Assembly: GCA_003022565.1 (NCBI GenBank)
Contig: PXTN01000074.1
Coordinates: forward strand, 1 to 49,641
Length of the DNA: 49,641 bases
From: Bacteroidetes bacterium QS_3_64_15
GTDB lineage: Bacteria; Bacteroidota; Rhodothermia; Rhodothermales; Salinibacteraceae
Direction: 5' to 3'
Made by a program: the position numbers and the translations under genes. The notes under the pieces were generated by a model. That model worked only from the letters and a program-made list of their open reading frames with translations, was not told where the DNA came from and made no database searches. Positions 1-49,641 of this stretch are shown in pieces (within the stretch, counting starts at the first letter, position 1; each line of letters begins with the position of its first letter).

Positions 1-123
1 CTGAAAGATCTGCTCCTGCGCCCGGCGCAGTTTGGCCGCTGCCACCATCTTCATGGCCCGTGTCACCTGCTTGGTGCTCTCCACCGAGTCGATCCGGTTT
101 CGAATGTCGCGAAGGTTCGCCAT
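1..123 (-). CDS. atpG: ATP synthase F1 gamma subunit, N-terminus (truncated by window edge)
   Basis: Reverse complement from ATG at 123 reads [41 protein letters not shown], the conserved gamma N-terminus. Confidence 0.95.
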
Positions 124-210
124 GGATGGTTGAACAAATCTAATTGGGGAAGCTGAGAACGCCCCTGTGAGACCGTTCAGGCGGAAGCGGCTTGGTTTTA
201 CGCTCAGTTT

Positions 211-327
211 TAGTCATGAGTGAACGAGTCATGGGTGAATGAGTCACGAGGAATGTTCTTCGGGAACCCCCACTCATAACCCATGACTCACAACTCGTGA
301 CTCACAACTCATGACTCGTGACTCAGA
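211..327. repeat. inverted heptamer iteron array 3' of atpA
   Basis: 272-327 is eight contiguous heptamers ACTCATA ACCCATG ACTCACA ACTCGTG ACTCACA ACTCATG ACTCGTG ACTCAGA; 211-254 is the opposite-polarity arm TAGTCAT GAGTGAAC GAGTCAT GGGTGAAT GAGTCAC GAGGAAT. Confidence 0.92.
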
Positions 328-328
328 G

Positions 329-1975
329 CTACGCGGCAGCTTCCTCCAGTACGTCCTCCTCTTCTTCCTCTTCCTCTCCGGAGTAGACCTCCGCCAGGTC
401 CGCAGCGACGGATTCGAAGGCCTCCTCGGCCGCGTCCGTAAGCTCCTCCGTCTCGCGAATCTCGGCGAGCACGTCTTCATGCCGGAGGCGCAGCCGCTCG
501 ACGTATTCCTCTTCGAAGTCCTCAATGTCGTCGATGTCCACGTCGTCGAGGTAGCCGTTGATGCCTGCGTAGATAATGGCAATCTGCTCTTCGACCGGCA
601 CCGGCGAGAACTGGTCCTGATTCAAAATTTCGACCAGTCGCTCACCGCGATTCAGCTGCTGCTGCGTCGACTCGTCGAGGTCGGAGCCGAACTTGGCGAA
701 GGCCTCCAGCTCGCGATACTGCGAAAGATCGATCCGGAGCGTGCCGGCCACGTCCTTCATGGCACTCACCTGGGCCGCTCCCCCCACGCGCGACACCGAG
801 GTCCCCACGTCGATCGCCGGACGGATGCCCTGATTGAAGAGGTCCTTCTCCAGATAGATCTGTCCATCGGTAATCGAGATCACGTTCGTCGGGATGTAGG
901 CCGACACATCCCCGGCCTGCGTCTCCACGATGGGCAGGGCCGTGAGGGATCCGCCCCCCTCGACCTCATCCTGCAGCGGCTCCGGCAGGTTGTTCATCTG
1001 CGAGGCCACCTCGTCGTCGTTAATAATTTTTGCGGCGCGCTCCAGCAGGCGGCTGTGGAGATAAAAAATGTCGCCCGGGTAGGCCTCGCGTCCCGGCGGA
1101 CGGCGCAGCAGGAGCGAGATCTCGCGGTAGGCCACGGCTTGCTTCGACAGGTCGTCGAAGCAGACGAGCGAGTCGCGTCCAGTGTCCCGGAAATACTCCC
1201 CAATGCAGGCCCCCGCAAACGGCGCAATGTACTGCAGCGGGGTGGGCATGGAGGCGGAGGCGTTAATGATCACCGTATGCTCCATGGCCCCATTCCGCTC
1301 AAGGTCGCGTTGCACCTGGGCCACCGTCGAGTCCTTCTGCCCCACCGCCACATACACGCAGTACACCGGTTCCGCGTCGGTCTCTTCCCGGTGGGTCTTC
1401 TTCTGGTTGATGATCGTGTCGACCTGCAGGGCCGTCTTCCCCGTCTGGCGGTCGCCGACGATGAGCTCTCGCTGGCCCCGCCCGATCGGAATCGTCGAGT
1501 CGATGGCCTTGATGCCCGTCTGCAAGGGGTTTTCGACCGGCTCGCGATAGATGACACCGGGGGCCTTCCGTTCCAGGGGCAGAACCATCTTGTCCCCCTC
1601 AATCGGGCCCCGTCCGTCGAGCGGACGTCCAAGGGGGTCGATGACGCGGCCGAGCATGTTTTCACTCACGCCGATGGACGCGATGCGGCCGGTGCGCCGG
1701 GCCTCATCCCCTTCGCTCACCGCGTCGACATCCCCGAAGAGGATGACCCCGACGCTGTCTTCCTCGAGGTTGAGGACCATCCCTTCCACGTCCTGCTCGG
1801 GAAACTCCACGAGCTCGCTGGCCTGCGCGTTGCTGAGGCCGTACAGGGTCGCAATGCCGTCGCCGGCCTCCAACACGGTCCCGGCCTCGTACTCCTCCGC
1901 CTCGGTCTCAAAGCCGCCGAGCTCACGGCGAAGGATGTCAGTGACTTCGTCGGAGCGTATGCTACCGTTAGACAT
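329..1975 (-). CDS. atpA: ATP synthase F1 alpha subunit; start [19 protein letters not shown] rather than the longer ORF start
   Basis: Walker [10 protein letters not shown], nucleotide-binding core, operon context; acidic C-terminal tail [12 protein letters not shown]. Confidence 0.97.
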
Positions 1976-2041
1976 GAGATGCTCAGAAATTAATTGATCA
2001 AGTCGTCGAGAGCGAGAAGCGACGAGATGCCGGCTCAGGTG

Positions 2042-2132
2042 GCAGTTCGCGTATTGCGTACTTCGTACTGCATCTCGGAGAGTGCAAAAAGAGAATCCGC
2101 AATACGCACAATGCAAATACGCACGACGCTCT
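2042..2132. repeat. inverted heptamer iteron array 3' of atpH
   Basis: 2042-2076 GCAGTTC GCGTATT GCGTACT TCGTACT GCATCTC; 2097-2132 CCGCAAT ACGCACA ATGCAAAT ACGCACG ACGCTCT. Confidence 0.85.
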
Positions 2133-2703
2133 AGTCCGGCTCTCCGTTGGCCTCAATCGAAAGGGGCGCCTCGTGCAACCGGTCGCGGAGTGCGTTGAGC
2201 TGGTTGCGCACACTTCCATCGAAGACCCGGTCGCCGATCCGGATCACCAGTCCTCCGATGAGATCCGGTTCCTCCTCTACGTGCAGGCGGATGTCCTTCC
2301 CCGTCTTCTCTTCCAGGGCTTCGACCAAGGCTTCACGGTCGGCGCCGGCCAGCGGGTGGGCCACCGTCACCGTCGCGTCCACGATGCCGCGGTGCTCATC
2401 GCGCAGGGACTGGTACTGGTCGAGGATCGCCCTCGTCAGGGTCTCTCGGTCTTTCTGCACCAGAAGACGAAGGAAGCGCACGACGAGACCTTCGACCTTG
2501 CCCCCCAGAAGCTCGCGGATAATCGCATCTTTTTTCTCCTTTGGGATCACCGGACTCTCGAAGAAGCGCGACAGCTCGCGGTTCGAGTCGATGCTGCGCC
2601 GGAGCATGAGCACGTCGTCGTCAACGTCCTCAAGCACTCCGGTCGCATCGGCTTCTTCATAAAGCGCGGTGGCGTACCGCCGGGCAACCGTGCGCTGGCT
2701 CAT
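2131..2703 (-). CDS. atpH: ATP synthase F1 delta subunit
   Basis: [18 protein letters not shown]... C-terminal [21 protein letters not shown]; operon position. Confidence 0.95.
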
Positions 2704-2721
2704 ACAGGTACTGGGGGAAGA

Positions 2722-2763
2722 AAGTTGGACGTTACACGTTTGACGTAGAACGTTCAACGCATC
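2722..2763. repeat. heptamer iteron tract 3' of atpF
   Basis: AAGTTGG ACGTTAC ACGTTTG ACGTAGA ACGTTCA ACGCATC. Confidence 0.85.
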
Positions 2764-3274
2764 AGTTTGTCGGGAAGTCGTCGATGGCGTCGCGCACGAG
2801 CTCGCGGTGGCGATCCCGGTCCAGGTCTTCTTTCACGATCTTGCTGGCCGCCTCGATGGCAAGATCGGCCACCTCATCGCGGAGCTCTTGGAGCGCAGCC
2901 TGCTTTTCACGCTCAATTTCGGCTTGGGCCTGCTCCTTCATCTGCCGAATCTTCTGCCGCGTCTCAGCCTCTTCTTCCTCCCGCAACTCCTCGGCCGACT
3001 GGCGAGCGTTGCGGAGGATTTCCTGGGCCTTCTGTTCCGCATTGCGCCGGGCTTCTTTGTTCTCCTTCTGGATCTCTTTGGCCTCGGCAAGCGCTTTCTC
3101 AGCCCGCTGAATGGAGCTTTCGATCTCTTCCTCGCGCTGTTCCAGCGAGTCCGTAATCGGGCCCCACCCAAACCGATACAGGATGTACAGGAAAATGAGG
3201 AACGCGACGGTCTTCCAGAAAACGAGCCCAACGGAAGGCGTGATGAGGCTGCTCTGGGCAAGCAGGGCAGTCAT
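2762..3274 (-). CDS. atpF: ATP synthase F0 b subunit
   Basis: Single N-terminal TM then long charged coiled coil; operon position. Confidence 0.95.
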   Translation of the reverse strand: MTALLAQSSLITPSVGLVFWKTVAFLIFLYILYRFGWGPITDSLEQREEEIESSIQRAEKALAEAKEIQKENKEARRNAEQKAQEILRNARQSAEELREEEEAETRQKIRQMKEQAQAEIEREKQAALQELRDEVADLAIEAASKIVKEDLDRDRHRELVRDAIDDFPTN

Positions 3275-3375
3275 GGGTATACACAGGCGTTAGCGCGAAG
3301 GGGCGAGAACATCTCCGGGCCCAGGCACCAGCCGGAACTGATGCCCGGAGCGTCGGGATGGGACGGGCCGCTTTT

Positions 3376-3403
3376 CGAGGATCCACGTACGAGGATCCAC
3401 TTA
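3376..3403. repeat. 14-bp tandem repeat overlapping the atpE stop codon
   Basis: CGAGGATCCACGTA CGAGGATCCACTTA (13/14). Confidence 0.85.
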
Positions 3404-3637
3404 TATGAAGATCGTAATGGCGAGGAGCAGGCAGATAATGAGAGCAAACAGGGCCACACCCTCAACGAGGGCGGCGGAAATAATCATGAGGCCTCGGATG
3501 TCGTCGGTGGCTTCCGGCTGGCGGGCCGCCCCGTCCATCGAGGAGCTGGCCAGCAACCCAATTCCGACACCGGCGCCGATAGAGGCGAGCCCGGCACCAA
3601 TTCCGGCAGCGAGATAAGCGAGAGCAGCGGCTTCCAT
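3401..3637 (-). CDS. atpE: ATP synthase F0 c subunit, 78 aa
   Basis: MEAAALAYLAAGIGAGLASIGAGVGIG...ARQPEA...ALVEGVALFALI. Confidence 0.97.
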   Translation of the reverse strand: MEAAALAYLAAGIGAGLASIGAGVGIGLLASSSMDGAARQPEATDDIRGLMIISAALVEGVALFALIICLLLAITIFI

Positions 3638-3715
3638 AGTATTCGATTCGTCGTAAGGGAAAAGTGCAGTGATGAGGGTGATACAACCGAGGCGGCGGGC
3701 CTTCACTCCGGAAAT

Positions 3716-4945
3716 TTACGCCGAGGTCGGCTCGACCGCCTCCTCCACAGCGTCGAGGCGCTCGTCAAGCCGACTCATGTCGGGCCCTGTGTCCGCCTCA
3801 GGCTCTTCGTGGTGATGTTCCTCTACGGCCATGCCGATAAAGAGCGCCGAGAGGATGGTGAACACGTACGCCTGAATGAAGGCAACGAGCAGCTTGAGGA
3901 GCAAGATAAAGACGGTGAAAGCTATGCTAATGATGACCGTTCCCACCGCCGCCCCCTCCCCGAAGAGGATGTTTATGATGAAGATGAGCCCAATGAGGCT
4001 GAAGATAATCAGCGCCCCACCCACCATGTTGGCAAAGAGACGAACGGCGAGGGCCAGGTGCCGCATGACGAGACCAATGATCTCGATGGGCACGAAAATG
4101 ATGCGTACCAGTACCGGCGCGTCGGGGGGGCCTGTGAGCAGTTCTCTATAATGATCCTTCGAGCTATAGAGCAAAACGATGACGAAGGTCATGATCGCCA
4201 TCACACCGGTGACAGCGATATTAGAGGTCGCCGCCCCCGCAAAGGGCACGAGCCCGAGAATGTTGGCGACGAGGATAAAGAAGAACGCGGTCAGAAGATA
4301 GGGCAGGAAGGTCTTCCACTTTTCGCCCTGAATGTTGGGCTTGGCAATCTCGTCCCGCACGAAGACCACCATGACCTCCATCATGTTCTGAAAGGCGCCT
4401 TTCGGTGCCTCCGTACGGCCAATTCCCTTCTTGTAGTAGCGCTGAGCCAGGGTGATGAAGACCCCAAACACGATTACCATCGACAGCAAGCCGAAGACGA
4501 AGTGGCGGGAAATAGAAAGGTCTGCCACCACGTGCCCTTCCGCGCGCTTCACCGTGCTGTGCAGGTGCTCCTTCGCGGCGATGGCCTCTTCGAGATCGGC
4601 CCCTTGCGTGACGAGGGGTCCATGTCCTTCGCCCTCCTCGCCCCCGTGAGGTGCAAGGCCATACGGCCCGTTCTTGAGCATCGACATTGTGCTCCCGTAG
4701 GTCTCCAGCGTCAGCGCGCCTCCCGCCGTACGGGACAGCATGATGCGCGGAAGCTCCACCTCGGCAAACGGCTTGAAGTCGAGATAATAGCCGTCGGTAG
4801 CGTGACCCAGGATCGAGTTGTTGACGATGCCCTCAAGTGTCACCTCGCCCCCTTCGGCCGCCGTTGCGGGCGTGGCCGTCAACGCCGGGCTCATCCCCAA
4901 CAAGATGAGAACCACGAGTCCAGCGGATCGGATCCGGGCGATCAT
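3716..4945 (-). CDS. atpB: ATP synthase F0 a subunit with long N-terminal extension
   Basis: LALAVRLFANMVGG motif with essential Arg; multi-TM; operon context. Confidence 0.96.
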   Translation of the reverse strand: MIARIRSAGLVVLILLGMSPALTATPATAAEGGEVTLEGIVNNSILGHATDGYYLDFKPFAEVELPRIMLSRTAGGALTLETYGSTMSMLKNGPYGLAPHGGEEGEGHGPLVTQGADLEEAIAAKEHLHSTVKRAEGHVVADLSISRHFVFGLLSMVIVFGVFITLAQRYYKKGIGRTEAPKGAFQNMMEVMVVFVRDEIAKPNIQGEKWKTFLPYLLTAFFFILVANILGLVPFAGAATSNIAVTGVMAIMTFVIVLLYSSKDHYRELLTGPPDAPVLVRIIFVPIEIIGLVMRHLALAVRLFANMVGGALIIFSLIGLIFIINILFGEGAAVGTVIISIAFTVFILLLKLLVAFIQAYVFTILSALFIGMAVEEHHHEEPEADTGPDMSRLDERLDAVEEAVEPTSA

Positions 4946-4969
4946 ATATCTCCGTGAGGGTGTTGAAAA

Positions 4970-5001
4970 GCAAACTCTAACTACCGCAAACTCTGGCTAC
5001 C
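4970..5001. repeat. 16-bp tandem repeat in atpI-like/atpB gap
   Basis: GCAAACTCTAACTACC GCAAACTCTGGCTACC (14/16). Confidence 0.8.
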
Positions 5002-5027
5002 AGATAACGCACTCGCGCAGCGTTGGG

Positions 5028-5336
5028 TCAAAACCCCAGGGTGCCCCGATCCATCCGGCGCGCGATGAGGAACGTTTCCACAATTACGCTCAGGATGAGC
5101 AGAACGATCACAGTACTCACAAACACCGCAATTCGCACTGGCAGGAAGAACCCCACCAGTGCCACGGCGCCAAAGACCAGCACCATCCGCCCCCCGAGCC
5201 CGCCCAGTTCGAGAAGCAAGAATTGGCGCTGGTCAGATGCACTGAAGGCAAAGTAGTGTGCCAGCACTCGAACAACTGCGTGCACTCCGACGATTCCAAT
5301 CCCCATCCCAATGCTGAGCCACCACGAGTGCTCCAT
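5028..5336 (-). CDS. small 3-4 TM membrane protein in the AtpI position (ATP synthase subunit I-like)
   Basis: MEHSWWLSIGMGIGIVGVHAVVRV...; hydrophobic; lies between AtpZ-like ORF and atpB. Longer start at 5384 possible. Confidence 0.6.
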   Translation of the reverse strand: MEHSWWLSIGMGIGIVGVHAVVRVLAHYFAFSASDQRQFLLLELGGLGGRMVLVFGAVALVGFFLPVRIAVFVSTVIVLLILSVIVETFLIARRMDRGTLGF

Positions 5337-5574
5337 TTCGTCGTAGCGCCCTCCGATGCTAACAATCTGCTGAGCAGTGGGCAAACCCCACGGGTCTCCT
5401 GCGCGGGTTGCTCACGAATGCAATACCGCCTGTGAAGCTACGCAACCAGGCAATGGAGGACTTATGAGAACCGGTGAATCACACATGAAAGTATTTCGCA
5501 CATGACTCCCAAGGGGCGCGTCGTCGGATTCAGGGATCCTGCTCGCAGGAGTCGGTTGGGACGGCGCCGAGTCT

Positions 5575-5856
5575 TCAAGAACCGAGCTCGTTCTGAAGAC
5601 GATTGAGCTGCAGGACGGCTCCCGACAATCCAACCACACAGCCCCCGAAAAGCATCCACGGCGTGGTGTGCAGCCACAGGTCGAGCCCAAATCCGAGGAG
5701 CGGTGGAAACGCCGCGGTGCCGGCGAGGCGCCACCCTAGATCAAGATACGGAGCGACATCTCGGAGGACTCTCCGCAGCCCCGTCCCGCCGCTAGAGGAG
5801 GACTCGCCGGGCGGCGATGTGTGCTCGTCGCCCCGCCCATGATCTGAATAATCCAT
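5575..5856 (-). CDS. AtpZ/AtpI-family F0F1-associated small membrane protein
   Basis: PYLDLGWRLAGTAAFPPLLGFGLDLWLHTTPWMLFGGCVVGLSGAVLQL matches AtpZ pattern; first in atp cluster. Longer start at 5889 possible. Confidence 0.7.
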   Translation of the reverse strand: MDYSDHGRGDEHTSPPGESSSSGGTGLRRVLRDVAPYLDLGWRLAGTAAFPPLLGFGLDLWLHTTPWMLFGGCVVGLSGAVLQLNRLQNELGS

Positions 5857-6213
5857 GGTCAGTGCCTTACCGTGGCTCCATCGTGTCATGTCGAACCGTC
5901 TCCTCAGGCTTCACGTCGCGCCGTCACAGCCTACTGCGCTGCCAGCCGTACGCCTTGGCAAGCGATGCCAATCAGGGGTTAAAAACCGCGTCGCCGCAGG
6001 CGGCTTCAACGAAGGGACAGCCAACATCTTCCTTGGTCGGCCCTTGGCGACATGGGCATTGCCTCCACGTTTGTTCGGATCCCCCTGTTCGAAAAGAGTG
6101 CGAAGAAAAAGTGGAGGATGCGCCGGTTCCGTCCACCGCCGGGATGGAAGTGCGGGTCCGGACTACCATCGGAGACGCGCCTCCGTGCACACACGCCCAT
6201 CCCCCCCGCCTCC

Positions 6214-7713
6214 CTACCCCCCAAGAACCGCCTGGATGTAGGGGCCGCTATCTGTCAAATGCACCGCCGCGTCGTGAGCGAAGGCTAAGAGCGGCTCGGC
6301 GTAGCAGCCAAGGGCAAACAGGGTCCCCGCCAGCACCGCCACCGGGCCTTGCAGGAGCGCGCGCACGCCCCGAGGGTCGTCGGCACCAAACTCTTCCCGC
6401 TCCTCGACGGTCGCTGACTGCCAGAACGCCCGTCCCCACACCTGTGCCACCGCCAGGAGCGTAAGCAGCCCTACCACGAGCGCCACCGCCACAATGGCCC
6501 ACCGCTCCTGTGCCAGCCCCGCCTGGATGAGGGTCAACTTTCCCCAAAAGCCGGGAAACGGCGGAAAGCCCGCCAGCGAAAACGCCGGGACAATGAAGGC
6601 CGTGGCTAGCAACGGGCGGTACTGGTAGAGCCCCCCCATGCGCCCGATTTCGGAGGTCCCCGTCTCCCGTTCCATGAGCCCCCCGATAAGGAACAGCGAG
6701 GTCTTCACGGGCACGTCTTGGAAGACGTAGAAGACCGCCCCGGCCAGGCCGAGCGTCGTGAAAAAGCCGAGGCCCATGACCACGTAGCCCATCGCACTGA
6801 TGACGAGGAAGGCCAGTAGACGCAAGACGTGCTGCTGCACGAGCGCACCAAAAACGCCGAGGAGCATGGTGGCCCCCGCAACAATCAGGAGCACCGCCTG
6901 CGTGTAGCCGGACGGATTCGGAAAGAGGAGCGTGAAGACGCGAAGGAGCGAGTAGACCCCCACCTTTGTGAGCAGCCCAGCAAAGATGGCGGCGATGGGG
7001 GCCGGGGGCGTGTGGTAGGAAGCGGGCAGCCAGTAGAAGAGCGGAAAGAGAGCTGCCTTGATGCCGAAGCCAATTAGGAAAAGCATGGCCACCACGGGCT
7101 CCAGTCCCAGCTCTCGCACAGGCTCCATGCTACCCGCCAGATCGGCCATGTTGAGGGTGCCCGTGAGGCCATACAGAATTCCGACCGAACTCAAAAACGC
7201 CGCCGAGGCTACAAGATTGATCCCTACGTACTTTACCGCCCCGTCGAGCTGCTTCCTCTCGTTGCCCAGCACAAGAAGCGCGAAGGAGGCAATCAGAAGC
7301 ACCTCGTACCAGACGTACAGGTTGAAGAGATCCCCGGTGATGAACGCCCCGTTGATGCCCATCAGGAGCAAATGGAAAAGCGGATGAAACCCAAACTGCT
7401 CCCGGACCTCGTCGATGCCGGCCAGGGCATACACCGTCACCGCGAGGGCCACAAAGCCCGAGATCCCCACGAGGCCGGCACTTAGGGGATCCACCACTAG
7501 CGTAATCCCGAAGGGCGCCGGCCAGTTGCCCATCTGCACGGCTTGAATGCCGTGGGCATGCACCTCGGCGATAATCAGCGTACCCGCCCCGAAGAGAACG
7601 GCGGCCCCGAACACCCCGAGCACGCGCTGTACCGTTCGGTGCCGACGAGCCAGTAGTGCACAGACGTCCGTGATCGCAGGCACAATGATGGGAAGTACCA
7701 GCAATGTTTTCAT
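6214..7713 (-). CDS. mrpD: Mrp/Mnh Na+/H+ antiporter subunit D
   Basis: 499 aa proton-translocating NuoN/MrpD-type protein; KTSLFLIGG, FPPFPGFWGK motifs; cluster context. Confidence 0.92.
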   Translation of the reverse strand: MKTLLVLPIIVPAITDVCALLARRHRTVQRVLGVFGAAVLFGAGTLIIAEVHAHGIQAVQMGNWPAPFGITLVVDPLSAGLVGISGFVALAVTVYALAGIDEVREQFGFHPLFHLLLMGINGAFITGDLFNLYVWYEVLLIASFALLVLGNERKQLDGAVKYVGINLVASAAFLSSVGILYGLTGTLNMADLAGSMEPVRELGLEPVVAMLFLIGFGIKAALFPLFYWLPASYHTPPAPIAAIFAGLLTKVGVYSLLRVFTLLFPNPSGYTQAVLLIVAGATMLLGVFGALVQQHVLRLLAFLVISAMGYVVMGLGFFTTLGLAGAVFYVFQDVPVKTSLFLIGGLMERETGTSEIGRMGGLYQYRPLLATAFIVPAFSLAGFPPFPGFWGKLTLIQAGLAQERWAIVAVALVVGLLTLLAVAQVWGRAFWQSATVEEREEFGADDPRGVRALLQGPVAVLAGTLFALGCYAEPLLAFAHDAAVHLTDSGPYIQAVLGG

Positions 7714-7767
7714 ACCGAAGAAGCGAACGGCAAGAATAGTGTGATGGGCAAGCCCCGAAGATGCCAG

Positions 7768-8160
7768 CTACGCAGGAAGCCGCCGTGCCTGGTCATCCAC
7801 GTCCAGCGGCTCAGTCGGCTCCGATGCGCGGACGTCATCGGATTCAATGCTTGTTCCCGCAGCGAAGTGCCGGTACACAAGCACGAGGGTAAACGCTAAA
7901 AGCCCGAAGCTAATGACGATCGCGGTAAGGATGAGCGCCTGCGGCAACGGATTGGCAAACGGTTCGGGAGGCACCTTGGCTCCCTCCGGAATGATGGGCG
8001 GTTGGGTTCGGATGAGCCGCCCCATGGTGAAGATGAGAAGGTTCACCCCGTTCGATAGCAGGATAAGGCCGATAACGAACCGTAAGAGGCTGCGCCGCAT
8101 GAGCAAATAGAAACTCCCAGCGATCATGGCACCGCTCACAATGGCCGTAATCTGTTCCAT
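7768..8160 (-). CDS. mrpC: Mrp/Mnh Na+/H+ antiporter subunit C (NuoK-like)
   Basis: YLLMRRSLLRFVIGLILLSNGVNLLIFTMG; ALILTAIVISF. Confidence 0.93.
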   Translation of the reverse strand: MEQITAIVSGAMIAGSFYLLMRRSLLRFVIGLILLSNGVNLLIFTMGRLIRTQPPIIPEGAKVPPEPFANPLPQALILTAIVISFGLLAFTLVLVYRHFAAGTSIESDDVRASEPTEPLDVDDQARRLPA

Positions 8161-8322
8161 GGTGGGGAATGAGTGAGTGGTGGAGTATCAGTTCGTCGTT
8201 TCGCCGCTCAGGACCTCCTTGACGAGGGTGACATTCCGGATTGCGTATTCCCTGGTGCGATCAAATACACATCAACACCGAATACGAAACGTGCAATATA
8301 CAGCAGGAAATACCTCGTCCCC

Positions 8323-8760
8323 TTACTCCTCCACAAGGCCTGGCAGGCGGTCCTCGACCGAAAACACCATCAGCAACGCGGTGCCGACCACAACGAGCAT
8401 CACGCCGATGTCGAAGGGAAGGGTCGACCCAAGATGCAGGTCCCCGAGCACGGGCAGGTGCAGGTCCACCCACAGGCTGGTGAGAAACGGCTTTCCGAAC
8501 AGGAGGGCCAGAACACCAGTTCCGTAGGCAAGGGCCAGTCCCACCCCGAGCAACGTATGCGGCTCCACACGGAGCACGCGACGCGACTCATGCACCCCGG
8601 CCGTCAATACGTACAGCACAAATGCGGAGGCCGCCACGAGTCCGCCTACGAATCCGCCCCCCGGCAGATTGTGGCCCCGTAGCAGCATGAACAGTGAAAA
8701 TAAAAGCAGTAGCGGCACCAGCACTCGGGCCGCAACGCGCAGAATCAGGGAATAAAACAT
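8323..8760 (-). CDS. mrpB: Mrp/Mnh Na+/H+ antiporter subunit B
   Basis: [50 protein letters not shown]. Confidence 0.93.
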
Positions 8761-8805
8761 AGGCTTGTCCGGCTGGTCAGCGCAGTTCTCCAAGGCGAGA
8801 TCGAT

Positions 8806-11175
8806 TCAGTCGGTCTCCGTCTCCGCGGCGTCAGACCGAGAGGCCGCCACTGAGGTCCCGGCCGCCAGCGACGGCTTCTTCTGGCGTGGCATCCGCATGA
8901 GCACGTACACCCCGATCGCCGCAATCGCCAGGACGGTGATCTCTCCCATCGTGTCGAGGCCTCGGAAATCGACCAGGATCACGTTGACAATATTGTGGCC
9001 CTCGGCTTCGGTGTAGCTCTTCTGTGCGAGGTAGTCACTGACACGCAGGTCCAGCGATGTCTGAATGACCACGCTCATGATCGTAGTGAGAAGCGCCCCG
9101 CACCCTGCTGCGACGAGTCCGTCCCGCAGCCGCACCCCAATCGATTCGTCTCCCTGGATGCCCGGCAGATGAACGATCACGATCACCAGCAGGATGAGGG
9201 TCAGTGTTTCCACCGCAAACTGCGTCATCGCCAGATCGGGCGCTCCGAACAGGAGGTACACCAGCGCCACCCCGTACCCCCCCACACTCAGCGCCAGGAT
9301 GGCGACAAAACGGTCGTGAGTTCGCACGGCCGCCGCAATCGACAACAGGATGAGCGTGGCCAGGGCTACCTCGTAATAGCGGATTTCTCCGGAGAAGGAG
9401 AATTCTGCCCCACCTCCCCCAGCCAGCATTCCTCCGCCTACAAGCACGAGCAACGACAAGAAGGTCGCACACAGGTACCACCGAAACTGCCCATTTTGAA
9501 CCCGGCGCGTAATTGCGCCACTGAGGTGAACCCCGCCGTAGAGCCCCCGCTCAAAGACCTCGCCCGGCCCCCACCCGAAAACTGCTCCCACCCCCTCCAT
9601 GAATGCGCTCACGCGCAGCCCTTGCCAGAAGGCATACACCACCCCTCCAAGTGCGAAGGTCACCAGACTAGCAATGAAGGCGGGAGTGATTCCGTGCCAC
9701 AGCGCGAGGTGCACCTCGTGGGACTCCTGCAGGATGCCTGCTTGGGCCGCCTGCAGGAGCGTATGATCGATAGAGCTCGGATAGAGCCCGAATGCCAGAC
9801 CGCCAATGCCCAAAATGAGAGGGCCGACCCACATGCTGGGCGTCGCCTCATGGGGATCCCGGGTGAACGCGCCCTTCACCTCCCCGATGAACGGCGTCAG
9901 CCCCACGAGCAGTCCCGCCCCCACAAGGGCGACATTGGCCAGCACGCTCGCGACCAGGACGAGCAGCCCCCAGGTGTGCATGTGCAGCGCCGCCTCATAT
10001 GTTACTTCCTTCCCAATAAAACCAAATAATGGCGGGATTCCCGCCATCGAGAGTCCGGTGGCCACGCCCCCTGCCATCGTCCACGGCATCGCGGCCCATA
10101 GCCCCCCCAGCTCCAGCAGATCACGGGTGCCGGTCCCGTGGTCGATGTTCCCGGCCATCATAAACAGGCCCCCCTTGTACAGCGCGTGCACCACGGTGAA
10201 GGTCACCATTGCCGTGATGGCCGCCTCCGTCCCGATCCCGAGCAGCATGGTGAGGAGGCCCAGCACCATGACCGTCGTGTAGGCGAGAATCTGCTTTAGA
10301 TCGGTGTACCGGAGGGCCAGCCAGGCGCTCATCAGCATCGTGAAGCCGCCGAAGAGCCCGAGGGTCCCGGTCCAGAGGGCCGTCCCTCCCAGAACCGGAT
10401 GGAGCCGCGCCAGCAGGAAGACGCCAGCCTTCACCATTGTGGCGGAGTGGAGGTACGCACTTACCGGGGTTGGGCCCGCCATGGCCGCCGGCAGCCAGAA
10501 GTGAAACGGGAACTGTGCGGACTTGGTGAAGGCTCCTGCACAAACGAGGATAAAAATGGCAAGATAGTAGGGGTGACCCTGCACCGAGGCCCCCAAGTCC
10601 AGCATCCGGCTAAATTCCCACGTCCCCGCCACGCCGCCTAGGAGGACGAGCCCGCCCAACAGCGCAAGGCCGCCGCCTCCCGTAACAATGAGGGCCTTCC
10701 GGGCTGCCCTTCGCGACCCTTCTTCGGTATGGTAGAAACCGATAAGGAGGTACGACGTTAGGCTCGTCAGTTCAAAGAAGATGAAGAAAACGAACACGTT
10801 GTCGGCTACCACGAGGCCGAGCATAGCCCCCATAAACGAGAGCAACTGCACGTAGAAGCGCCCGAGCTGATGGTGGTGCGCGAGATATCCCCCCGCGTAC
10901 ACAACGATGAGCGCACCGATGCCCGTCACGAGCAGCGCGAACAGGAGGCTCAGCCCGTCCAGGTAAAATGAGAGCGGGGTTTCCAGCAACGGAAGCCATT
11001 CGTAGGTCTGCCGGAGGGACTCCCCGTGGGCAATCTGCGGCAGGGTTTGAGCGAAGTAGACAAAGACCCCGAGCGGCAACAGGCCCAGCACCCAGCCGGC
11101 GGCCCGCCCGAGCAGGCGCACCAGCAGTGGGGCAAGTGCGGCCCCAACGAAAATACTAAGAACGGCGACGAGCAT
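8806..11175 (-). CDS. mrpA: Mrp/Mnh Na+/H+ antiporter subunit A
   Basis: 789 aa NuoL-like multi-TM protein with MrpA-type C-terminal extension (PDLAMTQFAVETLTLILLVIVI). Confidence 0.95.
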   Translation of the reverse strand: MLVAVLSIFVGAALAPLLVRLLGRAAGWVLGLLPLGVFVYFAQTLPQIAHGESLRQTYEWLPLLETPLSFYLDGLSLLFALLVTGIGALIVVYAGGYLAHHHQLGRFYVQLLSFMGAMLGLVVADNVFVFFIFFELTSLTSYLLIGFYHTEEGSRRAARKALIVTGGGGLALLGGLVLLGGVAGTWEFSRMLDLGASVQGHPYYLAIFILVCAGAFTKSAQFPFHFWLPAAMAGPTPVSAYLHSATMVKAGVFLLARLHPVLGGTALWTGTLGLFGGFTMLMSAWLALRYTDLKQILAYTTVMVLGLLTMLLGIGTEAAITAMVTFTVVHALYKGGLFMMAGNIDHGTGTRDLLELGGLWAAMPWTMAGGVATGLSMAGIPPLFGFIGKEVTYEAALHMHTWGLLVLVASVLANVALVGAGLLVGLTPFIGEVKGAFTRDPHEATPSMWVGPLILGIGGLAFGLYPSSIDHTLLQAAQAGILQESHEVHLALWHGITPAFIASLVTFALGGVVYAFWQGLRVSAFMEGVGAVFGWGPGEVFERGLYGGVHLSGAITRRVQNGQFRWYLCATFLSLLVLVGGGMLAGGGGAEFSFSGEIRYYEVALATLILLSIAAAVRTHDRFVAILALSVGGYGVALVYLLFGAPDLAMTQFAVETLTLILLVIVIVHLPGIQGDESIGVRLRDGLVAAGCGALLTTIMSVVIQTSLDLRVSDYLAQKSYTEAEGHNIVNVILVDFRGLDTMGEITVLAIAAIGVYVLMRMPRQKKPSLAAGTSVAASRSDAAETETD

Positions 11176-11232
11176 GAGCGAAGCAGCGTGAGGGCAAGAT
11201 TCGACGTGGCACCAACCTGATGTCCCAGCACA

Positions 11233-11643
11233 CTAAGTAGCAGAGGCGGGGGGGTCGTTGGCATTCGAGGCTTGCACATCGGCCTGATTGGGCACTTCTT
11301 CACCCTCCCGCCGAAGCGTCTCGTGTTCGCCTTCCCAATGGTCGAATACCGTATGTTCCCACAACGCCGCATCCCCGAGGTATCCTGCACGCCCAATCAT
11401 GTGGGCAGACACGGGGGCCGTGAGGAGGACGAAGAGTAGGGCCGTGAGGGCCTGGGCCGTTACACTGACGCTCCCGAAGGCCACGGCCGCAGATAGGAGC
11501 AGGAGTCCGACGCCGAGGGTGCCCGCCTTCGTGACGGCATGCATGCGGGTATACAAATCGGGAAGACGAAGCAGCCCAACCGCGGCCACGAACATGAAGA
11601 CCGTACCCCCAACCATCAAAACGGCAGCGATGAGCTCGCTCAT
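11233..11643 (-). CDS. mrpG: Mrp/Mnh Na+/H+ antiporter subunit G
   Basis: GLLRLPDLYTRMHAVTKAGTLGVGLLLL. Confidence 0.94.
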   Translation of the reverse strand: MSELIAAVLMVGGTVFMFVAAVGLLRLPDLYTRMHAVTKAGTLGVGLLLLSAAVAFGSVSVTAQALTALLFVLLTAPVSAHMIGRAGYLGDAALWEHTVFDHWEGEHETLRREGEEVPNQADVQASNANDPPASAT

Positions 11644-11942
11644 GGGTCCACGAGGGCTTCTCCGGAACGAACGCGCTCAATGTATCGAGCCAGGGCCACT
11701 GTGCCGAGGAACGCTAGTAACCCGAGCACCAGAGCAACGTCCACGTAGGTATCCTCCTCCGCTACGACTGCGTAGGTCGAAAGGAATCCCACCGCCAAGT
11801 AGGCCACTAGATCAAGAGCGACGACGCGGTCCGACAAAGCCGGTCCCCGGAACACTCGAGCGAGGGCTCCCACGATAGAGAGGCCGAGCACCGCCAGCGT
11901 CAAGTAGCTGGCCCAGAGCAGCGGTCCGTTAGCAACCTCCAT
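11640..11942 (-). CDS. mrpF: Mrp/Mnh Na+/H+ antiporter subunit F
   Basis: ARVFRGPALSDRVVALDLVAYLAVG; 4-bp ATGA overlap with mrpG. Confidence 0.92.
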   Translation of the reverse strand: MEVANGPLLWASYLTLAVLGLSIVGALARVFRGPALSDRVVALDLVAYLAVGFLSTYAVVAEEDTYVDVALVLGLLAFLGTVALARYIERVRSGEALVDP

Positions 11943-12261
11943 CGACCTGCAGTTTTGGACAACAGAAGGGCATTTTTGCCTCGGCATACAAGCATCGCAC
12001 GGCAATTATGGTAAACAGGGGAAAAGAGAGAGTCCAGCGGGCCACGGCAATCGATCGTGAAGACGTAGTATCTCCCGGGACGAGACCGGGGCCCCATCGG
12101 TTGGCTGTCGTCAGTAGGGATCGAATCCCATGCCCCTGCGCGTCGGGGCTGGATGGCTCCCGAATTTTCATCGTTGAGGGACGAACTGATGACATCGGAG
12201 TCGTGTACAGGTACTGAACATTTCACCCGCAACACTCCCCAACCCGCTTTCTACTTCACCG

Positions 12262-12549
12262 ATGTCTGACGATACCCTCTTTGAGTTCGAGCAAGACATG
12301 TCCCGTGCGGATGTCGCCACGTACCTGCGTACGGTGGCGGACAACCTGGACGATGACGGCCAGCTCGATTTCTCGGCCGCCGATCAGTCCTCGACGATTG
12401 AGGTCCCGGAGCACGTCGAGTTTGAGATCGAGCTGGAGCGCGAATCGAATGAGCGGGGATCCTCTGAGGTCAGCCTAGAGCTGGAGGTCGAATGGTACGA
12501 AACCCGAGAAGGCAGCATCGCGGGCCCCGGATCCCTCGAAATTGGGTAG
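12262..12549 (+). CDS. amphi-Trp domain-containing protein
   Basis: MSRADVATYLRTVADNLDDDGQLDF...VEFEIELERE...VSLELEVEWYE matches the amphi-Trp pattern known from haloarchaea. Confidence 0.75.
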   Translation: MSDDTLFEFEQDMSRADVATYLRTVADNLDDDGQLDFSAADQSSTIEVPEHVEFEIELERESNERGSSEVSLELEVEWYETREGSIAGPGSLEIG

Positions 12550-12628
12550 TGATTCCCTACTCCCCTGCCCACTGGCCCCTTTCCGTTGGGCTTTTCCCTG
12601 CCTTTCCTCCAAACCCCCCACGCCCACT

Positions 12629-13180
12629 ATGATTCGACGCTTTCTTCCAATTGGTCTCTCTTTTCTTCTCTTCGCCCTCGTGGCTACTGCCCCAGCCGCA
12701 GCCCAGGAACGCGGGAACGATGAGCCCCGCGTAAGCCCCAACGCGGCCGTCTCTCAAACCATCGGCACCACGGAGGTCCGCATTACCTACGGTCGACCGC
12801 AGGTAAAAGGCCGCGAGATCTTCGGCGGCCTCGTGTCCTACGATGAGGTATGGCGCACCGGCGCCAACGAAGCCACGACCTTTTCCGTCTCTTCGGACGT
12901 GACGATCGAAGGTGAGCCCCTCTCTGCCGGGACGTATTCGCTCTACACCATTCCGGGGGCGGACACCTGGACGATCATCTTCAACGACATCGCGGACCAG
13001 TGGGGCACCAATTACGACGCCAGCGAAGATGCCCTCCGCGTCGAGGTGAGCCCTGAATCGGCCCCGCAGCGCGAGATGATGACGTTCCTCTTTGAGGAGG
13101 TCGACGACGAGAGCGGAACTTGTATCCTCCACTGGAACGACGTACGAGTGCCCTTCGAAATTCGCGTCGCGGACAACTGA
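12629..13180 (+). CDS. secreted DUF2911 family protein
   Basis: Signal peptide; VSQTIGTTEVRITYGRPQVKGREIFGGLVSYDEVWRTGANEATTF. Confidence 0.85.
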   Translation: MIRRFLPIGLSFLLFALVATAPAAAQERGNDEPRVSPNAAVSQTIGTTEVRITYGRPQVKGREIFGGLVSYDEVWRTGANEATTFSVSSDVTIEGEPLSAGTYSLYTIPGADTWTIIFNDIADQWGTNYDASEDALRVEVSPESAPQREMMTFLFEEVDDESGTCILHWNDVRVPFEIRVADN

Positions 13181-13275
13181 TTCTCGTTCCGACCTGGATC
13201 CCCTCGTACCGACGAGGACCGAAATTTCACGGTCAACAATCGGACCGCCCCCTCCACGACCAGTGCCCTGGCGCC

Positions 13276-13623
13276 ATGCCCAATGACGACCAGAACGAGA
13301 TCACCTTCGTCTACGAGGACGCCGACGAAGTACACACCATTGCCGCGACCGGTGCCCACGGCGGCCCCACGCCGGACGGGGCCTCGGTGGTGGCCAACCT
13401 GTACGTTGAACGCGGGAGCATCCCCCACCATGTGAGCCACCAGATCGACGAGACGGGACAGGTCGACCTCAGTGAGCGCAGCGAACAGGTGACCCGGGGG
13501 GAATTGACCCGCGAGGTGCAGGCGTCTCTCGTGATGACCCCGGAGCACGCACTGCAACTCGCGCAGTGGCTCCAGCAGAACGCCCGGCAGGCCATGAAGC
13601 AACGCGAGGAAACCTTCGGATAG
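13276..13623 (+). CDS. DUF3467-like protein
   Basis: C-terminus ASLVMTPEHALQLAQWLQQNARQAMKQREETFG resembles DUF3467. Confidence 0.6.
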   Translation: MPNDDQNEITFVYEDADEVHTIAATGAHGGPTPDGASVVANLYVERGSIPHHVSHQIDETGQVDLSERSEQVTRGELTREVQASLVMTPEHALQLAQWLQQNARQAMKQREETFG

Positions 13624-13995
13624 CGTCGTCGCCGGGCAGGATTTGCGGCGTCGGTCGACCCGCAGCCCCATCTACCGCAGCTCCATCTCTGGGAAGCGTG
13701 CGGGAGCGGATGGCGGTCCCATTCGCACTCCAATGGCTTCTGGGGGATTGCATCGTTAACTGGGAGGGCGACCGTACCCCTCCCCACCGTCTGCAAAGCG
13801 TGATGTATGACTTGGGGAGTACCATGCTACACCTTTCCCAGTCACTCTTTTACGCATCACGTCCTCAGGCTCTGAGTTAGGAGGCACGCAAACCGTTTTC
13901 CCGAGACGTACACTTGACAGCGCAGTACCTCCCCACGCCCATCCTTCCACATCTCCTTTCTCCTCTCACCTCTCCCACCAAGTCGTGCGACAGCC

Positions 13996-14265
13996 ATGGA
14001 GCGATGTCCGTCCTGCGGGGCCCATCGCGAGGCCTCGGACGATTACTGTCCGGTGTGTGGCGAAACGCTGACGGAGGTTCAGCTCTCGGAGGCGACCGGG
14101 GAGCCGTGGTACGACCGGCAGGGGACGCTTCTGGTCCTCATGCTTCTCTTCTGGCCCGCCGCCCTCTACGGGCTGTACCATCGGGGCGACTGGAACGGAC
14201 AGTTAGACTGGGTTATTCTCGCCGGAAGCCTAGCGATGGCCCTTGTGTGGCTGTCCCTCGTGTAA
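13996..14265 (+). CDS. small zinc-ribbon membrane protein
   Basis: CPSCGAHREASDDYCPVCGE followed by two hydrophobic segments. Confidence 0.65.
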   Translation: MERCPSCGAHREASDDYCPVCGETLTEVQLSEATGEPWYDRQGTLLVLMLLFWPAALYGLYHRGDWNGQLDWVILAGSLAMALVWLSLV

Positions 14266-14293
14266 CCTTTTCCACCAGTAGATTTTCGCTTCC

Positions 14294-15340
14294 ATGACGA
14301 CAAATCCACTCGGCCGGAGCGGCCTCATCGTGTCGGACCTACGTCTGGGAACCATGATCTTCGGCGAGGAGTCGGGGCGAAGCACACCGCCGAAGGAGGC
14401 AAGGAAGATCGTTCACCGCTGCCTCGACGCGGCGGCAACCACATCGACACCGCCAACGTCTACGCGGACGGCCGATCGGAAGAGATCGTGGGGGCGGCCA
14501 TAGAGGACCGACGCACGGACATTGTGCTGGCCACGAAGGTCCGGTTTCCGCGAGGGGCAGGGGCCAACGATGAGGGCCTCTCCCGCCAGCACATCATGCA
14601 GGCGGTGCACGAGAGCCTCCGGCGGCTCAACACGGATTGGATCGATCTGGATCGATCTCCTCTACATGCACTGCTGGGACCCGGTGACACCGCTCGGCGA
14701 GTCGCTGCCCGCTTTCGACAACCTCGTTCGGCAAGGCAAGGTCCGCTACATCGGCGTCTCGAATTTTAAGGCGTGGCAGGTCATGAAGGCGCTCGGCCTC
14801 AGCGACTCAAGCGGCTGGGCCCGCTTCGTCGCCGGGCAGTATCAGTACAGCCTCGTCAACCGCGACATCGAGTACGAATTCTCGGATCTCTGCGCGACTG
14901 AAGGCATCGGACTAATGCCCTGGGGGCCCCTTGGGGGCGGATTTCTGACCGGCAAGTACTCGCCGGATGAGCGTCCGACAGATCCGTCGTCAGAGGGCCG
15001 TATTGCCGCGACCGACGCGGTGGGGGAAGAAGCGTGGCATCGACGCAATACGGAGCGCAACTGGCGCATTTTAAACACCGTCGACGCCATTGCTCGGGAG
15101 CGCGGCGCCACCCAGGCGCAGATCGCGCTGGCCTGGCTCCGGGCGCAAGACCTCGTCTCCAGCGTCATTCTCGGCGTGCGCACAATGGAACAGCTCGAGG
15201 AAAACCTGCCGGCCGCCGACATCGATCTGACGGAGTCGGAACTCGACCGCCTCGATGAGGCCAGCGCCCTGCCCGAGCTCTATCCCTACCGCATGATCCG
15301 AGACTACGGGGCCCGCAACGCCGAGTCCTTTGGGGCGTAG
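14294..15340 (+). pseudogene. aldo/keto reductase interrupted by two compensating frameshifts
   Basis: Frame +2 start [27 protein letters not shown]; homology passes to frame +1 ([20 protein letters not shown]...[12 protein letters not shown]) then back to +2 ([37 protein letters not shown]...). Confidence 0.85.
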
Positions 15341-15379
15341 GACGTGCCGGGCCGTGAGGCAGTTCTGCCGAATCTTGAG

Positions 15380-15536
15380 AACCTGTTTGGCGGATGGATA
15401 CGTGGCCGAGACACAGTGGGCGAAGTGCAGAACGGTGCCCAAGCGACCCCTGTAGTGGAACTACCGGGGGAGTGAAGAAGCCGTTCTGCACGAGATCCAC
15501 GAAGTCACAGGCCGTAGACAGTCCGCCAAACAGGTT
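15380..15536. repeat. structured inverted-repeat element E1
   Basis: AACCTGTTTGGCGGA (15380-15394) / TCCGCCAAACAGGTT (15522-15536); GTGCAGAACGG / CCGTTCTGCAC inner stem; core CCTGTAGTGGAACTACCGGGGGAGTGAAG (15449-15477). Confidence 0.85.
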
Positions 15537-15569
15537 CCGATGCCTTCTCCTACAGACCGTTCCGAATCG

Positions 15570-17882
15570 TTAGCCACGTTCGTTTCCTTCGCGCTCCCGC
15601 GTCCCAATTGGGGCCGCCAGCAGCGCGTCCGGGATGGCGAACGCGTTGACGAGCGCCTCCGCCTGTGGCCGCACCCCGTCGCAAAGATCGTTGACGGTGC
15701 CCCGGATCGCCTTTGCCTTGGGCGGGGTCACGTAACTGGCTTCCAGGAACCAGTCCAGACCCGCCTCGATGCGCGAGAGCGCAAAGAGCTGGCGAAGCGT
15801 AGCCAGCGCCTCACGGAGCGGCGGGTCGTCCACCGTTTCGATCGCGTCGGCAAACCGGTCCAGAATGACCCGTTCGGCCTCCGCGTGGGCGAGTTGCACG
15901 AGGTGGTCCTGCACGTCCACGAACGCGTCGAACGGGTCCATGCCGCCGTCAACGCGGCGCTCTAGGCGCTGACCCACGTTTTGGAGCATGTGCTCGGCCC
16001 GGTACTCGAACGCGCTCCGCTGGAAGTCGAGCCCCCGCAGGTGCTCGGGGTCCGTATTGCGGGTGACCACGGGATTCAGCTCCGTCACCCGGGTCGCCAT
16101 CTCGTCGGCCACGAAGCGCGCCATGCCCAGCAGGTTCATGTCCCGGAACTCGCGCCGGAAGTCCGACAGCAGGCCCTTGGCCACCTGCAGCATGAGCACG
16201 GTGTTGTCCCCTTCGAAGGTGGTGAAGACATCGGTGTCGGCCTTGAGCCGCCCAATCCGATTGTCCGCCCGGTAGCCCTGCCCCCCACAGGCCTCACGGG
16301 CCTCCTGCAGCGCATCGGTGGTGTGCCAGGTGGCGTACGCCTTGAGCGCATTGGCCTCCGCCTCGATCGCGTCGAGCGACTCGTCGCGCCTTTTCGCCGC
16401 GAAGCGCGCCGTCAGGTCGTCCAGGGCAAAGTGAAGGGCGTAGGTCGTGGCCAGGCGGGGCAGAAGCCGGCGCTTGTGCGTGCGGTAGTCCAGGAGGGGC
16501 ACCTCCGGCTCGTCCTTCGGCCCAAACTGGCGGCGCCGGTTGCCGTAGCGGACGGCGATCGTGAGGCCCGATTTGGCGGCGCTCAGCCCGGCCCGCGCCA
16601 CGCTGATGCGCCCGCCCACCAGCGTGCTCAGCATGGTAAAAAACCGCTTGCCGGGACTCGGGATGGAGCTGTCGTAGGTGCCATCGGGCGCCACCGAGGC
16701 GTAGCGGTCGAGCATGTTCTCGCGCGGAATGCGCACCTGGTCGAACCAGAGACGCCCATTGTCCACACCATTCAGGCCCATCTTTTCGCCGCAATCACCG
16801 ATGCGGACGCGCGGCATGGGTGTGCCGTCTTCGGTGCGGATGGGCACGAGAAAGGCATGGACGCCGTGCTCTTCCCCGTCGGTGTGGAGCTGCGCGAAGA
16901 CGGTCGCCATCTGCCCGTGGGCCGCCGCGTTCCCAATCCACTCCTTCCGCGCCCCATCGTGCGGCGTGTTGATCACGAACTCCTCGGCTGCCGGGTCGTA
17001 GCGGGCCGTCGTCTCCAACTCCCGCACGTTGGAGCCGTGGCCCCATTCCGTCATGGCGAAACAGCCGGGCAGTTCCAGCGAGGCCGCCGGCTCCAGGTAG
17101 GCCTCGTGGTGCTTCTCTGTCCCTAGGCGGTGGATGCTCCCCCCGAATAGTCCAAACTGCACACCGAACTTGATGACTAGGCTGAGGTCGTGGTAGGCGA
17201 GCGTCTCGAACACGGTGATGAACTTCCCCATGTCCCCGTCCCCCCCGTGCTCCTCGGGGTATCCCAGGCCCCCGAGGCCCTGCTCGGCCAGCCGTTCACA
17301 CCAGTGCAGCACCTGCTCGCGATAGGCCGGGGTGTCGAGATCGGGCCGGTATGCGAAGACTGGGTCCTGGAGCAGCGTGCGAACGCGCTCGCGGAGGTCA
17401 GCGTGCGTGCCGTCGAGGAGGGCGGTCAGGGCGTCGACCTCGAATGGTGCTTCGACCGCGGGCGGCTCCGGCTCCGGGCGCTCACCGAGCAGGTCGCTGA
17501 GGACCTCCTCCCCATCGATGTTGAGGGCGGCCTCGATGTCCTCCAGGGCGCGCCGGGACGGCTCCGGCAGAGCAGCCCCGTCGCCCCCACCCGCCGCGAT
17601 CGACACCCCGAGCTCGGCGAGCGAGCACCGCGTGGTGACCGACGTTCGGGCCGCTCCCTCTTTCAGGGCGCGTACCCATCGGAAGTACTGCGTGGGCGTC
17701 GGGGGCGACTGCGGATCCAGGTGGCCGCAGATCTCCTCGCGGGTCGAGGCGTCAATCCAGTCCTGTGCCCGAATCTGCCTGCGAATCGTGTCGGCCTCGG
17801 AAGGGACAAGCACCCCGTCCGCCCACGCAACGTAGAGCAACGGAAGGACGGCACGAACGTGCGGGGAGGAGGTGTCGAGCAT
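15570..17882 (-). CDS. acyl-CoA dehydrogenase/oxidase with N-terminal TerB-like helical domain
   Basis: LLYVAWADGVLVPSEADTIRRQI N-terminus; FAMTEWGHGSNVRELETTARYD, EACGGQGYRADNRI, TFEGDNTVLMLQ. Confidence 0.88.
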   Translation of the reverse strand: MLDTSSPHVRAVLPLLYVAWADGVLVPSEADTIRRQIRAQDWIDASTREEICGHLDPQSPPTPTQYFRWVRALKEGAARTSVTTRCSLAELGVSIAAGGGDGAALPEPSRRALEDIEAALNIDGEEVLSDLLGERPEPEPPAVEAPFEVDALTALLDGTHADLRERVRTLLQDPVFAYRPDLDTPAYREQVLHWCERLAEQGLGGLGYPEEHGGDGDMGKFITVFETLAYHDLSLVIKFGVQFGLFGGSIHRLGTEKHHEAYLEPAASLELPGCFAMTEWGHGSNVRELETTARYDPAAEEFVINTPHDGARKEWIGNAAAHGQMATVFAQLHTDGEEHGVHAFLVPIRTEDGTPMPRVRIGDCGEKMGLNGVDNGRLWFDQVRIPRENMLDRYASVAPDGTYDSSIPSPGKRFFTMLSTLVGGRISVARAGLSAAKSGLTIAVRYGNRRRQFGPKDEPEVPLLDYRTHKRRLLPRLATTYALHFALDDLTARFAAKRRDESLDAIEAEANALKAYATWHTTDALQEAREACGGQGYRADNRIGRLKADTDVFTTFEGDNTVLMLQVAKGLLSDFRREFRDMNLLGMARFVADEMATRVTELNPVVTRNTDPEHLRGLDFQRSAFEYRAEHMLQNVGQRLERRVDGGMDPFDAFVDVQDHLVQLAHAEAERVILDRFADAIETVDDPPLREALATLRQLFALSRIEAGLDWFLEASYVTPPKAKAIRGTVNDLCDGVRPQAEALVNAFAIPDALLAAPIGTREREGNERG

Positions 17883-17899
17883 GACGGTTGCGGCATGTA

Positions 17900-17949
17900 G
17901 GCGTGAGTGCGTGTGGGCGTTCGGGCGTGAGAAGGCGTTCCGGTGTTCG
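17900..17949. repeat. octamer iteron tract (GGCGTGAG/TGCGTGTG/GGCGTTCG/GGCGTGAG...)
   Basis: Contiguous 8-bp units by direct reading; in hemE-acyl-CoA dehydrogenase gap. Confidence 0.7.
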
Positions 17950-18088
17950 CAGGAAAGATCCTCCGGAGCCAGCAAGTCGCACCGGTGTGTCCCTGAAAGG
18001 CTTCCGTGACCGAGAGGGTTGTCCCGTTACCGGGAGATGCGGTCGCTCACTTCCCTCCCTCAGGCCCCCCTTCTCCCACGCTCTCCAC

Positions 18089-19153
18089 TTAAACAGTGCG
18101 CATGTGCTCGGAGTGCTCGTGCACCGCCTCCACGAACACGCGGGCGTGCTCGGGGTCGTGGTCCGGGAGCATGCCGTGACCCAGGTTTGCAATGTGCTGA
18201 TGCGGCCCGAAGCCGGCAAGCATGTGGTGCACCTCGCGGCGAAGAACCTCCGGGGGCGCGTAGAGCGCGCACGGGTCGAGATTGCCCTGCAGGACGGCCC
18301 GATCGGCCACCGCATCGCGGGCCGTGTCTGGGGCCATGGTCCAGTCGAGGCTAATGATGTCATAGTCCGTATCCGCGAGTGCTTCGAGCGCGTGGTGCAC
18401 TCCTTTGGCAAAAACCACCAGCGGCACGTCGGGGTGGGCATTCTTGACGCGCGCGGCAATCTCCTCCAGGTACGGAAGGCAGAACGTGCAGAAGGTGTCC
18501 GGGCTGTGGAGGCCCGCCCACGAGTCGAACACCTGAAGCATCTGCGCCCCGGCCTCCACCTGTCCGATGAGGTACTCGACGATCACGTCGGTCGTGCGCT
18601 GCAGGAGCGCCTTGCTGGCCTCGGGGTGGCGATAGAGCCACCGCCGCGCGGCCCGGTACGACTTGCTCCCCCCTCCCTCCACCATGTACGCCATGAGGGT
18701 CCACGGCGCCCCGGCAAAGCCGATGAGGGGGACGCGCCCGTTCAGCTCCGTCCGCGTCACCGCGAGGGCCTCGAAGACGTGCCCGAGGGCCGCGTCCACG
18801 TCCGGCTCCACGAGCCGCTCCATCTCCTCGGGCGTGGTCAAGGGCTGGGGAAACGTGGGCCCCTGCCCGGACACCATCTTTACCGTCAGCCCCATTGCTT
18901 CCGGCACCACCATGATGTCACAGAACAGGATGGCTGCATCAACCGGAAGGCGCTCCACGGGTTGAATCGTGACCTCCGCCGCGAGCTCGGGGGTCTCTAC
19001 AACCTCAAAAAAGCTATGCTCCTCCCGAACGGCCCGGTACTCAGGCAGATAGCGGCCGGCCTGTCGCATCATCCAGACGGGCGTGCGGTCGGTGGTCTCC
19101 CCGCGGGCGGTGCGGAGAATGAGGTCGTTCTTCAGAGGCGGAAACGAAGCCAT
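18089..19153 (-). CDS. hemE: uroporphyrinogen decarboxylase
   Basis: RTPVWMMRQAGRYLPEYRAVR, GFAGAPWTLMAYMVEG, LDWTM. Confidence 0.96.
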   Translation of the reverse strand: MASFPPLKNDLILRTARGETTDRTPVWMMRQAGRYLPEYRAVREEHSFFEVVETPELAAEVTIQPVERLPVDAAILFCDIMVVPEAMGLTVKMVSGQGPTFPQPLTTPEEMERLVEPDVDAALGHVFEALAVTRTELNGRVPLIGFAGAPWTLMAYMVEGGGSKSYRAARRWLYRHPEASKALLQRTTDVIVEYLIGQVEAGAQMLQVFDSWAGLHSPDTFCTFCLPYLEEIAARVKNAHPDVPLVVFAKGVHHALEALADTDYDIISLDWTMAPDTARDAVADRAVLQGNLDPCALYAPPEVLRREVHHMLAGFGPHQHIANLGHGMLPDHDPEHARVFVEAVHEHSEHMRTV

Positions 19154-19182
19154 TCAAGGAGAAGAGTCGTGCGAAGAGAAGC

Positions 19183-19316
19183 CGTTTGCGTGAGGCGTAG
19201 AGCGTTGGGGATTAACCCAGACGATGCCGCGGGGACGGGGGGACACGGAGACGCGAAGGACGCACCCAAACTGATTCAGACAAGTACGTGCAACGCACAG
19301 CGTTAAACGTATAACG
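19183..19316. repeat. inverted heptamer iteron pair
   Basis: 19183-19209 CGTTTG CGTGAGG CGTAGAG CGTTGGG; 19282-19316 AAGTACG TGCAACG CACAGCG TTAAACG TATAACG (opposite polarity). Confidence 0.8.
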
Positions 19317-19325
19317 CTCAGGATA

Positions 19326-20210
19326 TTACGGGTAGAGATGCTGCGCCAGGAAGTCGGTCGTTCGCGTCCAGGCCTGTTCGGCGGCCTCGGGCTCATAGCT
19401 CTCACCCGAGGGGTTGGCGAAGGCGTGGCCGGCGTCGTAGTAGTGAATCGCCCCGTCCGCCTCAGTCTCTTCGAACCGCGACTCGAACGTGCGAGCGGTC
19501 TCAATCGAAACGGCCTGGTCCTCCCGACCAAAATGAGCGAGGAGCGGCGTCGTGGTCTGCCGGAGCACGTCCGTCGTCACGGATTCCGGATTTCCGTAGT
19601 AAGCCACTGCCGCGTCATACCGTTCGGGCGCCGCCGCCACGGCCCCAAACGTGCGACCGCCTCCGAAGCACCAGCCCATCACCGCGACGCGCGGGGCCCC
19701 CGCCTCGGAGCGGAGGTAGTCGTGGGCATCTTGCAGATTGGTCGCGAGTCGCTGTTGCCGCCCCATGGCCTGTTGCATCAGGGCCTGGGCGGAGTCGGAC
19801 GTGCCGGCAGTTTTCCCCTGATAGAGGTCCACGGCGAGGGCCCGATAGCCCTGCCCCGCGAGGCGACGCGTGGCGGTGCGAATGTTGTCGTTGAGGCCCC
19901 ACCACTCGTGGATCACCACCACGCCGGGCAGCTGTGACGCGGACGGATCTTGGCCGCGGGCTTCCAGGACGGAATCCGGATGGGCGGGGGCGACGAGATA
20001 GCCGGTCACGGGAGTACCGTCCGCAGTCTCCGTGTAGACGACCGTCTCGGTGGTCACCGGACTGTTCGGAGCCCGGGCCGCCTCCGTGGCCGTGGGGGTG
20101 TCGCCCTCATGCTCTTCCGCCATGCGGTCAGCCTCTGAAGCGTCGTCTGAGCCGCAACCGAGCAGCAAAACGAACCCAAAAAGCGCAAGGAGCACAATGG
20201 AGAGACGCAT
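19326..20210 (-). CDS. dienelactone hydrolase family lipoprotein
   Basis: Lipobox LLLGCGS; VVIHEWWGLNDNIRTATRRLAGQGYRALAVDLY; GWCFGGG. Confidence 0.9.
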   Translation of the reverse strand: MRLSIVLLALFGFVLLLGCGSDDASEADRMAEEHEGDTPTATEAARAPNSPVTTETVVYTETADGTPVTGYLVAPAHPDSVLEARGQDPSASQLPGVVVIHEWWGLNDNIRTATRRLAGQGYRALAVDLYQGKTAGTSDSAQALMQQAMGRQQRLATNLQDAHDYLRSEAGAPRVAVMGWCFGGGRTFGAVAAAPERYDAAVAYYGNPESVTTDVLRQTTTPLLAHFGREDQAVSIETARTFESRFEETEADGAIHYYDAGHAFANPSGESYEPEAAEQAWTRTTDFLAQHLYP

Positions 20211-20403
20211 GGAGTACGAGATGTTTGGGAGAGACGAGGGGTGAGAGGGGATGGCCAGCAATCCAGGAGAGCAAAGCAGTCCAGTGCCGGCGGGTTCCTT
20301 CGCCGGACAGACTGGGAATGTTTTCCTCAAGGGTCGCCGAACCATCTCTACGCCGGAAGGTTCGGAGCCTCGACCCGCATTTTGTCCATCCGTTCCTCTC
20401 CTC

Positions 20404-21060
20404 GTGGCGTCGCAGTCTTCGTTGCCCTACACCGGCGAACTCGGGCGCAAGGCCCTCCACCTGCTGGCCCTGTCGCTCCCGCTTGGCATGTGGTGGCTCG
20501 GCATGCCCCTGGCGCTTTATCTCCTCGTCCCCATGGCGCTCGTCGCCGTGACGGCCGACGTGGTGCGGGCGCACTCCACCTCGTTCGACGCGCTAATTCG
20601 GTGGATCTTTGGTCCCCTCATGCGGGCGGAAGAGTTGCCCGAGAAAGACGCGGACGTTCGGTTCAACGGTGCCACCTGCGTGGTGGTCAGTGCGGCGCTG
20701 ATGGCGCTTCTGTTTCCCCTCCGCGTGGCGGTCCCGGTCCTGGCGATGACCATGCTGGCGGACGCGGCCGCGGCGGTCGTCGGTCGTCGGCTGGGCCGGC
20801 ACCCATGGGGTTCCCTGTCGGCGACGGTCGAGGGGACGGCGGCCTTCGTGGCGATGGGCCTCGCGATTATGGCCTGTTTTCCGGCGGTCGCCTTCGGGCC
20901 GGCTGCCGCAGGCGTCCTGGTGGGGGCCGTGGTGGAGGTCCTTCCCCTCCCGGTCAACGACAACATTCGGGTGCCGGTCGTGGCAGCGCTCGTCGTGGTG
21001 GGAGGCGAGACCCTGTTTTTTGGGAAGCCCTTCGTTTTATTCGCCGGGCTCCCTGCGTAA
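20404..21060 (+). CDS. diacylglycerol/polyprenol kinase or CTP-transferase family membrane protein (start uncertain, ORF from 20251)
   Basis: GELGRKALHLLALSLPLG...TMLADAAAAVVGRRLGRHPW...VEVLPLPVNDNIRVP. Confidence 0.75.
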   Translation: MASQSSLPYTGELGRKALHLLALSLPLGMWWLGMPLALYLLVPMALVAVTADVVRAHSTSFDALIRWIFGPLMRAEELPEKDADVRFNGATCVVVSAALMALLFPLRVAVPVLAMTMLADAAAAVVGRRLGRHPWGSLSATVEGTAAFVAMGLAIMACFPAVAFGPAAAGVLVGAVVEVLPLPVNDNIRVPVVAALVVVGGETLFFGKPFVLFAGLPA

Positions 21061-21153
21061 TCCTCCGTCCTGGGAGCTCCGCGGTCGAACCTGCAGGCGT
21101 CCATCAGGTAGGAGAATTCTCGCACCTCACGGACTCTTCCTCTGCCAATCGAC

Positions 21154-22020
21154 ATGCCCGACGACGACACGCTCTCGGCCTCTGCACTGCGGCGCATCAC
21201 CGGACTGGAGCCGTCTCCGCAGCCGTCGATCATTCCGGTGCGCACCCCCATCGTGCTCATGCACGGCTTTGGGGTCGGGGCGTCGTTCCGTCGGGGCGGG
21301 CACCTGCATCAGGAGGCCCTCCACCTGCGCTCGCGAGGCGTTCGGGCGATCGCGCCCAACGTGTCCCCCTATAGTACTGTGTGCGCCCGAACGGCCCAGT
21401 GGGACGACCGCCTGCGTCGCGTTCTCGAGGAGGTGCAGACTCAACGACTGGTCCTTGTGGCGCACTCGATGGGCGGCCTCGATGCCCGCTACCTGATTTC
21501 GGAGATGGGCTGGCACGAGCAGGTCGACGCGCTCGTAACGATCGCCACGCCCCATCGGGGCTCCGCCGTGGCCTCCCTCGTCCTCGACCAGCCGGAGCTT
21601 GTGCGCAACTGGCTGACGGACGCGGCGGATTGGCTGGGCACCCACATCCTGGAGGACGGCTCGGCCGACCTCCGCCAGGCCCTCACGGAATTTACGCCCG
21701 AGTACATAAAAAACACCTTCAATTCCGAGGTCCCTGATCATCCCGACGTGGCGTACTGGTCCTACGGCTGCCAGGCGGGCAAGGGAACCGATGCACCCAT
21801 TGCCCCCATCTTCCGGTATTCAAACCAGTATCTCTTCGAGCGCGAGGGGACAAACGATGGCATCGTGAGCGTGCAGAGTGCCCACTGGGGCGAGTACCAG
21901 GGCACCGTCGACGCCGACCACAGTCGACAGGTGGGCCTCTCCCCCGGCCTCGCCTCGCATTTCGACTCCAATGCCTTCTACGCCTCGATCGCAAAAAAAT
22001 TGGCCGACGACGGCTACTGA
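21154..22020 (+). CDS. alpha/beta-hydrolase, triacylglycerol lipase/esterase type
   Basis: PIVLMHGFGVG; VAHSMGGLDARYL; IATPHRGSAVA. Confidence 0.85.
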   Translation: MPDDDTLSASALRRITGLEPSPQPSIIPVRTPIVLMHGFGVGASFRRGGHLHQEALHLRSRGVRAIAPNVSPYSTVCARTAQWDDRLRRVLEEVQTQRLVLVAHSMGGLDARYLISEMGWHEQVDALVTIATPHRGSAVASLVLDQPELVRNWLTDAADWLGTHILEDGSADLRQALTEFTPEYIKNTFNSEVPDHPDVAYWSYGCQAGKGTDAPIAPIFRYSNQYLFEREGTNDGIVSVQSAHWGEYQGTVDADHSRQVGLSPGLASHFDSNAFYASIAKKLADDGY

Positions 22021-22032
22021 GGGGGGAGGTGT

Positions 22033-22103
22033 GGACGTACGTGGACATACGGACGTCTGGACGGAATGCTCAACCCTCAACGCCAACCCCTCAACCTCTA
22101 ACT
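22033..22103. repeat. two iteron blocks 3' of lipase gene
   Basis: GGAC spaced 10/8/8 (22033-22062), then CTCAACC CTCAACG CCAACCC CTCAACC TCTAACT (22069-22103). Confidence 0.8.
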
Positions 22104-22114
22104 CGTACCGCCTC

Positions 22115-23428
22115 GTGTCGTCCGATCAGCGCTTCAAGCTCTTTTCGGATCCGGTCCACGGGTTTATTTCCGTGCCGAAGAACGTGATCATGGACCTCAT
22201 CCAGACCCCCGAGGTTCAGCGGCTCCGCCGGATTCGTCAGCTCGGGGTGGGGCATCTCGTCTTTCCGGGCGCCGAGCACACCCGCTTCAACCACGCGCTG
22301 GGGGCGATGGCGCTCATGCAGGACGCCCTCACGAATCTCAATGAGAAAGGTACCCCCATCTCGCCCGAGGAGGAAACCGCCGCGCTGACCGTAGCGCTCC
22401 TCCACGACGTGGGGCACGGGGCCTTCTCACATACGCTGGAGCACCAGCTCATTGACGACTTTTCGCACGAGGACATGAGCCGGGTCCTGCTGGTGAACCT
22501 GAACGAACGGATGAACGGCACGCTCAACACGGCCCTGGCCATCTTTGACGACGACTACGAGCGGCCGTTCTTCCACCAGCTCGTGTCGAGCCAACTCGAC
22601 ATGGACCGGCTCGACTACCTGCGCCGCGACTCCTTCTACACGGGCGTGGCGGAGGGCGAGGTGGGCGTCCAGCGCCTGCTCAAGACCATGCGCGTGCATC
22701 CCCTCCAGGGCGGGCCCGACGCCGAGGTCATGATCGAGGCCAAGGGCATCTACGCCGTGGAAAACTTTCTCATCTCGCGGCGGCTGATGTACTGGCAGGT
22801 TTACCTCCACAAGACCGTGCTGGCGGGCGACGAGCTCCTTCGAGGTGTCTTGCGTCGGGCCCAGGAGCACCTCGACGGCAGTGGAGCGCCCGACTGGCTG
22901 CAGCGAGGCTCCCGGAGCCTTCTGTTCTTTCTGAGGAACGACGTTCACGTCGACCAGATCGACGCCCCGAAGGTCCGCGACCATTACCTTCAGCTCGACG
23001 ACACCGACATCCTCTTCAGCCTGAAGCAGTGGATGAAGGGCCCCGATCCCATCCTGGCGGACCTGTGTCGGCGCTTCATTAACCGCGTCTTCCTGCGCGT
23101 GACCTTTCTTCCTGAGTTTCCCGCTCAGGACCAGCTTGAGACCTGGCGGCGCCAAGTCGCCGAGTGGCTCGTGGATCAGAACCTCGTCGCCCAAACCGAG
23201 GCCCGCTCGGCCGCCCGTCACTACCTCTCGGTGAACGTGTCGCGCCACACCGCCTACGACAGCGACCAGGAACTGATCGGCATCCTGGGCCGGGACGGCA
23301 CGGTTCAGGAGCTCTCCGAAATGGCCGACACGGCCACCATCTCCGACCTGACGGAGTTCGTGGAGAAGCCGTATATCTGCTTCCCGAAGCCGGTTGACCT
23401 TGACGTGCCCGCCGTCGCCGGAGACTGA
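22115..23428 (+). CDS. HD-domain phosphohydrolase (probable GTG start)
   Basis: DPVHGFISV, LGVGHLVFPGAEHTRFNHALG, LLHDVGHGAFSHTLE, SSQLDMDRLDYLRRDSFYTGV. Confidence 0.88.
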   Translation: MSSDQRFKLFSDPVHGFISVPKNVIMDLIQTPEVQRLRRIRQLGVGHLVFPGAEHTRFNHALGAMALMQDALTNLNEKGTPISPEEETAALTVALLHDVGHGAFSHTLEHQLIDDFSHEDMSRVLLVNLNERMNGTLNTALAIFDDDYERPFFHQLVSSQLDMDRLDYLRRDSFYTGVAEGEVGVQRLLKTMRVHPLQGGPDAEVMIEAKGIYAVENFLISRRLMYWQVYLHKTVLAGDELLRGVLRRAQEHLDGSGAPDWLQRGSRSLLFFLRNDVHVDQIDAPKVRDHYLQLDDTDILFSLKQWMKGPDPILADLCRRFINRVFLRVTFLPEFPAQDQLETWRRQVAEWLVDQNLVAQTEARSAARHYLSVNVSRHTAYDSDQELIGILGRDGTVQELSEMADTATISDLTEFVEKPYICFPKPVDLDVPAVAGD

Positions 23429-23688
23429 GCGCAGCACCTCGCTTTCCTTCGGGTCTCTCATCGAAGCCGGAATGACTGTTCAGGTCAGTCGCAAAAATCC
23501 GCTCCCGACTCCCGGCCACACCGTGGAACGACTCTCCCAAAGACATTCCTCTCTCGACCGTTGCCGTCCATCCCGCCGTCCCCCCTCCCCACTCTCCGTT
23601 CCCCCACTCCCCAAAACCGGAACAGGGATTTTCATGGTGGCGTTAGGAAGGTCCCAGCGCGAGTGCTACTCAACTGGTTTTCCTCCCC

Positions 23689-24060
23689 ATGCCCGACACT
23701 GCTTCCCCCACTTCCGACGTTTCCACCGAGGACGCCCCAATTCAAATCAGCCCGAACGCAGCGAAGGAGATTCGGAAGATCATCCGCAAGAAGAATATTC
23801 CGGACGGTTATGGGCTCCGCGTCGGCGTGAAAGGTGGCGGCTGTTCGGGAATGAGCTACGTGCTTGGCTTTGACAGAGAGCGTGAGAAGGACCGCGTGTT
23901 TGAGATCGACGGAATCACCGTCTACATGGACAAGCGACACGGGCTCTATCTGATGGGCACCACCATCAACTACCACGACGGCCTGGACGCACGGGGCTTT
24001 ACGTTCGAAAACCCCAACGCCACGGAAACCTGTGGCTGCGGGGCGAGCTTTGCGGCCTAA
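23689..24060 (+). CDS. HesB/IscA-family iron-sulfur cluster assembly accessory protein
   Basis: GVKGGGCSGMSYVLGFD...CGCGASF conserved Cys. Confidence 0.93.
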   Translation: MPDTASPTSDVSTEDAPIQISPNAAKEIRKIIRKKNIPDGYGLRVGVKGGGCSGMSYVLGFDREREKDRVFEIDGITVYMDKRHGLYLMGTTINYHDGLDARGFTFENPNATETCGCGASFAA

Positions 24061-24336
24061 CGCGTCTCACTGTGCCCTGCCCTGCTCACCGGTCATTCAT
24101 CCTGCGGCGCGTCCGCGGGCACTCAGCGCTTCCCGTTCGGATGGACGGCCCATTTTGGGACGAGGGCTAGATTGTAACGCTCCTGGATTTTTGACCCCCA
24201 ATGGAGCAGACCTCCTGGGTAGGGGAACAGAGCAGGTAGACGCACGGTTATCAGAGAGGCCATGTGCTTTGCGGGCGGGGTCGTCAGAAGGGGCAGGATG
24301 CAAGCTCGATCTCTCTTCTCTCCCCTGCCGCGTAGG

Positions 24337-24355
24337 GCGCCGACGCGGCGCTTTT
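24337..24355 (+). terminator. GC hairpin plus T4 in clpC 5' leader (possible attenuator)
   Basis: GCGCC-gacgc-GGCGC-TTTT ending 21 nt before the clpC ATG. Confidence 0.4.
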
Positions 24356-24376
24356 GATCGCTCAATCCACCAAGGT

Positions 24377-27007
<2,631 letters not shown>

Positions 27008-27030
27008 CATCCTCTTCCTCGTTTCTCTTC

Positions 27031-27069
27031 CCCTCCGTTCGGCAAGGGCGAGCGGAGGGTTTTCTTTTG
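27031..27069 (+). terminator. Rho-independent terminator after clpC
   Basis: CCCTCCGTTCG-gcaaggg-CGAGCGGAGGG-TTTTCTTTT. Confidence 0.85.
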
Positions 27070-27092
27070 GCCCGGGGTCTTTCGCGTCGCCA

Positions 27093-27794
27093 TTACTGTG
27101 GAGGCTCCTCCTCGTCGCCGGGCGCGAGCCGAACGGTGTGCATGCGTTCCCCCGGTTCTTCTGCTCTCGTCACGACTGGGACCTGCTGCCGGAATGAAGG
27201 CCCATCGGTCACGAAGGTGTGGAAGGCCCCGCGCTCGCCGCAGGAATCTACGTCGTCGGGCAGATCGTCGAGAAAGGCCTCGTTGTAGACCCGCCCGGCG
27301 AAGGAGGGATCGAGCTGGGTCGTGTCGACGGCCGTGACCACCGCACGGTAGCCGCGCTCCAGGAAGCGGCGCGCCAGCCACGTCGTGTCACGCTGCCAGA
27401 GGGGAAAAAGCGCGGTCGCCCCGAGGGACTTGATCGCCTGTTCCCGGTAGGCGCGCACATCGTCGAGGAAGAGGTCCCCCGCCACGACGGTCCTGAACCC
27501 GCCGTCGAGCAGCGGCGTGAGGGCCGCGTCGAGCCGAGCCTCATACACGTCATTCGGGGGCATGGCGGGCACCCGCATCACGTGCAGAGGGAGGCTCAGC
27601 GCACCGGCCTGTTGCCGAATGAGGGACAGGGGCGTGCCGTGCATGGTTACACGGTCCTCGCCCTCGACGACGGTCGTGAGGAGCGCCTCAATCCGCCGGG
27701 GTGACTGGCTGTGGAGCACGTCGAGGGCGAGGGCGGCATCTTTGCCCCCGCTCCACAGGAGGACGAAGCCGTCTGGGGAATCTGGGGTGGGCAT
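27093..27794 (-). CDS. Dph6-like diphthine-ammonia ligase family / PP-loop ATPase
   Basis: VLLWSGGKDAALALDVL PP-loop; VVAGDLFLDDVRAYREQ. Confidence 0.82.
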   Translation of the reverse strand: MPTPDSPDGFVLLWSGGKDAALALDVLHSQSPRRIEALLTTVVEGEDRVTMHGTPLSLIRQQAGALSLPLHVMRVPAMPPNDVYEARLDAALTPLLDGGFRTVVAGDLFLDDVRAYREQAIKSLGATALFPLWQRDTTWLARRFLERGYRAVVTAVDTTQLDPSFAGRVYNEAFLDDLPDDVDSCGERGAFHTFVTDGPSFRQQVPVVTRAEEPGERMHTVRLAPGDEEEPPQ

Positions 27795-27969
27795 GGAAGA
27801 CTGATCGCTCGGAGCATATCGATGCTGCAGGTGGGGAGCCGTGGACCGCGCCGTTATCGGAGGGACAGCGGACCGCCAAGAGGCGTCGTATTCCGCAATC
27901 TTCCGCGCTGGGAGCAACGGCGAGGGCCGGAGGTCATGCTGCTTGCAGCACGAGTAGTCTCCGGGCTGC

Positions 27970-28004
27970 GCCCTGAGCGTAGCGAAGAAGTGCTTTCAGA
28001 ATGC
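27970..28004. repeat. dispersed 35-bp repeat copy 3
   Basis: GCCCTGAGCGTAGCGAAGAAGTGCTTTCAGAATGC; 30/35 identical to 29790-29824. Confidence 0.8.
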
Positions 28005-28207
28005 GCTGGAAGCGACAGCGACCAAGCATTCCTGAGGGGTCCGCCGCCTCAGCGAAAGTTATCACGGGTCAAAACTCTTGGTGCCTACTGCGCCCCCGAG
28101 GCGCCCGTTCGGTATTGACCGATTGTTCACCGCCGTTCTGTATCACGGTCCCGGTCTAGTAGTACGGACAGATTGGCGCTTTTCCCACCGAATGACCCGC
28201 CTACCCC

Positions 28208-28567
28208 ATGTCCGACGATTGCTTCCGCTCCTTGTCCAGCCACGCCGACTGGGCCGATGCTCGCTCGCGCTCCGAGGAGCAGCCGGTTCTTCTGTACAAA
28301 CATAGCTCGGCGTGCCCGGTAAGCGGCAACGCCGACACGGAGATGCAACAGCTGGCCGAGGAGGAGGATCTGCCCATTTACAAGCTCGTGGTGCAGGAGA
28401 GCCGAGCCCTATCCGATGAGATTGCCGACACGCTCGGCGTGCGCCACGAGACGCCCCAGGCGATTGTCCTGGATCAGCAGGAGCCCGCCTTCGATGCGTC
28501 TCACTTCGACGTCACGGCCGAGACGCTCCGTGAAGCGCTCCACTCCGCAACTGTGTCCGCCGAATAG
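28208..28567 (+). CDS. YtxJ/bacilliredoxin-type monothiol redox protein
   Basis: VLLYKHSSACPVSGNADTEMQQL; LGVRHETPQAIVL. Confidence 0.85.
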   Translation: MSDDCFRSLSSHADWADARSRSEEQPVLLYKHSSACPVSGNADTEMQQLAEEEDLPIYKLVVQESRALSDEIADTLGVRHETPQAIVLDQQEPAFDASHFDVTAETLREALHSATVSAE

Positions 28568-28578
28568 CCCCCCAAGTC

Positions 28579-29157
28579 ATGCGCCCCCTGTTGACGGCCC
28601 TCAGCGCTCTTGGTTTGGTCTTTCTGCTCGTCGCCTGCGGGGGGGACGACCAGAGTTCGTCGGACACATCCTCGGCGTCCTCTGCCTCGTCCGGCCCCCT
28701 CCCCGGAAAAGTGCGGGACGTGGAGCCCGAGCCGGTGCCGGACCTCACGCTCGAAACGCTGGACGGTGCGTCGATCGATCTCGCCAAGCAGGACGGACGG
28801 GTGCTGCTTGTCAATTTTTGGGCCACCTGGTGCGCCCCCTGCCGTGAAGAAATTCCCGACCTCAAGGCGCTGCATTCCGACCTCAAGGAGGACGGCCTCA
28901 CCGTCATCGGAGTCGCGCTCGACCGTAAGGGTCGGGAGGTCGTCGATCCCTTCGTGGATCAGCACGAGATCAACTACCCCATCGTCGTAGACGCCGAGGG
29001 CACTGCGGAGGCCGAGTTCGGCCCCATCCCCGGCCTGCCTACCACGATCCTCGTGACACCCGACGGTCAGATCACGAAGCGCGTAGTCGGCATCTTCCCC
29101 ACCGACGAAATGAGGCCGACCCTCCAGGACATGCTCGATGCAAGCGGGCCGGCCTGA
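28579..29157 (+). CDS. TlpA-like thioredoxin lipoprotein
   Basis: Lipobox VACGG; VNFWATWCAPCREEIPDLKAL; GLPTTILV. Confidence 0.9.
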   Translation: MRPLLTALSALGLVFLLVACGGDDQSSSDTSSASSASSGPLPGKVRDVEPEPVPDLTLETLDGASIDLAKQDGRVLLVNFWATWCAPCREEIPDLKALHSDLKEDGLTVIGVALDRKGREVVDPFVDQHEINYPIVVDAEGTAEAEFGPIPGLPTTILVTPDGQITKRVVGIFPTDEMRPTLQDMLDASGPA

Positions 29158-29170
29158 CGGAGTGGGGGCG

Positions 29171-29593
29171 TTATTCGTCCTCGTCTTCCTCCTCTTTGTC
29201 TTCCTGCTCCCGGTCCATGAGGTAGTCCTCCAGGCTACCCACGACGACCCGGGTCTCTTCGTCGACCTCGACGTCCTCGACGTCGCCAGCCCGGATGAGC
29301 TTCTTGATCTTTTTCCGGTCGATTTGCTTGAGAATGCGACGCGCCTCCGTCCGACTCACAACGTCTTCCCGGTAGTCGGCCGCGAAATCCTCTAGAAAGC
29401 CCAGCGTCTCGTCGGAGACATCGATCATGCGGATCTCCTCGTTCGTGTCGGAGAGGGACCAGTAAAGATCCGCGTCGATCAGGTGGCGGTCGGTCCAGCG
29501 AACGAGAGTTTGCTTCGAAATTTGAAGGTGGTCTGAGAGCTCATCCAGCGGCATCGCCTTCGGCTGCCGGGAAGTGGTGGGTCGATCAGGCAC
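29171..29593 (-). CDS. putative DNA-binding protein with two excisionase/MerR-like HTH segments and acidic tail
   Basis: MPLDELSDHLQISKQTLVRWTDRHLI and VSRTEARRILKQIDRKKIKKLIRAGDVEDVEVDEETRVVVGSLEDYL; tail EQEDKEEEDEDE. Confidence 0.65.
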   Translation of the reverse strand: MPDRPTTSRQPKAMPLDELSDHLQISKQTLVRWTDRHLIDADLYWSLSDTNEEIRMIDVSDETLGFLEDFAADYREDVVSRTEARRILKQIDRKKIKKLIRAGDVEDVEVDEETRVVVGSLEDYLMDREQEDKEEEDEDE

Positions 29594-29753
29594 AATACGA
29601 ATCCAGTAGCATTGGAAATATAGTTAGCTGCTTTTGGACGTAGAATGTCCATTTTTGTTCCTCTTCTTGTATGCACGGTCACGGCAATCGCATCTTCGCG
29701 ACGGCGGCCTGTTCTCATCGTTCTACGGGGTCAGAAATTCGGTGCCCCCACGC

Positions 29754-29824
29754 GCCCTGACCGGAGGGAAAGAGGTGCTTTCAGAGTGCGCCCTGACCGC
29801 AGGGAGGAAGTGCTTTCAGAGTGC
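29754..29824. repeat. tandem direct repeat, copies 1 (29754-29789) and 2 (29790-29824)
   Basis: GCCCTGACCGGAGGGAAAGAGGTGCTTTCAGAGTGC then GCCCTGACCGCAGGGAGGAAGTGCTTTCAGAGTGC. Confidence 0.9.
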
Positions 29825-29972
29825 TCCCGCGCCCCCATTTGCCTGTCATTCCTGGCGTTCTCCTGCGATCAGAGGCACCTGTGCCTCCTTTGCTCACCCG
29901 AGCTCTTAATATACGATCGCCCTGCACACACGGTGCATCACATATTTTTCCTCCACTTCGCACACGCGTCCG

Positions 29973-30629
29973 ATGCCTTCGCCCTACTCCAAGGAGGACT
30001 GGAAAGCCCGCATTGAGCCGCACCTCTCAACTTCGCTCCGCGCCGTGAGTGACGACATCACGCGCACGGACGTGATACAGGAGTGGCTGCACAACGCCTC
30101 CATGGAGGCGGCCGAGGGCCTGGGCCAGGTTTCAGGGATGCAGGCCAACATGCAGGGCTACATGCGAATGATGAACGCGCTCGAGAACCGCTTTCCCGAA
30201 CTCCTCGCCGCGGTGGAGGACCTCACCGGCGGATGCGGACACGTGGATCTGCACTGGCGGCCAACAAACCCAAACTTTAGCCGGGTGGAGGTGGCCTTCA
30301 ACCGGGACTTCTCGGTGGACCTGTTCGTGCGGCTGGAGGGACTCACGACGAAAGCCACCCGATCTGCGATCGACACCGTGGCGGAGACGCTGCCCGACGG
30401 GTCTCCCTTCCCCAATCGTCCGAACACGGCCACTGGCCTGGTGGGCTACGACGGCTCGTGCCTGGGGGTGCGGGTGCGCGAGCACCTCGCCGACGATGGA
30501 CAGGGCCGGTACCGCACCGTGACGCTCCTGCCGGAGGACGAGGACGACGTCAATCTCCGCTCCCTGCAGGACGCCGCGCGCCGCCTCTGTCAGGTCTTGG
30601 CCCCGGCCGATTCGTCGTCGGGGGGCTGA
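29973..30629 (+). CDS. hypothetical protein
   Basis: 218 aa ORF with credible composition; no family recognised. Confidence 0.65.
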   Translation: MPSPYSKEDWKARIEPHLSTSLRAVSDDITRTDVIQEWLHNASMEAAEGLGQVSGMQANMQGYMRMMNALENRFPELLAAVEDLTGGCGHVDLHWRPTNPNFSRVEVAFNRDFSVDLFVRLEGLTTKATRSAIDTVAETLPDGSPFPNRPNTATGLVGYDGSCLGVRVREHLADDGQGRYRTVTLLPEDEDDVNLRSLQDAARRLCQVLAPADSSSGG

Positions 30630-31072
30630 TCGTCCGGGGCGCCCGACGCGGCCGGCAGGGCGGCGACCTCGTCGACGCCGCGGATGGCCCACCCCTCCTC
30701 CCCATCGTCGGCGGCAAACCAGAGGCGAGCCCCCGGCTGTAGGAACTCGCTCAGAAACTGGACGAACCGTTTGGGGGCGACGTTGGCCGGCACTTCGTCG
30801 CTCGCTAGTTCGAGCACGTCGTCGCGAAGGCGAAAGTAGCCGAGGGCGAAGGGAAGTGGGCCCTCGGTCTCCGTGCTCAGTTCGTCTCGGTACACCTGAC
30901 TTGCCTCCCGAAGCGACTGGATGAGCTCGACGGTGAGCCATTGTTTTTCGCGTCCCGCGATGAGGCGGTGGTGGCGCCGCTCGAACATCTTGAGCACCAG
31001 ATTCTCGAGCGTGTCGCGCCGCTCGGGGCGGACGGTCGTGTTCTCGACGCGACAGCGATAGCGGTCGGGCAT
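30590..31072 (-). CDS. hypothetical protein, tail-to-tail overlap with preceding CDS
   Basis: MPDRYRCRVENTTVRPERRDTLENLVLKMFERRHHRL...; no family recognised. Confidence 0.6.
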   Translation of the reverse strand: MPDRYRCRVENTTVRPERRDTLENLVLKMFERRHHRLIAGREKQWLTVELIQSLREASQVYRDELSTETEGPLPFALGYFRLRDDVLELASDEVPANVAPKRFVQFLSEFLQPGARLWFAADDGEEGWAIRGVDEVAALPAASGAPDDQPPDDESAGAKT

Positions 31073-31189
31073 GGGGACCTCGCAACAGGTTCGCAATCAC
31101 CGGTTTCCCCCGGCTCTACAGCTCCGGTGCGCCGTACAGAAGGGGGGGCCGATGCGTTCCTGCCCTCCCTCCATCTACGTTCCCATTCA

Positions 31190-32248
31190 ATGGACACAGT
31201 CACGCAAATTACACTGGGCGCCGCCGTCGGCGAGGCGATCGCCGGACGCGAGGCGGGAGGCAAGGCCCCGCTCTGGGGCGCCTTCTTCGGCTTGCTGCCA
31301 GACCTGGACGTGCTGGCCAACCCCTTCCTGACGGAGGTGCAGGCCCTTACCCTGCACCGAAGCGTCACGCACTCGCTGCTCTTCACAGCCCTGGTCACCC
31401 TGGGGGCTGCCGCGGGCCTTCGGCGCCTCCATCGCGGGTCGTCGGTCTCGGCGGGGCGGTGGGGCGCGCTGGTATTCGCGGCGCTCCTCACCCACGTGGG
31501 GCTCGACTGCCTCACGACGTACGGCACACAGGTCTTCTGGCCGTTCAGCGACTATCCTGTCATTTACGGGACCATCTTCATCATCGACCCCCTGTACACG
31601 ATTCCCCTGGCGACGGGGCTGCTGGTGTCACTCCGGTGGACCCCCACCGCACGGAGGCGACGGTGGGCCAACTACGCGGGCCTCGCGCTGAGCTCGGCGT
31701 ACCTGCTCTGGACGGTCGTCAACAAGCAGCATGTGAGCCAGGTGTTTGCCGGCGCGCTTAACAGGACCGCGCCCAAATACGAGCGCGTGTTCACGGCCCC
31801 CACTCCCTTCAACAACCTGCTCTGGCAGGGCATCGCCGAGGCCGACGACGGCTATTACATCGGCTTCTATTCGCTGCTGGACGACGATCAGTCGATTGAT
31901 TTCCGACACGTGCCGAAGCGCCACGACCTGCTGGGCGACGCTCGAGAGAATCCCGTCGTCCAGCGGTTGCGTCACTTCTCGCGGGGCTATTACATCGTCC
32001 GCCGCACGCCCGACGGAGGCCTTCGGATCCATGATCTCCGCTTCGGCCGCAACGATCTGGGGCTGACCTCCAACGGCCAGTACCTATTCACGTACCGCCT
32101 GCAGGAGGGGCCGGACGGGCGCATCGTGGGCATGCGGCGCAAGGAGCCGCCCCTTCGAGTCACGCGCCCGCTCCTTCGCAAATTCGTGGCCCGGATCCAG
32201 GGCCAAACGGAGGGTGTGCCGCCCACTCCAGATGCAAATTCCGAGTAA
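31190..32248 (+). CDS. YdjM-like membrane-bound metal-dependent hydrolase
   Basis: MDTVTQITLGAAVGEAIAG...LLPDLDVL...HRSVTHSLLF...THVGLDCLTTYG. Confidence 0.9.
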   Translation: MDTVTQITLGAAVGEAIAGREAGGKAPLWGAFFGLLPDLDVLANPFLTEVQALTLHRSVTHSLLFTALVTLGAAAGLRRLHRGSSVSAGRWGALVFAALLTHVGLDCLTTYGTQVFWPFSDYPVIYGTIFIIDPLYTIPLATGLLVSLRWTPTARRRRWANYAGLALSSAYLLWTVVNKQHVSQVFAGALNRTAPKYERVFTAPTPFNNLLWQGIAEADDGYYIGFYSLLDDDQSIDFRHVPKRHDLLGDARENPVVQRLRHFSRGYYIVRRTPDGGLRIHDLRFGRNDLGLTSNGQYLFTYRLQEGPDGRIVGMRRKEPPLRVTRPLLRKFVARIQGQTEGVPPTPDANSE

Positions 32249-32360
32249 CTGGACCGTTTCCTTGTTGCGTGAGGCGGTCCAAAATTGATACTTCCCCTTC
32301 CGCCTCAGTACCTTCAGGGCAGTTTCGAGTTTACCCTCCGCCGCACCTGCCTTCCAGCCT

Positions 32361-33206
32361 ATGAATGATTTCCGCGCTCAAGACTATTTGAACGCCGAGA
32401 CGATCCAGCTGCTCGGCTTGTATGTCCTCAGCATCGTTGCATTCATTCTCATCCTCATCGCGGGGTGGTACGCGGCCAGCTGGGCCCGCAACGCGATCCG
32501 CGGTCAGCTCGATCGGCCAACGATCGACAGCACCCTGACAAAGTTTGCGGGCAACTTTGCGTTCTATGCCATCCTTCTCCTGGCCATTTTTGCTGGCCTA
32601 GAGACGGTGGGTGTCGAAACCGCCAGCTTCGTCGCGGTGCTCGCCGCCGCGGGATTCGCGGTGGGGCTCGCCCTGCAGGGCACACTCGCCAACTTCGCGG
32701 CCGGCATTATGCTGCTCATTTTCCGGCCCTTCAAGATCGGCGACTACGTCGAGATCGCCGATGAGAAAGGCTTTGTGCGGGACATCTCCCTCCTTTTTAC
32801 CCGCATCACGACGCGCGGGAACCGTCTCATTATCGTTCCGAACGACGATATCTTCGGGTCCACCATCGAAAACATCTTCGCCAAAGACCCCATCCGCGTC
32901 GACTGTGACGTGGGCACCGATTACCCGGCGGATATCGACGCCACCCGCGAGGTGCTTTTGGAGGCCGCCCGAAGTGTGGAGGACCGCGTCGAGGACAGGG
33001 GCGTGCAGGCCGCCCTCAAAGGCCTGGGCGACTCGTCGATCGCCTGGCAGGTGCGCGTCTGGGCTACGCCCGACGATTACTTCCGCCTCCGCCAGGAGCT
33101 AGCCCGGCAGGTCAAATACAAGCTGGACGAAGCCGAGATTGGCATTCCCTACCCGCAGATGGACGTGCATCTCGACGAACTGAACGGCGAGCCCGAGGCG
33201 GAGTAG
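32361..33206 (+). CDS. small-conductance mechanosensitive channel (MscS family)
   Basis: VGLALQGTLANFAAGIMLLIFRPFKIGDYVEI; IIVPNDDIFGSTIENI. Confidence 0.95.
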   Translation: MNDFRAQDYLNAETIQLLGLYVLSIVAFILILIAGWYAASWARNAIRGQLDRPTIDSTLTKFAGNFAFYAILLLAIFAGLETVGVETASFVAVLAAAGFAVGLALQGTLANFAAGIMLLIFRPFKIGDYVEIADEKGFVRDISLLFTRITTRGNRLIIVPNDDIFGSTIENIFAKDPIRVDCDVGTDYPADIDATREVLLEAARSVEDRVEDRGVQAALKGLGDSSIAWQVRVWATPDDYFRLRQELARQVKYKLDEAEIGIPYPQMDVHLDELNGEPEAE

Positions 33207-33325
33207 TCCCCGTCGCGTGTGTCCTTTCCGGAAAGTGCCCGCCCTGGAGGAACGTGCAACGGGTCGTACGCTAGGAGTGGCTGAACCTGCTCACCATCCT
33301 CTTTCAACAGACGGATTCCAACGAT

Positions 33326-33751
33326 ATGCCTACACGCTCTGCGGACGCTACCTGGACGGACAACCTCTCCGATGGCAACGGCACCATGACGCTCGAAAGC
33401 GGCGCCTACGAGGGCGCCTACTCGTTCCGCTCCCGCTTCGAAGACGGCGCCGGTTCGAACCCGGAAGAGCTGATTGCCGCGGCCCACGCCGGCTGCTACT
33501 CCATGGCCCTCTCCAACGTGTTGGACGAGGCGGGATACGATCCCGAAGCGGTCAACACCACCGCGGACGTGACGCTCCGCATGGTCGACGAGGAGCCCAC
33601 GATTACAGGCATTCACCTGAACACGGAGGCGACCGTTCCCGACATCGACGACGACACGTTTCAGGAGCACGCCGAGGCGGCCAAGGAGGGCTGTCCAGTG
33701 TCGAAGGCGCTCACGGGAACCGAGATCACCCTCGACGCGAGCCTCGCCTAA
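33326..33751 (+). CDS. OsmC/Ohr family protein
   Basis: GSNPEELIAAAHAGCYSMALSNVL; CPVSKALTGTEITLDA. Confidence 0.93.
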   Translation: MPTRSADATWTDNLSDGNGTMTLESGAYEGAYSFRSRFEDGAGSNPEELIAAAHAGCYSMALSNVLDEAGYDPEAVNTTADVTLRMVDEEPTITGIHLNTEATVPDIDDDTFQEHAEAAKEGCPVSKALTGTEITLDASLA

Positions 33752-33938
33752 CCGAGCCTCCTCCCAGACCTAGCCCAGTGTTCTCGCAAGAGGCGTAGCG
33801 AGGCACAAGAGGCGGTTCACAATGCCATGTCCGCACCGCAGGCGATGCCACGCATCGTCGAGGAATAAACGTGAGCAGATTGAGCCGCCGCTGACGCCGC
33901 AGTAGCGTCCCATGAGAAATCCGGGGTAGCCGATCAGG

Positions 33939-33966
33939 CCCTGGATCCTCGCGTGAGGATCCGGGG
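33939..33966. terminator. strong hairpin between convergent genes (no U-tract)
   Basis: CCCTGGATCCTC-GCGT-GAGGATCCGGGG, 12-bp stem with one T.G. Confidence 0.5.
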
Positions 33967-33981
33967 CGTTGGTCTGTGGAC

Positions 33982-34965
33982 CTACGAAACGACCTGTAGG
34001 ACGATCTTGCCAGCATTCTCGTTGTTCTCCATGCGGCGGTGGGCGTCGGCCACCTCGGTCCAGTCGTAGGTCGAATCAATGACAGGGCGGATCCGCCCAT
34101 CCACAAATTCCGGCAGCACGTTGCTCGCGAACTCCTGCGTGAGCTGGATTTTGTAATCGAGGCTGCGGTTGCGAAGGGTGGTGGCGAGCAGGTGGGCGCG
34201 CTTGGCCATCAGGCCGCGCAGGCTCACCTTCTCGACCGTGCTTCCGCCCAGGGTGGCGAGCAGAACGATTCGCCCGTCCATAGCCAGGGACGCCACGTTC
34301 TTGTGAAAGTAGGGGGCGCCGATGAAGTCGAGGACGATGTAGACCCCCTCCCCGTTCGTCTGATCCTCGACCTGGGCAGCAAAATCTTCCGACTCGTAGT
34401 CGATGGTCGCCTCCGCCCCGAGGTCGCGGCACACCTTATGTTTTGGGGCCGAGGCGGTGATGTACGGGTGGGCGCCCGCCTCTTTGGCGAGCTGGATGGC
34501 CGCGGTGCCCACGCCACTGGCCCCGGCGTGGACGAGCACCTCGTGGCCGCTCTGCATCCCACCCAGCCAGTGCAGGGCCTGATAGGCCGTCAGGAAGACC
34601 TCCGGAATCGCCGCAGCCTCTTGCATCGAGAGGCCCGGCGGCACGGCCATAAGCAGGTCCTCGTGAACGACGACCTGCTCGGCGTAGCCGCCCCCCGCAA
34701 GCAGCGAACATACGCGGTCTCCCTCGTGCCAGTCGACGACCCGGTCGCCGGCCTCTTCCACCACGCCGGCCATTTCGAGCCCGAGGATGGGCGAGGCGCC
34801 GTCGGGCGGCGGGTAGTGCCCGCGGCGCTGGAACGTGTCGGCGCGGTTGAGGGCAGTGGCGTGTACCCGCACCCGCACCTCGTTGGGGCCGGGCGACGGG
34901 GTGGGCACCTCCCCAATCGTCATGTGCTCGGGATCGCCGGGTTCAGGGACGCGAACGGCGCGCAC
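33982..34965 (-). CDS. zinc-type NADPH:quinone oxidoreductase (MDR family); probable GTG start, ORF extends to 35031
   Basis: ALNRADTFQRRGHYPPPDGASPILGLEMAGVV; VLVHAGASGVGTAAIQLAKEAGA. Confidence 0.9.
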   Translation of the reverse strand: MRAVRVPEPGDPEHMTIGEVPTPSPGPNEVRVRVHATALNRADTFQRRGHYPPPDGASPILGLEMAGVVEEAGDRVVDWHEGDRVCSLLAGGGYAEQVVVHEDLLMAVPPGLSMQEAAAIPEVFLTAYQALHWLGGMQSGHEVLVHAGASGVGTAAIQLAKEAGAHPYITASAPKHKVCRDLGAEATIDYESEDFAAQVEDQTNGEGVYIVLDFIGAPYFHKNVASLAMDGRIVLLATLGGSTVEKVSLRGLMAKRAHLLATTLRNRSLDYKIQLTQEFASNVLPEFVDGRIRPVIDSTYDWTEVADAHRRMENNENAGKIVLQVVS

Positions 34966-34999
34966 GGGTTGGACGAATTGGCTGATTGAGGTCGGTCTT

Positions 35000-35161
35000 A
35001 GAGTCTGTTTTGATTTTGGGTCGGATCGCAAGAGCGAGAATTGACGGAGCGAAAATCGCCCCCTGGACGAGACCTGTAGTGGGGCTACCGGTTGAGTGAA
35101 GGGGCGATTTGCAGCCCGTCAAGGCCGCTCGGAGCCCGAGAGAGAAATTAAAACAGACTCT
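35000..35161. repeat. structured inverted-repeat element E2
   Basis: Outer arms AGAGTCTGTTTT (35000-35011)/AAAACAGACTCT (35150-35161); inner stem around TTGACGG...AAATCGCCCC / GGGGCGATTT...CCGTCAA; core CCTGTAGTGGGGCTACCGGTTGAGTGAAG (35073-35101). Confidence 0.88.
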
Positions 35162-36258
35162 TAAAGCTCGATTCGAGCCCCGTTCTTGCGGGACGACTCC
35201 ATGATGGCGTTCACGATTCGGATGTCGGCTAAGCCCTCCTCGCCGGGGACGAGGGGCGACTCGTCGTTCTTGATGGCGCGGGCGTCGTCGTCCATCTGCC
35301 GCGCCTGCTGGTCGCGGCCGCTGGGCCGGAGCCGGGTGCCGTCGCTGGTCTCTCCCCGCACGCCCGAGTACGACTGGAAGGGCCGCAGCCGGCACCACCC
35401 GTCGGCGTACGTCACGTCGAGGTAATTCGTCGACTTGCCAAAGCTGGTCTCGCCCTTCGCGAGTACGCCGTCCGGAAATTCCAGCGTGAACTCGGCAAAC
35501 TCGGGCACCTCGCTGTACATCTCCTCCCGCTCGGACCACGTGCGGCCCGTCACGGCGATCGGCTCCATGCCAGCGGCGTAGCGGGCCGCGTTGATCGGAT
35601 AGACGCCCATGTCGTAGAGGGTCCCGCCGCCCAGCTCCGCGTCGCGGCGCCAGTTGCCGGGGTCGGGATGGGCGCCGTCGTAGCCCGCCCCGGTCTCCAC
35701 TTTCTGCACGGCTCCGTACGGTTCCTCCTCCGCGTAGCGCATGACCGACCGGTTGTTCGGCTCGTGCTGCAGCCGGTAGCCGATGGTGAGCTGCACCCCG
35801 TTCGCGGCGGCGGCGGCGATCATGGCCCGGCACTCCGCGACGTCCATCGCCATCGGCTTCTCGCACCAGACGTGCTTGCCCGCCTTTGCGGCCTTAATCG
35901 CGTCGCGGGCATGGACCCCCGTCGGCGTCACAATGTAGACGACGTCGAGGTCGTCGTTATTCGCAATCTCGGGCAGGGTCTCGTAGGTATAGACGTTGGC
36001 GTCCGGGATGTCGTATTTCTGCTGCCACCGCGGAATCTTCGCGGGGGTGCCGGTGACAATTCCCTGCAGCTCGCAGTGCTCAGTCTGCTGAAGGGCGGGC
36101 GCCAGCTGCCCCCCGGCGTAGCGGCCGAGGCCGCAGAGCGCCACGCCGAGGGTCTCGTTGCGACGGGGCAGAAGCACTGATGGAACGCCGACGGTGGACG
36201 CAGCGGCGAGGGAACCGGCCTGCTTCAAAAACTCGCGTCGGGACGGGCGTCGGGGCAT
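35161..36258 (-). CDS. Gfo/Idh/MocA family oxidoreductase with Tat-type leader
   Basis: RRPSRREFLKQAGSLAAAS; GVALCGLGRYA; VWCEKPMAMDVAE. Confidence 0.92.
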   Translation of the reverse strand: MPRRPSRREFLKQAGSLAAASTVGVPSVLLPRRNETLGVALCGLGRYAGGQLAPALQQTEHCELQGIVTGTPAKIPRWQQKYDIPDANVYTYETLPEIANNDDLDVVYIVTPTGVHARDAIKAAKAGKHVWCEKPMAMDVAECRAMIAAAAANGVQLTIGYRLQHEPNNRSVMRYAEEEPYGAVQKVETGAGYDGAHPDPGNWRRDAELGGGTLYDMGVYPINAARYAAGMEPIAVTGRTWSEREEMYSEVPEFAEFTLEFPDGVLAKGETSFGKSTNYLDVTYADGWCRLRPFQSYSGVRGETSDGTRLRPSGRDQQARQMDDDARAIKNDESPLVPGEEGLADIRIVNAIMESSRKNGARIEL

Positions 36259-36773
36259 AGTGGATACGGACTGACTGATACAATACGCGCAACTACGACT
36301 CGGGGAGCAGAACGCCTTCGCGGGTCGGTCAAATTCAACTGCGATGGACGGTGACAATATGCGAATCAGGCGAACGAGGCGCCCCGGGCGGAACTTGGCA
36401 CCGGCCCATCGTCAGTTGTCATTATGCTGCGTCGTTTGAGGCGAGATCTCCCCGGTTCGTCTCTGACGGAACGTGCCGGTCAGATGGTCCAACCCGGGCC
36501 ACACGACAGCAACGGTTCCGACGAATGCAGCTCCGCCTACAACTTGATCAAGAAATTGTCGAAAAACGCGCTGCGCCAGGTTCGGTCCGGCCACCGTCAC
36601 AGCCTCTGGTTCAACGGGTTGTGCTGCCTTCGTAAGTCGTTCCGTCGTCGGCCCTGGGCGGTCGGACATCGCAGAGGACCTCCAGGAAGACGGCGTACTT
36701 CATACTGTGACCGTCATGTTCTGGGCCGCAACGTCGGCGGACGCCCGATGGCGGACCGTCCGAGTCTCGTCGT

Positions 36774-37436
36774 TCACTCCGCGCGCTGGACGGAGACCCG
36801 CAGCGGTTCCAAGCCCTCGCCGACGGCCTCAAGCACGTCGCCGTCCTGCACGGAACCGACCCCGGAGGGGGTGCCCGTAAAGAGCAGATCCCCGGGCATT
36901 AGGGTAAAAATTTGCGAGCAGTAGTGCACGAGCTCGCGCACCGGGAACATGAGGGCGCTGGTGCTGGCGTCCTGACGCACCGTCTCGTTCACCGAGAGGC
37001 GCAGCGAGAGATCCTGCGGATCCTGGACGTTCGCGGCAGATGTGATCGGCCCGAGCGGGGCAAACGTGTCAAAGCCCTTCGCGACCGACCAGGGATGCCG
37101 GCGCTGCTTTGCGGCGGACTGCAGATCGCGCGCCGTCATGTCGAGCCCCAGCGCATAGCCGGCGACGTGGTCGAGGGCCCGATCGCGAGCAATGTGTTTT
37201 CCCCTCGTGCCGATGACAGCCACGAGCTCCACCTCATGATGCACGTCCTGAGACTGAGGCGGAAGGCGAACGGCCTCGCCAGTCCGGATGAGCGCGGTGG
37301 CGGGCTTCAGGAAGACCATTGGGGCCTCCGGCACGTCCCGGTCCATTTCCGCAGCGTGGTCGGCGTAGTTTCGACCGATGCAGAGGAGCTTTCCAACGTG
37401 AACGGGATCCGGGCGCTCGGGGAGAGAGATCTTCAT
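36774..37436 (-). CDS. fumarylacetoacetate hydrolase family protein
   Basis: CIGRNYADHAAEM; PMVFLKPATALI; HHEVELVAVIG; LLFTGTPSGVGSV. Confidence 0.92.
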   Translation of the reverse strand: MKISLPERPDPVHVGKLLCIGRNYADHAAEMDRDVPEAPMVFLKPATALIRTGEAVRLPPQSQDVHHEVELVAVIGTRGKHIARDRALDHVAGYALGLDMTARDLQSAAKQRRHPWSVAKGFDTFAPLGPITSAANVQDPQDLSLRLSVNETVRQDASTSALMFPVRELVHYCSQIFTLMPGDLLFTGTPSGVGSVQDGDVLEAVGEGLEPLRVSVQRAE

Positions 37437-37570
37437 GCGAAACGGAAGGGGGAGGGGGTGATGAGTGGGAACGGATGAGCGGTCGTTGCGTGGCTTAGCT
37501 TTGGCACGAAATTGAGAACGGTCACTCTCGCGTCGGTACCCAATCCGGCGCTCCAAAGCAGAGCCCTATT

Positions 37571-38041
37571 ATGTACGCAGTTGTTGACGTTAAAGACAAG
37601 CAATTCAAGATCCGCGAGGACGATACCCTATACGTCCCCTACCATTCAGAGGCCGATGCCGACCAGGAGTTGACCCTGGACCGGGTCCTCCTCGTCTCCG
37701 ATGGGGACGGCGACGTCACTCTCGGCACGCCCACGGTCGAGGACGCTTTGGTGGAAGCGCGCGTGCTGGAGCACGTAAAGGGGGATAAGGTGATCGTGTT
37801 CAAGAAGAAACGGCGCAAGCGGTACCGCGTTAAGAAAGGGCACCGTCAGCAATACACACAGATTCAAATCGAGTCTCTGAATCTGAACGGGGCGTCGGCC
37901 CCCTCCGAGGCGGCCGCGGAGGAGACCGAGGCGGAGGATACGTCCGAGGAGCCGGAATCCGGCGATACGGAGGACGCTCCCGACGAGCCGGACGCGTCCG
38001 CAGAGCCGGAGGCGCCGGAGACCGATCCCAATGAGGCGTAA
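37571..38041 (+). CDS. rplU: 50S ribosomal protein L21 with acidic C-terminal extension
   Basis: MYAVVDVKDKQFKIREDD...KVIVFKKKRRKRYRVKKGHRQQYTQIQIESL; followed by L27. Confidence 0.96.
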   Translation: MYAVVDVKDKQFKIREDDTLYVPYHSEADADQELTLDRVLLVSDGDGDVTLGTPTVEDALVEARVLEHVKGDKVIVFKKKRRKRYRVKKGHRQQYTQIQIESLNLNGASAPSEAAAEETEAEDTSEEPESGDTEDAPDEPDASAEPEAPETDPNEA

Positions 38042-38092
38042 CCCTGCGCCCCTTGCCGCACTGATCTGCGAACCAAACACTGAAAGGTTGTC

Positions 38093-38353
38093 ATGGCTCA
38101 CAAGAAAGCAATGGGGTCGACGGAGAACACGCGCGACTCCAACCCCAGCTATCTCGGCGTAAAAGCGTACGGCGGAGAATTCGTGCACTCTGGAAGCATT
38201 ATCGTTCGCCAACGGGGCACCAAGTTTCACCCCGGGCACAACGTCGGCCGTGGGAGCGACGACACGCTCTTTGCAAAGGACCACGGCGTCGTGAAGTTTT
38301 CCCGGAGCGGCGGCGACCGGAAGTACGTGCACATCGTGCCTGAGGAGGCATAA
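38093..38353 (+). CDS. rpmA: 50S ribosomal protein L27
   Basis: [48 protein letters not shown]. Confidence 0.97.
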
Positions 38354-38380
38354 CCTGCTCGTCCCATTCTGCTCCGCAGC

Positions 38381-38416
38381 AAAGCTCCTTCCGCCGTCGC
38401 GTGGAAGGAGCTTTTT
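38381..38416 (+). terminator. Rho-independent terminator after rpmA
   Basis: AAAGCTCCTTCC...GGAAGGAGCTTTTT. Confidence 0.9.
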
Positions 38417-38656
38417 GCGTCTGGGCCTGTAGGGCCAGACTCCTTTTCGCCTCGTCGAGTGCCCACACGGGAGACGACGGACGGAAGGCACCCGGCATGC
38501 CTTTCGGCGAGTCTCCCCGAAGGCGCGGGGCCCACGACCACAGGTCGTCGTCCGTTCGGCGAGCAGGCCCAGAGATGTTGGCGCACTACCCCGCCACGGC
38601 GACAGCGGGAGTGGTGCGCCCCCCTCGAGGAGACACTCATCGGCCAACAGGTCGTC

Positions 38657-39898
38657 ATGTCGGCGCCGCCGCTTCCCTCTGCGTACCGGTTCCCCAGTGA
38701 GCCCGATGCGATCGAGCTTCGGGCCTTCACGCACGGCCTCCAGCCCGAGCGGGTCCCGGTTATGATGGAGCACTTTACGGAAGACTGGCGGCGGTTCGGG
38801 GTGGATGCCTGGAACGAGGTGCCGAACCACTGGCGCCCCGAAAGCGGCGAGGCAGTGGGGTGGTGGACCCTTCCCACCTACCTCGGCGATCAGTTCATTG
38901 CCCCCCTTCTGGGTACCGAGCCAGGTACCTGCATCCTCCAACCGAGCGTGCACTGGACCGTCCAGTGTCTCCTGTCGAGTCCAGAAGTCGCCGCCCGGGG
39001 GACCGACGTCCTCGTCCCGGAAACCGCGTTCCCGTCCGTTCTGCATAGCGTGCAGCAGTGGAGCCACCTCCGCGACCTGGTCCCTCGGGAGGTGGGCGAG
39101 ACGGAGAATCACCGCGTGGACCGGGCAGCACTGCTTGACGCCATTGGTCCCGAGACCGCTCTGGTCGCGCTCAGCCACGTAGGCTTCACCACCGGCGCCC
39201 GGCTGCCAACGGCGTTCCTGCAGGAGGTGGCGCAGCGCGTGCACGCTCACGACGGGCTTTTCCTGCTGGACGGCTATCACGCCGCAGCCTCTCGTCCGAT
39301 CGACGTCGCGGAGCTCGGCTGTGACTTATACGTCGGCGGCCTCCTCAAGGAAGCTTCCGGCTCGTCGGGAAACACCTTCCTGTACGTTCGGGACGGGCTG
39401 GAGCTGACGCCCCGCCTCACCGGATGGTTCGGCGACGCAGCTCCCTTCGAGTTTCGGCCCGAGCCCGAGCCGCACCCCGACGTTCGCCGCCGGTTCCTGG
39501 GCGGGACGACCGCCGTGGCCCCCATGTACCACGCGGTGGAAGGGGTCCGCATCCTTCTCGACCTTGGGCTCGACGCCGTCCGCGACCATTCGCGGGCGCT
39601 GACCGACCGCGCCGTCGCACACGCGGACACCCTCGATATCCCTCTTCGTTCTCCCCGGAGACCTGAGGAACGCAGTGCCATGGTCCTCCTCGAAGTGCCT
39701 GAGGCCGAACGCCTCACCGCCTACCTCAAGCAACGCGCCGTCTACACCGACAGCCGACGGGACGAGGTTGTGCGCATGGCGCCGTTCGTCTGGAATACCC
39801 TTGGGGAGATCGACCGGACCTTCGACGCCATCGAGACGGCCATGTCCACGGGGAAGTACCGCTCCGTCTCGGTCGAGGCCGCCGGGCCCGTCACGTAG
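38657..39898 (+). CDS. class V aminotransferase-fold PLP enzyme, kynureninase-like
   Basis: LVALSHVGFTTGARLP; LDGYHAAASRPIDVAELGCDLYVGGLLKEASGSSGNTFLYV. Confidence 0.8.
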   Translation: MSAPPLPSAYRFPSEPDAIELRAFTHGLQPERVPVMMEHFTEDWRRFGVDAWNEVPNHWRPESGEAVGWWTLPTYLGDQFIAPLLGTEPGTCILQPSVHWTVQCLLSSPEVAARGTDVLVPETAFPSVLHSVQQWSHLRDLVPREVGETENHRVDRAALLDAIGPETALVALSHVGFTTGARLPTAFLQEVAQRVHAHDGLFLLDGYHAAASRPIDVAELGCDLYVGGLLKEASGSSGNTFLYVRDGLELTPRLTGWFGDAAPFEFRPEPEPHPDVRRRFLGGTTAVAPMYHAVEGVRILLDLGLDAVRDHSRALTDRAVAHADTLDIPLRSPRRPEERSAMVLLEVPEAERLTAYLKQRAVYTDSRRDEVVRMAPFVWNTLGEIDRTFDAIETAMSTGKYRSVSVEAAGPVT

Positions 39899-40817
39899 CC
39901 GGGGCCTCGCCCTCCAGCGCGTCCGCGAGGGACCCTTCGGACGGATCGAGCACGGTGCCGCTGCGCGGATCCAGGCGAAAAAACGACACCAGGGCGCGAA
40001 ATAGCTCGTCGTGCTGCCGGGCCATCGCGTCGGGCTGCTCGAAGAAATGCTCGACGGCGACCGCAAAGAACTCAGACGGCGCCTCGGCGGCGTACGGGCG
40101 AAGCAGCGAGCGCCCACGCCGCACCCGACGCATCTCCTCCCGCACGAGGGACTGCCAGTCCGGGGCTGATACCGGATCGACCAGGGACGGCACCCCATCC
40201 GCTCCTTCGTTGTCGAAGTCAAAGAGATGGGCGAGCTCGTGGAGGACCACGTTGTTTCCGTCACCGGGGTCGTCCCAACTTTTCTGCACCGCCAACACGG
40301 TGAAAATGATGGGCCCCTGCTGGTGGGCCATGCCGTCGTAGCTGGCCGTGACGTTCTCGTGGTACGTCTCATCGAAGCGCTCCGGGTAAAACAGGACCGA
40401 CTGACTGCCGGGAAGCTCCCAGGACGGTCGTCCGTGCAGAAGCGCGGCGATGCCTGCCGCGACGCTGAGTCGCAACGTGTCCGTGACGGCAACGTCCTGC
40501 ACTCCCTCGAATGAATATTCATCGAGCACGAACTGGACATCTCGGTCGAAGCGGGCCCGGCCCTCCTCGTCCAGTGCCCGGTAGAGCGGCACGTGCGCCT
40601 GGAGCCAGCGGCGCCGTTCCGGCGAGAGCTCTTGCTGGGCCAGTCGCCAGCGACGCCAGGGCCGCCGGAGCCCTACCAGGAGAATGACCACGACCGGCAC
40701 GAGGCCGAGCCCGGGGCCGACCGAGGTCGCTTCGTGCCCGATTAGGCCCACGCCCCCCCCGATAATGAGGGCGAGAAGCCCGGTGGTGATCAGGGATGAG
40801 CGCCGAGCGACGCGCAT
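39891..40817 (-). CDS. mtfA: MtfA-like zinc-dependent peptidase
   Basis: NVVLHELAHLFDFDNEGADGVPSL; EFFAVAVEHFFEQPDAM. Confidence 0.88.
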   Translation of the reverse strand: MRVARRSSLITTGLLALIIGGGVGLIGHEATSVGPGLGLVPVVVILLVGLRRPWRRWRLAQQELSPERRRWLQAHVPLYRALDEEGRARFDRDVQFVLDEYSFEGVQDVAVTDTLRLSVAAGIAALLHGRPSWELPGSQSVLFYPERFDETYHENVTASYDGMAHQQGPIIFTVLAVQKSWDDPGDGNNVVLHELAHLFDFDNEGADGVPSLVDPVSAPDWQSLVREEMRRVRRGRSLLRPYAAEAPSEFFAVAVEHFFEQPDAMARQHDELFRALVSFFRLDPRSGTVLDPSEGSLADALEGEAPAT

Positions 40818-41103
40818 GACGGGAGCGTGAGAGGATGAATCGCGGAGCGTTCGGACGAACAAGCCCCCCACGCGAAGGGGAGCCTCAGCATGCGATAACT
40901 GAAACGGGCGACGGGCCTCCGTGTGTCCCTCGTGTGTCCCTCTCGTCGGGGGTCGGGTTTAGACAGTCAGAAAACCGGTTCGCCCTTCCTCGTCTGGCCG
41001 AACAATTCTCTCAGACAGAAGGTACAGTGAAGGAGTTTACATCACCGTCAAGAGAGTCTCTCGGTACGGCGCTTCTTCTCTCACTAACCCTCCCCCCGTC
41101 TCC

Positions 41104-43179
41104 ATGGGCGCGATGAACACGCTCCGGCAGAATACCGGAGTGATTCTCTGGATTCTCGTACTCTCGTTCGGCATCATCTGGACCCTCCAGGACTCCGACG
41201 TGTTTTCGGCGATGAATCAGCCGGATCGTAACGTTGCCACGGTAAATGGCGCGCCCATTCAGCAGGAGGAATACCAGCAGGTTGTCAAGCGCGTGCGCCA
41301 ACGGTTTCAGCAGCAACTCGGCGGAACCATGAATCCCCAAATGCAAAGCCGGATCCGCGATCGCGCCTATGATCAGGTGGTCGATCAAAAACTGCTCGAA
41401 CAGGAGATGACCCGCCTGGGCATCTCGGTCACTGATTCCGAAGTCGAGTCGATGGTTTTTGGGGAGAACCCCCACCCCCTCATCCGCAAGCAATTCGCGG
41501 ACTCGACCGGACAGATCAACTACCAACTGCTCCAAAACATGGCACAAGATCCGCAGCGGGAGTCGCAGTGGCTAAAAATCGAAGAGTACCTGCGCCGGCA
41601 GCGTCGGCAGCGGAAGATGACCTCGCTCGTCCAGGCGACAATTCAGGTATCTGAGCAGGATGTAGAAAACTACCACCGCCGCCAGAATACGTCGGCCTCG
41701 GCCCGCTACGTGTCTCTCCGATACGCCCAGGTTCCGGACGATTCCGTTTCGGTGTCGGAGTCGGACCTTCGCTCCTACTACGATAACAACAAAGAGGACT
41801 TTAAGCGCGAAAAGACCGTCACGCTGAAGTACGCCACCACCTCGAAAGAGGCGACCGCAGAGGACTCCTCCAACATCGCGAGTGATCTCGCTGAGCTCCG
41901 TGAAGACTTTGCCACGACAGAGAGCGACTCGCTCTTCCTGCTTAATAACGCGTCGGACAACGACTTTTCGAGCGAGTACAAGACGGCGGACCAGATGAAC
42001 GCACGGGTGGCCGACTCGGTGTACGCCAATCCTGAGCCCGGCCGGATCGTCGGTCCCGTGTTCGGGGGCGACCAGGCCCATCTCATCAAAATCCGCGACA
42101 CCCGCCCCGCCGAGACCCGATACGCCCACGCCCGGCACATCCTGCTGAAAACCGACCAGGCCGACTCGGAAAAGAGGGGCCGGTTGCAGGCCCTCCGGGA
42201 CTCGATCGAATCAGGCGCAGCCTCGTTTGCCGAGGTGGCCCAGCGGTACTCCGACGACCAATCGGCCGCTGAGGGAGGAGACCTCGGATGGTTTGCCGAA
42301 GGAAGCATGGTCGACGCGTTCGGGGACGCCGTCTTCGGGGCGGAGCCCGGCGCCCTCGTCGGCCCCATTCGCTCGGAGTTTGGGTACCACCTAGTTCGGG
42401 TGGAGGCCCGGGCGTCCCAGGCCGTCCAGATGGCCGACCTGGCGTACAACCTAACCCCGAGCCAGGCCACCTTGTCGGACAAGGAGAGCACGCTCGGCGA
42501 CCTGGCATACTTCGCGGAGGAGAACGGAAACTTCCGCGAGGAGGCCCAGCGGCTCGACCTTACGGTGCAGGAGGTACAGGTCGAAACCAACCAATCTTCG
42601 TTTCCAGGCATCGGCGAGAGCCCGGCCCTGTCGCGGTTTCTAGAAGATGCCTCGGCCGGAGACATCAGTGAGGTGACGGAGCTGAGCGACAAGTTCGTCG
42701 TCGCCCGCGTAACGGACGTGACGCCCGAAGGATATCGGTCCTTCAGCGACGTGAAGTCTCAGATCCGCCCGAAGGTCGCGCTGCAGAAGAAGCGCGAGGT
42801 GCAGGGTCGGCGCATGGAGCAAGCCCTGAGTCAGAACGGGTTTGATGCGCTTCCGAACGTCCTCGGCACCCAAATGCGCACCCAGTCCGATGTCACGTAC
42901 TCGACCGAAACTGTTCCGGGCCTCGGTCGCGAGCCGAAGTTCGTCGGGGCCGTGTTTGGCCTCGAGGTCGGGGAGACATCAGGGGTCGTGGAGGGCGAAA
43001 ACGCTGCGTTCGTCGTGGAGGTGACGGAGAAAAACACGCCTCCTCCGCTCACCGAACAGCAGCGCCAACAGATCCGCAAGCAACTTCTGAAGCAGCGCCG
43101 CAAACGGGCCACGTCCGATTGGCTCTCGGCCCTGAAGGAAGACGCGACGATCATGGACAATCGGACACAGATGCGGTAA
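41104..43179 (+). CDS. PpiD/SurA-type peptidyl-prolyl isomerase
   Basis: N-terminal TM; AHARHILLKTD...GDLGWFAEGSMVDAFGDAVF parvulin motif. Confidence 0.92.
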   Translation: MGAMNTLRQNTGVILWILVLSFGIIWTLQDSDVFSAMNQPDRNVATVNGAPIQQEEYQQVVKRVRQRFQQQLGGTMNPQMQSRIRDRAYDQVVDQKLLEQEMTRLGISVTDSEVESMVFGENPHPLIRKQFADSTGQINYQLLQNMAQDPQRESQWLKIEEYLRRQRRQRKMTSLVQATIQVSEQDVENYHRRQNTSASARYVSLRYAQVPDDSVSVSESDLRSYYDNNKEDFKREKTVTLKYATTSKEATAEDSSNIASDLAELREDFATTESDSLFLLNNASDNDFSSEYKTADQMNARVADSVYANPEPGRIVGPVFGGDQAHLIKIRDTRPAETRYAHARHILLKTDQADSEKRGRLQALRDSIESGAASFAEVAQRYSDDQSAAEGGDLGWFAEGSMVDAFGDAVFGAEPGALVGPIRSEFGYHLVRVEARASQAVQMADLAYNLTPSQATLSDKESTLGDLAYFAEENGNFREEAQRLDLTVQEVQVETNQSSFPGIGESPALSRFLEDASAGDISEVTELSDKFVVARVTDVTPEGYRSFSDVKSQIRPKVALQKKREVQGRRMEQALSQNGFDALPNVLGTQMRTQSDVTYSTETVPGLGREPKFVGAVFGLEVGETSGVVEGENAAFVVEVTEKNTPPPLTEQQRQQIRKQLLKQRRKRATSDWLSALKEDATIMDNRTQMR

Positions 43180-43227
43180 TGACCACGCCGATCCTCCCCC
43201 GTTGAGCACTGGGCTACTAGCGGGGGA

Positions 43228-44067
43228 CTATTCGGGGTCCGGTCGCTTCACGCGTCCCCGAAACACCGAAACCGCCGGGCCTTCGAGGTATCGCCGGAGC
43301 GATTGATCGACGCTCGCTTTTCCCACCCGAAGGGTGCCCCCGGTCGTGTGGACCCGCACGGCGTCGTTCTCGTCCAAGGGGCCGCGGCGCTCCATCAGCA
43401 CGGCCGCAGCCAGGACCCCGGTCCCGCACGAAGGCGTTTCGGCCTCAACTCCCTTCTCATAGGTGCGGAGGGACACGTCCTGGTCTTCGCCGCGCTCAAC
43501 GAAGTTCACGTTGGCCCCTGCTGGACCGAGATGGGGGTCATGGCGGAGCTGTGGTCCCCATTCCTGGACGGGGACGGCGTGAACATCGTCCACCTCAGCG
43601 ACTAGGTGCTCCGTGCCGGGATGGACGTAGTGCAGCGCGTGAATCGGCTCGGGCACGGGCCGATCGAGCGTAACCTCGGTCCGCACGTCGGTGACGTCAG
43701 GAACAAAGAGCCGGACGGCATTCTGGGGGTCGCCCCCCTGCCGGGCGCGGTACAGCCCCGCGTCGGTATCAAACGCGAGCTCGGTCTGCTCGAAACCAAC
43801 CGTTCGGGCGAACCGAAAGAGACAACGGGCGCCGTTGCCACACATTGTCGCCCGGGATGCGTCTGCATTTACGTAATGCATCCGGTAGTCCGCCGCGGCG
43901 GTCTCGGGTTTATCGAGGGCCAGAAGGCCGTCCGCCCCCACGCCGTAGCGCCGCGGGCACCACTCGGCCGCGCACGTCGACAGCTCAGCGTCCGAGAACT
44001 GGTAGGTCCGGTTATCAATGACGACGAAGTCGTTCCCTGTCCCCTGCATTTTGGCAAACGAAACCAT
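43228..44067 (-). CDS. dapF: diaminopimelate epimerase
   Basis: FAKMQGTGNDFVVIDN; NADASRATMCGNGARC; CGTGVLAAAV. Confidence 0.95.
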   Translation of the reverse strand: MVSFAKMQGTGNDFVVIDNRTYQFSDAELSTCAAEWCPRRYGVGADGLLALDKPETAAADYRMHYVNADASRATMCGNGARCLFRFARTVGFEQTELAFDTDAGLYRARQGGDPQNAVRLFVPDVTDVRTEVTLDRPVPEPIHALHYVHPGTEHLVAEVDDVHAVPVQEWGPQLRHDPHLGPAGANVNFVERGEDQDVSLRTYEKGVEAETPSCGTGVLAAAVLMERRGPLDENDAVRVHTTGGTLRVGKASVDQSLRRYLEGPAVSVFRGRVKRPDPE

Positions 44068-44200
44068 CTGTCGATCCGGCCTGAACGTGGGTAGCTTGTG
44101 ATCTTGCCCCAGCCCTCGGCACGATCCGCGCCGGGCGTGCGTAAGGAGCCGCAAGGTACTCACCAAACGCATTCGCTTTCCACAGACTTCCTCCCTCCCT

Positions 44201-45160
44201 TTGCCCGAGAAACAACTGAGTATCGAAAGCGCCGATCCGCTGCTGCTGTTTGGCTTCAACGACGTTTACCTCCGGAAGATCGAAGACGCCTTTCCAGACG
44301 CTCACATCGCGGCACGGGGAACAGAGGTGCATCTCGAAGGGGAGGAGACGACCCTCCACAAGGTTGAGCGCGTCTTCGACGAAATGCTGACCCTGCTCGA
44401 CCGCAACGACCACTTGACCGAGGAAGACGTCGACACGATCCTCGCGCTGTTCGACTCAGAAGACGCCTCGGCCGCTCCTCCCACAGAGACGGGGCGTCGG
44501 GACGCCATTCTCACCACTCCCGACGGCGAGGTGATCAAGCCTCGCTCTCAGAACCAGGAGCATCTCGTCCAGGCGGCCGCGGCCAACGACGTGGTGTTCG
44601 CCATCGGACCGGCGGGCACCGGCAAAACCTATGTCGCGGTGGCGATGGCCGTGGCGGCGCTCAACAACCACGAGGTCAACAAGATTGTGCTCTCCCGACC
44701 CGCCGTGGAGGCCGGGGAGGAGCTCGGGTTTCTGCCCGGCGACTTCTACGAGAAGGTGGCGCCCTACCTCCGGCCCCTGTACGACGCGCTCGGCGAGATG
44801 ATGCCACGGGACGAACTGGCCGAGTCTCTGGAGCAGGACCGCGTGGAGGTGGTGCCGCTGGCCTACATGCGGGGACGCACCCTCAAATCCTCGTTCGTTA
44901 TCCTCGACGAGGCGCAGAACGCCACCACGGGACAGATGAAGATGTTTCTGACACGCCTCGGTCCCCGGAGCCGGGCCATCATCACGGGCGACATCACGCA
45001 AACCGACCTCCAGGACCGGAGCGCGAGCGGGCTCATTCAGGTGCAGCACATCCTCGAGGGCATCGACGGGATTGAATTCATCTACCTGGAGCGCGAGGAC
45101 GTGGCCCGCCACCGCCTGGTGCAGGACATTATCGCCGCGTACGAGGAGCATGATGAATGA
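44201..45160 (+). CDS. phoH: PhoH family ATPase (non-ATG start)
   Basis: FAIGPAGTGKTYVAVAMAV; SRPAVEAGEELGFLPGDFYEKV; VILDEAQNATTGQMKMFLTRLG. Confidence 0.95.
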   Translation: MPEKQLSIESADPLLLFGFNDVYLRKIEDAFPDAHIAARGTEVHLEGEETTLHKVERVFDEMLTLLDRNDHLTEEDVDTILALFDSEDASAAPPTETGRRDAILTTPDGEVIKPRSQNQEHLVQAAAANDVVFAIGPAGTGKTYVAVAMAVAALNNHEVNKIVLSRPAVEAGEELGFLPGDFYEKVAPYLRPLYDALGEMMPRDELAESLEQDRVEVVPLAYMRGRTLKSSFVILDEAQNATTGQMKMFLTRLGPRSRAIITGDITQTDLQDRSASGLIQVQHILEGIDGIEFIYLEREDVARHRLVQDIIAAYEEHDE

Positions 45161-45162
45161 TT

Positions 45163-45228
45163 CGTGTTACGTGACGCGTGATACGTGAGAGGACACGAAT
45201 CCAAAAATCACGCATCACGAGTCACGCT
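45163..45228. repeat. inverted heptamer iteron pair immediately 3' of phoH
   Basis: CGTGTTA CGTGACG CGTGATA CGTGAGA (45163-45190) - 17 nt - TCACGCA TCACGAG TCACGCT (45208-45228). Confidence 0.92.
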
Positions 45229-45286
45229 TCAAAAACGGATCTGAGGACCACTTGCGACTGCGCAGAGTGACCGTCAGCGTTCCCAA

Positions 45287-46141
45287 TCACCCGTACTCGA
45301 AGAACCCCTCCCCCGTCTTCCGTCCTAGCTGCCCGGCGGTCACCTTGCGCCGTAAGAGGGGGCACGGCCGGTACTTGTCGTCGCCCAGCTCGTCGTGCAG
45401 GACCTCGAGGATGTGCAGGCACACGTCTAGGCCGATGAAGTCCGCCAGGGTGAGCGGCCCCATCGGGTGGTTCATGCCCATCTCCATCACTGTGTCGATG
45501 TCCTCGGGCTCGGCCACGCCCTCCATGACGCAGAAAATCGCCTCGTTAATCATCGGCATGAGGACACGGTTTGAGACGAAGCCGGGGTAGTCCTCCACCG
45601 CCACCGGATTCTTGTCGAGATCCTCGGCCACCTCGGCGACGATGTCGAAGGTCGCACTGCTCGTGCGCTGCCCCCGCACCACCTCGACTAAGGTCATGAC
45701 GGGCACGGGATTGAAGAAGTGCATGCCGATGACCTGCTCGGGCCGTTTGGTCTGCGCGGCGATCCAGGTGATGGAGATGGACGAGGTGTTCGAGGCGAGG
45801 ATCGCGTCGTCGGGGGCGTGGGCGTCAAGCGTGCCGAACACGTCAGCCTTGATGGGCTGCTCCTCCGGCACCGCCTCCACAACGAGATCCGCCGACCGTA
45901 CCCCCTCAGCGGTATCTGGCGTGAGCGAGAGCCGATTGAGCGCGGCCTCCTTGGCGTCAGACGTAGTCGCGTCCTTGTCCACCTGACGGGACAGGTTGCG
46001 CTCGATCGTGGTGCGGGCATCCTCGAGCAGCTCTTCATCGAGGTCAATTAGCGCCACGGGGTAGCCGTGCAGGGCAAGAACGTGGGCGATGCCGTTCCCC
46101 ATCGTCCCGGCCCCGACCACGGCGGTGTGCTGTACGGACAT
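45287..46141 (-). CDS. 3-hydroxybutyryl-CoA dehydrogenase
   Basis: VVGAGTMGNGIAHVLALHGYPVALIDLD; MHFFNPVPVMTLVEVV; NHPMGPLTLADFIGLD. Confidence 0.94.
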   Translation of the reverse strand: MSVQHTAVVGAGTMGNGIAHVLALHGYPVALIDLDEELLEDARTTIERNLSRQVDKDATTSDAKEAALNRLSLTPDTAEGVRSADLVVEAVPEEQPIKADVFGTLDAHAPDDAILASNTSSISITWIAAQTKRPEQVIGMHFFNPVPVMTLVEVVRGQRTSSATFDIVAEVAEDLDKNPVAVEDYPGFVSNRVLMPMINEAIFCVMEGVAEPEDIDTVMEMGMNHPMGPLTLADFIGLDVCLHILEVLHDELGDDKYRPCPLLRRKVTAGQLGRKTGEGFFEYG

Positions 46142-46498
46142 GCGATCGGAAAGTGACTGTGAGAGGTGCGATTCGGCGGATTAGAATAGCAAAACGCTTC
46201 CGGGTCTGTCGAGCGCGAGCGACGAATTCTGGGTGGGAATTGGACCGGGGACAGGACCATAGCCGCTCGCTACAAATCAGCGACTATCATACCGTTGACG
46301 GCGGACCGCAGACCGCTGGAGCATCGAGGGTCCAGTTCAGTCTCCGATCTCCCATCACCGAACGTGAACCTGAGACGGTCCCCCACGAGCCACTGCAGGG
46401 CACGAACGACCGACCTTGCAATAACGGAAAACAACACTGAAATATTCTCACACGTCGTCCTCCAGCTGCCGTCGGTCGTCCGCGGTTCGCCGACCTGC

Positions 46499-46930
46499 TT
46501 AGCCAGACTCCGCAATCAGCACGTCCTCCATCCCCTCCGGCGCGAGGTCGCCGTCGTCTGTCGACACGTCGAGCGTCCGGGTCTTCGTCACGTCGTTGTT
46601 TTCGTCGACGTGCACCACGCGGGGATGATGCTGGCGCGCCTCCGTGGGCGTGAGCTCGGTGTAGGCGATCACAATGACCTCGTCGCCCGCCGCCGCACGT
46701 CGGGCCGCCGGCCCGTTCAGGCACACCGTGCGCTCCCCCGCCTCCCCCGGAATGGTGTACGTTTCGAGCCGCTCCCCATTATTGACGTTGACGACCTGCA
46801 CCTTCTCGTACGGCAGAATGCCGGCGGTATCGAGAAGCTCCCGGTCGACGGTGATGGAGCCCTCGTAGTACAGATCGGCGTCCGTGACGCGAAGACGGTG
46901 GATCTTCGCTTTCAGCATTTTGATGTCCAT
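46499..46930 (-). CDS. panD: aspartate 1-decarboxylase
   Basis: MLKAKIHRLRVTDADLYYEGSITVD with self-cleavage G-S; NVNNGERLETY. Confidence 0.94.
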   Translation of the reverse strand: MDIKMLKAKIHRLRVTDADLYYEGSITVDRELLDTAGILPYEKVQVVNVNNGERLETYTIPGEAGERTVCLNGPAARRAAAGDEVIVIAYTELTPTEARQHHPRVVHVDENNDVTKTRTLDVSTDDGDLAPEGMEDVLIAESG

Positions 46931-46976
46931 GGACGAGCGGAGGTTGAGCGGAGAACGCGGTCGGCACGGGGAGACG

Positions 46977-47858
46977 TCAGGACCGCGGGACTTGAACGAA
47001 GGTGCTGTCAATGAGGCGCGTGTCGCCGAAGAAGACGGCCACGGCGGCCAGAATTTCCTGTCCGGGCGCGAGGTACTCCATGGGCTGAAGCGTGTGGGCG
47101 TCCACCACTTCGGCGTACTGCACGTCCGCATCGGGGGCCGCCGCGAGCGCGTTTTCCATCGCTCGAACAACCGCCCTGGCCTCCTGTTCCCCCCCTTCAG
47201 CCGCCTCCTCGGCGGCGGTGACGGCCTCGTAGAGCACGGTCGCCTGCTCCCGCTCATCGGGATCGAGGTACTCGTTGCGGGACGACTGGGCCAGGCCGTC
47301 GGGCTCCCGCACCGTCGGCACGCCGACGATCTCAATGTCAAAGAGCAGGGTCTCCACCATGCGCTGCAGGATGACGTATTGCTGTGCATCCTTCTTTCCG
47401 AACACCCCCACGTCGGGCGTGCAGGCGTGAAAGAGTTTCGTCACGACCGTGGTGACGCCGCGGAAATGGCCCTCGCGGTACGCTCCACACAGGTGCTCGT
47501 CGAGCTTCTCCACCGAGACCCACGCGAGCGGGCCGAAAAGTGCTGCGTCGTCGACATCGGGATACATCTCCTCGGCCGACGGCGCAAACAGAGCGTCCAC
47601 CCCGAGGGCCTCCAGCGTCTCCCGGTCCCCCTCCAGGTCGCGGGGGTAGTCGTCGTAGTCCTCGTTGGGACCGAACTGGGTGGGGTTGACGAAGATGGAG
47701 ACGGTGACGTGATCGGCCTCCTCAAGGGCCGTGCGGACGAGGGCGAGGTGACCGTCGTGCAGGGCGCCGAGGGTGGGTACGAGGGCGAGCGTCCGCCCGT
47801 CGGCCCGCGCCGTATCGGCGTGGGTCTGCATCGCATCGACGGTGCGGATCAGGTCCAT
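46977..47858 (-). CDS. panC: pantothenate synthetase
   Basis: ALVPTLGALHDGHLALVRTA; SIFVNPTQFGPNEDYDDYPRD; GKKDAQQYVILQRMV. Confidence 0.96.
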   Translation of the reverse strand: MDLIRTVDAMQTHADTARADGRTLALVPTLGALHDGHLALVRTALEEADHVTVSIFVNPTQFGPNEDYDDYPRDLEGDRETLEALGVDALFAPSAEEMYPDVDDAALFGPLAWVSVEKLDEHLCGAYREGHFRGVTTVVTKLFHACTPDVGVFGKKDAQQYVILQRMVETLLFDIEIVGVPTVREPDGLAQSSRNEYLDPDEREQATVLYEAVTAAEEAAEGGEQEARAVVRAMENALAAAPDADVQYAEVVDAHTLQPMEYLAPGQEILAAVAVFFGDTRLIDSTFVQVPRS

Positions 47859-48017
47859 CGGGGGCTGGGGCGGGTGCGACGAGGCTACGACAGGATGCCG
47901 CCCGCAGCTACGGGAGCACGTGCTTCAAGTTCGACCGCACTCCCCGAACGAGTCTTGCCGAGCCGAGCATGGATTGCAAAAAATCGGCTGAGAACCGTGA
48001 GGCAGAGCTAATTGAGA

Positions 48018-48449
48018 ATGGAGGATAGAAGATCCGAGGTCAAGCGGCTCCGAAACGCCATCGTCGCGGAGAACAAGACCGACAAGCTCCGCACCATCTC
48101 CATCGACGCCCTCCTCTCCCTCGCTGAGTTGTTGAGCGAATACGACGTGAGCCACGAGGACGCGCTCGCCGTTCTTCGTCCCAGTGGTCCCTCTATCGAT
48201 GGCGAGGGCGTCGTTGCCGACGCAATCGTGGACTCTGAGCCCGAGAAGAAAGCAAATTCTGACAATCATCTTGCTACACCCAATGCACAGCACAGGACTA
48301 CCCATATCTTTCAGCTCCGCAACCCAACGCTTTATCTGGAAGAACCCGTGGTCATCGATGAATCGTTCCGTGGGAGGCTGGAGGCGTTCGAGGAACGCGA
48401 TTTGAGCAAGTCGTGGTCGGTTCGTGCAGTCGAGCCGGGAGATAAGTGA
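48018..48449 (+). CDS. hypothetical protein
   Basis: ORF with credible composition (EDRRSEVKRLRNAIVAENKTDKLRTISIDALLSLAELLSEY); no family recognised. Confidence 0.5.
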   Translation: MEDRRSEVKRLRNAIVAENKTDKLRTISIDALLSLAELLSEYDVSHEDALAVLRPSGPSIDGEGVVADAIVDSEPEKKANSDNHLATPNAQHRTTHIFQLRNPTLYLEEPVVIDESFRGRLEAFEERDLSKSWSVRAVEPGDK

Positions 48450-48518
48450 GCAGGATTTCGAACTGCTAACCCGATAACTGCAAGATGCCAGTCCGTTTCG
48501 GCGGACGACAAAGCTGGC

Positions 48519-49400
48519 TCAAGAAGAGCCGTAGGCGCCCTGCCAGATGTCCGCAATGAAACCGGCCAACTCGTCCAGGGAGCTCTCGTCGCGCAGGTAG
48601 CCCTTGTGGGAGAGGGGGTTCCAGCTTTTGTACCATTTCCCAACATCCATCTCACGATCTTCGAGGTAGCCGTCCTCCGCCATCTCCTTGTAGCGCTCGG
48701 TGAGCCGACTGATCGGGTAGCCCAGTACGTCGTTTTCGTCGTAGATGTTGAGCCATTTCGGCTGGACCGCTGGGTACCGTTCCTCCAGTGCATTCCCGGG
48801 AAACCGAATGGACTTGTATTCGTCGCCGAATCGAAGACGCCAGATGGCGAGGGGGTTGCCGTAGGTCACGAACAGCGCCAGGGTCTCGCCGCGCTCCAGG
48901 GCCGTCTCCAGGTTCGCAAGTGCATCCTCGGACTCTCCAGCGCGAGTTCCCTCGTGCTGCATGTCGTAGAGGTAGTTGTGGGCCACCACCGATCCCATGC
49001 TGTGAGCGACCATGCAGAGAGGAGCCTCCGACCCAGCCTTCTCCGCCAGCGTTTCGAACGACTCGGCCATCGTTCGGTGAACCTCCATGTACAGCTCTTT
49101 CCGCCCCTCGCTCGGCTGGTAGGCCAGGGTGTCGCCGGCAACGTTGAAAATGAAGCGGCGAATCCCTAGGTGGCCCATGTCACCGGCGCTTGTGACGCGG
49201 TCCCAGACCTCTTCCTCGCGCTCGCGCGTCAGATCGGCCCAGTACACCGGCTGGATCGAGAGGTCGGCACGGGAGCGCGCCTCCTCCGGCAGATGGGTCG
49301 GAAACCGGTCCTGCAGGGTGCGGCTGATGTCTTCTGCAAAGTCCGGATCTTTGTACCCGGTGCCGTGGATGACGGCGACGGCAATGCTTTTTTGATCCAT
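48519..49400 (-). CDS. alpha/beta-hydrolase-like protein
   Basis: VAVIHGTGYKD; MVAHSMGSVVAHNYLYDM nucleophile elbow. Confidence 0.7.
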   Translation of the reverse strand: MDQKSIAVAVIHGTGYKDPDFAEDISRTLQDRFPTHLPEEARSRADLSIQPVYWADLTREREEEVWDRVTSAGDMGHLGIRRFIFNVAGDTLAYQPSEGRKELYMEVHRTMAESFETLAEKAGSEAPLCMVAHSMGSVVAHNYLYDMQHEGTRAGESEDALANLETALERGETLALFVTYGNPLAIWRLRFGDEYKSIRFPGNALEERYPAVQPKWLNIYDENDVLGYPISRLTERYKEMAEDGYLEDREMDVGKWYKSWNPLSHKGYLRDESSLDELAGFIADIWQGAYGSS

Positions 49401-49641
49401 TGAGACTGTAGGAGTATAAACAAACGTGGGTACTGGAACTTGACGGCAAGCGCAACCGCTGTTGCGTGCCAAAAATCTACGGGGGGCCTCCCTCATGGTT
49501 GCCCAGTCAAGAACTACCCTCCAAAACATCTTGACTTCTTCCCCACGGTACACGACAATAGTCGGACGGGTTTTCAAAATAGAACGGGCCTGATGCCCGG
49601 CAGTACAGATCGTGAACCTATTCGCGATCTTTGCCGACACC

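Follow-up and report, generated by a model that had tools for sequence, protein, structure and literature searches.

What occupies the space between the two convergent genes at positions 15379 to 15537 of the window (the whole 49,641-nt stretch of DNA analyzed here)? The original prediction, which placed the element E1 between genes for an aldo/keto reductase and an acyl-CoA dehydrogenase, described a conserved 29-nt core inside self-complementary arms private to the locus and proposed either a structured RNA or a mobile palindrome that captures or copies flanking DNA. The gene context was borne out: the upstream gene encodes an aldo/keto reductase, and the downstream gene combines an acyl-CoA dehydrogenase domain with an acyl-CoA oxidase domain. 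The features discussed below are as follows.

15376..15378, no strand: left target-site triplet TGA
15379..15537, + strand (the strand with the conserved fold): E1, complete 159-bp element, covered over model positions 1-160 by the covariance models R1 and R2
15379..15394, + strand: left terminal inverted repeat GAACCTGTTTGGCGGA, 5' arm of the outer stem, pairing with 15522-15537
15425..15435, + strand: 5' arm of the inner stem, GTGCAGAACGG, the part that varies most between copies, with pairing kept
15449..15477, + strand: apical core with the GTAG-loop-CTAC hairpin, the best-conserved interior segment and, in other copies, a site of an optional extra hairpin
15481..15491, + strand: 3' arm of the inner stem, CCGTTCTGCAC
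15522..15537, + strand: right terminal inverted repeat TCCGCCAAACAGGTTC, 3' arm of the outer stem
15538..15540, no strand: right target-site triplet CGA, one base off the TGA on the left side
35001..35160, + strand: E2, a diverged member of the same family, with the repeat GAGTCTGTTTTGATTT and TTA on either side

Ends and copies of the element

The helices are largely as predicted. The inner stem is a perfect 11-bp helix (15425-15435 with 15481-15491), the 29-nt core at 15449-15477 matches E2, at 35073, in 25 of 29 positions, and the outer stem is perfect, although its length is 16 bp (15379-15394 with 15522-15537) and not the 15 bp proposed. The minimum free energy of E1 is -95.9, against -53.0 +/- 4.2 for shuffled sequences (z = -10.2).

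The arms, however, are not private to the locus. A search of the genome with the core, as the prediction advised, gives 18 matches at up to 3 mismatches and none for the reversed pattern. Elsewhere in the genome, at least 25 sites are E1-like, partially or fully, both arms included, and full-length copies of E1, with their arms, recur there at 80 to 97% identity. Nor are the arms of E1 and E2 unrelated, as GANNCTGTTT is the terminal repeat of both elements and a single covariance model aligns them over their whole length. Such a model had also been suggested, and two were built: R1 from 22 E1-type copies and then the broader R2 from alignment A6 (28 rows, two of them antisense, which is a small flaw). 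R1 finds 35 copies in the window's genome and has matches in 19 of the 41 genomes searched. E2, which has its own set of relatives in the genome, is scored at 110.9 bits by R2 (E = 4.3e-26), with E2 itself among the building sequences of that model, and at E = 2.7e-14 by R1, built from E1-type copies.

Copies end in GANNCTGTTT...AAACAGNNTC. The window's genome contains this terminal-repeat pattern about 40 times and a relative up to about 80 times, whereas the reversed pattern occurs 0 to 1 times. The copies thus show the features of miniature inverted-repeat transposable elements (MITEs), being 159 to 247 bp long, bounded by GANNCTGTTT repeats, devoid of a transposase, and present many times per genome. 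Positions 3 and 4 of the terminal repeat differ among copies (GAACC, GAAGC, GAATC, GAGTC, GAGAC) and are usually the same at both ends of one copy.

Optional extra hairpins of about 30 to 50 nt, present in some copies, sit at a small number of fixed sites in the fold: in the apical loop (L003, L004, L021, and L027), after GCCG (L021, L094, and L135), and after GTCGCAG (L135, L120, and L124); others are found in L096 and L026 and, among E2-type copies, in L032 and L131. The sequences of these hairpins are related (GAGCGAAGCGA...TGCCC) and are reused at different positions in both E1 and E2 types, so that they look like exchangeable modules. Separately, several elements of about 150 to 200 bp have the same terminal repeats and seemingly unrelated interiors that the model does not score (L109, L119, L128, and L136 in genome G016, L114 and L132 in G010, and L115 in G009). 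These are probably separate MITE families moved by the same IS5.

R2 has matches in 30 of 115 genomes of the order Rhodothermales, in 18 genera and 7 families. A sample of 396 genomes from the phylum gave no match outside the order at E <= 1e-7; since the matches in that draw are confined to the order, it also serves as a specificity control. In Rfam 15, no family matched the window at the gathering threshold, and none matched the E1 region up to E = 10; two weak matches in other loci were far below threshold and were dismissed.

Target duplications and IS5 partners

Identical triplets flank 61 of the 82 intact copies, and 57 of these are TNA (TCA in 34 copies, TGA in 12, TTA in 6, TAA in 5, and others in 4); a control at shifted offsets gave 0 to 2. 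Capture of flanking DNA finds no support, as the terminal repeats mark fixed ends and the duplicated bases fall beyond them. E1 is absent beside the orthologous downstream gene in 8 congeners. In that search, a query made of the two flanks with E1 removed found its congener matches almost entirely in the downstream gene, so the result is absence of the element and not an exact empty site.

In relatives, there are IS5-family elements that are autonomous, measure about 890 bp, and have terminal repeats matching those of the MITE. One genome of the same genus as the window (G003) has an intact 895-bp element with an intact transposase, the terminal repeat of E2, and a TAA duplication. NCBIfam assigns this transposase to the IS5 family (transpos_IS5_3); the TNA duplication may point to the IS1031 subgroup. 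Homologues with 62 to 39% identity occur in other genomes, and in three of them (G016, G045, and G014) the IS5 repeats match those of the local MITEs. The repeat in G016, GAAGCTGTTTGGCGGAT (L258), is of the E1 type, the same repeat that ends E1; those in G045 and G014 are GAACCTGTTTTGATTTT and GAACCTGTTTTGATTTC, respectively, and that in G056 is similar. In G033, MITE copies are present and the IS5 repeats found there do not match them. An IS5 query of the window's own genome (G000, 84% complete and fragmented) found no full IS5 relative, and a PF13586 search of that genome for an autonomous partner also found none. Its two DDE_Tnp_1 genes were rejected as partners, as their terminal repeats differ. 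At L111 (G001:C3:30034), in a congener devoid of the RNA family, a match to the terminal repeat precedes what is left of a broken IS5-like transposase.

Judged by its sequence, E1 is an IS5-type MITE, because it has 16-bp terminal repeats, its family has TNA duplications, and autonomous IS5 elements match it. The agreement between IS5 repeats and local MITE repeats suggests mobilization in trans: IS5-family transposases encoded elsewhere would recognize the GANNCTGTTT repeats of this non-autonomous element of about 160 bp, excise it, and insert it at TNA, producing the 3-bp duplication. The prediction had been staked on the core not being an internal part or end of a known IS or MITE with fixed terminal repeats. 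In kind, it is an internal part of such an element; however, no published family was found for E1, and MITE status leaves the covariation described below unexplained.

The fold and the strand that carries it

Since the two ends have the same repeat, the outer helix covaries trivially, and its covariation was set aside. Among the 22 E1-type copies, 28 of 58 pairs show double changes, compared with 17.4 after shuffling and at most 7 when the alignment is slid; the inner helix 39-60/106-126 accounts for 11 of the 28. In a set of 32 diverse copies, which have a mean identity of 53% and an alignment fitted to the model structure, 89% of the interior cells are paired with standard pairs, against 35 to 38% when slid; 34 of 37 interior pairs have changed on both sides, and the interior helices contain 310 double-change cells versus 59 to 91 when slid. 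The compensatory changes therefore exceed both the shuffle and the slide controls, as in a structured RNA family. The constant parts are the internal loop GGC-GA-G / C-GCA-GCC, a GA-rich loop above the repeat stem, and the GUAG...CUAC core, and 69% of the unpaired positions in the 32 diverse copies are purines. The interior has no visible remnant of an IS5 gene. Given the interior pairing, the double changes, the excess of G·U, and the better folding of one strand, the element is not an ordinary decayed deletion derivative. The two readings of the original prediction, structured RNA and mobile palindrome, are supported together: the element is mobile, with its repeats, TNA duplications, and IS5 elements, and its interior co-varies as a fold; the capture of flanking DNA is the part that fails.

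The fold belongs to one strand. E1 scores 182 bits in sense and 58.6 bits in antisense orientation with R1, and 170 and 83.2 bits, respectively, with R2. At well-paired columns, G·U outnumbers A·C by 45 to 11 in a first count, by 146 to 56 in 55 short copies, and by 266 to 137 in all 104 copies, decayed ones included; in the interior helices of the 32 diverse copies, the counts are 82 and 27. In an alignment-free comparison, the better fold is that of the sense strand for 94 of 104 copies and for 28 of 33 cluster representatives (p = 5e-4), and the gap in stability between sense and antisense reaches 37 kcal/mol in distant copies (L231). This asymmetry therefore counts against two explanations that treat the strands alike.

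One of these regards E1 as an ordinary IS5 MITE with no selection on the fold, its arms being corrected one from the other by template switching during replication. Template switching in quasi-palindromes is an established process, and the outer 16 to 18 bp must stay complementary anyway, as both ends are the same terminal repeat. However, such correction would erase internal loops and mismatches, yet the asymmetric loops (GA/GCA and ACA/GAA) are conserved, and it predicts no strand preference, whereas G·U exceeds A·C by about 3 to 1 in the interior helices. We regard this explanation as improbable. The other holds that a double-stranded cruciform is selected, uniting the two ends of a very short element for transposition. 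Very short transposons do face a synapsis problem, and the fold runs end to end in all families, which would suit this purpose; a cruciform, however, needs both strands equally, a requirement that the strand asymmetry contradicts, and we consider it very improbable.

RNA, single-stranded DNA, and known systems

RNA and single-stranded DNA cannot be told apart by the strand bias, because DNA folding parameters prefer the same strand, in 92 of 104 copies. Gene context was taken from a simple ORF heuristic for gene calls. Among the copies that could be placed, the neighbors are tandem genes for 54, convergent genes for 15, and divergent genes for 8; a further 3 copies fall within a called ORF, and 24 are at edges. 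The tandem group divides into 28 sense and 26 antisense copies and so reveals no effect on mRNA that depends on direction. The selected molecule could be the folded single-stranded DNA of one strand, used in a transposase, integrase, or replication-linked step like that of integron attC sites or IS200/IS605 ends. In attC sites and IS200/IS605 hairpins, too, one strand folds, and structure is conserved over sequence; the preference of DNA parameters for the same strand and the lack of orientation bias relative to genes would agree with such a role. Against it, IS200/IS605 elements make no target duplication, whereas the E1 family has 3-base TNA duplications and shares its terminal repeats with IS5 elements of the DDE type, which points to double-strand cut and paste. 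On balance, we think single-stranded DNA an unlikely, though not negligible, candidate.

The reading that we favor, and consider probable, is that of an order-wide MITE mobilized in trans, with selection acting on its body to fold as a single strand, probably in the form of RNA within read-through transcripts. On one strand, the sequence enclosed by the repeats would fold into a long imperfect hairpin with fixed purine-rich internal loops and the fixed GTAG...CTAC apical core, and selection would keep the shape of the hairpin while stem sequences are replaced. Because the fold begins and ends in the terminal repeats, which would pair at its base, there is no room for an internal promoter ahead of it; by this reasoning, a full-length RNA must come by read-through, the whole fold being made only if transcription enters from outside. 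We infer that RNA is the acting molecule, in read-through transcripts of neighboring genes, and the same holds for any effect on those transcripts. Most simply, the fold may be a compact module that shields or processes transcripts, making the insertion tolerable. In a more speculative version, rather doubtful in our estimate, what persists in transposon form is a functional noncoding RNA that exerts its effect in trans or on host transcripts. It would have acquired its terminal repeats anew from one IS5 lineage after another, and a single RNA fold would thereby have outlasted several mobilizers across the order.

MITEs with folding transcripts are already known, and in outline the E1 family works alike. 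It resembles IS5-family MITEs in sharing its repeats with transposase-bearing IS5 elements and in its TNA duplication, intergenic location, and multiple copies; it differs in having one co-varying fold conserved across an order, in its lack of visible IS5-gene remnants, and in terminal repeats that vary with the IS5 of the host. ERIC, BOX, RUP, and Correia (NEMIS) elements are likewise short interspersed repeats with transcripts that fold into long hairpins, although with other sequences and in other hosts. In BOX and RUP, the terminal repeats are paired in the fold (PMC3049150), the repeats of Correia transcripts are cleavage sites for RNase III (PMC10969869), and ERIC affects mRNA decay (PMC10969869, PMC5896051). 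BOX also has optional internal modules, like the extra hairpins of the E1 family. In the literature searched, the structures of these four rest on folding or on RNAalifold/RNAz analysis of one to a few species, and no account was found of stems being replaced with covariation across a whole order. QMITE2 of Coxiella burnetii, compared by description only, is a MITE with a predicted full-length hairpin transcript and reported sRNAs derived from the element (PMC10969869, PMC5896051), but it has another host and direct repeats of 7 to 9 bp (PMC10969869). Many intergenic repeat families fold by RNAz (PMC2267715). We found no paper on MITEs or ISSru elements of Salinibacter and no earlier report of compensatory changes preserving a fold throughout an order with terminal repeats tracking the resident IS5.

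Bacterial MITEs are commonly regarded as remnants in decay, with hairpins that result from their inverted repeats. Here, an interior fold is kept by compensatory change over an order while its sequence and terminal repeats turn over. The family thereby offers a testable case for selection acting on a bacterial MITE in its RNA (or single-strand) form, with culturable Salinibacter species that carry dozens of copies.
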